Below are positions 1-45,767 of a stretch of DNA of 45,767 nt, piece after piece. The notes beneath the pieces are model-generated. The model made no database searches. It was given only the letters and a program-made list of their open reading frames with translations, and was not told the DNA's origin. The stretch comes from Phycisphaerae bacterium (GTDB taxonomy: Bacteria; Planctomycetota; Phycisphaerae; UBA1845). The stretch lies in contig JAJDDT010000039.1 of NCBI GenBank assembly GCA_029260165.1, positions 1 through 45,767 of the forward strand, in the 5' to 3' direction. Position 1 is the stretch's first letter, and each line of letters begins with the position of its first letter. The translations under genes and the position numbers were made by a program.

Positions 1-10
1 AATGTTCATC

Positions 11-114
11 GCCGAGTCTCCTGAAAAGGGGGCCAATGATTTTGGGCGATCCACGCGATCAGCCCGTCAAAGACTGGGACAATATCCCGCCAATCATCCC
101 CCAGGAGACCCGGC
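11..114. repeat. Imperfect inverted repeat, about 104 bp
   Basis: The arms GCCGAGTCTCCTG (11-23) and CAGGAGACCCGGC (102-114) are complementary apart from one G-T type mismatch. Inside them GGGGG and AATGATT face AATCATC and CCCCC, so the region can fold into a long imperfect hairpin. It lies downstream of mgtE on the minus strand. There is no T-tract, so it is not an obvious intrinsic terminator. It could be a palindromic repeat element or a structured 3' end. No gene is recognisable in 1-193. Confidence 0.4.
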
Positions 115-193
115 TTTCATAGTTTCTTGTGGCTGACGGGATGGCTCATGAACGTTCGTGCGAGGCGAACACGACCCGAGTATCCAGGCCGCG

Positions 194-1591
194 TCAGTGC
201 AAAATCATCCACGCGATCGAAAGATAAAGTGTGACGCTCAACAGGTCGTTGGCGGATGTAATCAGCGGGCCGGATGCGATGGCAGGGTCCACGCCCCTGC
301 GGCGGAAGAAAAACGGGAGAACAATCCCCAGAAAGACCGATTCGGCAATCGCACCGAGCATCCCGATGCAGACAGCCGCCCCCATCGCCAAGGGTGCGAC
401 CGATGCATCGCTGGCGATCCTGAAATTCATCGATTTCAGCCCGGTCAGCAGCAGAAACGCCAACAATCCCGAGCAAAACGCGCAGAGCACGCCGAGCAAA
501 ACGGCGATACGCGCCTCGCGATTGAACACGATGTCCCATTTGGAGGCAGCCAACTCCCCTGTCGCAAAGCCGCGAAGAACAATGGTCGAGGTCTGAATCC
601 CGGCGTTGCCGCTCGTCGCGGCGATCATCGGTACGAAGATGATCAACGCCGCCAGTTGCGAGCCAGCCAATGACGATTGCTCGAACATCGCCATCATTCC
701 GCCCGCCAGAAGCGTGCCGAAAATGCACGGCATCAACCAGCGCATCCGCACGCTGGCCGCCCGGAACGACGAGTGTGTTTCCAACTCCGCCGCATCCGTG
801 CCCGCCATGCGATAGATGTCCTCGGCCGCCTCTTCGGCTGCAACGTCCATGACATCGTCGTGCGTGACGCGCCCAACCAAAATGCCCTCGTTGTTGAGCA
901 CCGGGGCAGCCGCAATGTCATACTTGCGAATCGTGTGCAACACGTCTTCCTGATCGTCGTCAACGTGCACGCTAATCGGATCGGTCTCGCAGATGTTGCC
1001 GAGTTCCGTGGTTGCCCGATTGATGACGAGACTGCGGAGTGGAACGACCCCCACAAGCCTGTCGTGATCGTCGACGACGTAAACGTAATGGACGTCCTCG
1101 TCTGCGGCGAAATCGCGAACAGCGTCGGCGGCTTCTGCCACGGTTGCGCCCGCGTGCAGCGACACCAGTCGCGGGGTCATGATCCCGCCGGCGGAGCTTT
1201 CGTCGTAGTTGAGCAGTTCGGTGATCTCGTCCGACTGCTCCTGCGGAATCTTGTCGAGAATCTCGCCGTATTGCTCGATCGACAACTCCGCAACGATGTC
1301 CGCGGCGTCGTCAGGCTCCATCTCGGTGACCAGTTGGCTGATCTGTTCCTCCTCGAGGTCATCGACCACTTCGCCTCGGACAGCCTCATCGAGCATGACG
1401 ACGACCTCCGCCATGGTTCGTGGCGGGAGCGCGTAAAGGAGTTCCGATCGCTGTTCGTCGTCGAGCAGATCGATGACCTCGGCGATGTCGGCTGCGTGCA
1501 GATCGCTCAGCGCAGCGCGCAGGGTGTCGCTGTCATGCGCGTCGATGGCGGCGAGTATCTGATCATGGATTTGCTGAATTTCCACTGTCAT
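194..1591 (-). CDS. mgtE: Magnesium channel MgtE
   Basis: This 465-residue protein has the full MgtE layout. An acidic N-terminal helical domain (about 1-130, with LHAADIAEVIDLL and EPDDAADIVAEL repeats) is followed by two CBS domains (about 135-255, starting at the GGIMTPRLVSL segment). A C-terminal block of about five membrane helices (285-465) contains the pore-type segment ATSGNAGIQTSTIVLRG. MgtE is an inner-membrane Mg2+ channel whose cytoplasmic N and CBS domains close it when internal Mg2+ is high. The length is typical of the family. The start is an ATG at 1589-1591 with a weak upstream GGA. The gene diverges from ilvC with about 125 bp between starts. No leader-type Mg2+ riboswitch was recognised in that gap. 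Confidence 0.95.
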   Translation of the reverse strand: MTVEIQQIHDQILAAIDAHDSDTLRAALSDLHAADIAEVIDLLDDEQRSELLYALPPRTMAEVVVMLDEAVRGEVVDDLEEEQISQLVTEMEPDDAADIVAELSIEQYGEILDKIPQEQSDEITELLNYDESSAGGIMTPRLVSLHAGATVAEAADAVRDFAADEDVHYVYVVDDHDRLVGVVPLRSLVINRATTELGNICETDPISVHVDDDQEDVLHTIRKYDIAAAPVLNNEGILVGRVTHDDVMDVAAEEAAEDIYRMAGTDAAELETHSSFRAASVRMRWLMPCIFGTLLAGGMMAMFEQSSLAGSQLAALIIFVPMIAATSGNAGIQTSTIVLRGFATGELAASKWDIVFNREARIAVLLGVLCAFCSGLLAFLLLTGLKSMNFRIASDASVAPLAMGAAVCIGMLGAIAESVFLGIVLPFFFRRRGVDPAIASGPLITSANDLLSVTLYLSIAWMILH

Positions 1592-1716
1592 CGCATTCCG
1601 GGATCAATAGTGTCTTGCGAGTTACGACCGGGCCGTCATTATGGGCAGGCAACAGGCGAAAGCAAACGGGGGAATACACCAAACACCGTCGGGGGATCGA
1701 TTGCGAGAGGAACATA

Positions 1717-2709
1717 ATGAAACGGTGCAAAACGGACAACGCGAGCGTGGACCATTTGGATGGGAACCCGGTGGCTGTGATCGGGTATGGGAATCAGGGC
1801 AGAGCACACGCCCTGAATCTGCGCGATTCGGGTGTTGAGGTCGTCGTCGGGCAGCGTCCGGGATCGAGTTTTGATCTGGCTGATCATGACGGATTCAAAC
1901 CAGTATCCGTTCCCGAGGCGGTCGCGTCGGCGTCGCTGCTGATCATGACCCTGCCCGATGAGCGGGCTGCCGACGTGTACGCCTCCGATATTGCTCCGTC
2001 GCTCGGCGGTGGCCAAACGCTGGGATTTGTGCATGGGTTCAACATTCGCTACGGGTTCATCCAATCGCCGCAAGACGTCAACTGCGTGATGATCGCGCCG
2101 AAAGGACCGGGATCGCTGCTGCGGTCGTTGTATGTCGATGGCAAGGGGATGCCCGCGCTGCTCGCGATCCATCAGGATGCGACCGGAAACGCGCGAAAAA
2201 CGGCGCTGGCGTGGGCGGATGGTATTGGCGCAACACGCGCGGGGGTCGTCGAGACCACCTTCGCAGCCGAGACCGAGTGCGACCTGTTCGGCGAGCAGAC
2301 CGTCCTGTGCGGCGGGGTGACAGCCCTGATGAAAGCGGCGTTTGAAACGCTCGTTGAGGCGGGTTACGAACCGGAGTTAGCCTACATCGAATGCGTCCAT
2401 GAGTTAAAACAGGTCGTGGATTTGGTCTATGAGCGTGGGATGAGTTCGATGCGGCGTAAAATTTCCAATACGGCTGAGTATGGCGATTTGACCCGCGGAC
2501 CGAGAATAGTGGACGACGCTGTCCGCCAACGCATGCGCGACATTCTTGCGGAAATTCGGGACGGTTCGTTCGCGCGGGAATGGATGGCTGAGGCGAAGGG
2601 TGGGATGGTGAACATGAAGGTTCTGTTTGACGCGGACGAGAAGAGTGCGATCGAAGAAGCAGGGCGGTCCGCCAGATCGCTGATGCCCTGGCTGGGAAAT
2701 GCGTCTTGA
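1717..2709 (+). CDS. ilvC: Ketol-acid reductoisomerase
   Basis: This 330-residue class I (short) ketol-acid reductoisomerase performs the second common step of valine, leucine and isoleucine synthesis, isomerising and reducing acetolactate or acetohydroxybutyrate with NAD(P)H and Mg2+. The Rossmann motif GYGNQGRAHALNLRDSG is near the N-terminus, KGPG follows in the middle, and the metal-binding region reads AETECDLFGEQTVLCGG. The C-terminal knotted domain has IECVHELKQVVDLVYERG and the SNTAEYGD segment. I chose the ATG at 1717 because GAGAGGA lies about 8 nt upstream and the start fits the family; the frame is open further upstream to 1615. No other branched-chain genes are adjacent. Confidence 0.95.
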   Translation: MKRCKTDNASVDHLDGNPVAVIGYGNQGRAHALNLRDSGVEVVVGQRPGSSFDLADHDGFKPVSVPEAVASASLLIMTLPDERAADVYASDIAPSLGGGQTLGFVHGFNIRYGFIQSPQDVNCVMIAPKGPGSLLRSLYVDGKGMPALLAIHQDATGNARKTALAWADGIGATRAGVVETTFAAETECDLFGEQTVLCGGVTALMKAAFETLVEAGYEPELAYIECVHELKQVVDLVYERGMSSMRRKISNTAEYGDLTRGPRIVDDAVRQRMRDILAEIRDGSFAREWMAEAKGGMVNMKVLFDADEKSAIEEAGRSARSLMPWLGNAS

Positions 2710-2716
2710 TTTCCCA

Positions 2717-2751
2717 AAAAACAGTCGAATTGCGAAGACATCATTCGACTG
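2717..2751 (-). terminator. Intrinsic terminator, minus strand
   Basis: CAGTCGAAT (2722-2730) and ATTCGACTG (2743-2751) form a perfect 9-bp stem with a 12-nt loop. On the minus strand the stem is followed by a run of six T (AAAAAA at 2716-2721 on the plus strand). This would stop leftward transcription, for example read-through from lipA-tmk-holB. No terminator was seen directly after holB. Confidence 0.55.
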
Positions 2752-2892
2752 TAATGCGATTGAACTATCGACGAAACACACGTCTTCTTAGACGCGGTAT
2801 TGCCATGTAGCATTGTTTGTCCTTAAATAGACAACTACGTTGATTCATGTCGCACCTATGCGACACAGATCGAATCAAACAAGGAGGCCGTC

Positions 2893-3342
2893 TTGAAAAA
2901 AGAAGAAATCGACAAGCAGTTCGAGGCTGCACGCGCACTTTTCAACCGTGAGAATCTGGGCGACCAAGCCATGGCGCGTTTTCGCGAGATATATCCGCAC
3001 GTTGATAAGAGGATTCTCGGCAATCTCGTGTTCCATCTGTTCATAGATGGTCACGAAGCCCTTCTCGGCATGCTCCATGAGTTGGAAATGTTCATGCGTG
3101 GTGAGTGCGACGATATTTGTGAAGGCCAAGTCTCTGAATTGCTTAATCACATGTACAATTACATGATCGCAAAGGCTTTGCTCCCGGCTGCGTCTGCTGA
3201 TCTGTTGGATTACATCAAAGAAGCTCGCGAAGCACTTACCGAAGACCCACCAGACTTGGAGTTTGTGGCCAGACATCTCGAAACATTGGATCGATTGGTT
3301 GACGCCTGGGTATGGCCATCGGACATCGAGCGACCATTCTGA
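2893..3342 (+). CDS. Hypothetical helical protein, 149 aa
   Basis: I do not recognise this family. The start is a TTG at 2893 preceded by AAGGAGG with 6-nt spacing, an excellent ribosome binding site, so the gene is probably real. The product is predicted mostly helical, acidic and soluble, with no signal peptide or membrane segment; it contains HLFIDGHEALLGMLHELEMF and a Trp-containing C-terminus (DAWVWPSDIERPF). Base composition is visibly lower in G+C than in flanking genes, which suggests later acquisition. It is convergent with holB (54-bp gap) and preceded by a 183-bp gap holding a minus-strand terminator. No function can be assigned. Confidence 0.7.
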   Translation: MKKEEIDKQFEAARALFNRENLGDQAMARFREIYPHVDKRILGNLVFHLFIDGHEALLGMLHELEMFMRGECDDICEGQVSELLNHMYNYMIAKALLPAASADLLDYIKEAREALTEDPPDLEFVARHLETLDRLVDAWVWPSDIERPF

Positions 3343-3396
3343 AGAACTTGGTAGCTTTTTCTATCTGGCCACAACGGCGACTGTTGATTACAGATT

Positions 3397-4428
3397 CTAA
3401 GTCCGCCCGTGTCGACCGAGCTGAATCAACAGCGATTCGACGGTCAGCGTCACGTTCGTGTTCAGCTTCAATTGCGACTCGGCGGTTCGGATGGCGTGGA
3501 TCGAATCCGTCACCGGCCTGTAGGACGCTTGCGAGTCGTTCGATCGTCGAAACCCGGACCGAAAATGCGTCGCCAGCAGCAGAAACAGCGTTCGGAGTCC
3601 GCGACGTTGGGCTTCGGTGTCGGAAATATTTTTTTCGCGTTTTCGCAAATCCTCGCCGAGTGATTTGGCTTGTCCGACGAATTTTTTGGCGAGCGCGGTC
3701 GGGGCGGTTGAATTGATGCCTTCGATAATTTCAGTGACGCTGTGCCGGTGCGATTGAAGGTCCTGCTCGACAAATTGAAGGGCCAACCCAAGACTGCCGG
3801 TGGCGAGTTCGGCATACCAATTGGCGTCATCGGCGGACAGGTCAGCCACTCGGTCTTGCAATTGTTCCGTTACAAAATCCGACGGCAATAATCCGAACGG
3901 CAATATCTGACAACGCGAGCGCGTCGTTGGCAGGAGCGTATCCACCGATTGGGCGATCAGAATCAAGAACGTCGTGGCGGGTGGTTCCTCGAGGGTTTTC
4001 AGCAGGGCGTTTTGGGCGGACCGCGACATCATGTCAGCCTCGCGGACGATGAAGACCTTGGCACGTCCCATAACGGGTTTGTGGCCTACCCGATCGATGA
4101 CGAACGTCCGGATAACATCGATGCTGAGATCAAGGCCCATTCGGTTGCGAACGGTTGGATCGGGGTGGGATTTGACCAATTCGCGGTAAATCGGGTGGAC
4201 ATCCGGATGATTGTCCGAAGCGCAGAGGCGACAGCTTTTGCACTGGTTGCAGGCGTCGGTTTGGGGCGACTCGCAGACCAGGAGTTTGGCGAGGCGGTTG
4301 GCGAACAGTTCGCGTCCCACGCCTTCGGGTCCGGCGAAGATATAGGCGTGGGGGAATCGTCGGCCTGTGATAGCGTGTTGAATCAGGCGGTGTGCCCGTG
4401 GTTGATGTCGGACGTCAGATAGTGACAC
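3397..4428 (-). CDS. holB: DNA polymerase III delta-prime subunit
   Basis: This 343-residue clamp-loader AAA+ subunit is part of the complex that opens and loads the beta sliding clamp in replication. Near the N-terminus a degenerate P-loop GPEGVGRE (33-40) has Arg in place of the catalytic Lys, as expected for a non-hydrolysing delta-prime subunit. A four-cysteine zinc module follows (C60, C63, C66, C69). Further on are VFIVREADMMSRSAQNALLKTLEEPP and the SRC-type sensor TRSRCQILPF. The likely start is GTG at 4426-4428, which overlaps the end of tmk by 14 bp; the frame is open further upstream, but only over tmk. The gene is third in the operon lipA-tmk-holB; tmk-holB pairing is common in bacteria. 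Confidence 0.9.
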   Translation of the reverse strand: MSLSDVRHQPRAHRLIQHAITGRRFPHAYIFAGPEGVGRELFANRLAKLLVCESPQTDACNQCKSCRLCASDNHPDVHPIYRELVKSHPDPTVRNRMGLDLSIDVIRTFVIDRVGHKPVMGRAKVFIVREADMMSRSAQNALLKTLEEPPATTFLILIAQSVDTLLPTTRSRCQILPFGLLPSDFVTEQLQDRVADLSADDANWYAELATGSLGLALQFVEQDLQSHRHSVTEIIEGINSTAPTALAKKFVGQAKSLGEDLRKREKNISDTEAQRRGLRTLFLLLATHFRSGFRRSNDSQASYRPVTDSIHAIRTAESQLKLNTNVTLTVESLLIQLGRHGRT

Positions 4429-5122
4429 GATGCAGCAGCTCCGTGACGCGGGCGTGGACGGTGTCGGGGTCGCCGGCGCCATCGACGATTTGCACTGGTT
4501 TGGGGTACATGTCGGGCAGGGAGAGGAAAATGTCGCGGACCTTGCGGTGAAAATCGGTCGGTCGGGATTCCATTGCGTCGACGGTGGCGTCCTTGAACAG
4601 TTCGCCCTGATCGCCGGTTGATCGGGAGGAGGCGCGGGCGTGATGCGGTTTGCGACCGGTGCGGTCAAAACCGGTTTCGACCGAAACGTCGAGGAGGACG
4701 GTCAGGTCAGGCCAGGTATTTCCGACGGCGACGTTTCCCACGGTCAGGAGATCCGTGACGTCGTAACCGGCAGCGCCCTGATAGGCGTAGGTGGCGCTGA
4801 TGAATCGTGAGCAGACGACGACCGAGCCGTCGGCGAGGGCAGGCTCGATGACCTCGGAGACGAGTTGAGCGCGGGAGGCCATGAACAGAAGCGTTTCGCA
4901 GCGGACATCCATTTGGCTGAGGTCGTAGCCCAGGAGGATGCGTCGGATGCGGTCGCCGATTTCGCTGCCTCCGGGGTCATGCGTCTTGACGACGGACGCT
5001 CCTGCGGCGGTGAGTGCGCGGACGAGCATCTCGATTTGCGTGGTTTTCCCACATCCGTCCGGTCCGTCGAATACGAGGAATTTGCCGGCGAGCCTGGCGA
5101 CGATGTCCGCGTCGATCGTCAC
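4415..5122 (-). CDS. tmk: Thymidylate kinase
   Basis: This 235-residue dTMP kinase makes dTDP from dTMP with ATP for DNA synthesis. The P-loop GPDGCGKTT is at 20-28, followed by the DPGGSEIGDRIRRILL segment that carries the substrate-binding Arg. The lid and base-binding region is SRFISATYAYQGAAG. A segment around 155-175, rich in Arg, His and Ser, has no clear counterpart in compact family members. The start is a GTG that overlaps the lipA stop (GTGA at 5119-5122), which indicates translational coupling. The gene lies between lipA and holB in a minus-strand operon. Confidence 0.93.
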   Translation of the reverse strand: MTIDADIVARLAGKFLVFDGPDGCGKTTQIEMLVRALTAAGASVVKTHDPGGSEIGDRIRRILLGYDLSQMDVRCETLLFMASRAQLVSEVIEPALADGSVVVCSRFISATYAYQGAAGYDVTDLLTVGNVAVGNTWPDLTVLLDVSVETGFDRTGRKPHHARASSRSTGDQGELFKDATVDAMESRPTDFHRKVRDIFLSLPDMYPKPVQIVDGAGDPDTVHARVTELLHRVTI

Positions 5123-6114
5123 GAGGGGTCTGCCTTCAGGTCTGCCATCGGGGCCATCTTTGCGAGTCGTCGGCGTGTTTCGTCGAACACCTCGGCGGCG
5201 TTGTAGCTGCTGCGGACGAAGGGGCCGGAGGCGACGCTGAGGAACCCCATTTTGCGGGCTTGTTGGCCTAGTTCGTCGAATTCGTCCGGGGTGTAGAATT
5301 TTTCGACCGGGAACTGAACGTCGCCGGGTTGGAGGTATTGACCAACGGTGAGGACGTCACACCCGACGGAGCGCAGGTCGGCCAGCGTCTGAATGACCTC
5401 GTCAATGGTCTCGCCGAGGCCCAGCATGATGCCGGATTTGGTGACGATGTGCGGGGCGATTTCCTTGACGAGTCGCAGTACGTCCAGCGAGCGTCGGTAG
5501 CGGGCGGCGGGTCGGATCGAGGGGGAAAGACGTTCGACGGTTTCGATGTTGTGGTTGTACAGCTCAGGTCGCGCATCGCAGAGTCGCTGGATGCATTCCG
5601 GACGTGCGTGGAAATCGGCGGGCAGCACCTCGACGGTCGTGGTTGGACATCGTTCGTGGATTCGCTCGACGCATTGGGCGTAGTGCTCAGCCCCTTCATC
5701 GGGCAGGTCGTCGCGTGCGACGGCGGTGACGACGACGTGGTTCAATTCGAGATCGGCGATCGCCTTTGCGAGTCGTTCGGGTTCATCCTGTTCGGGTGGA
5801 TCTGGTTTGGCGGTGGTGACCGCGCAGAAATGACAGCGTCGGGTGCACAATTCGCCGAGAATCATGAAGGTTGCGTGTTTTTTCGCCCAGCATTCGGTCA
5901 GGTTGGGGCAGTGGGCTTCGACACAAACGGTGGCGACACCGCTGTCTGCGACGATTTTTTTTGTTTGTGCGAAGGCGTTTCCCCCCGGCATCGGTCGTTT
6001 GAGCCAGGGTGGGAGGCGACGTTTGGGCGCGTCGGGTTGGGATGTCAAAACAGGCAGCGAGACCAAAAAAGCACCTGCGGAAATCAAGGTATCGGTCGAT
6101 GAACGGCCGGTCAC
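5119..6114 (-). CDS. lipA: Lipoyl synthase
   Basis: This 331-residue radical-SAM enzyme inserts two sulfurs into octanoyl groups on lipoyl domains. Both iron-sulfur clusters are visible: the auxiliary-cluster cysteines C64, C69 and C75 in CVEAHCPNLTEC, and the SAM-cluster CxxxCxxC at C90, C94 and C97 in CTRRCHFC. The late RSSY motif holds the serine ligand of the auxiliary cluster. The conserved RRLPPWLKR segment is at about 32-40. The listed start is a GTG at 6114; the first 25 or so residues look unconserved, so translation may begin slightly downstream. No lipB is in the window. It heads the lipA-tmk-holB unit and is followed by an overlapping tmk start. Confidence 0.94.
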   Translation of the reverse strand: MTGRSSTDTLISAGAFLVSLPVLTSQPDAPKRRLPPWLKRPMPGGNAFAQTKKIVADSGVATVCVEAHCPNLTECWAKKHATFMILGELCTRRCHFCAVTTAKPDPPEQDEPERLAKAIADLELNHVVVTAVARDDLPDEGAEHYAQCVERIHERCPTTTVEVLPADFHARPECIQRLCDARPELYNHNIETVERLSPSIRPAARYRRSLDVLRLVKEIAPHIVTKSGIMLGLGETIDEVIQTLADLRSVGCDVLTVGQYLQPGDVQFPVEKFYTPDEFDELGQQARKMGFLSVASGPFVRSSYNAAEVFDETRRRLAKMAPMADLKADPS

Positions 6115-6266
6115 GATGAACCGGTGTACGACCGTGCGATCGTATCGGCCAACGGGACAGCGTCAAGGCGGTTGGCGGTTGTTCGTTGACCCTGACAATA
6201 TCGACCGATATGATAACAAATCGCGGAGGGTTTGAGGCATTTTTGAGGCACTGAGGTGACCCTGTC

Positions 6267-6740
6267 ATGACTATCAAGATCACAAAAATCCTCTGTCCGA
6301 CCGATTATTCCGACCTTTCCGTTCTCGGTGTTCGTTACGCCCGTGAATTCGCGCAGTGTTTTGGTGCGCAGGTTCACTGCCTGCATGTGATTGATGAGGC
6401 TGGTCAGTATTGGGCGGCGATGGGTCCGGAGAGTGCTCCGATTGCTCCGGTGGTGGAGGATTTGAAGTCGGCTGCCGAGGAGCATATGCAGCGGTTTGCG
6501 GACGAGCATCTGGTCGGGTTGAAATTTGCCCCGATCAGGCGGGTGATTTCGGGCAACGCGTGTCATGAGATTGTTGAATATGCCACCGAGAATCTGATTG
6601 ATCTGATCGTGATTGCGACGCATGGTCGCGGTGGTTTGGCGCACGCGTTGCTGGGCAGCACGGCTGAGAAGGTTGTTCGCAAGGCGCCGTGTCCGGTGTT
6701 GACGGTTCGGGAGAACGAGCGCGAGTGCGTGGAACCGTAG
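6267..6740 (+). CDS. Universal stress protein, UspA family
   Basis: This 157-residue single-domain protein starts with KITKILCPTDYSDLSVLGVRYA and ends with the nucleotide-binding signature THGRGGLAHALLGSTAEKVVRKAPCPVLTVR, the GxxG-x9-GS pattern of ATP-binding Usp proteins. Such proteins are small cytoplasmic stress factors of mostly undefined biochemical role. The next gene starts 10 bp downstream on the same strand, so the two are probably cotranscribed. It diverges from lipA with about 150 bp between starts. Confidence 0.9.
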   Translation: MTIKITKILCPTDYSDLSVLGVRYAREFAQCFGAQVHCLHVIDEAGQYWAAMGPESAPIAPVVEDLKSAAEEHMQRFADEHLVGLKFAPIRRVISGNACHEIVEYATENLIDLIVIATHGRGGLAHALLGSTAEKVVRKAPCPVLTVRENERECVEP

Positions 6741-6749
6741 CGAACGGGT

Positions 6750-7433
6750 GTGATGTACGACCCTCCAACCGTTAATGAACGAGATGATTCGGCGCTCAGC
6801 GTGAATATCGCGCAGCGCGTGCGGGGGAATGTCGCTAACGCTGGCATTGCGGCGGCGCTGTTGATTTATTTCGGGTTCTTTGGCATGCCGATGTTTGTGA
6901 CTGAGACGGTGGCTGACCATGCGTATAATGCGTACGTTCGTGTCATTCAGGTGGGCGGGATCGTTTCGTTGATTGCGGCATTTTTGTGTAGTACGGGCAG
7001 GTTGTTCGCGTTGGCGTTTGACGGTGTGACGGCGTTGTTGATCGGTATCGCGATGGCGATTTGCGTGCTGGTCATGTGGTCCGAATATCCTGTGTTCCTG
7101 TATGGTTTGTTTGCGGCGATGTTTATCATGGCGGGTTATCGCGACACGCAGGCGTGGTTGGGATTGTCGCGTATTCGACAGGCATTGTCTCCGTCGCCCG
7201 ATGGCGGGACGATGGTTCAGGGCGGGCAGATGAGCCGGACGAGTGATTATGTCTCGATGCCGGTGATCGATCGAACGCCCCGCCCCGTCGCCGCACCTGA
7301 AGAATCAGGGTCGGCATTCGCTAGCGAGATGACACCATCGCCGCCGGGTGAACCGGTTGATGATGGACCCGCCCCGGATGGATTTCTGGCATCGTTTGCG
7401 CCGGAATCGGATGACGACGAAAAAAATGACTGA
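6750..7433 (+). CDS. Hypothetical membrane protein
   Basis: This 227-residue protein has an N-terminal soluble stretch and then about four hydrophobic helices between residues 30 and 130 (for example AGIAAALLIYFGFFGMPMFV and ALLIGIAMAICVLVMWSEYPVFLYGLF). Its C-terminal 90 residues form a Pro-, Ser- and Asp-rich cytoplasmic-type tail ending in acidic residues. Translation can begin at GTG 6750 or the adjacent ATG 6753. It lies between the usp gene and the E1-like gene and overlaps the start of the latter, so it probably belongs to one transcript. I do not recognise the family. Confidence 0.75.
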   Translation: MMYDPPTVNERDDSALSVNIAQRVRGNVANAGIAAALLIYFGFFGMPMFVTETVADHAYNAYVRVIQVGGIVSLIAAFLCSTGRLFALAFDGVTALLIGIAMAICVLVMWSEYPVFLYGLFAAMFIMAGYRDTQAWLGLSRIRQALSPSPDGGTMVQGGQMSRTSDYVSMPVIDRTPRPVAAPEESGSAFASEMTPSPPGEPVDDGPAPDGFLASFAPESDDDEKND

Positions 7434-8481
7434 TGCGAGCGTACACGATCCGTTGGCGCGGTATTCGCGGCAGGTTTTTTTTGCAAAAATCGGCGAACAA
7501 GGGCAGCGGAGGTTGCTGGACTCGCGGGTGACGCTGGTTGGGTGCGGTGCGCTGGGGACGGTTTTGGCGAACACGCTGGTTCGTGCCGGGGTTGGTCATC
7601 TGCGTATTTGCGACCGGGATTTCATCGAGCGGAACAATTTGCAGCGTCAGGTGTTGTTCGACGAGGACGACATCGCAGCGCACCTGCCGAAGGCGGAGGC
7701 GGCTGGTCGAAAACTGCGACGCATCAATCCCGACGTGACGGTTGAGGCGTGTGTGACCGACGTGCATCGCGACAACATCGAAGCGTTGTCGGCTGACGCG
7801 GATTTGATTCTTGACGGGACGGATAATTTTGAAACGCGGTTTCTGATCAACGACGTGTCGGTCAAGATGACGACGCCCTGGGTTTATGGTGCTGTGATTG
7901 GCGCGACGGGTTTGTGCATGGCGATTCTGCCGCACGATACGCCGTGTTTGCGGTGTGTTTTTGAGCAGGCTCCGCCACCGGAGATGAACCCGACGTGCGA
8001 TACGGCTGGTGTGCTGGGACCGGCGGTCAGCGTGGTTGCGAGTTTTCAGGCCATCGAGGCGATGAAGATTTTGACGGGCCAACCGGACGCGGTGGTTCGC
8101 AGGTTGATGAACATCGACGTCTGGTCCGCCCGGGTGACGAACCTCGATGTTCAAGCTGCCAGGGAGAAGGGTGACTGCCCGTGCTGTCGGCAGGGTCGAT
8201 ACGATTATCTTGACGGGCGATTCGGAAGCTCGACGACAACTCTCTGCGGTCGCAACGCGGTGCAGGTCCGTCCGGGCGGGGAAATGTCTGTCGATTTTGA
8301 CGTGCTTTCGGAGAAATTGAGGCGTGTTTCAGACGGCGATGTGGAGGGCAACCGGTTTCTGATCCGTTGTCGCATCGGTGAGTATGAGTTGACGGTTTTT
8401 GCTGATGGACGGGCGATTATCAAGGGGACGAGTGACCCGGACGTCGCGCGGACTGTTTATGCCAAATTCGTTGGCGCGTGA
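7411..8481 (+). CDS. E1-like adenylyltransferase (ThiF/MoeB/HesA family)
   Basis: This roughly 356-residue enzyme should adenylate the C-terminal glycine of a ubiquitin-like sulfur carrier protein and help convert it to a thiocarboxylate. The nucleotide motif GCGALG is at 44-49, followed by the acidic D-RD segment and the Arg-finger region ERNNLQRQ. Further on are DGTDNFETRFLINDV, the presumptive catalytic-cysteine segment PTCDTAGVLGP, and two zinc CxxC pairs (CLRC and CPCC). A C-terminal extension of about 80 residues ends in FADGRAIIKGTSDPDVARTVYAKFVG. No rhodanese domain is present. The start could be ATG 7411 or ATG 7426; both overlap the upstream gene. With the JAMM peptidase and cysteine synthase that follow, it suggests protein-bound sulfur transfer. 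Confidence 0.88.
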   Translation: MTTKKMTDASVHDPLARYSRQVFFAKIGEQGQRRLLDSRVTLVGCGALGTVLANTLVRAGVGHLRICDRDFIERNNLQRQVLFDEDDIAAHLPKAEAAGRKLRRINPDVTVEACVTDVHRDNIEALSADADLILDGTDNFETRFLINDVSVKMTTPWVYGAVIGATGLCMAILPHDTPCLRCVFEQAPPPEMNPTCDTAGVLGPAVSVVASFQAIEAMKILTGQPDAVVRRLMNIDVWSARVTNLDVQAAREKGDCPCCRQGRYDYLDGRFGSSTTTLCGRNAVQVRPGGEMSVDFDVLSEKLRRVSDGDVEGNRFLIRCRIGEYELTVFADGRAIIKGTSDPDVARTVYAKFVGA

Positions 8482-8671
8482 CCGTTACCCGCAACCTGAT
8501 GCGCTATGACAGATGGTTTGATAAATCATCAGCACACGGGTGGCCCGCCTCTTTAGAGGTGGGGGACTTGATTTGAGTTCCGAAATCGACTCCCCCACGG
8601 CTAAAGCCATGGGCCACCCAACGATGGGCCAACCAACCTGATTCGTCGGCGCGTGACCGTTACCCGCAACC
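8466..8671. repeat. 31-bp direct repeats flanking an inserted segment
   Basis: The 31-bp segments at 8466-8496 and 8641-8671 differ at one base. Each holds the end of the E1-like gene (GGCGCGTGA) and the last codons of the opposing small gene (its TAA read from the minus strand). The 144 bp between them contain the 82-bp palindromic element. The simplest reading is that the two genes once converged with stops a few bases apart, and an insertion or slippage duplicated the junction. Confidence 0.75.
8538..8619. repeat. Palindromic element A, copy 1 (82 bp)
   Basis: The outer arms GGGTGGCCC and GGGCCACCC pair, as do GTGGGGGACT and its near-complement in the right arm. Each arm carries its own small palindrome, CCTCTTTAGAGG on the left and GGCTAAAGCC on the right, so the whole can fold as a three-armed figure. 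An inverted copy of the same length lies at 33810-33891. It carries no gene and resembles a miniature non-autonomous element. Confidence 0.8.
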
Positions 8672-8821
8672 CAACAGGCGGAACGGGAGCAGGAACGCGC
8701 CTTGCAAGGCGCTGTTGGCGAATCCGAAATTGAGGGAGGGGAAGGAGACGGCGTGGGCAACGTTGACGAACATGCCGAACGCAGCCACGAACGCAATCAG
8801 TCTGGCCATTCGTTTTTTCAT
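8660..8821 (-). CDS. Small secreted protein, 53 aa
   Basis: This short frame begins MKKRMARLIAFVAAFGMF and has a textbook Sec signal peptide: Lys/Arg start, hydrophobic core, and cleavage expected after AHA at about residue 24. The mature part would be only about 29 residues, hydrophobic, ending in LLGCG. It is antisense to the spacer between the E1-like and JAMM genes, starting 16 bp before the JAMM start, and its last codons lie in the second 31-bp direct repeat. The family is not recognised. It may be a truncated remnant of a longer exported protein whose 3' part was lost when the repeat formed. Confidence 0.5.
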   Translation of the reverse strand: MKKRMARLIAFVAAFGMFVNVAHAVSFPSLNFGFANSALQGAFLLPFRLLGCG

Positions 8822-8836
8822 TGTGCAAACTCCGCT

Positions 8837-9277
8837 ATGGTACTGGTCCTATCGAACAATCACCGTCGAATTCTCGAACAATCCGCCGAGGCATGTTGGC
8901 CTGACGAGTGCTGCGGAATCCTCGTCGGTCGTCGAAACAGCGATTTCAGCACTGTGGACGAGGTTGTCGTCGCGGCCAACGTAGCCTGCGGTGATCGCTC
9001 TCGTCGATACGAAATCGCCCATCGGACCGTATTTGACGCGCTTCGCCATGCAAAGGCGATCGGGTTGGACGTGCTGGGATTCTACCATTCCCACCCGGAT
9101 GGGTCATCCAATCTGTCGTCAAGGGATATTGAAGCCCTGTGGCCTGGGAGGATTTATGTCATTTTGTCGATGGGCGAGGCAAGGGCGGTTGGAATGAGGG
9201 CGTGGATGGGTGGAGAATCGGGCACGGGGGTGGTTGAAGTCCTGATTGAATTGACAGATGTGCCCGAAATCGGCTAG
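8837..9277 (+). CDS. JAMM/MPN metallopeptidase (Mec-like)
   Basis: This 146-residue zinc peptidase carries the complete JAMM signature: E24 in PDECCGILVG, then H84-S-H86-x7-S94-x2-D97 in FYHSHPDGSSNLSSRD. Stand-alone bacterial JAMM proteins next to cysteine synthases (Mec of the CysO-CysM-Mec set) cut cysteine from the end of a sulfur carrier protein. The downstream cysteine synthase and the upstream E1-like enzyme fit that role, although no carrier gene is visible here. The start is ATG 8837; the frame extends upstream over the opposing small gene, but that part shows no family similarity. The cysteine synthase begins 65 bp downstream. Confidence 0.9.
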   Translation: MVLVLSNNHRRILEQSAEACWPDECCGILVGRRNSDFSTVDEVVVAANVACGDRSRRYEIAHRTVFDALRHAKAIGLDVLGFYHSHPDGSSNLSSRDIEALWPGRIYVILSMGEARAVGMRAWMGGESGTGVVEVLIELTDVPEIG

Positions 9278-9342
9278 TTTTTGGTTGTCTGGACTTGTTG
9301 GGCGGGTATTGAGGCGGACGCTTTCAATTCGGAGATGAAGAC

Positions 9343-10287
9343 ATGGGTAGACTTTACGACAACATTTGTGACACCGTCGGGCGTACACCACTGGTGAAGA
9401 TTAACCGCATCATTGATGCGCCAGCCACGGTTTATGCGAAGCTGGAGTTTTTCAATCCGCTTGCGAGCGTGAAGGATCGCATTGGTGTTGCGATGATCGA
9501 GGCGGCGGAGCGTGACGGGAAGATTAACAAAAATTCGGTCATCATCGAGCCGACCTCGGGGAACACAGGCATTGCGTTGGCGTTTGTTTGCGCAGCCAAG
9601 GGATACAAGTTGGTTCTGACGATGCCTGAGAGCATGTCGATGGAACGTCGGGCGCTGCTTCGGGCGCTTGGTTCTGACGTTGTTTTGACCCCCGCGGCGG
9701 AGGGTATGCCGGGTGCGATCAAGGCGGCGGAGAAACTCGCTCAGGAGACGCCCAATTCGTTTGTTCCGCAGCAGTTCTGTAATCCTGCCAACCCGGAGGT
9801 GCACCGCAAGACGACGGCGATTGAGATTTGGGAGGATACCGACGGCAAGGTCGATGTTTTTGTGGCTGGTATCGGGACGGGCGGAACGATCACCGGTTGC
9901 TCCGAGGTGCTTCGTGAGAAGAAACCGGGATTCAAGTCCTACGCGGTCGAGCCGGCTGATTCGCCGGTGATTACGCAGACCCGTGATGGTAATCAGGTTC
10001 AGCCTGGTCCGCATAAGATTCAGGGGATCGGGGCTGGGTTTATTCCGGAGAATCTCAATATGGACGCCGTCGACGAGGTGGTCCGCGTTACCAACGACGA
10101 TGCATTTCAGTGGGCCCGTCGTGCGAGCAGGGAAGAGGGTCTTTTGTGCGGTATTTCGTCCGGGGCTGCGCTGTGTGCTGCCGATAAGGTGGCCCGTATG
10201 CCCGAAAACAAGGGCAAATTCATCGTCGTGGTGCTGCCGAGTTTCGGCGAGCGTTATCTGTCCACACCGTTGTTCGATCAGGGCTAA
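9343..10287 (+). CDS. cysK: Cysteine synthase, PLP-dependent
   Basis: This 314-residue fold-type II PLP enzyme makes cysteine from O-acetylserine (or O-phosphoserine) and a sulfide source. The Schiff-base lysine is K44 in NPLASVKDR, and the substrate loop TSGNTG is at 71-76. The phosphate cup is [10 protein letters not shown] and the PLP-ring serine lies in CGISSGAA. The length matches CysK/CysM. The [20 protein letters not shown] start is family-typical, with GGAGATGAAGAC upstream. The sequence alone does not say whether sulfide or a carrier thiocarboxylate is the donor; its neighbours (E1-like and JAMM) make a carrier possible. Confidence 0.93.
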
Positions 10288-10371
10288 ACGTCCGCCCCCA
10301 TATTGGCCGACTCCTTCAATTGATGCTGCGGTTGATTCCGCGCCGTGACCGCATCGAGGGGGGAAACGCCT

Positions 10372-11178
10372 ATGATTGCCATTCGTCATTGCACGCTGCC
10401 GATCCGCCGACTTGATCCTGCGCTGGAGGGGCTGCGAATCGCGCATCTGTCGGACTTGCACCTGCGTCGGTGGAACCGTGTGCTGGAGCGGGCGCAGTCC
10501 ATATTGTCTGAGCACGAATATGACCTGCTTGCGGTGACGGGGGATTTTTCGACCCTGCCGTCCAGATGGGCGAAAGCATCGACGTGGTGCTGGAAATTCT
10601 TTTCGCCGATCAGGCCACGGTTGGGTATCTACGCGGTTCTTGGCAACCATGATTCTCCGAGGCTTGGGCAGCAGGATCTACCGTTCAGGCTGTTGCGAGA
10701 CGAGAGTGTTGAAATCAACCACGACGGGGGGGCGGTCAACCTTGCGGGTCTGGAGCAGCATGTGGACTCGCGGGGGGATTTGGTTCAGACGCTGGCGGGC
10801 GTGAACGAATCGCTGCCGACCATTTTGCTGACACACTATCCATCGACGATACACCAGCTCACGGCTGGGCAGGTTGATCTTATGTTGGCGGGTCACACGC
10901 ATGGTGGGCAAATCCGACTGCCGTGGATCGGGTGTGTCTGGCCCAACGACCGAATACCGCGGTCGATGGCGGCGGGGCTGCACTGTGTCAACGGAACGTA
11001 TATGCACGTCAGCGCGGGGATTGGTGTTTCGCCACCGATTTGGGCGCGGTTCCTGTGTCCGCCGGAGTTGACCATCATCACGCTGCAACGCGTGGGTCGC
11101 GCCAGCCAGCAGGAAAACAGGATATTATCGGGCAGCGGAAGACAACAAGAGACAACCGCGACGCCTACAATCGTTTGA
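10372..11178 (+). CDS. Metallophosphoesterase, YaeI/LpxG-like
   Basis: This 268-residue calcineurin-like phosphoesterase has all five metal motifs: D28-x-H30 in SDLHLRR, then GDF, GNHDS, THYPS and GHTHGGQIRLP. The last motif is typical of the YaeI/LpxG group, some of which hydrolyse UDP-2,3-diacylglucosamine in lipid A synthesis; that substrate is only a possibility here. There is no clear signal peptide. I chose ATG 10372 because GAGGGGGGAAA lies just upstream; a GTG at 10345 in the same frame is an alternative. The stop at 11176-11178 lies inside the promoter of the next gene. The C-terminal 30 residues are Gln-, Ser- and Thr-rich and unconserved. Confidence 0.87.
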   Translation: MIAIRHCTLPIRRLDPALEGLRIAHLSDLHLRRWNRVLERAQSILSEHEYDLLAVTGDFSTLPSRWAKASTWCWKFFSPIRPRLGIYAVLGNHDSPRLGQQDLPFRLLRDESVEINHDGGAVNLAGLEQHVDSRGDLVQTLAGVNESLPTILLTHYPSTIHQLTAGQVDLMLAGHTHGGQIRLPWIGCVWPNDRIPRSMAAGLHCVNGTYMHVSAGIGVSPPIWARFLCPPELTIITLQRVGRASQQENRILSGSGRQQETTATPTIV

Positions 11179-11204
11179 CGCTGTGACGACGGCAGCCGTA
11201 TACT
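11175..11204 (+). promoter_or_regulatory. Sigma-70-type promoter for the kinase gene
   Basis: TTGACG (11175-11180) and TATACT (11199-11204) are separated by 18 bp and match the housekeeping consensus well. The promoter overlaps the preceding stop codon and lies about 84 bp before the kinase start, giving that gene its own transcript. Confidence 0.55.
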
Positions 11205-11287
11205 GACCGGGCGAGGTATGTCCGGGCTTCCCTCCCGGTTAACGGGTTCAACACGCAACGAATCATAGTTTCAGGAGTTCGGATCGC

Positions 11288-12190
11288 ATGGCGTTGGTGC
11301 TTCCCGATTACCGTGTTTTGCACAGGGTCGGCATCGGTGCCAACAGCGAGTTGTATTGCGTTCAGCACCTGGAAACCGGCGAGTATCGTTGCGCCAAACA
11401 CGTCACCAAGCTCGACGAGGATGAGCAGAAATTTATCGACCAGCTCAAATCCGAGTTGGCCGCCGGACAAAAGCTGGATCACCCCGTGCTTCGCAAGGTC
11501 TACGAGCTGCGTACGGTCCGAAAGTTTTTCAGGTTGCAGGCGGCGATTTTGTTCATGGAGTACATTGATGGTATCCCGATGTCGAGCAACCAGTTTCGAC
11601 CGTCGCTGCCGGTCCTGCTCAGTTATTTTCGCAGGGCGGCGGAAGGGTTGTACGCCATGCATCAGAAGAGCTTTGTTCACGCGGACCTCAAGCCTGGGAA
11701 TCTGCTCATTACCAAGGATCGCGAGGTCAAGCTGATCGACTTCGGTCAAAGCTCGGCGTTGATGCATGCCAAGGAGCGAATTCAGGGGACGCCTGACTAC
11801 ATGGCTCCAGAACAGGCGAAACGTTCGGTTCTGGACCAGCGTACCGACGTGTTTGGTCTTGGGGCGACGTTGTTCAAGATTGTCACCGGACGCGCCATCA
11901 AGACGGAGATGAACCGCACGGCTGGTCTGCACATGCCGACGCGGGTCGGGAAACGTCTCAGCGACCTCAACAAGCCGATTTCCGTCGATGTGCCCGCAGC
12001 CGTCATGAAACTCATCGAGGATTGCTGTCGCGAAGACCCGGTCGAGCGAATGGCGGACATGCGTGCGGTTATCAACCGCATCGACCTGACGCAAACCATC
12101 CTCGAGCGTCGATCCGGTGGTGCTCATGACGAGGAAACGAAAAAACGCGCCGCCCCCAGGCCTCGTTCGACGGACGTTCACGATCAATAG
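11288..12190 (+). CDS. Serine/threonine protein kinase
   Basis: This 300-residue Hanks-type kinase has a Gly-rich loop VGIGANSELYCV, the ATP lysine K37 in RCAKHV, and the catalytic loop HADLKPGN (H131-D133). The HRD arginine is replaced by Ala, making it a non-RD kinase. DFG is at 151-153 and the activation segment ends GTPDYMAPEQ. The kinase domain fills most of the protein, with a charged C-terminal tail of about 25 residues. There is no membrane segment or sensor domain, so it is cytosolic, unlike the long membrane-bound kinases common in planctomycetes. It is convergent with the PKD lipoprotein. Substrate unknown. Confidence 0.92.
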   Translation: MALVLPDYRVLHRVGIGANSELYCVQHLETGEYRCAKHVTKLDEDEQKFIDQLKSELAAGQKLDHPVLRKVYELRTVRKFFRLQAAILFMEYIDGIPMSSNQFRPSLPVLLSYFRRAAEGLYAMHQKSFVHADLKPGNLLITKDREVKLIDFGQSSALMHAKERIQGTPDYMAPEQAKRSVLDQRTDVFGLGATLFKIVTGRAIKTEMNRTAGLHMPTRVGKRLSDLNKPISVDVPAAVMKLIEDCCREDPVERMADMRAVINRIDLTQTILERRSGGAHDEETKKRAAPRPRSTDVHDQ

Positions 12191-12206
12191 TCGGAATCGG
12201 GGATGT

Positions 12207-14519
12207 TTAAGGCGATTCGGGGTCCGGTTCGATGAGTTCAAATCCGAATACGCGTAATTCCGCGAAACCACCGCAACTGGGGTTTTGATGTCCGACGAGC
12301 ACAAGTTGCACGGTTTGCCCTGCCAGACCTGCGGGAAACGCCTCCGAAATATCGACTCGGGAACCCGACAGCCCGATGACGCCTGAACTGAATATCTCCG
12401 CACCACCTGCGTCGAGAACGCGTACGGTGACGGTCGCAAACCCGAATTTTCCACCCCCCTCGAATTGCTCCGGATCGGTCTCGACCCGGGCGAGGAAGAT
12501 GTCCGTGTTCTCCGAAAACGTCCATGTGTAGACTTCTGCGTTCCCTCCGGCGGAATTGCCATCAGAGAACCAGCTTGAGGATGAATCACCATCCACAGAT
12601 CGACCGACGCCGAAGTTGTTCGAGTCGTTGTCGAAAACCGATGACGCGCTGACGGATCCCTGATTGGTAATGTTCACGACGGCGAAACATTCGGGGTCCG
12701 GTGGGAAGCTGTTCTGGTCGCACATCGATGGCGTGTCGTCAGTCGGGTCATCGTCATCGGCGGGGTCGTCATCCTCTTCGCCATCCTCGGTTACCTCGAT
12801 CGTCAACACACGTTCGCGAACCTCGCCCGTTGCGTCGACCACGCGTGCGGTGACGGCGTAGGTTCCAGCCTCGGCGAACCGATGCGGAAGGGTGTCCCCG
12901 ACCGTTGACCGTGTGCTGTTTGAATCATGTTCCAGCGTGCTGATGCTCCCGTCGTTCCAGTTGAATTCGATCTGATAGGCGCGGCGTTGACCGTTGACGA
13001 CCAACACCCCGCCAACGATCGAATAGGTGAAGTTGATGCTCTGGTCCGGAGCGGCTGTCAGCGTTTCAGCCGACACCGTCAGATTCATCGTTGCCCCACC
13101 GGTGACTGTGACCGGTTTGGTAAACGTTGTGGAGTCCCCCTGGGTGTCTGTGACGGTCGCGGTCAGCAGGTAGGCTCCGGGTTCGGAAAGAAAAACGCTG
13201 TCCATGACTTCGGGATCGGCCGTCTCTGCTCTGCCCCGCTGACTGGTCGGCAGGAGTTCCCACGCCAATGTGTAGGCTGGTACCCCACCAGAGAACCGGT
13301 AGGTGTAGCTTGTGGATGTGAAGGCGCTCGTTGCGACCGGCGTGGACAAGGGTCCGTCAATCACCAGCCCCAGCATCTCCTCGGTGACGGTTACCGGGAT
13401 GGTCAGGCTTCCCGTTCGCCCTCCCGCGTCAGTGGCGTCGACGACGACGTTGAATGTTACCGCGCGGTCGTAGGTGTGCGGTGATGTCCGGATGCCGATC
13501 GGCACGGTGGAGTCCTCTGTCTCCGTGCTGCGACCGCTGTTGTCACCATAATTCCAGCCGTAGGTGACCGGGCCGTTGTTTGAGTTCGTGACCGCGACAA
13601 ACAACCCCGGCACCTCCTCGCCGACGTTTCGCTCCAGAATGCCATCGACGAGCATCAAAGCCAGATCACCGGACGTGTCGGCGGCCACCGTGATGCTCGT
13701 GGCTGCGAATCCGCGCTTACCGGAAAACGGGTCCGTGTAGTTCACGGTGAGGTCGAGTCGTCCTTCGCTGGTCGCGGTGACGGCAACAAGTCTGGTTCCG
13801 TCGAGCCGTACAAGCGACGGTCCGCCCGATGATTCGTTTGGCTGGGCCAATCCCGCGTCGCCGTAAACGGTCCAGCCCGTTTCAAGGGATGCTTCGCCTG
13901 CGTCCTCGAAACCCGTCAGCAGATACAATCCCGTCTGCCCGGGGGCGAGGAACTCCGGACCGACAATACGGCCTTGGCGCGGTGGCGAAATCGTGGGGAC
14001 ATCGGTCGTTGCGTCGGGAATTCCGACGGCGGCCTTGATTCCGTCGATTTCGGCGTCCTGCAGCGGAATTCGTTTTGCGGCGGCACCGGGCAGGCGCGAA
14101 AAATGGGCCGTTGTTGCGACAATTTCGTTGCCGTCGATTTCGGTGGACAGCAGCGTTGTCGCTCCGTCGTCGGCGATTTGATAGATGCCCGCCCGTTCGG
14201 GGTCCGTACCGGCTGGTATCGGCAACCTGATCTGAAAGGGGCGGGACGGGTTTTCATCGACCTCGATGCGAATGACTGTTCCCGCCAACGACACGCCCAG
14301 GGGCAGGAGAGGCTCGGAGGCTGTCGTGACGTTGACGGTCGCGTTTTCTGACAAGCTGCCGGCTGGAAACTCGAGGCTCCCGCCCTGTGCGATCGTCACC
14401 GACGTCGATGGTCCACCGCCGCCCGTTGGATTTGCATTCGGGTCGCATCCAACCACACCGACCATTGCGACGCACACAGCCACCGTGGAAACCAAACCGG
14501 GTCGAGTCTTCAACATCAT
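12207..14519 (-). CDS. Surface lipoprotein with PKD-type domains
   Basis: This 770-residue protein has a lipoprotein signal ending VGVVGC (Cys about 25). A domain rich in SVTIAQGGSLEFPAG-type strands follows (resembling ZU5-like autoproteolytic-fold modules), then at least three Ig/PKD-like modules (for example GPVTYGWNYGDNSGRS and YQIEFNWNDGS). An acidic Asp/Glu/Pro linker runs around 600. A C-terminal discoidin-like module (about 620-765) begins FAVVNITNQGSVSASSVFD, contains SSSWFSDG, and may bind carbohydrate. It is probably anchored at the cell surface and adhesive. Start ATG 14519, or the adjacent ATG 14516, with GGAGAT upstream. No function is proven. Confidence 0.8.
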   Translation of the reverse strand: MMLKTRPGLVSTVAVCVAMVGVVGCDPNANPTGGGGPSTSVTIAQGGSLEFPAGSLSENATVNVTTASEPLLPLGVSLAGTVIRIEVDENPSRPFQIRLPIPAGTDPERAGIYQIADDGATTLLSTEIDGNEIVATTAHFSRLPGAAAKRIPLQDAEIDGIKAAVGIPDATTDVPTISPPRQGRIVGPEFLAPGQTGLYLLTGFEDAGEASLETGWTVYGDAGLAQPNESSGGPSLVRLDGTRLVAVTATSEGRLDLTVNYTDPFSGKRGFAATSITVAADTSGDLALMLVDGILERNVGEEVPGLFVAVTNSNNGPVTYGWNYGDNSGRSTETEDSTVPIGIRTSPHTYDRAVTFNVVVDATDAGGRTGSLTIPVTVTEEMLGLVIDGPLSTPVATSAFTSTSYTYRFSGGVPAYTLAWELLPTSQRGRAETADPEVMDSVFLSEPGAYLLTATVTDTQGDSTTFTKPVTVTGGATMNLTVSAETLTAAPDQSINFTYSIVGGVLVVNGQRRAYQIEFNWNDGSISTLEHDSNSTRSTVGDTLPHRFAEAGTYAVTARVVDATGEVRERVLTIEVTEDGEEDDDPADDDDPTDDTPSMCDQNSFPPDPECFAVVNITNQGSVSASSVFDNDSNNFGVGRSVDGDSSSSWFSDGNSAGGNAEVYTWTFSENTDIFLARVETDPEQFEGGGKFGFATVTVRVLDAGGAEIFSSGVIGLSGSRVDISEAFPAGLAGQTVQLVLVGHQNPSCGGFAELRVFGFELIEPDPESP

Positions 14520-14623
14520 GCCATCTCCATTTGCAGAAATTTGTGTCAGCCGCCCACATTACAGAGTCGGGTGAACCGGTACCAGAGATTTAACCAATCC
14601 CCGGTTGTACCGAATAATCGTCA

Positions 14624-15796
14624 TTATTTTGGCAACGTCTGGACTGTGCGTCGCCCGGTTACCGCAAAAAAACCAGCGACAAGGAGCACCGATGCGCACG
14701 CAATCGTGAACATCGATACAAAGCCGTGGTGTTTGATCAACCCGCCCCAGGCGAATCCGCCGCCGAAGAAACCGACATCCATCGCCCCCAACGCCATCGA
14801 GGTTCCCAATCCACGAAACCGCATCGGCATTCTCTCAGCCACCAAATCCACCATTGACGGAAACACCAGTGAATGTCCGGATCCCATGACCACGGCCGGA
14901 AAGATCAACTGCCACTCCGCATTCACCGGAATGAACAGGAGCAGTCCCGCACCCATGAGCAACAGGCCAAATGTGCAAATGCGTCGCCGTCCAAACTGCT
15001 GGGGCAGCCGACGAAAGAACAATCGAATGGCGATGGCTGACGGTGCGTAGACAACAAAAAACCAGCGGAGGTTCTCAAATTTTCGATATTCGACATATCG
15101 CTCCAGAAAATACATATGAACTGTTAAAGCGGCGGCGAAAACGATCGGTGGCAGCAGCACCCACCCAGGCCAATACCGTCGCAGCACAGACAGAACGTGC
15201 TCATCGTCGTGTTCGTGCTCCCAACGGATCGAAAGATTCGCAACGAGCAGTCCTGCGCCCAGCGTGAAAACTCCCACGAGACAGAAAAACCACATAAATC
15301 GGTGGCCTGCCAGCGATTCGCTATGCAAAACGAAGTCGCCAATTGCGGGCCCGACCATGATCCCCAGGAAACCGCCGATTCCGATGGTCCCCAGGCTTTC
15401 CGCGCGCCTCTCGGCCGGGGCAACGTGCGCTGCGTAAACTGCGACCGTCGCCAGGAATGTTGCCACGGCTGATTGCATCACGATCCGGGCTGCGGCGATC
15501 GCAAAATAATTGTCGAGAAACTGAAACGACACGTTGGCGGATGCTCCCACGATCGCCGCGGTGACGAAACATCGTCGACACCCGAATCGGTCAATCCAGA
15601 TTCCGATGTGCAACCGCAACAGCAAGCTGCCCACTATTCCGATGCCCATGAGCTGTCCCAACTCACTCACGTCAAACCCGAGCGACGACACATATTCACC
15701 GAAGTGAAACTGCATCGACACACCGGTCATCGTCAGCGTCGCCGCGAACAGCACCTGAAAAAACTGCCGCGTGTATAATCCCTCAGCCTTGCTCAT
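14624..15796 (-). CDS. Major facilitator superfamily transporter
   Basis: This 390-residue protein has about 12 hydrophobic helices. The loop after helix 2 reads GIGIVGSLLLRLHIGIWIDRFGCRR, a good match to the MFS loop 2-3 signature (G-x3-D-R-x-G-R-R). It resembles the sugar or multidrug efflux branch, but the substrate cannot be told. The central loop is short and His-rich (EHEHDDEHV). The start ATG 15796 diverges from the sensor kinase gene with about 120 bp between them; the stop is about 105 bp upstream of the PKD lipoprotein start. Confidence 0.88.
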   Translation of the reverse strand: MSKAEGLYTRQFFQVLFAATLTMTGVSMQFHFGEYVSSLGFDVSELGQLMGIGIVGSLLLRLHIGIWIDRFGCRRCFVTAAIVGASANVSFQFLDNYFAIAAARIVMQSAVATFLATVAVYAAHVAPAERRAESLGTIGIGGFLGIMVGPAIGDFVLHSESLAGHRFMWFFCLVGVFTLGAGLLVANLSIRWEHEHDDEHVLSVLRRYWPGWVLLPPIVFAAALTVHMYFLERYVEYRKFENLRWFFVVYAPSAIAIRLFFRRLPQQFGRRRICTFGLLLMGAGLLLFIPVNAEWQLIFPAVVMGSGHSLVFPSMVDLVAERMPMRFRGLGTSMALGAMDVGFFGGGFAWGGLIKHHGFVSMFTIACASVLLVAGFFAVTGRRTVQTLPK

Positions 15797-15915
15797 CCAC
15801 CCACCATCTGACCACGATCATTCCTGCCGGAGTGTAGTCGCAACCCCCACAATTCGGCCAGACGCTGAACGCGTGGTTGGCGGACCAGTCGGTTATTGCG
15901 TTAGACTAGCCCACC

Positions 15916-17490
15916 ATGCATCGACACCGTTGGTACCACATCTCGTTGGCGGCCAAATGCCTGATTCTCTTCGGGGTATCCGTGCTGCTCATCCTCGGTG
16001 GGACGCTCTATCTGCCCTGGGTGCGCATGGAGGGGCTGTCCGCCACCGCCGACGTTCGACTTGCCGAGCAGGCTGCCATCGCAGCCAGGCTCTCCTCCGG
16101 GGTGGATTTCGTGCCGTGGACAAGAGCGCGCGAGCGCCTTAGAAAGGATTGGCCGACCATTGAAAGATCGCTCGATACCGCGGTTGCTCGTGTCGAACTG
16201 ATTCCCACCTCAGAGCTGATCAAGCAATCCGCGTTCGCTCCTCGCGGATTTTTTGTCGAATCCTTCCGTGCCCTGCAAAGCAACGTAGGCCGGCAATACG
16301 TTCACAAATTCAAAATCAGGGATGGGCAACGATTGCTCAGGCTTGCCATGGCGATTCGCGCTTCGGAAACCGACCCGCAACCCAATCATCTCCGCGGTGT
16401 CGCCTATGTCGAGATGCAGGCCGAATCACAACCCCGCCAATGGAGTGTCATCGTTCTCGCATTGGCCGGCCTTTCGGGTGGTTTTCTCGCGGTGCTCGTA
16501 TTTTATATCGTTACGCAAAGGCTTTTCCTGTCACCCGTTCGTGACCTCACCGCCGTTGCCGAGCAGATCACCGAAGGCGATACCGACGTCCGCGCTGTCA
16601 TCACGACGGGTGACGAGTTTGAAGAACTTTCCGATGCGTTCAACGATATGCTTGTCCGAATCAGCAAGTCACACGAGGAGCTCCGCACCATCAACCGCTC
16701 CCTCGACGTCAAGCTCGAAGAACTTGCCGAAATTAATGTCGCGCTTTTTGAATCCAACAAGCTCAAGAGCGAGTTTATCGCCAACGTCAGTCACGAGCTT
16801 CGCACACCCATGGGCCTGATCATCAACTTTGCCGAGCTTCTTCGCGATGCCCTCGAAAACCCTCCGGAAAGCATGACCCGCCCGCTTCGCTACGCAGGCC
16901 ACATTGTCCAGGCCGGTCGAGCCCTGCTGGAAATCATCAACGACCTGCTCGATCTTGCCAAAATCGAAGCCGGCAAGGTTGATCTGCACATTACGGATTT
17001 CAATGTTCTGGAAACCTGCCGCTCACTGATGGATTTCGTCAAACCGTTGGGCGACAAGAAGAATCTCGACGTACAACTCGACGTGATTTCCGAGCCTGCT
17101 CCAATGCACTCGGACAGCGGGAGGGTCAAACAAATCCTCTACAACCTGCTCAGCAACGCTATCAAGTTCACCCCGGACGAGGGTTCCGTCCGAATGGAGA
17201 TAAGCGCTCAGCCCGACGATCGCATCTGCGTTCGGGTCATCGATACAGGCCCGGGCATCCCCGAAGACATGCACGAAGCCGTCTTTGAAAAATTCCGTCA
17301 GATCGACTCATCGCTCACCCGCGAACACAGCGGTGCCGGTCTGGGGCTGGCCATCACCAAGGAACTCACCAAAATGCTCGGCGGCACCATTCGCGTCGAC
17401 AGCGCCCCCGATCATGGCAGCACCTTCACCGTCATTCTCCCCCTCAACGCCCCCGATCAGGCCCAGCGAGGGCTGATTTCGCTCAATTAG
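15916..17490 (+). CDS. Membrane sensor histidine kinase (orphan)
   Basis: This 524-residue protein has a first membrane helix at about 15-37, an extracytoplasmic sensor of about 140 residues and a second helix at about 178-200. A HAMP domain follows (about 200-255), then a coiled coil, HisKA with the phospho-acceptor H293 in SHELRTPMG, and a full HATPase domain. The latter contains an N-box (VKQILYNLLSNAIKF), DTGPGIPED, the FEKFRQID F-box and GAGLGLAITKEL. It is a cytoplasm-signalling, periplasm-sensing kinase; the signal is unknown. No response regulator is adjacent. The nearest is the CheY-like protein 12 kb away, with no evident link. Confidence 0.93.
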   Translation: MHRHRWYHISLAAKCLILFGVSVLLILGGTLYLPWVRMEGLSATADVRLAEQAAIAARLSSGVDFVPWTRARERLRKDWPTIERSLDTAVARVELIPTSELIKQSAFAPRGFFVESFRALQSNVGRQYVHKFKIRDGQRLLRLAMAIRASETDPQPNHLRGVAYVEMQAESQPRQWSVIVLALAGLSGGFLAVLVFYIVTQRLFLSPVRDLTAVAEQITEGDTDVRAVITTGDEFEELSDAFNDMLVRISKSHEELRTINRSLDVKLEELAEINVALFESNKLKSEFIANVSHELRTPMGLIINFAELLRDALENPPESMTRPLRYAGHIVQAGRALLEIINDLLDLAKIEAGKVDLHITDFNVLETCRSLMDFVKPLGDKKNLDVQLDVISEPAPMHSDSGRVKQILYNLLSNAIKFTPDEGSVRMEISAQPDDRICVRVIDTGPGIPEDMHEAVFEKFRQIDSSLTREHSGAGLGLAITKELTKMLGGTIRVDSAPDHGSTFTVILPLNAPDQAQRGLISLN

Positions 17491-17529
17491 TCGTCCCGGG
17501 AAAACGCACCACAAAAGTCCGACAGACTG

Positions 17530-18015
17530 TCAGGCAGTCTCCTCGATGCACAGGGAGTGGGCGGTGGGACCTCCGGGGATGATCAGAGCGACGATATCGC
17601 GCACGGCGTCCTGCTGTCCGGGCCAATGGTACCTGGTGATGGCAGCCTCGAACGCGAGCCATTCGAACGCATCGTGTTCATGATTGAGTTGCACGGTTGC
17701 ATCAGGACCGACGCGGGCGGCAAAACCGGGGCAGAGTTCGATCGTGTCGGTGGCGGCGACGTAGAACATGTTCACGCGTTCGAGCTGGTGCCAGACGAGT
17801 GGTCGTAGCTGGGTTTCCTCGAACAATTCGCGGCGGGCGGTATCGAAAGCGGTCTCGCCGGATTCGATGTGGCCATGGACCGCCTGCCATGTGCCGGCCA
17901 GTCGTTTGCCGGCGGCGCGTTTCAGGACGAGGAATTCCGCCCTGTCGCCAACAACGCGATAGGCGTAAACGTCAACAATACGGCTTACAATCTCAGGCAT
18001 GGTTCGATGTCGCAT
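17530..18015 (-). CDS. Nudix hydrolase
   Basis: This 161-residue protein has an intact Nudix box, GHIESGETAFDTARRELFEETQL (G-x5-E-x7-REU-x-EE-x2-U). The surroundings (LKRAAGKRLAGTWQAVHGHI and EHDAFEWLAFEAAI) resemble NudB-type dNTP or dihydroneopterin triphosphate pyrophosphatases, but the substrate is inferred. The start is ATG 18015 or an internal ATG at 18000; both overlap the end of dprA, which suggests coupling in an ileS-dprA-nudix transcript. Confidence 0.87.
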   Translation of the reverse strand: MRHRTMPEIVSRIVDVYAYRVVGDRAEFLVLKRAAGKRLAGTWQAVHGHIESGETAFDTARRELFEETQLRPLVWHQLERVNMFYVAATDTIELCPGFAARVGPDATVQLNHEHDAFEWLAFEAAITRYHWPGQQDAVRDIVALIIPGGPTAHSLCIEETA

Positions 18016-19183
18016 TGGTGCGGCGGGCGAATCGATTGCCCGGACGTTGGGTGATGAGGCCTTTGAGTTGCAGCTTTGTGAGCGTGGCTGCGACCTGCGC
18101 GGGCGTAAGCCCTGAATGGTCGACGATGTGTTCGAGTGTGGTTTCGGACGCGTCGATCAGGGACCAGATTTTCTGTTCCGAATCGTCGAGCGACGGTAAC
18201 GGTTTGTCGCGTGGTGGTGATGGTTTGTCGAAGAGCGCTGGCTCGTCGATTGTTGCGGATTCGGTTGGCATCATCAGTTTTCCAGCTTCGCCCAATTCGT
18301 CGAGGATGTCTTCGATGCAGGTGACGAGTTTGGCCTGGCCATCGCGGATCATCGCGTTCGTGCCTTGGGCATAGGGATTGGTAAGCAATCCGGGAAGTGC
18401 GAAGGTTTCGCGGTTGTACTCGCAGGCGAGTCGTGCTGAGATTTGCGCACCGCTGCGTTGGCCTGCTTCGACGACGAGGACGCCCATGGACATGCCGACG
18501 ATGATGCGGTTTCGCGGCGGGAAATTCTTCGGTTCCGGTGATGTGTCGATCGGTAGTTCCGAGACAACCGCACCGCTATCAGTAATCGCGTTGGCCAGGT
18601 CGGCGTGTTCGGCTGGATACATGTGTGCAAGGCCGCAGCCGAGTACCGCCACCGTTCGTCCGCCGACCGAAAGCGCGCCGCGATGACCGGCTGCGTCGGC
18701 TCCACGGGCGAGTCCCGATACGATCGTGAACCCAGCCTGCGCGAGGGCTGCCCCGAATCGTTCGGCCTGTTCGAGTCCGTAATGTGAGCACTTCCGCGAG
18801 CCGACGATTGCGACGGCCAACCCGTCTTCGGGAATCAGTTTTCCCCTTAAATACAAGCATACCGGCGGATCGGGGATATGCTTGAGCATGGCGGGGTAGT
18901 CCTCGTCTTCGCAGCAGATGATGCGCACGCCGAGTTCTGTCGCTCGTTCGATTTCCCGCGTGCAATCCTCGCGTTGCCTTGCTTCAAAAATCGCCTCCGC
19001 ACGGTATCGACCTACGCCGTCAACGCGCTCAAGCTCGCGAATCGACGCTTTGAATACAACGTCAATCGAGCCAAAATGGTCGATCAACTTCCGCGTGCAG
19101 ATGGGTCCGATGTTCCTGGCCTGGCTGAGACGCAGGTATTGTTTTGCGACGGGCGAAATGAGATTGGACGAATCATTTGACAT
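17993..19183 (-). CDS. dprA: DNA processing protein DprA
   Basis: This 396-residue protein loads RecA on incoming single-stranded DNA in natural transformation. It has an N-terminal helix-hairpin-helix region (about 25-75, LERVDGVGRYRAEAIFEAR). The Rossmann-like DprA core follows, with GSRKCSHYGLEQAERFG, SGLARGADAAGHRGAL and FPPRNRIIVGMSMGVLVVEA, then a C-terminal winged-helix domain (SLIDASETTLEHIVDHSGLTPAQVAATL). The start is ATG 19183, 10 bp after the ileS stop; an in-frame extension over ileS is not needed. No competence genes of the ComEC type are nearby, but ExeA/GspB and a prepilin occur in the window. Confidence 0.93.
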   Translation of the reverse strand: MSNDSSNLISPVAKQYLRLSQARNIGPICTRKLIDHFGSIDVVFKASIRELERVDGVGRYRAEAIFEARQREDCTREIERATELGVRIICCEDEDYPAMLKHIPDPPVCLYLRGKLIPEDGLAVAIVGSRKCSHYGLEQAERFGAALAQAGFTIVSGLARGADAAGHRGALSVGGRTVAVLGCGLAHMYPAEHADLANAITDSGAVVSELPIDTSPEPKNFPPRNRIIVGMSMGVLVVEAGQRSGAQISARLACEYNRETFALPGLLTNPYAQGTNAMIRDGQAKLVTCIEDILDELGEAGKLMMPTESATIDEPALFDKPSPPRDKPLPSLDDSEQKIWSLIDASETTLEHIVDHSGLTPAQVAATLTKLQLKGLITQRPGNRFARRTNATSNHA

Positions 19184-19193
19184 GGTCAATTGG

Positions 19194-22100
19194 TCATGCC
19201 TTCGACAATCCAATCGCCAATGACTGCCTGCCAAATGTCACGTCGATTTTGGCGACGGCTCCCTCGAATTGCGAGGTTGCGACGCTGTCGGCCAGCGTCT
19301 CCCTGCGAATGTATTCGTCGTAGGTTTGGATGGCTTCTGCGATTTCACCTTCTGACTCGAGCGACAACACGATTCGATCCTCGATGTTGAGGTCGGCCTG
19401 TTTGCGAAGATTTTGCACCTGTCGGACAACGTCGCGGGCGATGCCTTCCATTTTCAATTCGTGCGTGATGCGTCGATCGAGCAGAACGACCGTCTCCATA
19501 TTCTCCTGAGCAGCCCAGTCGTCGCCATACGATTTTTCCACGATAACATCCGCCGACTCCAGCTCGATCACCGTGCCGTTGACGCTGACAGGGACGGGTA
19601 GATTCTTCTCGACCTGACCCGCCAACGCGGTGCCGTCGGCCTCCTTGAGGGCAGCGTTGATCGCGCCGGCTTGTTTTCCGAATTTCGGTCCGAGAACTTT
19701 CATGTCGCCGCGAACTGATACCTGACACATGTTCGATACGTCCGGATCGATCGTCAGTTTCTTGACGTTTAACTCTTCCAACATGTGGTCTTCAAACTGT
19801 CTGAGCGCGTCAGCCTCTCCGTCGCTGCCCGGTTGAACGCGAAGCTCTGCCAGTGGCTGACGCACCTTGAGTTTGGCTTCGGTACGCGCAGCCCGCGCCA
19901 TGGACACGACGCGAAGGAACTGGCTCATTCTTTCCGAGAGTGTTCGATCAGCCCTGGATGCGTCGGTTTCGGGGAATCGAACGTGGTGCACGCTCGCCGG
20001 TGCATCGGACCGCTGATTGACGACGAGATTCTGATACATCGACTCGGTCATGAACGGCATGATCGGGGCGATCAACTGACAAAACGTCGTCAGCACCTCA
20101 TACAACGTGTCATAGGCTGCCAGTTTGTCGTCCGACCAATCGCTCTTCCAGAACCGCCGCCGCGATCGTCGCACATACCAGTTGCTCAAATCATCCACGA
20201 ACCGCTGCGCCCGCCGACAAAACGTGTGCGTGTCGTAATGGCTGTAACACGCGTCCGCCAACTCAATCAAACCCTGCAGGTCGGACAAAATCCATCGATC
20301 CAGATCGGTTCGTCGATCGACCGGCAGAACGCCTTCGGTCGGATCGTATTTATCAAGTCGGGCATAGTCGCAGAAAAACGCGTAGGTATTCCACAGCGGC
20401 CGAATCAACTTGGCGTAGACCTCGTCGATGTGCACCGGACCGAACGCGATGTTGCGCTCCGGCGAGTGATCGCAGAACATCCAACGAATAACATCAACCC
20501 CGAACTTGTCCGCGGCGGAGTTGAACTCGATGGCGTTGCCCCTGGACTTGTGCATCTCCTCCATCTGATCATCGAGCACCAAACCATGACCCAACAGCGT
20601 CCCGAACGGCGCTTTGTCGGTCATCATGGTGCTGACCGCCAGCAACGCGTAGAACCAGTTTCGGAATTGCCCGGGCAGCGCTTCGACAATAAACTCCGGC
20701 GGGAACCACTTCTGCCAATAGTCACGATCCTCGAAGTAGCCCATCGTCGAAAACGGCACGATGCTCGCATCAAGCCAGGGATTGCCGACATCCTTCACGC
20801 GCGGCACGTTGTCATGACTGCACCTCCCGCACTTGATTCTGACCTCGTCCAGCCAAGGGCGATGCGGCGAGTTGCCTTCAAATTGATCCCAACCGGCAAC
20901 CGCGCGTTCCTTCAATTCCTCGCGCGAACCGATCACGTCGAAATGACCACATTGATCGCATTCCCAGATCGGCAGCGCCAACCCCCAATAGCGCTTCTTG
21001 CTGATCATCCAGTCGCCCATGTTCTTGAGCCAGTCAAGCTCGCGATCCAATCCCCACGACGGTAGCCAGCGCGCGGTCTTCGTGACGACAGCGATCCGGT
21101 CACGCCACTGCATATTGATGTACCACTCGTCGACCAGGCGATAAACCAGCTCCTCCTTGCATCGCCAACAATGCGGGTATCGGTGGAAATACTTCTCCCT
21201 GGCGACAAGCAGATCGCGCGACTTCAAATCGGCTGCGATGTCGCTGGCTACGTCGACGAATCGCCGACCGGTCAACTCACCAAAACCCGCCATGAACTCA
21301 CCATGATCGTCCAACGGTGCCACCGACGGCAATCCCTGTTCCCTGCCCAACCGATGGTCATCGCCACCGCAACCCGGCGCGATATGCACGATGCCCGACC
21401 CCTCCGATTCGGTCACATGATCCCACGCGATCACACGGTGATTCTCTTTTGCCTCCGCAGCTCCTTCAAAATGGTCAAACGGTCCGCGATAGGACCAGCC
21501 CACAAGCTCACTGCCTTTCAACTCGCCCAGGACCTCGAACCCGCCTGCGTTCTTGAAAATGGCTTGAATCGACATCAGGCTCGGCGCGGTCTTGGCGATC
21601 GGTCCCTCGACAGGCTGTTTGCGCGCTGCCTCGAAATTCCCCTTACCAATGTAATAGATCCAACCGTCGCATTGCACCTTCACATAGGTCATGTCACTTT
21701 TGACTGCAGCCGCGACGTTCGACGTCAACGTCCAGGGCGTCGTCGTCCAAACCAATAGTGCCTCTTTGCCCTCTGGCGAGCTCCCGTTCTGATCAACGAT
21801 TGGAAACCGAACGAACACGGACAGATGGTCTGTCTCGCGATACCCCTCATTCATCTCCATCTGACTGATGCCCGTCCCACACCGCGGGCACCACGGCATC
21901 ACATCCTTACCCTTGTAAACGTGCCCCTCGTCGTGACATTTCTTAAGAAAATGCCAAATCGAATAGTTGTTATTGTCGGACATCGTATAATACGAATTGT
22001 CCCAGTCCATCCAATAACCCAGTCGTTTGGACTGTTCGCTCTGGATGGCTGCGTAATGTCGCGCGCGGGCTTTGCACTCTTCAACAAACTTGCCAATCCC

Positions 22101-22436
22101 GTATTTCTCAATATCGCGCTTGTTGGTAAAACCGTGTTCCTTCTCGACTTCGACCTCGATCCATAGCCCCTGACAATCGAAACCGTTCTGATACCGCATG
22201 TCATGGCCCCTGGCAGCGTGATAGCGGTGGAACACATCCTTGTAGGTTCTGCCCCACGCATGGTGCACGCCCATCGGGTTGTTCGCGGTAATCGGGCCAT
22301 CCAGAAACGACCACTTTTTGTTTCCGCGATTCATCTCGCGGAGCTTCTCAAATGCGTTGGTCTCTTGCCAAAATTGAAGCACACCCTCCTCCAGCTTTGG
22401 AAAGGCGGGCCTCTTGTCGATTTTCTCGAACGCCAT
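19194..22436 (-). CDS. ileS: Isoleucyl-tRNA synthetase, type 2-like, altered HIGH motif
   Basis: This 1080-residue class I synthetase charges tRNA-Ile. It has the catalytic fold, a CP1 editing domain (WTTTPWTLTSN and HIAPGCGGDDHRLG), the anticodon-binding region and a C-terminal extension typical of type 2 (eukaryote-like) enzymes; no C-terminal zinc finger is seen. The KMSKS site is EMHKS (627-631, then RGN). The HxGH signature is replaced by G56-V-H-H59 when aligned through the conserved T-x-KD downstream: first and third residues are exchanged. From what I recall of the family, this swap marks a subset of type 2 enzymes with extreme mupirocin resistance. dprA follows 10 bp after the stop. 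Confidence 0.95.
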   Translation of the reverse strand: MAFEKIDKRPAFPKLEEGVLQFWQETNAFEKLREMNRGNKKWSFLDGPITANNPMGVHHAWGRTYKDVFHRYHAARGHDMRYQNGFDCQGLWIEVEVEKEHGFTNKRDIEKYGIGKFVEECKARARHYAAIQSEQSKRLGYWMDWDNSYYTMSDNNNYSIWHFLKKCHDEGHVYKGKDVMPWCPRCGTGISQMEMNEGYRETDHLSVFVRFPIVDQNGSSPEGKEALLVWTTTPWTLTSNVAAAVKSDMTYVKVQCDGWIYYIGKGNFEAARKQPVEGPIAKTAPSLMSIQAIFKNAGGFEVLGELKGSELVGWSYRGPFDHFEGAAEAKENHRVIAWDHVTESEGSGIVHIAPGCGGDDHRLGREQGLPSVAPLDDHGEFMAGFGELTGRRFVDVASDIAADLKSRDLLVAREKYFHRYPHCWRCKEELVYRLVDEWYINMQWRDRIAVVTKTARWLPSWGLDRELDWLKNMGDWMISKKRYWGLALPIWECDQCGHFDVIGSREELKERAVAGWDQFEGNSPHRPWLDEVRIKCGRCSHDNVPRVKDVGNPWLDASIVPFSTMGYFEDRDYWQKWFPPEFIVEALPGQFRNWFYALLAVSTMMTDKAPFGTLLGHGLVLDDQMEEMHKSRGNAIEFNSAADKFGVDVIRWMFCDHSPERNIAFGPVHIDEVYAKLIRPLWNTYAFFCDYARLDKYDPTEGVLPVDRRTDLDRWILSDLQGLIELADACYSHYDTHTFCRRAQRFVDDLSNWYVRRSRRRFWKSDWSDDKLAAYDTLYEVLTTFCQLIAPIMPFMTESMYQNLVVNQRSDAPASVHHVRFPETDASRADRTLSERMSQFLRVVSMARAARTEAKLKVRQPLAELRVQPGSDGEADALRQFEDHMLEELNVKKLTIDPDVSNMCQVSVRGDMKVLGPKFGKQAGAINAALKEADGTALAGQVEKNLPVPVSVNGTVIELESADVIVEKSYGDDWAAQENMETVVLLDRRITHELKMEGIARDVVRQVQNLRKQADLNIEDRIVLSLESEGEIAEAIQTYDEYIRRETLADSVATSQFEGAVAKIDVTFGRQSLAIGLSKA

Positions 22437-22609
22437 AGGTGTTTCCTCATGTCAGTCGTACGTCTGAATCGCACCACTATACGAGGATCGCCCGTCGTCG
22501 TGAACCCCGGTCATCACGCACGTCCCGGGGCACGATCCGAACGCGCTCCCCCTGACGGCACATTTGCGGTATCATGCCGTCACGAGAGACCAGCATCCCG
22601 GAGGTATCT

Positions 22610-23383
22610 GTGCTTACGAAACTCGAAATCGCAAAAAACTGGCTCCCACGCTATACCGGAATGCCCCTCGACAATTTCGGCGAGTGGATCCTGCTCACCA
22701 ATTTCGGTGACTACGTCGAACGATTTGCCGAACAATTCAAATGCGACATCTACGGCCAGGGTAAGCCCATGCAGGTTGCCACCAACGCCGCCGGACTGTC
22801 CATCATCAAGTTCGGCATCGGTTCCCCCAACGCTGCCATCATCATGGACCTCCTGACCGCCGTGAAACCCAAGGGTGCCCTTTTTCTGGGAAAATGCGGC
22901 GGACTCAAGGGCACCACGGAGATAGGCCACTTCATCCTCCCCATCGCCGCCATCCGTGGCGAGGGAACCTCCGACGACTACTTCCCACCGGAAGTCCCCG
23001 CCCTGCCGTCTTTCAAACTACACAAATTCGTATCAGAGAGAATCATCGATCGAGGCCTCGAATACCGCACCGGCGTCATCTACACCACCAATCGCCGCGT
23101 ATGGGAACACGACGATGTCTTCCTCAAAAAGCTCCAGGACTCCACATCCATCGCCATCGACATGGAAACCGCCACCGTCTTTATCGTTGGCCACAAAAAT
23201 GAAATCGCGCGCGGCGCACTGCTGCTCGTCTCAGACCTGCCCTTCACCGCAGAAGGTGTCAAAACCGAGGAAAGCGACAAAAAGGTGTCCGCCACCTGGA
23301 CCGACATGCACCTGCAAATAGGCATCGATGCCATGACGCACATCGATTCCCACGGCGAGAAAATCAAACACTTTCAGTATTAG
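22610..23383 (+). CDS. amn: AMP nucleosidase
   Basis: This 257-residue enzyme of the nucleoside phosphorylase fold should hydrolyse AMP to adenine and ribose 5-phosphate in purine salvage or AMP control. The hallmark start KLEIAKNWLPRYTG is followed by GEWILLTNFGDYVERFA. The core has FGIGSPNAAIIMDLL, LGKCGGLKGTTEIGHFILP, the substrate segment AIDMETATVF and the catalytic-Asp loop LLVSDLPFTAEG. It resembles the short Bacteroides-type form rather than the 480-residue E. coli form. I chose GTG 22610, preceded by GGAGG (22600-22604) with 5-nt spacing; the ATG at 22574 adds 12 unconserved residues. It diverges from ileS. Confidence 0.9.
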   Translation: MLTKLEIAKNWLPRYTGMPLDNFGEWILLTNFGDYVERFAEQFKCDIYGQGKPMQVATNAAGLSIIKFGIGSPNAAIIMDLLTAVKPKGALFLGKCGGLKGTTEIGHFILPIAAIRGEGTSDDYFPPEVPALPSFKLHKFVSERIIDRGLEYRTGVIYTTNRRVWEHDDVFLKKLQDSTSIAIDMETATVFIVGHKNEIARGALLLVSDLPFTAEGVKTEESDKKVSATWTDMHLQIGIDAMTHIDSHGEKIKHFQY

Positions 23384-23559
23384 CAACGCAACAATCGCGG
23401 TGCCCGCCGCCTTCGAACGGGCCGTCGTGTTGCTTGTCCGCCTATCGAACGACGATGAGTTGATTACCATTCAGGTTCGGAACCCGCACCGAGCGGACTG
23501 CCCCAATTCGATGGGCCGTCGCTTGTCTGCCTGCGGGGAATCGTGAACGAATCGCCGAT

Positions 23560-25266
23560 TTATTCCGCCAGGGTCGCCAGCTCCGCCTGAACCGCCTCCA
23601 TCAGCGGCGCAAGCGTTTCCGTCGAAAAATCGAACCGAATCCCCGCCGCCTCGAACAAATCCGGTAGCGGACGACTGCCACCGAGCGCCATGGCTTCACG
23701 ATACAACCGCAACGTGCCCGGAAGGTCCTTCTTCGCATTCAACCACAACTGCAACGCCCCAAGCTGCGCGATTCCATACTCGATGTAGTAAAACGGCACC
23801 TCGAACAAATGCAACTGCCGCTGCCACGATCGCCCCCGCGCCTCCTCAAATCCTGACCAGTCCTCGATCCCGCCAAATCGTTCCAACAGCGACAACCACG
23901 TCGCACGACGCTCCTCGCGCGTATGCTCCGGATGCGTGTACATCCAATGTTGAAACGCATCGATCGTCGCCACCCACGGAAACAGCGACACAATCCCTTC
24001 CAACTGCTGCCGCTTCGCTCGAACAAGCTCCTCACCCGAATAGAACTCGTCGAAATACTCGTACGCAAACATCTCCATCCCCATCGACGCCACCTCCGAA
24101 AACTCCATCGGAGCACTGCGATAATGAATCAGCGGCTCATCGCGACTCGCAAACGCATGAAACGCATGGCCTGCCTCGTGAATCAACGTCCGAACGTCCC
24201 GTTGCAACCCCACCGCGTTCATGAAAATGAACGGTCGACGCTGCTCATGATACGTCGATTGATAACCACCCGGCGCCTTGCCCTTGCGACTCTCCAGATC
24301 CAACCAACCGTCGTTGGCCATGTCTCGAAACTGTTCCGCCAAATCCGCATCCAACCGGTCGAAAATCCGCCCACACTTCTCGACCAGTTCCTTCGGGTCC
24401 CCAAAAGGCGTCAGCGGTGACCGCCCCTTCGGATCAACCGCCAAGTCCCACGGACGCAACCGCTCGACACCGAGCAACTCCTTTCGCCGCTCCTGTTCAG
24501 CCCGCATCAATGGCACGCACGCCTTTTCAACAGCCTCATGAAACGCCACGCAATCCGCAGCCGAGTAATCAAACCGCTCCTTGGCTTCAAAGACATACCC
24601 CAGAAAATCCGAATTGTCTGTGTTCAGCGCGATGCGATGCCGCAACGCAAACAGATCATCAAAAATTTTCTCCAACCGGTCCGCATCCGTCAGTCGCCGG
24701 GTCGTGACCAGCCCCCAAACCTCCTCGCGCACCGCCCGATCCGTCTTCTCCAGATGCGTCGACACCTGCTGCAGCGTCTGCTCGGTTCCCTCATGCGTCA
24801 CCGTCATCGCCCCGGTGACCTCCTGATACTGCTGCTCGAGTTTGGATTCCTCCACCTGCAGTTTGACATTCTCGTCCCGAAACAACCCCACCTTCGACTT
24901 CACGCTACGATCAAACACATCAAACCGCTCAGCCGGCAACGACACCCGCCCGCGCATCTCAACGTATTTCCTGTTCAACTCATGCCACACCGGCTTGCAC
25001 TTCGGCTCGACATTCTCAACGAAATCGAGAAACGCTTTCTTCCGCTCCTCCGAATCGGTCTGACACGTCATCTTCACGTATCGATCCGTCCCCTCCTCAT
25101 CCACGCACGCAGACAGCTCGCTCCAATCCAGCAGCCATTCATTCAACTGCGGCGGTGTCTGCACGTTGGCTGACCGAAGATGCGCGCAATAGGGTTCAAT
25201 GGACTCCCATTCCGAAAGCGTCTGGCCTGGTTTCACATACTGCCGTTTGTATTCCGCGTTGGACAT
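23560..25266 (-). CDS. M3 family oligoendopeptidase
   Basis: This 568-residue zinc metallopeptidase of the PepF/thimet group has the catalytic motif HEAGH in LIHEAGHAFHAFAS and the downstream zinc-ligand glutamate in APMEFSEVASMGMEMF. It lacks a signal peptide and so should cleave peptides in the cytoplasm. Length is typical of M3B enzymes. The start ATG 25266 lies 3 bp after the stop of the DNA glycosylase gene, so the two form an operon. It is convergent with amn; the 176-bp gap between them shows no clear terminator. Confidence 0.93.
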   Translation of the reverse strand: MSNAEYKRQYVKPGQTLSEWESIEPYCAHLRSANVQTPPQLNEWLLDWSELSACVDEEGTDRYVKMTCQTDSEERKKAFLDFVENVEPKCKPVWHELNRKYVEMRGRVSLPAERFDVFDRSVKSKVGLFRDENVKLQVEESKLEQQYQEVTGAMTVTHEGTEQTLQQVSTHLEKTDRAVREEVWGLVTTRRLTDADRLEKIFDDLFALRHRIALNTDNSDFLGYVFEAKERFDYSAADCVAFHEAVEKACVPLMRAEQERRKELLGVERLRPWDLAVDPKGRSPLTPFGDPKELVEKCGRIFDRLDADLAEQFRDMANDGWLDLESRKGKAPGGYQSTYHEQRRPFIFMNAVGLQRDVRTLIHEAGHAFHAFASRDEPLIHYRSAPMEFSEVASMGMEMFAYEYFDEFYSGEELVRAKRQQLEGIVSLFPWVATIDAFQHWMYTHPEHTREERRATWLSLLERFGGIEDWSGFEEARGRSWQRQLHLFEVPFYYIEYGIAQLGALQLWLNAKKDLPGTLRLYREAMALGGSRPLPDLFEAAGIRFDFSTETLAPLMEAVQAELATLAE

Positions 25267-25269
25267 CCT

Positions 25270-26235
25270 TTATCCCTTCAACAATCCCTTTTCCTTCGCC
25301 TCCGAAACGATCGAGCGGGCGGTCCCCCAGTCAAGCCACTGCTCAAACCACCAGAACAACTGCTTGTATCGGCCAAACCGTTCGTAAATCTCTCGCACGC
25401 GCTTCTCCGAAACGACCTTTCCACCATAATAGGTGTCCGAGACAAACCGAATCGTCCAACTGTCCACCGACATATGCTCGTAATGTCCCAACAACCCCAG
25501 CAGAAAATGCGCACTGGCAGGACCGACCCCCCTGATCTCCGTGAGCCGCGCGTAAACCTCTTCCGTAGACCCGGTCCGGGCCAATTCCTCGATCGCCGAC
25601 TCACAAAACGTCCCGTCCACTGCCTGACGACACAGCGTCAATATCGAATCCGCCCGATACCCGAGTCGAGCCACATCCACAAGGTACTTTTCGCCCGCCT
25701 TCAAAATCTCGCGAGGTGTAGGCCACGTCGTCAGATTCCGAAACTCCCGCATCCCCACTCCCAACTGCGCCACACGGTTGATCATCTTGACCGCCTGCGT
25801 CCAGTTCACATTCGTCGCGCAGATGGCTTTCACGACATTCTCGAACATCGACGCTGACCGCAACAACCGACCCGCCCCAATCGTCGGCAACACCGTCAAT
25901 CGCGGGTGATCGACCACCATCGTATGAAATTCGCTCAGGTCTGAATCACGCTGCAACATCCGCGCGACACGCTCCCGCGCATCGGCGACCATCTCGTCGT
26001 CAACAGCGTCCGCCTCCGCCTCCACCACCACCCGCACCCGCGACCCGGTGATTGAATTTCCGGATTGAGTCACCGAAACCCGAACAGCCTCCCCATTCAT
26101 CCGCTCAATGACCTGCAGGCACGCACCACCCTCACACCACGAAATCGGCGCACACTCGTGCCATCCGTGGCTCAGCACCGTCGCGCGCAGCGAGAATGGT
26201 TTGGGCATTGAAATGTGTGTCGTTTGTATCTCCAT
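25270..26235 (-). CDS. HhH-GPD DNA glycosylase (OGG/AlkA-like)
   Basis: This 321-residue base-excision repair enzyme has an OGG/AlkA-type N-terminal beta domain. The HhH-GPD core follows, with the hairpin IRGVGPASAHFLLGLLG and the catalytic aspartate in HMSVDSWTIRF. The position that holds the Schiff-base lysine in bifunctional OGG1-type enzymes (G-V-G-x-K) is Ala or Ser here, so a monofunctional glycosylase is expected. The damaged base is not predictable. It is first in an operon with the M3 peptidase. Starts at ATG 26235; a second ATG lies 9 codons later. Confidence 0.82.
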   Translation of the reverse strand: MEIQTTHISMPKPFSLRATVLSHGWHECAPISWCEGGACLQVIERMNGEAVRVSVTQSGNSITGSRVRVVVEAEADAVDDEMVADARERVARMLQRDSDLSEFHTMVVDHPRLTVLPTIGAGRLLRSASMFENVVKAICATNVNWTQAVKMINRVAQLGVGMREFRNLTTWPTPREILKAGEKYLVDVARLGYRADSILTLCRQAVDGTFCESAIEELARTGSTEEVYARLTEIRGVGPASAHFLLGLLGHYEHMSVDSWTIRFVSDTYYGGKVVSEKRVREIYERFGRYKQLFWWFEQWLDWGTARSIVSEAKEKGLLKG

Positions 26236-26732
26236 CCGTCAAACCAAAGCATAGGCACCATCCCGGCAATCGCAAACGCGTCGGCCACGTCGCCGGACCA
26301 GCCCAATCCATCAGGCGAATCAGACGCGGAAATGAACCGAACGAGATTCAGGAGGCTGAAATCAACCCCCGAATAAAGACCCACTGCACAGAAATCGAGC
26401 AAATGAAGGTTTCCAGGCTGTGGTTTTTTGACCGAGCCTTCCACAACTTCATGTGCCGTCAAACCTTGTGTGAATGTTGTAGGTTTTCACGGATTTTGTT
26501 TGACGACACCAATATGTTGGGGTAGAAATGACCTTTGCCCCAAAATCTGGTGTTTCGCGTTGGGATACGACACTTTCACCCAACACCGGCCTGTGAAAAG
26601 CGGCTGGCTCGAACGCGAGATGAGCGCGGGCAACTGGGCGCGGAAGGCGGATCAAAACGCCACGTCAACGGGAATCGTACAAATTGCAACAACCCGACGC
26701 GAGTCGTCGGATTTCGATAGGGAGTCTGGTTG
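26236..26732. other. 497-bp intergenic region upstream of nrdJ
   Basis: This region lies between divergent glycosylase and nrdJ genes. The half nearer nrdJ holds two NrdR-like boxes. I see no cobalamin riboswitch hallmark (no clear B12 box), no tRNA and no convincing frame. About 170 bp lie between the boxes and the nrdJ start, so a long leader or a downstream promoter is possible. Confidence 0.5.
26507..26553 (+). promoter_or_regulatory. Tandem NrdR-like boxes
   Basis: The 16-bp site at 26507-26522 has the core CAATATGTTG, one base from the NrdR core CWATATATWG. A weaker site at 26538-26553 (CCCCAAAATCTGGTGT) keeps the flanking TGT and part of the core. They start 31 bp apart, three helical turns, which is the usual NrdR spacing. 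NrdR is the ATP/dATP-sensing repressor of ribonucleotide reductase genes. The second site is degenerate, so this is a moderate call. Confidence 0.45.
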
Positions 26733-29327
26733 ATGGCGAGGCTGTTGGAGAGCCGGGAAGAGTTGTCCGTCGGGAAGACAAGTGCGGAGGTCGCTTGTTT
26801 CTCGGAAAATGCACGCCGTGTGCTCGAGGCGCGGTACCTGAAAAAGGACGAAAGCGGGCGATGCATCGAGACCCCTGAAGATATGTTCGATCGCGTAGCC
26901 GATGCCGTCGCAGAGGCGGAAACGTTGCACGGTGCGGATCAATCAACCCGCAGCGAGTGGAAGACGCGTTTCTACAACCTCATGGTGACCCAAAAGTTCA
27001 TGCCCAACAGCCCGACGCTCATGAACGCCGGGCGGGAAATGGGCATGCTCAGTGCTTGTTTTGTGTTGCCGGTGCCTGACAGCATTGACGGCATCTTCGA
27101 CTCGATCAAGCACACCGCTTTGATCCAGAAAGCGGGCGGCGGCACCGGTTTCGCATTCGACGAGCTTCGACCCACCGGTGATTTCATCAAAAGCTCCGGC
27201 GGCAGGACCAGCGGACCCATCAGCTTCTGGCGCGCGTTTAGCGAAGCCACCAACGCGATTCAGCAGGGTGCATTCCGCCGCGGCGCGAACATGGGCATGA
27301 TGAACGTGGATCATCCCGACATTCTCAAGTTCCTCCACGCCAAGGAGGATTTGTCGCAGTTCACCAATTACAACATTTCCGTGAAAATCCGCGACAAGTG
27401 GATGGACAGCTTTCGCAGTGATCCGAATTCGCTCCATGTGTTGCGCAATCCGCGCAACGGGCAGGAATTCTACATGCCACGCGATGTCAAGGTGTGGGAA
27501 TACGATATTGGCACGCTTGTCCCCGTCGAGAAGGCGGATGTCCGGACCGGCGAGTTCTACACCAGGCAGGATGTCTGGAACATCATCATCAGGAACGCGT
27601 GGCGAACCGGAGAGCCGGGGGTCGTGTTTATCGACCGGATCAACGAACACAACCCAACGCCGCACATCGGCGAGATGCAGGCGACCAACCCCTGCGGCGA
27701 GCAGCCATTGCTGCCGTACGAAGCCTGCAACCTTGGCAGCGTCAACCTGGCCAGGTGCATCAGAAATCCGAAAACACCCCAGGCGGACGTCGATTGGGAC
27801 GCACTGCGGACGACGATTCACGAATCGACGCGGTTCCTCGACAACGTCATCGATGCCAACCGGTACCCGCTTGCGGAGATCGACTCGATTTGCAAGGGCA
27901 ATCGCAAGATCGGACTGGGCATCATGGGATTCGCCGACGCATTGTACATGCTTGGCGTGGGATACAGCACCGAGGAGGGTGTTGCGTGGGGTGAGCGATT
28001 CATGAAATTCGTCCACGAGGAAGCCCACAACTACAGCGAAAAACTCGCCGGACAGCGAGGCTGCTTTCCAAATTGGAAGGGTAGCCGATGGGAGACGCAA
28101 TTCAATCGTCCTATGCGAAACGCGTGTTCGACGACGGTCGCGCCAACCGGAACGATCAGCATCATCGCTGGTTGCTCCTGCGGTGTGGAACCGCTTTTCA
28201 ATCTCGTATTTTACCGCAATGTGCTGCGAGGACAGAATCAGGGCAAATCGCCCATGGTGGAAGTGAACCCGATTTTCGAGGATGTGGCTAAATCGAATGG
28301 GTTCTATAGCGAGGGGATGATGGAACGCGTCGCCACGGAGGGCACCCTCGCTAACATTTCCGAACTTGATACCGATATCAAACGAGTGTTCGTCTGTGCA
28401 CACGACGTCAAACCGGAATGGCACGTCCGAATGCAGGCTGCCTTCCAGCTCCACTGCGACGCTTCGATCAGCAAGACCATCAACTTTCCGACCACCGCCA
28501 CCGAAAAAGATGTTGAAACGATTTACCGTCGTGCCTATGAGCTTCAGTGCAAGGGGGTCACGGTCTACCGCGACGGTTGCCGCACATGTCAGCCAATGAG
28601 TTTGAAAAACGACGTTCAGGCGGACAAGGAAGAGAGCAAGCTTACCGTGCCCGCTCCCCGGCCCACGCCCGAGCCTCAGCCACTGCGTGACATTGCCTGT
28701 GCTGTGCGGATCCGACAGATCACGCCGTTTGGCAATATGCATGTGCAAATCACGGTCGATCCGAAGACCGAACGCGAACTGGAGGTTTTTGCTCAGCTTG
28801 GAAAGGGCGGTGACCTCGCCACCAGTGATTTGGAAGCCATCTGCCGTATGGTCAGCTTGTGGCTTCGTTCCGGAGGCAGGCTTCACCATGTGATCCGCCA
28901 GCTCAAGGGCATCGGTTCGTCGCTCCAGATCCCCACGCGCGAGGGCAAGATTCGAAGCCTCGGAGACGGATTGGCGCGGGCGCTCGAAAAGTTCGCGCGC
29001 GCCAAATCGAAATTTGGTTTGGAAAAACTGATCCTCGGCGACTACGATCCCGCCGAGCTGAACAACGATTGGGCACAGTTTCACGGGTATGCCAATGGCG
29101 CGAATTCGTCAAACGGCAATGGTCATGCGAATGGCCATTCCAATGGAAATACCAGGGAGCAACCATCCGGGGTGGCGACGGCTGTCGAGGCAACCTCTCG
29201 GCTGCGCGATCGGGAATCCGGGATGTCGGAGGACCAGTACAAGGTGATTTGCCCAGATTGCCAAGGTCCCCTCCGTTTCGCCGAAGGTTGTGTAAAGTGC
29301 GAAGAATGTGGATTTTCACATTGCTAA
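26733..29327 (+). CDS. nrdJ: B12-dependent ribonucleotide reductase (class II)
   Basis: This 864-residue adenosylcobalamin-dependent reductase makes deoxyribonucleotides without oxygen or a radical subunit. Conserved parts include NSPTLMNAGREMGMLSACFVLP (substrate cysteine) and KAGGGTGFAFDELRP. The active-site NPCGEQPLLPYEACNLGSVNLA and the ACSTTVAPTGTISIIAGCSCG loop follow. A linker rich in Asn, Gly, Ser and His lies at about 785-815, and a C-terminal zinc-ribbon-like module (CPDC and CVKCEECGFSHC) ends with the cysteines that reduce the active site. Start ATG 26733 with GGGAG 8 nt upstream, next to an in-frame TTG. Two NrdR-like boxes precede it. Confidence 0.95.
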   Translation: MARLLESREELSVGKTSAEVACFSENARRVLEARYLKKDESGRCIETPEDMFDRVADAVAEAETLHGADQSTRSEWKTRFYNLMVTQKFMPNSPTLMNAGREMGMLSACFVLPVPDSIDGIFDSIKHTALIQKAGGGTGFAFDELRPTGDFIKSSGGRTSGPISFWRAFSEATNAIQQGAFRRGANMGMMNVDHPDILKFLHAKEDLSQFTNYNISVKIRDKWMDSFRSDPNSLHVLRNPRNGQEFYMPRDVKVWEYDIGTLVPVEKADVRTGEFYTRQDVWNIIIRNAWRTGEPGVVFIDRINEHNPTPHIGEMQATNPCGEQPLLPYEACNLGSVNLARCIRNPKTPQADVDWDALRTTIHESTRFLDNVIDANRYPLAEIDSICKGNRKIGLGIMGFADALYMLGVGYSTEEGVAWGERFMKFVHEEAHNYSEKLAGQRGCFPNWKGSRWETQFNRPMRNACSTTVAPTGTISIIAGCSCGVEPLFNLVFYRNVLRGQNQGKSPMVEVNPIFEDVAKSNGFYSEGMMERVATEGTLANISELDTDIKRVFVCAHDVKPEWHVRMQAAFQLHCDASISKTINFPTTATEKDVETIYRRAYELQCKGVTVYRDGCRTCQPMSLKNDVQADKEESKLTVPAPRPTPEPQPLRDIACAVRIRQITPFGNMHVQITVDPKTERELEVFAQLGKGGDLATSDLEAICRMVSLWLRSGGRLHHVIRQLKGIGSSLQIPTREGKIRSLGDGLARALEKFARAKSKFGLEKLILGDYDPAELNNDWAQFHGYANGANSSNGNGHANGHSNGNTREQPSGVATAVEATSRLRDRESGMSEDQYKVICPDCQGPLRFAEGCVKCEECGFSHC

Positions 29328-29429
29328 AGGCCAACAAACGGGCCTGGTCGTCCAAAAACACTTCTTTTTTTTGGACAACATCACGAAAATCATGGAGAAT
29401 GTCCCAAGAAAACCCCGGTGGTTTACCGA

Positions 29430-29610
29430 TATAATACCACGCGTAAAGTGTGGCTGGTCATTATCCGGACCGTGCCGCGCTGACTTGTTGTTCTCATTTG
29501 GAGGGAATATCGAACCTTCCGCCAATGGCGGGGGTAAAAACAATGGCTTCTTTCCCCTCCGGAAAGCACCGTCTACGTCCTTCGGGGCTGGCGGTGCTTT
29601 CTTTTTGACT
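29430..29610 (+). ncRNA. Candidate structured small RNA with terminator
   Basis: A perfect TATAAT (29430-29435) without a good -35 is followed by a foldable segment. GGAGGGAA (29500-29507) can pair with TTCCCCTCC (29552-29560), enclosing a CCGCC/GGCGG hairpin (29519-29531), and the intrinsic terminator comes last. No reading frame here looks coding. It may instead be the 3' end of the nrdJ transcript. I match it to no known RNA family. Confidence 0.35.
29563..29606 (+). terminator. Rho-independent terminator
   Basis: AAAGCACCG (29563-29571) pairs perfectly with CGGTGCTTT (29592-29600); the loop contains a CC-TTCG-GG tetraloop hairpin and the stem is followed by CTTTTT. It faces rightward, ending nrdJ and/or the candidate small RNA before the opposing cheY gene. 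Confidence 0.85.
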
Positions 29611-29696
29611 CAGGCATAACTCTCGATGCAGCACACCGACAAAAAAAGCAATCCCGCGATCGGAATTGCTTCGAGGTTGAACTCACTGGTAACCCG

Positions 29697-30071
29697 TCAG
29701 GCTGAGGTGCCGACGCGTGACAGCGTCTGCTCGATTTTCTCTGCCATCGTATCGGTCGAGAAGGGTTTGACGACGTAGTTGTTGGCACCGGACTGGATGG
29801 CCTGGACGACGCGTGATTTCTCAGCCTCGGTTGTGCACATGATTACAGGCGTCGTATTCCCCTCGGCGCGAATGGTCTTGAGAAACGTAATCCCATCCAT
29901 GTTCGGCATGTTCCAGTCAAGCAATATCAAGCCGGGATTTTCGCTGTTAAGCTTTTCAATGCCCTCGACACCGTCCGCAGCCTCGGCGATGTCCTCGTAA
30001 CCCAGACGTCCGAGAATGTTCTTCTGGATGTTGCGGATGGTTCGCGAATCGTCGACCAACAGTATTTTCAT
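29697..30071 (-). CDS. cheY: CheY-like single-domain response regulator
   Basis: This 124-residue receiver domain has the acidic pair D7/D8, the phosphorylation site D52 (LLDWNMPNMDG), the Thr switch in MCTTEAEK and the conserved lysine K102 (VVKPFS). There is no output domain, so it should act by protein contact, as chemotaxis or pilus-motility CheY does. Its start overlaps the end of the CheX-like gene by 4 bp (ATGA at 30068-30071), so a regulator and its likely phosphatase are made together. No CheA, MCP or flagellar gene is in the window. Confidence 0.93.
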   Translation of the reverse strand: MKILLVDDSRTIRNIQKNILGRLGYEDIAEAADGVEGIEKLNSENPGLILLDWNMPNMDGITFLKTIRAEGNTTPVIMCTTEAEKSRVVQAIQSGANNYVVKPFSTDTMAEKIEQTLSRVGTSA

Positions 30072-30553
30072 GACGCAGCTCCGACCACGGCTGGTTTGTC
30101 AATCTTCAGTGCAACCTCGACCGTAAAGTGTCCCATCGGTGCGTCGCAAGGAATGACCAGGCTCGGGTTTGCTCTCGAGCCAACGACCTCGTGGTTAGCG
30201 CCGACGATGACGCTCGGCAACGAGATGCTCGCATTCATGCCCTCGAAATTCGACTTCGCCCCACCCGCGACCATGTTGGCCAACTCGCCAAGCGCGTCAG
30301 CGAAGTCCGGGTCGTCCCAGGTGAGTTTCGCTCCCGTGAATGTTTCCGCGACCGCGATGGCGACGTCCTTGGTAAACCCGAGGATGACCACGCCGGTCAC
30401 ATCGCCCGACAGACCGATAACGCCGGATACATCGGGGCGATCGCATTTGGGCGTTTTGAGAAAAGGCTTTCCAACCGTCACTTCCGTTTGAAGCATCGTG
30501 TTGAATACGTTGGTGACGGATTTGACGAACGGATTGACGTATCGCACATCCAT
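30068..30553 (-). CDS. cheX: CheX-like CheY-P phosphatase
   Basis: This 161-residue protein has the CheC/CheX/FliY fold pattern. The phosphatase helix ExxN is E90-L-A-N93 in DALGELANMVAGGAKSNFEG, following the core strands SGVIGLSGDVTGVVILGF. CheX removes phosphate from CheY. Only one ExxN motif is present, as in CheX. The upstream GAGGAAGAG is about 10 nt before the ATG. Pairing with cheY supports the call. The target motor or pilus system is not evident, but exeA-gspB lies next upstream on the same strand, 158 bp away. Confidence 0.85.
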   Translation of the reverse strand: MDVRYVNPFVKSVTNVFNTMLQTEVTVGKPFLKTPKCDRPDVSGVIGLSGDVTGVVILGFTKDVAIAVAETFTGAKLTWDDPDFADALGELANMVAGGAKSNFEGMNASISLPSVIVGANHEVVGSRANPSLVIPCDAPMGHFTVEVALKIDKPAVVGAAS

Positions 30554-30710
30554 GGGTTTGCACTCTTCCTCAAATTGACCGCGACATCGATTGACTATAG
30601 CTGCGGCGTTGGGTGGTCCTGCCGATCTCTGATAGACATGTCGGTCAACGGGTTGCAGGACTTTCCCGAATCTGAACTGACTCGTCCATTGGTTTCATCG
30701 GCGCGCCTGT

Positions 30711-31343
30711 TCACGAACTATCGGACCTGGTTAAAACGCGCGAAGATGTCGCTGCGGGAGCGTTTTGCGGTTCTTGTGTCGACAAAGGCAGCACGAATTC
30801 GCTCGAATCGACCGACAGGATGACATGGTCCGCCGCGATCGCCAACACGACAGCACGGTCGATTTGCTGCCCCTCGGTCACCACCGTGTTGTTGACAACA
30901 GCCACGGATTGTCGGCCACCACAAAGGACACCTGAAAGTCGATATCGTGTACGAATGGACTCGGGCAGCGGCGTGCGTGTTATGGACTGTCCGGTCGTCA
31001 TTACCTCCGTCGATTTGCGACCTGGTCGCACGATTGTCGTTTCTCCCGGTATTGACGCGGAAGGATTTGATACCGGCAACCCGTCGAAAACACCCAGGGG
31101 TTGCGGCGACTGTGTGGTCAGCAGCAGAATGATGGCCGCCGCCGCCAACAGGATGCCCAACCAGAATGCGATGGAACGCAGGGCGTTTGGCTGTCTTGTG
31201 TTCTGATCCGCTTCTCGAGCCTGCACGGACGGCGAGCGCAGCGCGTTGTCGAGCATTTTTCGCGAGATATCCGGATTCGCCGGCGTGCGCGCCTGCTCAT
31301 GTCGTTTCCGCTCCCGTGTGAGCGCGTCGGAGATAAGGCTCAT
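30711..31343 (-). CDS. gspB: GspB/ExeB-like secretion protein
   Basis: This 210-residue inner-membrane protein starts MSLISDALTRERKRHEQA, the conserved start of GspB-type proteins. It has one membrane helix (about 57-78) and ends with the GspB periplasmic module around RLSGVLCGGRQSVAVVNNTVVTEGQQIDRAVVLAI. GspB partners the ExeA/GspA ATPase to assemble the outer-membrane secretin in type II secretion or pilus systems. Its start overlaps the end of exeA by 4 bp (31340-31343), so they are coupled. No secretin or other gsp genes are in the window. Confidence 0.85.
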   Translation of the reverse strand: MSLISDALTRERKRHEQARTPANPDISRKMLDNALRSPSVQAREADQNTRQPNALRSIAFWLGILLAAAAIILLLTTQSPQPLGVFDGLPVSNPSASIPGETTIVRPGRKSTEVMTTGQSITRTPLPESIRTRYRLSGVLCGGRQSVAVVNNTVVTEGQQIDRAVVLAIAADHVILSVDSSEFVLPLSTQEPQNAPAATSSRVLTRSDSS

Positions 31344-32152
31344 GACAGTGTTCCCTGTAGTTCCTCGATGGCAGCTTGCACATGGTCTTCACTGATGATG
31401 TCCTGTTGATGGGCGTAGGCTGCCAGAAGGGACATATCGCTGACGGCGTTGACCAGTCGAGGGATGCCTCCCGTTCGTTCGTGAATGGACGCGATGGCTG
31501 ACTGCTCGAACCGGGGTCGCCCGCGACCGCCCGCGATCGACACGCGGTGATCAACATAATCAGACAATTCGTCGGTTCCGATGGGTGCGAGGTGATAGCG
31601 AACCGTGATACGCTGTCGCAATTGTCGCAGCCTCGGGTCCGACACCTTCCTGAGCAATTCGGGTTGCCCCGCCAGGACAATCTGCATCAGTTTGCGGTCG
31701 TCTGTTTCGAGATTGCTCAACAGTCGCAATTGTTCCAGCAGGGTCAGCGTCAGGTGTTGGGCTTCGTCGATGACAACAACCACGTCGCGATCGTTGGCGG
31801 CTTCCTGCAGCAACAGACCATTTAATTGCTCGCCAAGCGCCAACCGATCGCCCTTCGCATCGACCGAACCAAGCTCGTGCAGGATGGCCCGCATGAGTTG
31901 TGCTTCTGACAGACGCGGATTCAGGATCAGGGCGGTTCGCGTCTCGTCGCCAAGTCGGTTCAACAGCTCCCGACAGAGCGTCGTTTTTCCCGTTCCGACG
32001 TCTCCCGTCAGCAGCACGAACCCGCGACGCTGACGCACACCGAATTCGAGGTAGTCCAGCGCTTTGCGATGCGTCTCAGACAGAAAAAGAAACTTCGGAT
32101 TGGGTGTGATGTTGAAAGGCTGCTCGGAAAGACCGTAGAAATCGAGATACAC
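31340..32152 (-). CDS. exeA: ExeA/GspA family AAA ATPase
   Basis: This 270-residue ATPase starts MYLDFYGLSEQPFNITPNPKFLFLS, diagnostic for the ExeA/GspA group. The Walker A motif GDVGTGKTT is at 50-58, Walker B is VVVVIDEAQHL near 125-135, and a sensor region reads VLAGQPELLRKV. The C-terminal transmembrane and peptidoglycan-binding parts of full-length GspA are missing, so it is the short cytosolic form common in planctomycetes and delta-proteobacteria. Coupled to gspB and diverging from the aminotransferase gene, it probably serves assembly of a type II secretion or pilus machine, perhaps the one that uses the prepilin at 42494. Confidence 0.9.
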   Translation of the reverse strand: MYLDFYGLSEQPFNITPNPKFLFLSETHRKALDYLEFGVRQRRGFVLLTGDVGTGKTTLCRELLNRLGDETRTALILNPRLSEAQLMRAILHELGSVDAKGDRLALGEQLNGLLLQEAANDRDVVVVIDEAQHLTLTLLEQLRLLSNLETDDRKLMQIVLAGQPELLRKVSDPRLRQLRQRITVRYHLAPIGTDELSDYVDHRVSIAGGRGRPRFEQSAIASIHERTGGIPRLVNAVSDMSLLAAYAHQQDIISEDHVQAAIEELQGTLS

Positions 32153-32358
32153 CGGCGTTGCTCCGTTCGGTTATCGGTCTGAAGGTGCCTATAGGACTTC
32201 GGAAGGTTTCTCCCCCATCTTGACCGGGAATTGAGGTGCGGTGATTCAGACTGACCTGGGCATGATTATCGGTCCTTGATCGCCTATGATCTCAACGGAT
32301 GGGTTTCGTTGGTCGATGTTGCCTGGAACCTGTAAACGGATGAAAGGATCGTGGCGTG

Positions 32359-33723
32359 ATGCAGATGGCTGAAACAATGACACGGACAGAAAATCTTCCT
32401 GATATTACAACCGAGGTACCGAAACTGATCACCCCGCTCCCGGGGCCTGTCGCCAGGAGTTACATCGATCGCGACCATCGCGTGACCTCCACATCGTACA
32501 CGCGTGATTGGCCTCTGGTCGCCCATCGTGCGATTGGCAGCGCCGTGCAGGACGTGGATGGCAACGTGTTCCTGGACTTCGCAGCCGGTATCGCGGTTTG
32601 CGCGACCGGTCATTGTCATCCGGTCGTGGTCGACGCCATCAAGAAGCAGGCGGAACGCCTCATCCACATCTGCGGCAGTGATTTCTACTACGACCCGATG
32701 GTGCGACTGTGCGAATTACTGGCTGAGATCGCACCAGGCAGCGACCCCAAGCGCGTCGTGTTGACCAACAGTGGTGCGGAGTGCGTGGAGTGTGCGATGA
32801 AGCTCGTTCGCCACGCCGCCAACCGCAAATGGATCATCGCGTTTCATGGCGCGTTCCACGGTCGAACGATGGGGGCGTTGTCGCTGACCAGTTCCAAGGT
32901 TCGTCAGAAGCTCGGCTTTGGTCCGCTGATACCGATGATTGCTCACGCACCCTACGGCACGCTGGACGGGATCCACGATATTTTCAAACGACAGGCTGCC
33001 CCGGAAGAGGTGGCTGCCATCTTCGTCGAACCGATGCAGGGCGAGGGCGGGTACGTCGTTCCCCCCGCGAATTTCCTCAAGGACCTGCGGGCGCTTTGTG
33101 ACGAGCACGGCATCCTGATGGTCATGGACGAGATTCAATCGGGCATCGGGCGCACCGGCAAGTGGTTCTGCTGCGAGTATTCGGATGTCGTGCCCGACGT
33201 CCTCCTGTCCGCCAAGGGCCTAGCCAGTGGCATGCCGATCGGCGCGGTCATCGCGCCCGAGCGCATAATGGATTGGCCTCCGGGTGCCCATGGCAGCACG
33301 TTTGGTGGCAATCCTGTCGCGTGTGCAGCCGCCGTCGCAACGATCGAACTCGTAAAATCCGAATACATGGACAACGCAGTCAAGCTCGGCGACGTTCTTA
33401 TGTGCGAATTGAACAAGCTCGTCGAGCGGAATCCGTCGATCGCGCGTCCGCGTGGGTTTGGGCTGATGGTCGGTGCAGACGCGGTCGGACCGGACGGGAC
33501 GCCCTGTCAGCAGGTTCGAAATCGCATCGTCAACGAAGCCTTCCAGCGTGGTTTGATTCTGCTGGGCTGCGGTGATACGGGAATACGGTTTGCACCACCG
33601 CTCTGCATAACCGAGGACCAACTCAAAAAGGGTCTCGCGATTTTCGAGGACGCCGTCAAGTCGGTCGCAGATAACGGCAGGCAAACAGCATCAAAAAGCG
33701 GACCGACACCCAGCGGAATATGA
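32359..33723 (+). CDS. Class III aminotransferase (4-aminobutyrate type)
   Basis: This 454-residue PLP enzyme carries the class III pattern. The substrate side has FLDFAAGIAVCATGHCHP, NSGAECVECAMKLVR matches the GABA/ornithine group, and HGAFHGRTMGALSLTSSK follows. The cofactor aspartate is in LMVMDEIQSGIGRTG and the Schiff-base lysine in LLSAKGLASGMPIGAV. 4-Aminobutyrate or 2-aminoadipate-type substrates fit best, but ornithine or acetylornithine cannot be ruled out. Start: ATG 32359 (GTG 32356 and ATG 32365 are alternatives), with GAAAGGAT upstream. It diverges from exeA. Confidence 0.88.
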   Translation: MQMAETMTRTENLPDITTEVPKLITPLPGPVARSYIDRDHRVTSTSYTRDWPLVAHRAIGSAVQDVDGNVFLDFAAGIAVCATGHCHPVVVDAIKKQAERLIHICGSDFYYDPMVRLCELLAEIAPGSDPKRVVLTNSGAECVECAMKLVRHAANRKWIIAFHGAFHGRTMGALSLTSSKVRQKLGFGPLIPMIAHAPYGTLDGIHDIFKRQAAPEEVAAIFVEPMQGEGGYVVPPANFLKDLRALCDEHGILMVMDEIQSGIGRTGKWFCCEYSDVVPDVLLSAKGLASGMPIGAVIAPERIMDWPPGAHGSTFGGNPVACAAAVATIELVKSEYMDNAVKLGDVLMCELNKLVERNPSIARPRGFGLMVGADAVGPDGTPCQQVRNRIVNEAFQRGLILLGCGDTGIRFAPPLCITEDQLKKGLAIFEDAVKSVADNGRQTASKSGPTPSGI

Positions 33724-33763
33724 TTTCGCGGTGGGTGGCGTAACCAGAGCGTTCCCAATCTGA

Positions 33764-33791
33764 TGTAGCGTCACCCCTTGTGGGTGACGGG
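33764..33791. repeat. Repeat element B, single left arm
   Basis: This 28-bp segment (TGTAGCGTCACCCC, then TTGTGGGTGACGGG) is almost identical to the left arm of the element at 39568-39650. No right arm is present. Instead element A begins 18 bp later, so this copy is truncated or interrupted. Confidence 0.75.
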
Positions 33792-33809
33792 AAAACCAGA
33801 CCATGCGTC

Positions 33810-33891
33810 GGGTGGCCCATGGCTTTAGCCGTGGGGGAGTCGAATCCAGACCCGCCATCGAGTCCCCCACCTCTAAAGAGGTGGGCCACCC
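33810..33891. repeat. Palindromic element A, copy 2 (82 bp)
   Basis: This is the reverse complement of the element at 8538-8619, of exactly the same length. The arms (GGGTGGCCC / GGGCCACCC) and both internal palindromes (GGCTTTAGCC and CTCTAAAGAG) are conserved, and only the central 20 bp or so differ. It lies between the convergent aminotransferase and ACT genes. The 33724-33970 gap holds no gene. Confidence 0.8.
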
Positions 33892-33970
33892 GTAATGATC
33901 GGGACACCATGGGCTGATGATGCACAAACCATCTGTCATGGAGCACTGGCAAACGATCAAACAGCGCGTC

Positions 33971-34417
33971 CTACCGTCGCGCGGGCTGACGTTTCTTGAT
34001 CTTGATGTCGCGGTTGTTCTTCCGCTTGCTTTCGAGGGCTTTCCTGGCTTTTTCCATGTTGGCGACCTTGAAAATGCCGATGGCTTTCCCGCCCGCACCG
34101 GAGGTGCTGCAATACATGTAGCTGATGTTGCACTTGGCCGACGCGAGTTTCTCACAAACGTCCGCAGCCGCCCCGGGTTTGTTCGACATCTCCACCGCCA
34201 ACACCGTGGCTTCGGTAAAAGTGAAGTTCATCTGCTGCAACGCATCACGCGCCCTCTCGACATCAGACGACACGATCCGCATCACACCATGCTCCATGGC
34301 GTCCATCATGGTCAGTGCGATGATGTTGACCTTCGCCTCAGCCAACGCACGACAAACCTGCGTCAACACCACCGGACGATTGACCAGAAAGACCGAAAAC
34401 TGCGTGTGCGTTGCCAT
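33971..34417 (-). CDS. Protein with two ACT domains
   Basis: This 148-residue protein has two ACT modules: FSVFLVNRPVVLTQVCRALAEAKVNIIALTM (about 7-75) and VLAVEMSNKPGAAADVCEKLASAKCNISYMYCS (about 77-125). It ends in a basic tail (KRKNNRDIKIKKRQPARR). ACT domains bind small ligands, usually amino acids; stand-alone tandem forms are putative sensors. The start is ATG 34417. The Lys/Arg-rich tail of about 25 residues could bind nucleic acid, but that is inference. Confidence 0.8.
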   Translation of the reverse strand: MATHTQFSVFLVNRPVVLTQVCRALAEAKVNIIALTMMDAMEHGVMRIVSSDVERARDALQQMNFTFTEATVLAVEMSNKPGAAADVCEKLASAKCNISYMYCSTSGAGGKAIGIFKVANMEKARKALESKRKNNRDIKIKKRQPARR

Positions 34418-34556
34418 GTGTGTTCTCCAGGTTGCTTATTTCCACCGGACGATTTGTCTGCCGACGATGCGGCACCGCCAACGGCCACGCCATCAGGCAA
34501 CCAAACGCCCACTGTCAGCATCAACATCGACTCGCGAAAAGGTCAGCCAACTCGTG

Positions 34557-35528
34557 TCAGCCGCTCCGTCTGCGCCTCCGTTTCATAACCGATAACGACA
34601 GAAGTGAAAAGAGGGTGGGCATCATCATGGCTGGTGCACAGAAACCCGCCGGCATTGTCGGCTCCATGGCGTCGCCACCAGTGCCGTTGTCCGGCATCAT
34701 GCCATCATCGCCATTCGAATTGTCGCCCCCGCCGTCGTCTCCGACAGGATCGTCGCCATCGGTCGGCCTCATCCCATCACCGTCGTCGGGCGTCATCCCG
34801 TCGTCGTCGCCGTTCATGTTCATGTCGGTTCCGTCCCCCATGTTCCCATCGCCCGGCAGGTCGGTCCCACCGTCGCCAGCCATCCCGTCGTCACCGGTCA
34901 TCCCGTCATCGCCGGGCATTCCCCCACCCGTACCGCCGCCCGTTCCACCACCGGAACCCCCGCCACCCGATCCACCCCCACCGGAACCGTCATCCCCACC
35001 GGTCGACGGACCGGTTACCGTCAACACCACGCTGCGACCACTGTCGATGGCCAGTACGAAAAAACCGCAATCGGCAATCACCGAGTCAGCCATCGCACCA
35101 TTTCGGTCGGTCGTCGGAACGAAATCCAACGTCAGCGATGAACCCGCCGACGACGCGGCTGCCCGCACCGTCACCAAACCCAGGGGAACCGGAACGCCCG
35201 CAGGCACTGCCAAAGTGTCGTCGCTACCGACGGCAGGCGTCGCCTGCGATCTGGGAACACCTTCCACGACGAACCACAGCAGCGGATCCAAAAAGTTGGG
35301 CTGCAACCATCGGAAACTGACCACGTCGAGATCATCGTCGGCGAACAGATTGAGAAACACCCCGCAAAGATCGAAATCTGTGTCTGACGTATTGGTTACG
35401 CTGACGGTAATCTCCGTCTCTACCCCCGCTTCGATCGTCGTCGGCGAATACGACAGACTCACCTGCCCCATCACCGTCGTCGCCATCGCACCCGCCAACA
35501 ACACACAAACCCGGCATTTCAATCGCAT
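34557..35528 (-). CDS. Secreted Gly/Asp-rich protein with C-terminal anchor-like end
   Basis: This 323-residue protein has a Sec signal peptide (cleaved near MGQ, residue 21) and a beta-sandwich-like domain (about 22-175, SLSYSPTTIEAGVETEITVSVTNTSD). A low-complexity tract of about 110 residues made of Gly, Asp, Met and Asn follows (GSGGGGSGGG, then GDDGM-type units). The end is a Cys, a hydrophobic stretch (MMMPTLFSLLSLSVM) and the basic run KRRRRRS, resembling sorting signals of the PEP-CTERM or GlyGly-CTERM kind. The acidic tract could bind cations or act as a spacer. Start ATG 35528, with AGAGGAA upstream. Family not recognised. Confidence 0.75.
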   Translation of the reverse strand: MRLKCRVCVLLAGAMATTVMGQVSLSYSPTTIEAGVETEITVSVTNTSDTDFDLCGVFLNLFADDDLDVVSFRWLQPNFLDPLLWFVVEGVPRSQATPAVGSDDTLAVPAGVPVPLGLVTVRAAASSAGSSLTLDFVPTTDRNGAMADSVIADCGFFVLAIDSGRSVVLTVTGPSTGGDDGSGGGGSGGGGSGGGTGGGTGGGMPGDDGMTGDDGMAGDGGTDLPGDGNMGDGTDMNMNGDDDGMTPDDGDGMRPTDGDDPVGDDGGGDNSNGDDGMMPDNGTGGDAMEPTMPAGFCAPAMMMPTLFSLLSLSVMKRRRRRSG

Positions 35529-36274
35529 CGTGCATTCCTCTGATTCTCGATTTCACAACCAACAGGGATATCGGACCCAGCCCCGCCGTCACTGCAGACC
35601 ACCTCCGCCAGCGTAACAATTGTAGGGCTGAACCAGGTGTGATGTCACCCTTAACGGCGATGATGGTCAGAATGTTGCCACCTTCGTCCGTCGGGACGAA
35701 TCCGTGGATTCCGTCGGCAGGTGCTGTTCCGGGGAAATACGCCATGTCTCCGGACTTTCCTGCGGTTCCCGGGGTGGGGACCTGTTTTTTTGGGGGGGCG
35801 ACCAGCCTGGAACGGCAGTGCTCAATAACGTGCCCCCCCGGACACTGGTCCTGCGAGTGGTCCGTCATCCCGGTCCGCGTCGCTTGATTGTTGCACTTTT
35901 GGGCGTGATAATCGCCCGCCTGCGTTCGCGCCGTCCGCGAGCAGTGACGCGCCGTCCGGACAGAATTAGCCCGGTAGGGCAGATGCTTGCACCTGCCGTC
36001 ACCAAAGCCGCATTCCAACAAACCGGCGTCAATCGCAGAGAAGCAATATACATCCGGGACATCAGCAAAAACAATCCCACACCAGACAAGCGAAACACCA
36101 CCACGCAGAACAACAGCCGATAGTTGCGGCAGGTGCGAGCGCCTGCCCTACACCGCTCAAAAAAAGGGCTGACACCGGAAGAAAATGTAGGCAAACACCA
36201 AGAACCCCTTGACCACGAACAGCCTCCTCATGGATATGCAAGCTGCGTCGCGGGTCCTACTCACAGAAGATATA
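35529..36274. other. 746-bp region without a convincing gene
   Basis: A minus-strand frame running 36021-35332 has a plausible middle part (MAYFPGTAPADGIHGF to KGDITPGSAL, about 35790-35600). Codon use worsens on both sides and the frame then overlaps the next gene out of phase. It may be a decayed gene; a C7A7 run lies beside it. The rest holds element C and nothing else I can support. Confidence 0.35.
35974..36151. repeat. Paired inverted repeat C (178-bp unit)
   Basis: The 24-bp arm at 35974-35997 (GTAGGGCAGATGC, then TTGCACCTGCC) and the arm at 36128-36151 are reverse complements with three mismatches. Each arm is itself a small hairpin (GGCAG facing CTGCC). About 130 bp with no clear coding content lie between. 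The unit could be a miniature element or two independent inserts. Confidence 0.65.
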
Positions 36275-36901
36275 TCATACCTCGGGGGGAGCGTCCAGAT
36301 TCCAAGTCGAATACTGGCCGTACGTTGACGCTGTCGAAACTTGCGTTGTCTTTGAAAACGGAATTATTGAGGAACACCCCGCGCCAGATTCACCACCCCG
36401 GTTATTTAGGACGCATTGCAATTGGGCACAGCTATTGCCAAAGTCATCTCCAACCAGTCTTGGATTCACAACCTGAAGGAACTCGTCAAGGGCTTTCTGA
36501 ATGCCTCTCGCGATCGAATACAGATTCCTCGGCACATTGTTCAACTCAGATCTAGCGAATGTGATATGCGCCACACTCTTATCAATCCACGCCTTCCATT
36601 CGCACTCCTGATACACTGTCTCTATTGAACGTTGCATCTTTTGAAGCCGCTCATTACCCGCGTCTATGTAACAAAGGGCTAGAACGTCCTTGTCCTTCTT
36701 ATTTTTCCGGAGGAGATCAATAAGCCCCCTCGCATGAATCAGAAAGGACTCGAGGTGCGCGCAGTAGCTTATGCTTTCTCGGTACGTTTTGGCGCCGCGG
36801 TGAATTGCTATTTGCAGTTCTCGCAATGTTCCCGCGAGCATCCAAATCTCGTATGCAACATGGGCTGATGCTTCCTTGAGTTGCCCAGAAGTCAATTTCA
36901 T
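36275..36901 (-). CDS. Hypothetical helical protein, 208 aa
   Basis: This 208-residue protein begins MKLTSGQLKEASAHVAYEIWML and is largely helical (FLIHARGLIDLLRKNKKDKDVLAL) with a low-complexity C-terminus. I recall similar orphan proteins in scattered bacteria but no function. The ATG at 36901 has AGGAGAG about 7 nt upstream; the frame extends 9 codons further. G+C is visibly lower than in neighbouring genes and the gene sits beside the repeat-rich gap, so recent transfer is likely. The next minus-strand gene upstream, the S9 peptidase, ends 44 bp away. Confidence 0.7.
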   Translation of the reverse strand: MKLTSGQLKEASAHVAYEIWMLAGTLRELQIAIHRGAKTYRESISYCAHLESFLIHARGLIDLLRKNKKDKDVLALCYIDAGNERLQKMQRSIETVYQECEWKAWIDKSVAHITFARSELNNVPRNLYSIARGIQKALDEFLQVVNPRLVGDDFGNSCAQLQCVLNNRGGESGAGCSSIIPFSKTTQVSTASTYGQYSTWNLDAPPEV

Positions 36902-36945
36902 TGGATTCTCTCCTATCCGTACCGTCAACGAATCACTTCTTCCTG

Positions 36946-38847
36946 CTACTCTACCTGCAAGTGCTTTTCAAAAAAATCGGCCAATCGCGTGTAAAAGATG
37001 ATTCGGTTTGCTTCTTTTCTGAAACCGTGACCTTCGTCGTCGAAAATCAGTAACTCCGCGTCCTGGCCTCTCTTTTTCATTTCCTTGTACAACAGCTCAG
37101 CCTCATAGACCGGGACGCGGGGGTCGTTCCTGCCGTGGGCGATCAAGACCGGGGTTCGGATGCGATCCACCAGATAAATCGGTGAAATGGACTCGAGGAA
37201 TTCGGGATCGGTGAGTGGGCCATACTCTGCTTCGCGGAGTTTTCTTCGGTAGGCTTTGGTGCGTTCGAGGAAGGTCTTGAAATTGACAATACCGACAACG
37301 TCGCAGGCTGCTCCGTAGATTTCCGGAGCCTGCGTGATGACCGCCACCGTCATGAATCCGCCGTAACTGCCGCCATAGGCCCCGATCATTTTCGGTCGCG
37401 AATACCCATTGTCGATCAGCCACTTGGCGGCGGCGACGCCATCCTGCACGGAGAGCATACGCTTCTTGTAGTTGTCAGCCTCGAGATAGGCGGTGCCGTA
37501 ACCACTGCTGCCGCGGACGTTTGGCGCGAGGACTCCGAACCCGCGCGACATGAAATATAGAAAATGTCGCGACAGACCGGGGCGGTACTGTCCTTCGGGG
37601 CCACCGTGATAGCTGACGATGAACGGTATCGGTTCGCCGCGTTCATGACCCGGCGGCAGGAAGAGAAAGGCCGGTATCTCCATGCCGTCGTTTGATTGAT
37701 AGTGAATCAGCTCGGGCAGGGAGAAAGTGTCAAGGGCGAGGTTTTGCGTGTCGGCTTTGGTGAGTGCAACGGGTTTGCTGTCCGACTGGTCAACGTTCCA
37801 TCGGTAAATGATGCCCGGTGTGATCGTGTTCGTCAGCGAGTAGAGCAGGGTCGAGCCTTCAAAGCGGACGTTGCGGACGAGTCCCCTGGGGATGTCGGGC
37901 GTTCGAAGCGGTTTGAAGCTTGGCAGGCTGAACAGGTGCAGTTCGCTGTAGCCATCGACGTTGACGGTGACAGCCATGATATCGCGTTTCTGGTTCATGA
38001 CGGTGGCGTCGAGGTCGTGGTCGTTGAATTGCGGCAGGACGGGGATGAGATAGTTGCCGGAGACGTCGAGGCGTCTCAGTGTTGTTCGGTCGGACTGGTA
38101 GTCGGTTGTGACGTAGAGGTAGGTGTCGTTGTTGTCGTATCCGACGGCGTAGAGAGAGAATTTGTCGGACCGCGGCATGAGTGGCCTCGCACCAGTGCCG
38201 GTCAGCATCACCTCCCACAGATAGGATTCGCTGGCAGAAACGTAATGTCCGACGACGAGTTTTCGGCCATCCTCCGTGAAGTCGGCTGGGTACCAATATC
38301 CGGGTTTTTCCCAGATTTTTTCGTTGGATTTGTTTTCGAGGTTGTAGAGGTAGATATTGAAGTCGGATTTGTTGTCCTTGTTGGCGCGGTAGGCGAACGC
38401 TTTGGAATCCCGTTGCCAGACAACGGAGCCAAAGACGGTCTCGCGATCGACGAAGAGCGGTTTGACAACCTCGTCGGTTGTGTTCATGAGGTAGAGATCG
38501 AGTTGCTCATCGCCGCCGGTGGAGGCGGATATCGTGATCCACCGGCCGTCGTCGGAGACGGTGTATCCGCTGGCACCGTCGGCGAAGTTAGTCAGTGCGA
38601 CGCCCTGTCCCGGATGTCCCGTGCGTTTGAAGATTTGTTGCACGCCGTCGTTAAGGTCGATGTAATAGAAGGTGCCGTTGGCGGCGAGGGTGCCTGACCA
38701 CGGTGCGCGGATTTTGACGAATCGCTCGACGGACGCCTGCCGCGGGTCCATAGCCCGTTTTCGAGCGGCATTTTGGGCACATCCACCGATCGCGAATGCG
38801 GTCAAGGCCAAAGCGAGGCTGGTGTGATAGAATGTTGTGGATTTCAC
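36946..38847 (-). CDS. S9 family prolyl oligopeptidase-like lipoprotein
   Basis: This 633-residue serine peptidase has a lipoprotein signal (lipobox AIGGC, C23). An N-terminal seven-bladed beta-propeller of about 330 residues (WD40-like repeats such as DGRWITISASTGGDEQLDLYLM) is followed by an alpha/beta-hydrolase domain. Its nucleophile is in GAYGGSYGGFMTV, the aspartate in HGRNDPRVP and the histidine in DDEGHGF. It probably degrades oligopeptides at the cell envelope. The start ATG 38847 diverges from the permease gene with 151 bp between them. Confidence 0.93.
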   Translation of the reverse strand: MKSTTFYHTSLALALTAFAIGGCAQNAARKRAMDPRQASVERFVKIRAPWSGTLAANGTFYYIDLNDGVQQIFKRTGHPGQGVALTNFADGASGYTVSDDGRWITISASTGGDEQLDLYLMNTTDEVVKPLFVDRETVFGSVVWQRDSKAFAYRANKDNKSDFNIYLYNLENKSNEKIWEKPGYWYPADFTEDGRKLVVGHYVSASESYLWEVMLTGTGARPLMPRSDKFSLYAVGYDNNDTYLYVTTDYQSDRTTLRRLDVSGNYLIPVLPQFNDHDLDATVMNQKRDIMAVTVNVDGYSELHLFSLPSFKPLRTPDIPRGLVRNVRFEGSTLLYSLTNTITPGIIYRWNVDQSDSKPVALTKADTQNLALDTFSLPELIHYQSNDGMEIPAFLFLPPGHERGEPIPFIVSYHGGPEGQYRPGLSRHFLYFMSRGFGVLAPNVRGSSGYGTAYLEADNYKKRMLSVQDGVAAAKWLIDNGYSRPKMIGAYGGSYGGFMTVAVITQAPEIYGAACDVVGIVNFKTFLERTKAYRRKLREAEYGPLTDPEFLESISPIYLVDRIRTPVLIAHGRNDPRVPVYEAELLYKEMKKRGQDAELLIFDDEGHGFRKEANRIIFYTRLADFFEKHLQVE

Positions 38848-38998
38848 CGGTGTTCTCCTGAGACTGATACTGTCGTGTCATTGACTGTCATGCGACCATG
38901 ATTATGAAAAATGACGTTGAAATGGCAAGTGTATCGGGAAACCCGGAACCGTTGAACGTCCTTTCTGACACAATGACGACAAGAACTGACATTCTCCG

Positions 38999-40315
38999 AT
39001 GAGCTTCCTGATCGATTGGGCAACGCAGACGTGGGATTTGGTGGCCTGTTCGGCTGTGTGGTTGCTGTTCGGGTTTGCGGCGGCTGGTTTCATTTCGGTG
39101 TTGGTGCCATCGCGGTGGATTCTGAATCACCTTGGCGGATCGGGGATGATGAGCGTGTTGAAGGCGTCGGTGTTTGGGATTCCGCTGACGCTTTGCTCGT
39201 GCAGCGTGATCCCGGTGGCATCTTCGTTGCGACGTCGCGGGGCGAGCAAGGGTGCGACGGCGGGATTTTTGATCAGCACGCCGGAGATTGGGGTTGATTC
39301 GTTTGCGTTGTCGTATGCGCTGTTGGGGCCTGTGCTTGCGATTGCCCGACCGTTATCGGCGTTGGTGACAACGTTGATGGCCGGTGGGTTGATCGAGCGG
39401 TTTGACAGGGATGGTTCCGCGAAGGGAACGCTGACGCCCGATACGGATTCGTCGTGCTGTTGTGCGAATTCGGATGGTGGTGTCGAACCTGTCGAGGCGT
39501 CGGTGGATTGTTGCAACGAGACGGTTGAGGCGTCGGGAGACTGTTGCGGCGAGACGAAACCAACCGTTGTAGCGTCACCCCTTGTGGGTGACGGGGATGC
39601 GAAACGACGTCCGCTTGCAATCGCGCCGCCCACGAGGGGCGACGCTACAGAAGTCTCCACAAAGAACGCAACAAAACAGGCACAATACCGCAAGACAATC
39701 GCGAGCACGTCGGGGCCATCGATTGGATCGGCGATTCGTTATGGATTCGTGGACCTGTTGTCGGACCTGGCCCATTGGTTGGCGATTGGGTTTTTGCTGG
39801 CTGGTTTGGTGCAGGTATTGATGCCGGACGGTTTCCTGGATCGCTACATCGGTGACGGAATGCTCGCGAAGGTGGCCATGCTGGTGGCAGGGTTGCCGCT
39901 GTACATTTGCGCGACGTCGTCGACGCCTCTTGCGGCTGCCCTGATTGCTCAGGGTTTAAGCCCAGGGGCTGCTCTGGTGTTCCTGCTGGTCGGTCCCGCG
40001 ACGAACGCAGCCACGATGACGGTGGTTTTCCGGGACCTTGGAATCAGGAGTTTGGTTATTTACCTTGCCAGCATAGCCGTGGTTTCGATGGTGGCTGGTG
40101 TTGGACTGGATGCGTTGGTGGGTGACGCGGGGATACCTGAGTCGGTTTTGGGGAAATCGGGGCACGGTCCGTCGACATGGAGCAGCGTGGCGGGGGTGAC
40201 ATTCTGCGTGTTGCTGTTGAACGGGCTTCGGATTCGATGGTCGAAACGCCGAAAGTCGTCGGAAAAAGCGAGTGGAGCGTCGTTGCCGGAGGGTCAGTGT
40301 CCGAATTGTCATTAG
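38999..40315 (+). CDS. Metal permease (DUF318/ArsP-like), element B in frame
   Basis: This 438-residue membrane protein has two halves of about four helices each. The first carries FGIPLTLCSCSVIPVASSLRRRGASKGATAGFLISTPEIG and the second the matching ICATSSTPLAAALIAQGLSPGAALVFLLVGPATN, the pattern of permeases that move arsenic, copper or zinc. The loop between them (about 143-235) is Cys-rich (SSCCCANS, VDCCNE, GDCCGE) and may bind metal. Residues 190-218 are encoded by palindromic element B, read through without a stop. The gene ends in an Arg/Lys-rich tail and GQCPNCH. Start ATG 38999. Confidence 0.87.
   Translation: MSFLIDWATQTWDLVACSAVWLLFGFAAAGFISVLVPSRWILNHLGGSGMMSVLKASVFGIPLTLCSCSVIPVASSLRRRGASKGATAGFLISTPEIGVDSFALSYALLGPVLAIARPLSALVTTLMAGGLIERFDRDGSAKGTLTPDTDSSCCCANSDGGVEPVEASVDCCNETVEASGDCCGETKPTVVASPLVGDGDAKRRPLAIAPPTRGDATEVSTKNATKQAQYRKTIASTSGPSIGSAIRYGFVDLLSDLAHWLAIGFLLAGLVQVLMPDGFLDRYIGDGMLAKVAMLVAGLPLYICATSSTPLAAALIAQGLSPGAALVFLLVGPATNAATMTVVFRDLGIRSLVIYLASIAVVSMVAGVGLDALVGDAGIPESVLGKSGHGPSTWSSVAGVTFCVLLLNGLRIRWSKRRKSSEKASGASLPEGQCPNCH
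39568..39650. repeat. Palindromic element B inside the permease gene
   Basis: The left arm (39568-39591) and right arm (39627-39650) are inverted repeats with four mismatches over 24 bp. The left arm is nearly identical to 33764-33791. The element is translated in frame as about 28 residues containing ASPLVGDGD and PPTRGDATE, a typical outcome for repeats that can insert into a flexible loop. Confidence 0.8.
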
Positions 40316-40386
40316 GGTGAAAATTCGGCCTGAAATCGGTATGGGATGTCGACAAACGGAGAAACAGAGTCGATAATAAGGATGGT

Positions 40387-40917
40387 ATGGATCGATCAAC
40401 GACCAATGTGATGCGACACGAGCGATTCACATGGCTTGCCAGGCGGACCCTGTGGGCGGTATTGTTTGGCCTGCATGCTGCGTGGGTGGTGCGTCTTGGT
40501 GTATCGGGCGACGCGACGGCGTTCCGACTCATCACGATGAGCCTGGGCGTTGGGTTCCTCGGGCTTAAGACGTTCGATGTGCCCTGGCTTCGGTTGTTGT
40601 GCACGCGGCGGGCGCTGGTGGCTGGCCTGCTGGTGGTGATCATTTTGCATGTTGGGGTGATGGATCGGGCGTTGTTCGAGCCTGGTGATTCGTCGCTCTG
40701 GTTTGTTCCCATTTTGGTTAGCCTGTCGGTTTGCCTGAAACCGCTGTGGGTGATGACCCGTAAGGTCGTCGTCGCGTTGACACGGGCGGCGAGTCATTTG
40801 CATATCTGTTCACGTTCCGCATTTCGCGAGTCGCTTTGGAAACTTGCGATTGGCGGACCTCAATTTCTACCGCACCCGCTCCGGGTGCTGCGCGGACCTC
40901 CCGCGAACGCTCAATAG
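40387..40917 (+). CDS. Hypothetical membrane protein, 176 aa
   Basis: This 176-residue protein has about four hydrophobic helices (for example TLWAVLFGLHAAWVVRLGV, ALVAGLLVVIILHVGVMD and LWFVPILVSLSVCL) and a basic C-terminal tail (HPLRVLRGPPANAQ). It starts 71 bp downstream of the permease on the same strand, so cotranscription is likely and a helper role in metal transport is possible. No family is recognised. The 40918-41083 gap shows only the ribosome binding site of the next gene. Confidence 0.6.
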   Translation: MDRSTTNVMRHERFTWLARRTLWAVLFGLHAAWVVRLGVSGDATAFRLITMSLGVGFLGLKTFDVPWLRLLCTRRALVAGLLVVIILHVGVMDRALFEPGDSSLWFVPILVSLSVCLKPLWVMTRKVVVALTRAASHLHICSRSAFRESLWKLAIGGPQFLPHPLRVLRGPPANAQ

Positions 40918-41083
40918 TCGATTGTCTGGTTTGAATCTGGTGGTTTTTCGCCGCCGGTCGGGCCACGGTCGGATCGTTGAATTCCTCAGCGATTGGGATT
41001 GTTGGGTTGTTTGTTCTCGAACTATGTCATTTTGATGCAGTTGATTCGGACGTCCTGAGCGTTCGGACGGGAGGTGATCGTCG

Positions 41084-42481
41084 ATGCGATGCGACGCACT
41101 TGTTGGATTGTTTGCGCTGTTGGCTGGGACGTCTGGTGTCCTCGCCGCTGAATTTTTTCTGATAACGGGAGTTGATTCCCTGCGCTGGCCTGGGGTGACA
41201 CTGGATATCGAACCGAACCCGGGGCCCGGGTTTTCCGGCGAGATATCCGACGGAAACCGGTTGGCTGGTACCTCGGAGACGACCGGAATCGCGGAGTTTA
41301 CGGGCAACGGGGACCCGATGTACGCGCCAAACGCGTTTGGATCGATGAGTTTCACGTTTCGACGCGGAACGGTGCCGATCCCGCCGTTCGGGGTTTCGCC
41401 CATCATGGCCATCGATTTCCTGGGTGGGCCTTTGCTTGATCTGGATGGTGATCCGGACAACGACGGGCGCAGTTTGGTGCCGATTGCGGGTGGGGCTGCC
41501 ATCGAGATTCCGGGGTCGGACAGTCTGATCGAGTTGGAGTTCGATTTTGCCGGTGGGTCGGTGTCGATCGAGCGTTTCGACGCGACCGGCACGAACGTCG
41601 GTGGATTCAACATTGATGCGTCGATCGCGACGACGCTGACGGTGTTGGCGGGTACGGGCAACGACGGCGAGGTCGGCGATGCGATCAATTCAGAGATTGA
41701 TACAAGGGTTGGATCGTTGACGATGTTCGGCGGCGACAGCGAAACGTTGACCGGCGTGTACCGGATCGACGACCTGGGTTTTGAGTTGTGGCAGGACTCG
41801 ATCTCCCCGACGGCGGGCGCGACGTCGGTCTTCGGGACGTTTCAGTTTCTGGGGGCTTTTCGCGGTTGGGTTGTCGTGCGCGATGCGGAGACCGGCGCGT
41901 TTCCGACCTTGGCGGGCGAAGGGCTTGGTTCGACGCGTTGGCCTGCGGTGAATACGGATTTCGTTGGCGAGACGATCGCGACGGCCAATGGCTTGCAGGG
42001 CGGGTCAGCCACCATCGTGTCGCGGGCGGAGCTTGGCAACGCAGCCGATGAGTTCACCGTTATTCCGGGCAATGGTGGGTTGTCTCTGGAAGACGCCGAC
42101 GGCGACATCGGGGCCTATTTCGACGACGTCGTGGTGCCCTTGTTGGACGCGGACGTTCTTAGTTTTGTCTATCTGGAGTCGGCGGGTTTCGGGACGAACA
42201 ACAGTTTTGACCCGGTGTTTATAGATTCGGTGGGATATGACGTGGTGATATTAGCGTCGTCGCCCTGCGGGATTCGTCCCGATGCCGTGTTGGGGGATTT
42301 TGACAACAACGGTGCGGTGAATCTGGTGGACCTGCCGGGACTGAACGGCTGCGTGGCCGGCGAGATTTTCAACTGCACGTCGATGGATTTCGACGGTGAC
42401 GACGACGTGGACCTGCTGGACGTTGGCGGGTTTCAGCGTGCGTTTGGTTTGTTGGTCGAACTGCCCGCTTGCGGGTTGTAG
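41084..42481 (+). CDS. Secreted protein with dockerin-like C-terminal repeats
   Basis: This 465-residue protein has a Sec signal peptide (about 1-21, ending SGVLA), a beta-rich body and a C-terminal pair of EF-hand-like loops, DFDNNGAVNLVDLPGLNGC and DFDGDDDVDLLDVGGFQRAF. These are the type of calcium-binding, dockerin-like ending seen on many planctomycete exported proteins. It should be extracellular or on the surface; no enzyme motif was found. GGAGGTGAT (41070-41078) lies 5 nt before ATG 41084. The next gene starts 12 bp after the stop, so it heads a unit with the prepilin and two membrane proteins. Confidence 0.8.
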   Translation: MRCDALVGLFALLAGTSGVLAAEFFLITGVDSLRWPGVTLDIEPNPGPGFSGEISDGNRLAGTSETTGIAEFTGNGDPMYAPNAFGSMSFTFRRGTVPIPPFGVSPIMAIDFLGGPLLDLDGDPDNDGRSLVPIAGGAAIEIPGSDSLIELEFDFAGGSVSIERFDATGTNVGGFNIDASIATTLTVLAGTGNDGEVGDAINSEIDTRVGSLTMFGGDSETLTGVYRIDDLGFELWQDSISPTAGATSVFGTFQFLGAFRGWVVVRDAETGAFPTLAGEGLGSTRWPAVNTDFVGETIATANGLQGGSATIVSRAELGNAADEFTVIPGNGGLSLEDADGDIGAYFDDVVVPLLDADVLSFVYLESAGFGTNNSFDPVFIDSVGYDVVILASSPCGIRPDAVLGDFDNNGAVNLVDLPGLNGCVAGEIFNCTSMDFDGDDDVDLLDVGGFQRAFGLLVELPACGL

Positions 42482-42493
42482 GAGGTGATGATC

Positions 42494-43261
42494 ATGAGAC
42501 GAATTCAATTATCGAACGAACGTCGCGGTTTCACCCTGATCGAGCTGTTGGTGGTCGTGAGCATCATCGCCATGTTGATTGCCATGCTCCTGCCGTCGCT
42601 GAAATCGGCCCGCGGGCAGGCGAAGCAGGTCGTTTGCAGCACCAACATTCGTGGGATCGGAATCGGAATATGGAATTACTGGACGGAGAACAACGGGCGC
42701 GTGCCTTATATTGAAAGTCCGATGACGAACGGGACCGCGATCACTCCGGATGGACCGAGCGTGGGTTTCGGGAATGAATCGGTGCCCGACGAGGAGTTGA
42801 ACCCGTTCGACATGGAACGCTGGCCACAATCGCTACCGAATATTCTCATGCCAATGTACATGGGCCGGGATGAAAATGTGTTTGTCTGTCCGTCGGCGGT
42901 GAACGGTTGGCCTCGGGTGGGCGGGAAGTATCGGTACACCTACAGACCTGCATCCGCGAATCAGCCCAACGGCGACGTTTCCGCGGATGGGTCCTATTTT
43001 CGGGAGAATTTCGGTTTCCTGGATGGACGGATGTATCGCCGGCTGAAGATAAAACTGACGGGCAATCCGGTGGAGGATGCACAGCTTCTGGCGCGGAAGC
43101 GGAGCACGTTTCTGCGTGACATGATTTCGCGACGCGGCGGGTTTCATGGTCCGCACAAAAGGGGAATCAACGTCATGGATCGCACCCTGGCGGTGGATTT
43201 TTTCAGTGAGGAAAAAACGGTGACGTGGCTTGGGACGTTCGGAGGCGGGGTTGGGTTCTGA
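42494..43261 (+). CDS. Prepilin-like protein with type IV N-methylation signal
   Basis: This 255-residue protein carries the prepilin motif RRG/FTLIELLVVVSIIAM. Cleavage is expected after G12, F13 becomes the methylated N-terminus, and E17 is the +5 glutamate. The hydrophobic helix is about 13-38, and a SARGQAKQVVCSTNIRGIG segment typical of planctomycete pseudopilins follows. Late parts include CPSAVNGW and a C-terminal HGPHKRGINVMDRTLAVDFF segment, as in the H-x-G type of that family. Start ATG 42494: the stop of the previous gene lies in an ideal TAGGAGGTGAT Shine-Dalgarno (42479-42489); GTG 42485 and ATG 42488 are in frame but too close to it. The next gene overlaps by 1 bp. Confidence 0.85.
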   Translation: MRRIQLSNERRGFTLIELLVVVSIIAMLIAMLLPSLKSARGQAKQVVCSTNIRGIGIGIWNYWTENNGRVPYIESPMTNGTAITPDGPSVGFGNESVPDEELNPFDMERWPQSLPNILMPMYMGRDENVFVCPSAVNGWPRVGGKYRYTYRPASANQPNGDVSADGSYFRENFGFLDGRMYRRLKIKLTGNPVEDAQLLARKRSTFLRDMISRRGGFHGPHKRGINVMDRTLAVDFFSEEKTVTWLGTFGGGVGF

Positions 43262-43731
43262 TGTCGGGTGCGGTTGGAGATACAGGGCAGGTTGCGGATG
43301 CTGTCGGCGTTCGCTTGTCGCGATCGCTGCGGTGGTTTGTGTACACCGCGGCGGGTGCGGCCAGCACGGGAACGCTGCTGTTCTGCTATCGCACGACGTT
43401 GGGTGACTTCGAGAAGGCGATGATCACCGCGCATGAACTGACCGGTGACGCCGTCGTCCTGGCGATGGGTGTTTACCTCTGGTCGCACGTCGGACGGACG
43501 TGGCAGATGCGACGGGGACGATCTGTTTCGTGGTGGACGGGTTTGGTGGGTGGGTTGTGCTGGTTGGTATCAATCCTGACCGGCGTGTACGCACAGACGG
43601 CGGGAATGGGTGATTCGTTGCTGTTGTGGTGGGTTCATGCGTTGGGAAGTTTTGTTGGGATTGTGGTGGTTTGCTTTCACGCAGCCTACGGGTTTCGTGC
43701 GAGCATCTTGCAGAATCGAGGGACGATATGA
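43261..43731 (+). CDS. Membrane protein, cytochrome-b-like histidines
   Basis: This 156-residue protein has four membrane helices (SLRWFVYTAAGAASTGTLLF, DAVVLAMGVYLWSHVGR, GLVGGLCWLVSILTGVYA, LWWVHALGSFVGIVVVCFHAAYG). Histidines lie in helix 2 (H59-like TAHELTGD, SHVGR) and helix 4 (WVHALGS, CFHAAYG), the kind of spacing used for heme b. That is suggestive only. It starts on the prepilin stop (TGATG overlap at 43259-43263) and ends 4 bp into the next gene. The family is not recognised, but the coupling places it with the next membrane protein. Confidence 0.65.
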   Translation: MSGAVGDTGQVADAVGVRLSRSLRWFVYTAAGAASTGTLLFCYRTTLGDFEKAMITAHELTGDAVVLAMGVYLWSHVGRTWQMRRGRSVSWWTGLVGGLCWLVSILTGVYAQTAGMGDSLLLWWVHALGSFVGIVVVCFHAAYGFRASILQNRGTI

Positions 43732-44159
43732 ATTTTTCAGATATTCCTGTGTTTTCGGCTTTCAGTGCGGGATCGGAAGTTGTCGTAACGATCATCGTGC
43801 TCTACACGGTGATTCGAAATCTGCGTGGGCAGCCTTTGCAATGGAAGTTGTTGGGACTGTGCTTGATGTTCGAGCTTTGCGTCAATGTGATGTACATGAT
43901 CAATCGGGCGGCAGCTCACGATTCGGGAACGGTGTTGTCGACCAATTTGAAAATCATGTACGCGGTGCATGGGGGGCTGTCCCTGCTGATGTTTGTTGGG
44001 CTGGTCCTGTTGTTCCTGATTTCGACGTTTGATCAGAAAGTGGGGCACCCGACGTGGTTCCAGCGTCACGCACGGGGAACGTGGGCATTTGTCACGCTCT
44101 GGTTGATTTCGGTCGGCTCAGGCGAGGCGATATTCATTCAGCGGTACCTGCTCGCATAG
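43728..44159 (+). CDS. Four-helix membrane protein, DUF420-like
   Basis: This 143-residue protein has four helices and ends HPTWFQRHARGTWAFVTLWLISVGSGEAIFIQRYL. The pattern of histidines in helices 3-4 and the R-x2-R/W-x-W region resembles DUF420 proteins (COG2322), some of which help assemble cytochrome oxidase. The match is weak. Its start overlaps the previous stop (ATGA). If the heme idea for the neighbour holds, the pair could be a redox membrane module, though no oxidase subunit is here. Confidence 0.55.
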   Translation: MNFSDIPVFSAFSAGSEVVVTIIVLYTVIRNLRGQPLQWKLLGLCLMFELCVNVMYMINRAAAHDSGTVLSTNLKIMYAVHGGLSLLMFVGLVLLFLISTFDQKVGHPTWFQRHARGTWAFVTLWLISVGSGEAIFIQRYLLA

Positions 44160-44538
44160 CAGCACACCCGGATCGGAATGACTGACGGTGGCCTGCCCTG
44201 CGGTTGTGTCGGATGTTTGCTGATGCAGGGAGGCTTTCGTTTTCCTGTCCCTGGAAACGGCTGCCTATCCGCAGTCGATGATCGTCACAACCCCCGCTCA
44301 ACCCGAATAACCGCAGGAAATCGTGCGAAAACAATAAAAATTGTGTGACGCTCCTGGCTCCCCGTCGCACATCGAAACCAATCCACCTCCGTTCCATTTT
44401 TGCCAATCGCCGCCCGACACCGTATGCTGACCCAACCTCGATCCGTGCATGGCGGAACGAGCAGGCGAGCAACGAGGCCCCCCGTGCCCCAGGGGTTCTC
44501 AGTAGTGCTGAACAAAATGCGATCAAAAGGAGACACGC
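44160..44538. other. 379-bp region upstream of the selenoprotein
   Basis: No gene is recognised here; open frames have no sensible composition. CAGGGA at about 44225 can pair with TCCCTG at about 44247, without a T-tract. The promoter at 44400-44428 lies near its right end. Confidence 0.5.
44400..44428 (+). promoter_or_regulatory. Sigma-70-type promoter for the selenoprotein gene
   Basis: TTGCCA (44400-44405) and TATGCT (44423-44428) are separated by exactly 17 bp. The first expected transcript base lies about 100 bp before the gene. The spacer-to-minus-10 area resembles that of the kinase promoter (both have CCGTAT.CTGAC). Confidence 0.45.
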
Positions 44539-45543
44539 ATGAAATCTCGATCGAAATTGGCAGGCGTACTGCTCGCCACATTGATTTGCGCCGGATGCGC
44601 CACAACCCCTACCCGGGAACCGGAGCAAAAAGCCCAGGCCAAGGCCAAACCGGCTGCCACAAGACCAGTCGCGCCCAAAATCACCGAGCAAGCCCCGAAA
44701 TTCAAGTTAGCCACCCTCGATAAGAGGCGTGAAATCGACTCCGACAGACTCGTGGGCAAGGAACCCGTCCTCTTGTTCTTCGGTAGCTATACATGACCAC
44801 CCTTCCTGCGCCAGGTTGGCGCTATGGAGGAACTCTACCAGAACTACCGCGACGTAGCCGGAATCTACATTGTCTACATCAGCGAAGCCCACGCAGCCGA
44901 CGACCGTTTTCCCGTTCCCTACGCCACCAATCTGAACATCAAGGAGCACACCACCTACGGTGAGCGATGCGACGTTGCCAAACGATTGGTCGCAGACAAG
45001 AAGCTGACCATTCCCTGCCTCATTGACGAAATCGACAACGGCGTCGCAGACGCCTACCAGGCTCTACCCGATCGCGTCTACCTGATCCGCAAGGACGGCA
45101 CCCTCGCGATCGCAGGCAACCGGGGCCCGTGGGGTTTCAAACCCGCGCTGGACGCAGCCGAAGACTGGCTTGCGAAATACAAAGCCACCGGCGTCGAACC
45201 TGCTCCCGTCCCGCTCGTCGACGCAAGGGCAAGAACACGCGAGATCAATGCCAAAATGATGTCCGCCTATCGCGGCGGCGACTATGACAATGCCGTCAAA
45301 TACGCCACGGAATTGCACAAACTCGCTCCACGAGATTCCGGTACTATGTACAATGTCGCCTGCTTCCAGTGTCTCGCGGGCAACCACAAGGAATCCTACG
45401 GTTGGTTGCAAAAAGCCATCGACGCAGGTTACGACGACGTTGACCACCTCGTCGCCGACGACGATTTCAAAGCCATCCGCAAGGAAAAGCGATTCCAGGA
45501 AATAGTCAGCAAACTACGCAATAACGGCGAAATGACACAATAA
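44539..45543 (+). CDS. Deiodinase-like lipoprotein selenoprotein (Sec86 = TGA)
   Basis: This 334-residue protein is read through an in-frame TGA at 44794-44796. It has a lipoprotein signal (lipobox ICAGC, C20), an Ala/Lys/Pro linker, and a thioredoxin-fold domain (about 48-215) whose active site reads FFGSYT-U-PPFLRQVGAMEELY. That is the iodothyronine-deiodinase family motif, where U is selenocysteine. IYIVYISEAHA and IPCLIDEIDNGVADAY follow, then a TPR-like C-terminus (AYRGGDYDNAVKYATELHKL). Start ATG 44539 with AAAAGGAG upstream. It is a probable envelope-anchored redox protein; the substrate is unknown, and bacterial members need not act on thyroid hormones. Without Sec insertion only an 85-residue fragment would form. 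Confidence 0.88.
44802..44830 (+). promoter_or_regulatory. Bacterial SECIS-like hairpin
   Basis: Immediately downstream of the TGA, GCGCCA (44808-44813) pairs with TGGCGC (44817-44822) around a GGU loop. CTTCC (44802-44806) pairs with GGAGG (44826-44830) across a small bulge. The loop starts 17 nt after the TGA, within the range used by SelB-type selenocysteine insertion, and has the expected G and U. Confidence 0.75.
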
Positions 45544-45548
45544 CACGC

Positions 45549-45629
45549 AGCGGTCAGAAGATCGCAGGCAACAGCGGCAACATCAAAATCGACGGCGACG
45601 TCGGCGACGTGGACGTGCGCGCAGAAATC
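45549..45629 (+). pseudogene. Possible gene fragment cut by the IS
   Basis: The frame 45549-45629 reads AGNSGNIKIDGDVGDVDVRAEI-like repeats (Gly/Asp strands), as in beta-solenoid surface proteins. It has no start codon and runs into the insertion-sequence end. It may be the remains of a gene, or chance. Confidence 0.25.
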
Positions 45630-45633
45630 TTAG

Positions 45634-45767
45634 AGGGTGTGTGAGAAGCAAGATCATCCTGGTTTTAGCCGGTGAATCATCAGATTGATCATGGTCAATA
45701 GCACCATGGCTTCGCTGCTGACGGGCAACATTTCGTAATCTTTGCTCATCCGACGGTAACGGCCAAT
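45634..45767 (-). mobile_element. IS5-like insertion sequence, right end, truncated by window edge
   Basis: The terminal sequence GAGGGTGTGTGAGAAG (about 45633-45648) looks like an IS inverted-repeat end; a TTAG just before it could be a target duplication. The element continues beyond the window, so its full size and second end are not visible. Confidence 0.6.
45654..45767 (-). CDS. Transposase C-terminus (partial)
   Basis: On the minus strand the window edge reads GRYRRMSKDYEMLPVSSEAM, then VLLTMINLMIHRLKPG and a stop at 45654-45656. The RR-x-SKDYE and SEAM-x5-MI pattern is the end of IS5-type DDE transposases. Only the last 37 or so residues lie in the window. Confidence 0.8.
   Translation of the reverse strand: MGRYRRMSKDYEMLPVSSEAMVLLTMINLMIHRLKPG

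Follow-up and report, generated by a model that had tools for sequence, protein, structure and literature searches.

A probable deiodinase-like selenoprotein with a TPR-type tail in a Phycisphaerae bacterium

The gene and its surroundings

The window, by which we mean the whole stretch of DNA analyzed (45,767 bases), is an entire contig (C52) of a Phycisphaerae bacterium assembly comprising 4.43 Mb in 119 contigs, with 100% completeness and 1.71% contamination. A frame on its forward strand, 44539-45543, is interrupted solely by a TGA at 44794-44796 (residue 86), and when this codon is read as a residue the frame encodes a 334-residue protein that carries the motif FGSYT-U-PPF and ends at a TAA stop. 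Translation table 11 splits the frame into ORFs of 85 residues (44539-44796) and 239 residues (44824-45543), position 44824 being merely the first ATG 3' of the TGA. A preliminary description of this DNA had taken the two ORFs to be one frame cut by a TGA and had expected standard gene calling to report them separately; with the TGA read as a residue, both points and the coordinates given for them are correct. The features of the gene are as follows:

44539..45543, + strand: whole gene, a deiodinase-like selenoprotein with a TPR tail (frame reading; 11 relatives with domain and tail)
44539..44598, + strand: probable lipoprotein signal peptide, a hydrophobic run to ...LICAG-Cys20 (sequence; six of the 12 genes, this one among them, have a similar Cys)
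44686..45180, + strand: deiodinase (thioredoxin-fold) domain PF00837 (profile; sequence comparison and a low-confidence model both point to mouse Dio2 and Dio3 as the nearest structures)
44794..44796, + strand: TGA codon read as selenocysteine, Sec86 (family alignment, selA co-occurrence, coding signal)
44802..44830, + strand: bacterial-type SECIS stem-loop (folding; upper-stem covariation in relatives)
44802-44806/44826-44830, + strand: lower stem of the SECIS, with the upper stem at 44808-44813/44817-44822 and the loop GGU at 44814-44816
45016..45018, + strand: codon of the distal Cys160 (Sec+74), candidate resolving thiol (Cys at Sec+74 in 12 of 12 tailed genes)
45256..45507, + strand: TPR-type tail including the TPR end-of-group domain NF047558 (residues 270-323; PF22316 at residues 240-325)

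Residues 50-214 matched the T4_deiodinase profile PF00837 (3e-26; 92.6 bits, cut-off 27), and this was the single PF00837 match in the host genome. A Pfam match to AhpC-TSA was weaker (34.2 bits, cut-off 26), and the threshold of NCBIfam NF038285, "deiodinase family protein," was missed (137.3 bits, cut-off 250). Further 3', NF047558 scored 51.9 bits (cut-off 32); the T4_deiodinase, NF047558, and PF22316 matches agree with the remainder of a thioredoxin fold and the TPR-like tail that had been proposed downstream of the TGA. The best solved relatives by sequence were mouse Dio2 (7.5e-18) and Dio3 (1.2e-16), with residue 86 aligned to the catalytic residue of both. A low-confidence structure model, built from an alignment of two sequences (mean pLDDT 68.9; below 50 in the active-site loop), had Dio3 and Dio2 as its top hits in a fold search of the PDB, with thioredoxin-like and ResA structures next.

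The lipoprotein signal put forward in the preliminary description should be stated more cautiously. Cys20 follows a hydrophobic run and is a plausible lipidation site, but the residue at -3 in LICAG-C20 is Cys, where Leu, Val, or Ile is usual, and a Cys fitting the simple rule occurs in 6 of the 12 tailed genes, including the window's. We infer that the protein is exported, and it is probably lipid-anchored in the cell envelope.

Relatives of the protein came almost entirely from class-wide genome searches, the scan of genome contigs having given one and a phage search with the window protein zero matches. The closest is 59% identical over residues 4-327 and belongs to a genome from the host's own family. 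A deiodinase domain together with the tail was found in 12 of 397 class genomes (matches reaching at least residue 326). One such gene (G388) has an added N-terminal part that is GDSL-like, with a Pfam score of 18.4 bits, under the cut-off of 23.6. Another of the twelve genomes, G296 (L130:9844-12531), encodes an 896-residue frame that joins a Sec deiodinase, the TPR tail, a part that looks GDSL-like (judged by eye), and DUF3179 (104.8 bits), an already listed Sec family; its two in-frame TGAs, at residues 123 and 802 and the second at U-P-L, look like two Sec sites. EF-hands were present in 1 of 53 proteins scanned (L038).

Neighborhood clustering covered 179 ORFs from 12 loci, of which 10 contain tailed genes and two contain genes lacking the tail (the tailed genes of G346 and G388, on short contigs, were omitted), and among these loci no conserved operon partner and no functional context was found. 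Shared neighbors fell mostly within one genus, with three loci sharing a neighbor of 815-827 amino acids, and what remained were lone matches linking two or three loci.

Elsewhere in the window, an identical 28-base repeat occurs at 33764-33791 and 39568-39595, the second copy lying inside an ArsP_1-type permease gene (38999-40315), and an 88-base inverted repeat with 88% complementarity has its two arms at 8536-8623 and 33806-33893, 25 kb apart. Positions 12207-14519 on the reverse strand encode a putative surface protein of 770 residues that contains PKD domains.

Evidence for selenocysteine decoding of the in-frame TGA

The host genome has the whole Sec machinery. Its tRNA-Sec scored 68.1 bits against an Rfam cut-off of 47 (exceeded as well in 5 of the 14 controls, which are other genomes), and ARAGORN called a tRNA-SeC with anticodon tca. 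The selB gene adjoins selA on contig C5, and both frames are free of TGA; among the 14 controls, selB was over the cut-off in two and selA in one. A selD gene lies at G000:C10:9728-10648 (L019) and has one in-frame TGA of its own, in NYASCAGUAGKLP, a site at which SelD often has Sec. Thus tRNA-Sec, SelA, SelB, and SelD, the genomic set that accompanies a bacterial-type SECIS, all occur in this genome, and the lack of selB or selC that the preliminary description had named as grounds for abandoning its reading is not seen.

Within the class, PF00837 matched 74 of the 397 sampled genomes (70 over cut-off) in 82 rows, 77 of which were fetched, with the five weakest omitted (in G316, G074, G340, G305, and G278). 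A TGA occurs in 54 of these 77 sequences, always in one aligned column, a count that includes two doubtful members (L096, L097) and one sequence (L094) whose matched stretch contains another stop. The other 23 have Cys (8), Glu (8), Ser (5), or Ala (2) at the site. A stop or an unrelated residue in homologues had been foreseen as a point against selenocysteine; homologues have TGA or, in three planctomycetes that are not of the class, Cys, but the Glu, Ser, or Ala in 15 of the 23 TGA-free class sequences keeps that objection partly alive. In the trees, these 15 sit apart from the TGA sequences. At a threshold of E <= 1e-40, 146 of the 397 class genomes gave a selA match, and selA was present in 46 of the 47 genomes with a TGA copy versus 3 of the 23 with only TGA-free copies, the other 20 being without it (Fisher p 2e-13, uncorrected for kinship). 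The sole TGA genome without selA (G382) is 83% complete, and with L096 and L097 dropped the count becomes 45 of 46 genomes (p 3e-13). In a phylum-wide sample of 392 genomes, 118 matched PF00837 at E <= 0.001 (115 over cut-off), and the deiodinase family is common in Planctomycetota. Among 30 phylum loci retrieved, 27 have a TGA in T-U-[P/G]-P-[F/Y] and three, from planctomycetes outside the class, have Cys in FTCGPF, so that Sec/Cys pairs exist in the family.

A covarying stem-loop follows the TGA in relatives. Folding of the 45 bases after the TGA, compared with synonymous-codon shuffles, gave a mean z of -1.18 (49 of 54 negative; Wilcoxon p 5.5e-10), against means of -0.19 to 0.00 (p at least 0.259) in four control windows further 3'. 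Over all 54 sequences, a stem of seven pairs with a 3-base loop had 80.7% of its cells paired, a proportion that no shuffle among 500 reached (shuffled value 63.8%), and sliding the partner by 1-3 bases gave 34%-47%. Cells changed on both sides stood out (55 versus 19.4 in shuffles), and pairs with a change on both sides, of which there were seven over the same 54 sequences, were not exceptional (76 of 500 shuffles as high). All seven pairs form in 31 of the 54 sequences and at least six in 38. The first loop base is G in the window gene and in 45 of the 54, which gives the arrangement expected of a bacterial SECIS, a stem-loop just 3' of the UGA whose small apical loop contains a G (PMC1088965). 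In a subset of 40 sequences, picked after the pairings were known and leaving 13 of the 16 poorly pairing rows among the 14 excluded, 92.9% of cells were paired versus 77.1% in shuffles, and the loop G was invariant. The same stem pairs in 46% of cells in the 14 excluded, more distant sequences, where either the register of the SECIS differs or the stem lacks generality. Six of the seven pairs form in the window gene, the outermost tested pair being missing, and its stem-loop taken alone is moderate, with 8 to 17 of 200 shuffles folding equally well.

Two readings dispense with selenocysteine. The TGA could be a real stop or a sequencing error, with the gene broken or split in two, as the two ORFs under table 11 and an ATG at 44824 able to start the second would allow. 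We give this very little credence, since the same TGA stands at the same codon in 12 of the 12 genes with a deiodinase domain and tail (the window's and 11 relatives) besides the 54 of 77 family members, and its recurrence in relatives excludes the sequencing error that the preliminary description had itself raised. Moreover, the sequence flanking the TGA on both sides evolves as protein-coding: differences among the 11 tailed relatives are mostly at third positions on either side, and against L023, 98 of the 129 residues in 87-215 are identical, with 21, 19, and 63 differences at codon positions 1, 2, and 3 over these 129 codons. A recoded genome, in which TGA would be an ordinary residue unconnected with selenium, accounts for a frame that is open when the TGA is read through, but is the least credible reading of all: the family has its TGA in one column only, aligned with the deiodinase Sec, Cys occupies that column in three relatives from elsewhere in the phylum, and a complete Sec machinery coexists with selB and selA frames that contain no TGA. 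Decoding as selenocysteine fits all computed results, and we hold with high confidence that the TGA encodes Sec and that the protein belongs to the iodothyronine deiodinase family. The original placement of Sec at a deiodinase active site has the support of the frame, the PF00837 match, the Dio2/Dio3 alignment, and the TGA in 54 of 77 class sequences.

Active site and predicted chemistry

In alignment with Dio2, the window protein keeps Ser83, Thr85, Sec86, Tyr113, Glu116, His118, and His137. The proton relay residues S83, T85, Y113, E116, H118, and H137 correspond to Dio2 Ser127, Thr129, Tyr157, Glu160, His162, and His182 (Dio2 positions hand-counted from a printed segment), and roles for such Ser/Thr/Tyr/Glu/His residues in deiodinases are given in PMC11592359. 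Arg195 stands where Dio3 has Arg275 and Dio2 has Lys241. Across the class, Tyr113 is found in 77 of 77 sequences, Glu116 in 75, and His118 in 73; position 137 is His in just 16 of the 54 TGA sequences and Cys144 is present in 19, so that neither is general in the bacterial group. A distal Cys lies at Sec+74 in every tailed gene and at Sec+69 to Sec+76 in 37 of the 54 TGA sequences, the range of 69-76 residues after Sec reported for the distal Cys of DIO1-3, whose role is called "elusive" (PMC9141512); the pairing of Cys160 with the Dio2 distal Cys comes from HMMER, and a MAFFT alignment shifts Cys160. The gating Phe (Dio2 Phe224, Dio3 Phe258) is replaced by Pro177, with Pro in 49 of the 54 TGA sequences. 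The proximal Cys of DIO1 and DIO3 is Tyr84 here, and Cys occurs at Sec-2 in 1 of 54; in DIO2 the proximal site is Ala (PMC9141512).

Glu, Ser, or Ala occupies the Sec site in 15 of the 23 TGA-free sequences (L098-L120), yet Tyr113 is kept and Glu116 and His118 mostly so. Judging by these residues, the Glu/Ser/Ala sequences are possibly a non-redox branch.

For the window protein we predict, at middling confidence, a peroxiredoxin-like redox role. In the proposed mechanism, SelB and Sec-tRNA would bind the stem-loop, leading to insertion of Sec86, and the Sec86 selenolate would then attack an electrophile, which could be a peroxide or a halogen carried by a small organic molecule. Protons may be relayed via Ser83, Thr85, Tyr113, Glu116, His118, and His137, by analogy with the network proposed for animal deiodinases. 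Cys160 would resolve the oxidized selenium as a selenenyl-sulfide, an envelope thiol donor would recycle the enzyme, and the TPR tail probably docks it to a partner protein.

We think that such a redox role is likelier than physiological dehalogenation, partly because the gating Phe is Pro here. Genuine reductive dehalogenation of small phenolics bearing iodine or bromine, with animal-deiodinase chemistry performed outside the cell, could draw on the T-U-P-P-F motif, the Ser/Thr/Tyr/Glu/His relay, and an Arg195 as in deiodinases (roles in PMC11592359); nonetheless, we consider it unlikely, given Pro177 in place of Phe224/258 of Dio2/Dio3, the argument made in PMC1088965 that thyroid hormones are not expected in bacteria, and the zero halogen-related genes that Pfam returned for the three nearest upstream ORFs. 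It is very improbable that the protein is a non-catalytic TPR lipoprotein with a retained redox fold. The Glu, Ser, or Ala in 15 of 23 TGA-free class sequences would suit loss of catalysis, but every one of the 12 tailed genes keeps the TGA, and the relay residues, His137 excepted, show little or no variation within the TGA group.

Relation to known deiodinases and selenoproteins

Bacterial Sec and Cys deiodinase-like proteins with a bacterial SECIS were described in 2005 (PMC1088965) and recounted in 2008 (PMC2398784), and bacterial deiodinase-like selenoproteins also appear in reviews of 2022 and 2026 (PMC9312934, PMC13188914). The word "unusual" in the preliminary description was accordingly too strong for a family common in Planctomycetota, with Sec forms in print since 2005. 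The window protein shares PF00837, Sec, and a SECIS right after the UGA with the Sargasso Sea and GOS proteins (PMC1088965, PMC2398784), and differs from them in coming with a whole genome, Sec machinery included, and in carrying a predicted export signal plus a TPR tail. Both reviews give the motif as UxxC, and the 2008 table gives none; Sec+3 in the 54 TGA sequences of the class is Phe in 53, Gly in one, and Cys in none.

Like animal Dio1-3 (4tr3, 9h48), the protein has Sec, T-U-P-P-F, the Ser/Thr/Tyr/Glu/His relay, and a distal Cys, and its loop-D is near the Dio2 length (19 residues for His118-His137, 20 for Dio2 His162-His182). Unlike them, it has no gating Phe and no proximal Cys, carries an added TPR tail, has a probable export/lipoprotein signal in place of the membrane anchor, and is specified by a gene with a bacterial SECIS inside the coding region. 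The combination of a Sec deiodinase domain with an accessory domain recalls an EF-hand-fused deiodinase-like selenoprotein (PMC9402790), a type of fusion that L038 also represents, although in the window protein TPR takes the place of the EF-hand. With peroxiredoxins/AhpC-TSA and ResA-type envelope thiol oxidoreductases it has the thioredoxin fold in common, but PF00837 scores far higher and no CxxC-type second Cys lies beside Sec. A search of titles and abstract openings for deiodinase, selenoprotein, and tetratricopeptide together did not find a TPR-tailed fusion. The fusion to a TPR end-of-group tail is the less ordinary part, the Sec deiodinase-like family itself being already known, and specialists should be no more than modestly surprised, both the family and a comparable fusion having been published.

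In a quick tree built from 109 rows, mouse Dio2 and Dio3 fell inside the planctomycetal Sec group. When four odd rows were dropped (L096, L097, L103, L117), a tree with bacterial Sec and Cys sequences apart from the animal ones was 18.3 log units better (p-AU 0.772). We make no claim that animal deiodinases originated from within Planctomycetota on the basis of this nesting, because the tree with separate sides scores better and is not rejected.

A broader proposal, which we regard as improbable, assigns to Planctomycetota a large extracytoplasmic branch of Sec deiodinases that share T-U-P-P-F, the proton relay, and the distal Cys of the animal active site. Some of its members would be docked via TPR, GDSL-like, or DUF3179 parts, and the branch would strip iodine or bromine reductively from extracellular phenolics and would count among the nearest bacterial relatives of the animal deiodinases. 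The gene described here is an example of a gene caller cutting an enzyme at its active site. It provides a well-defined bacterial relative of the deiodinases alongside a complete Sec machinery, with which a deiodinase-like role without thyroid hormone becomes testable, and the TPR, GDSL-like, and DUF3179 fusions offer handles on the partners of these proteins.
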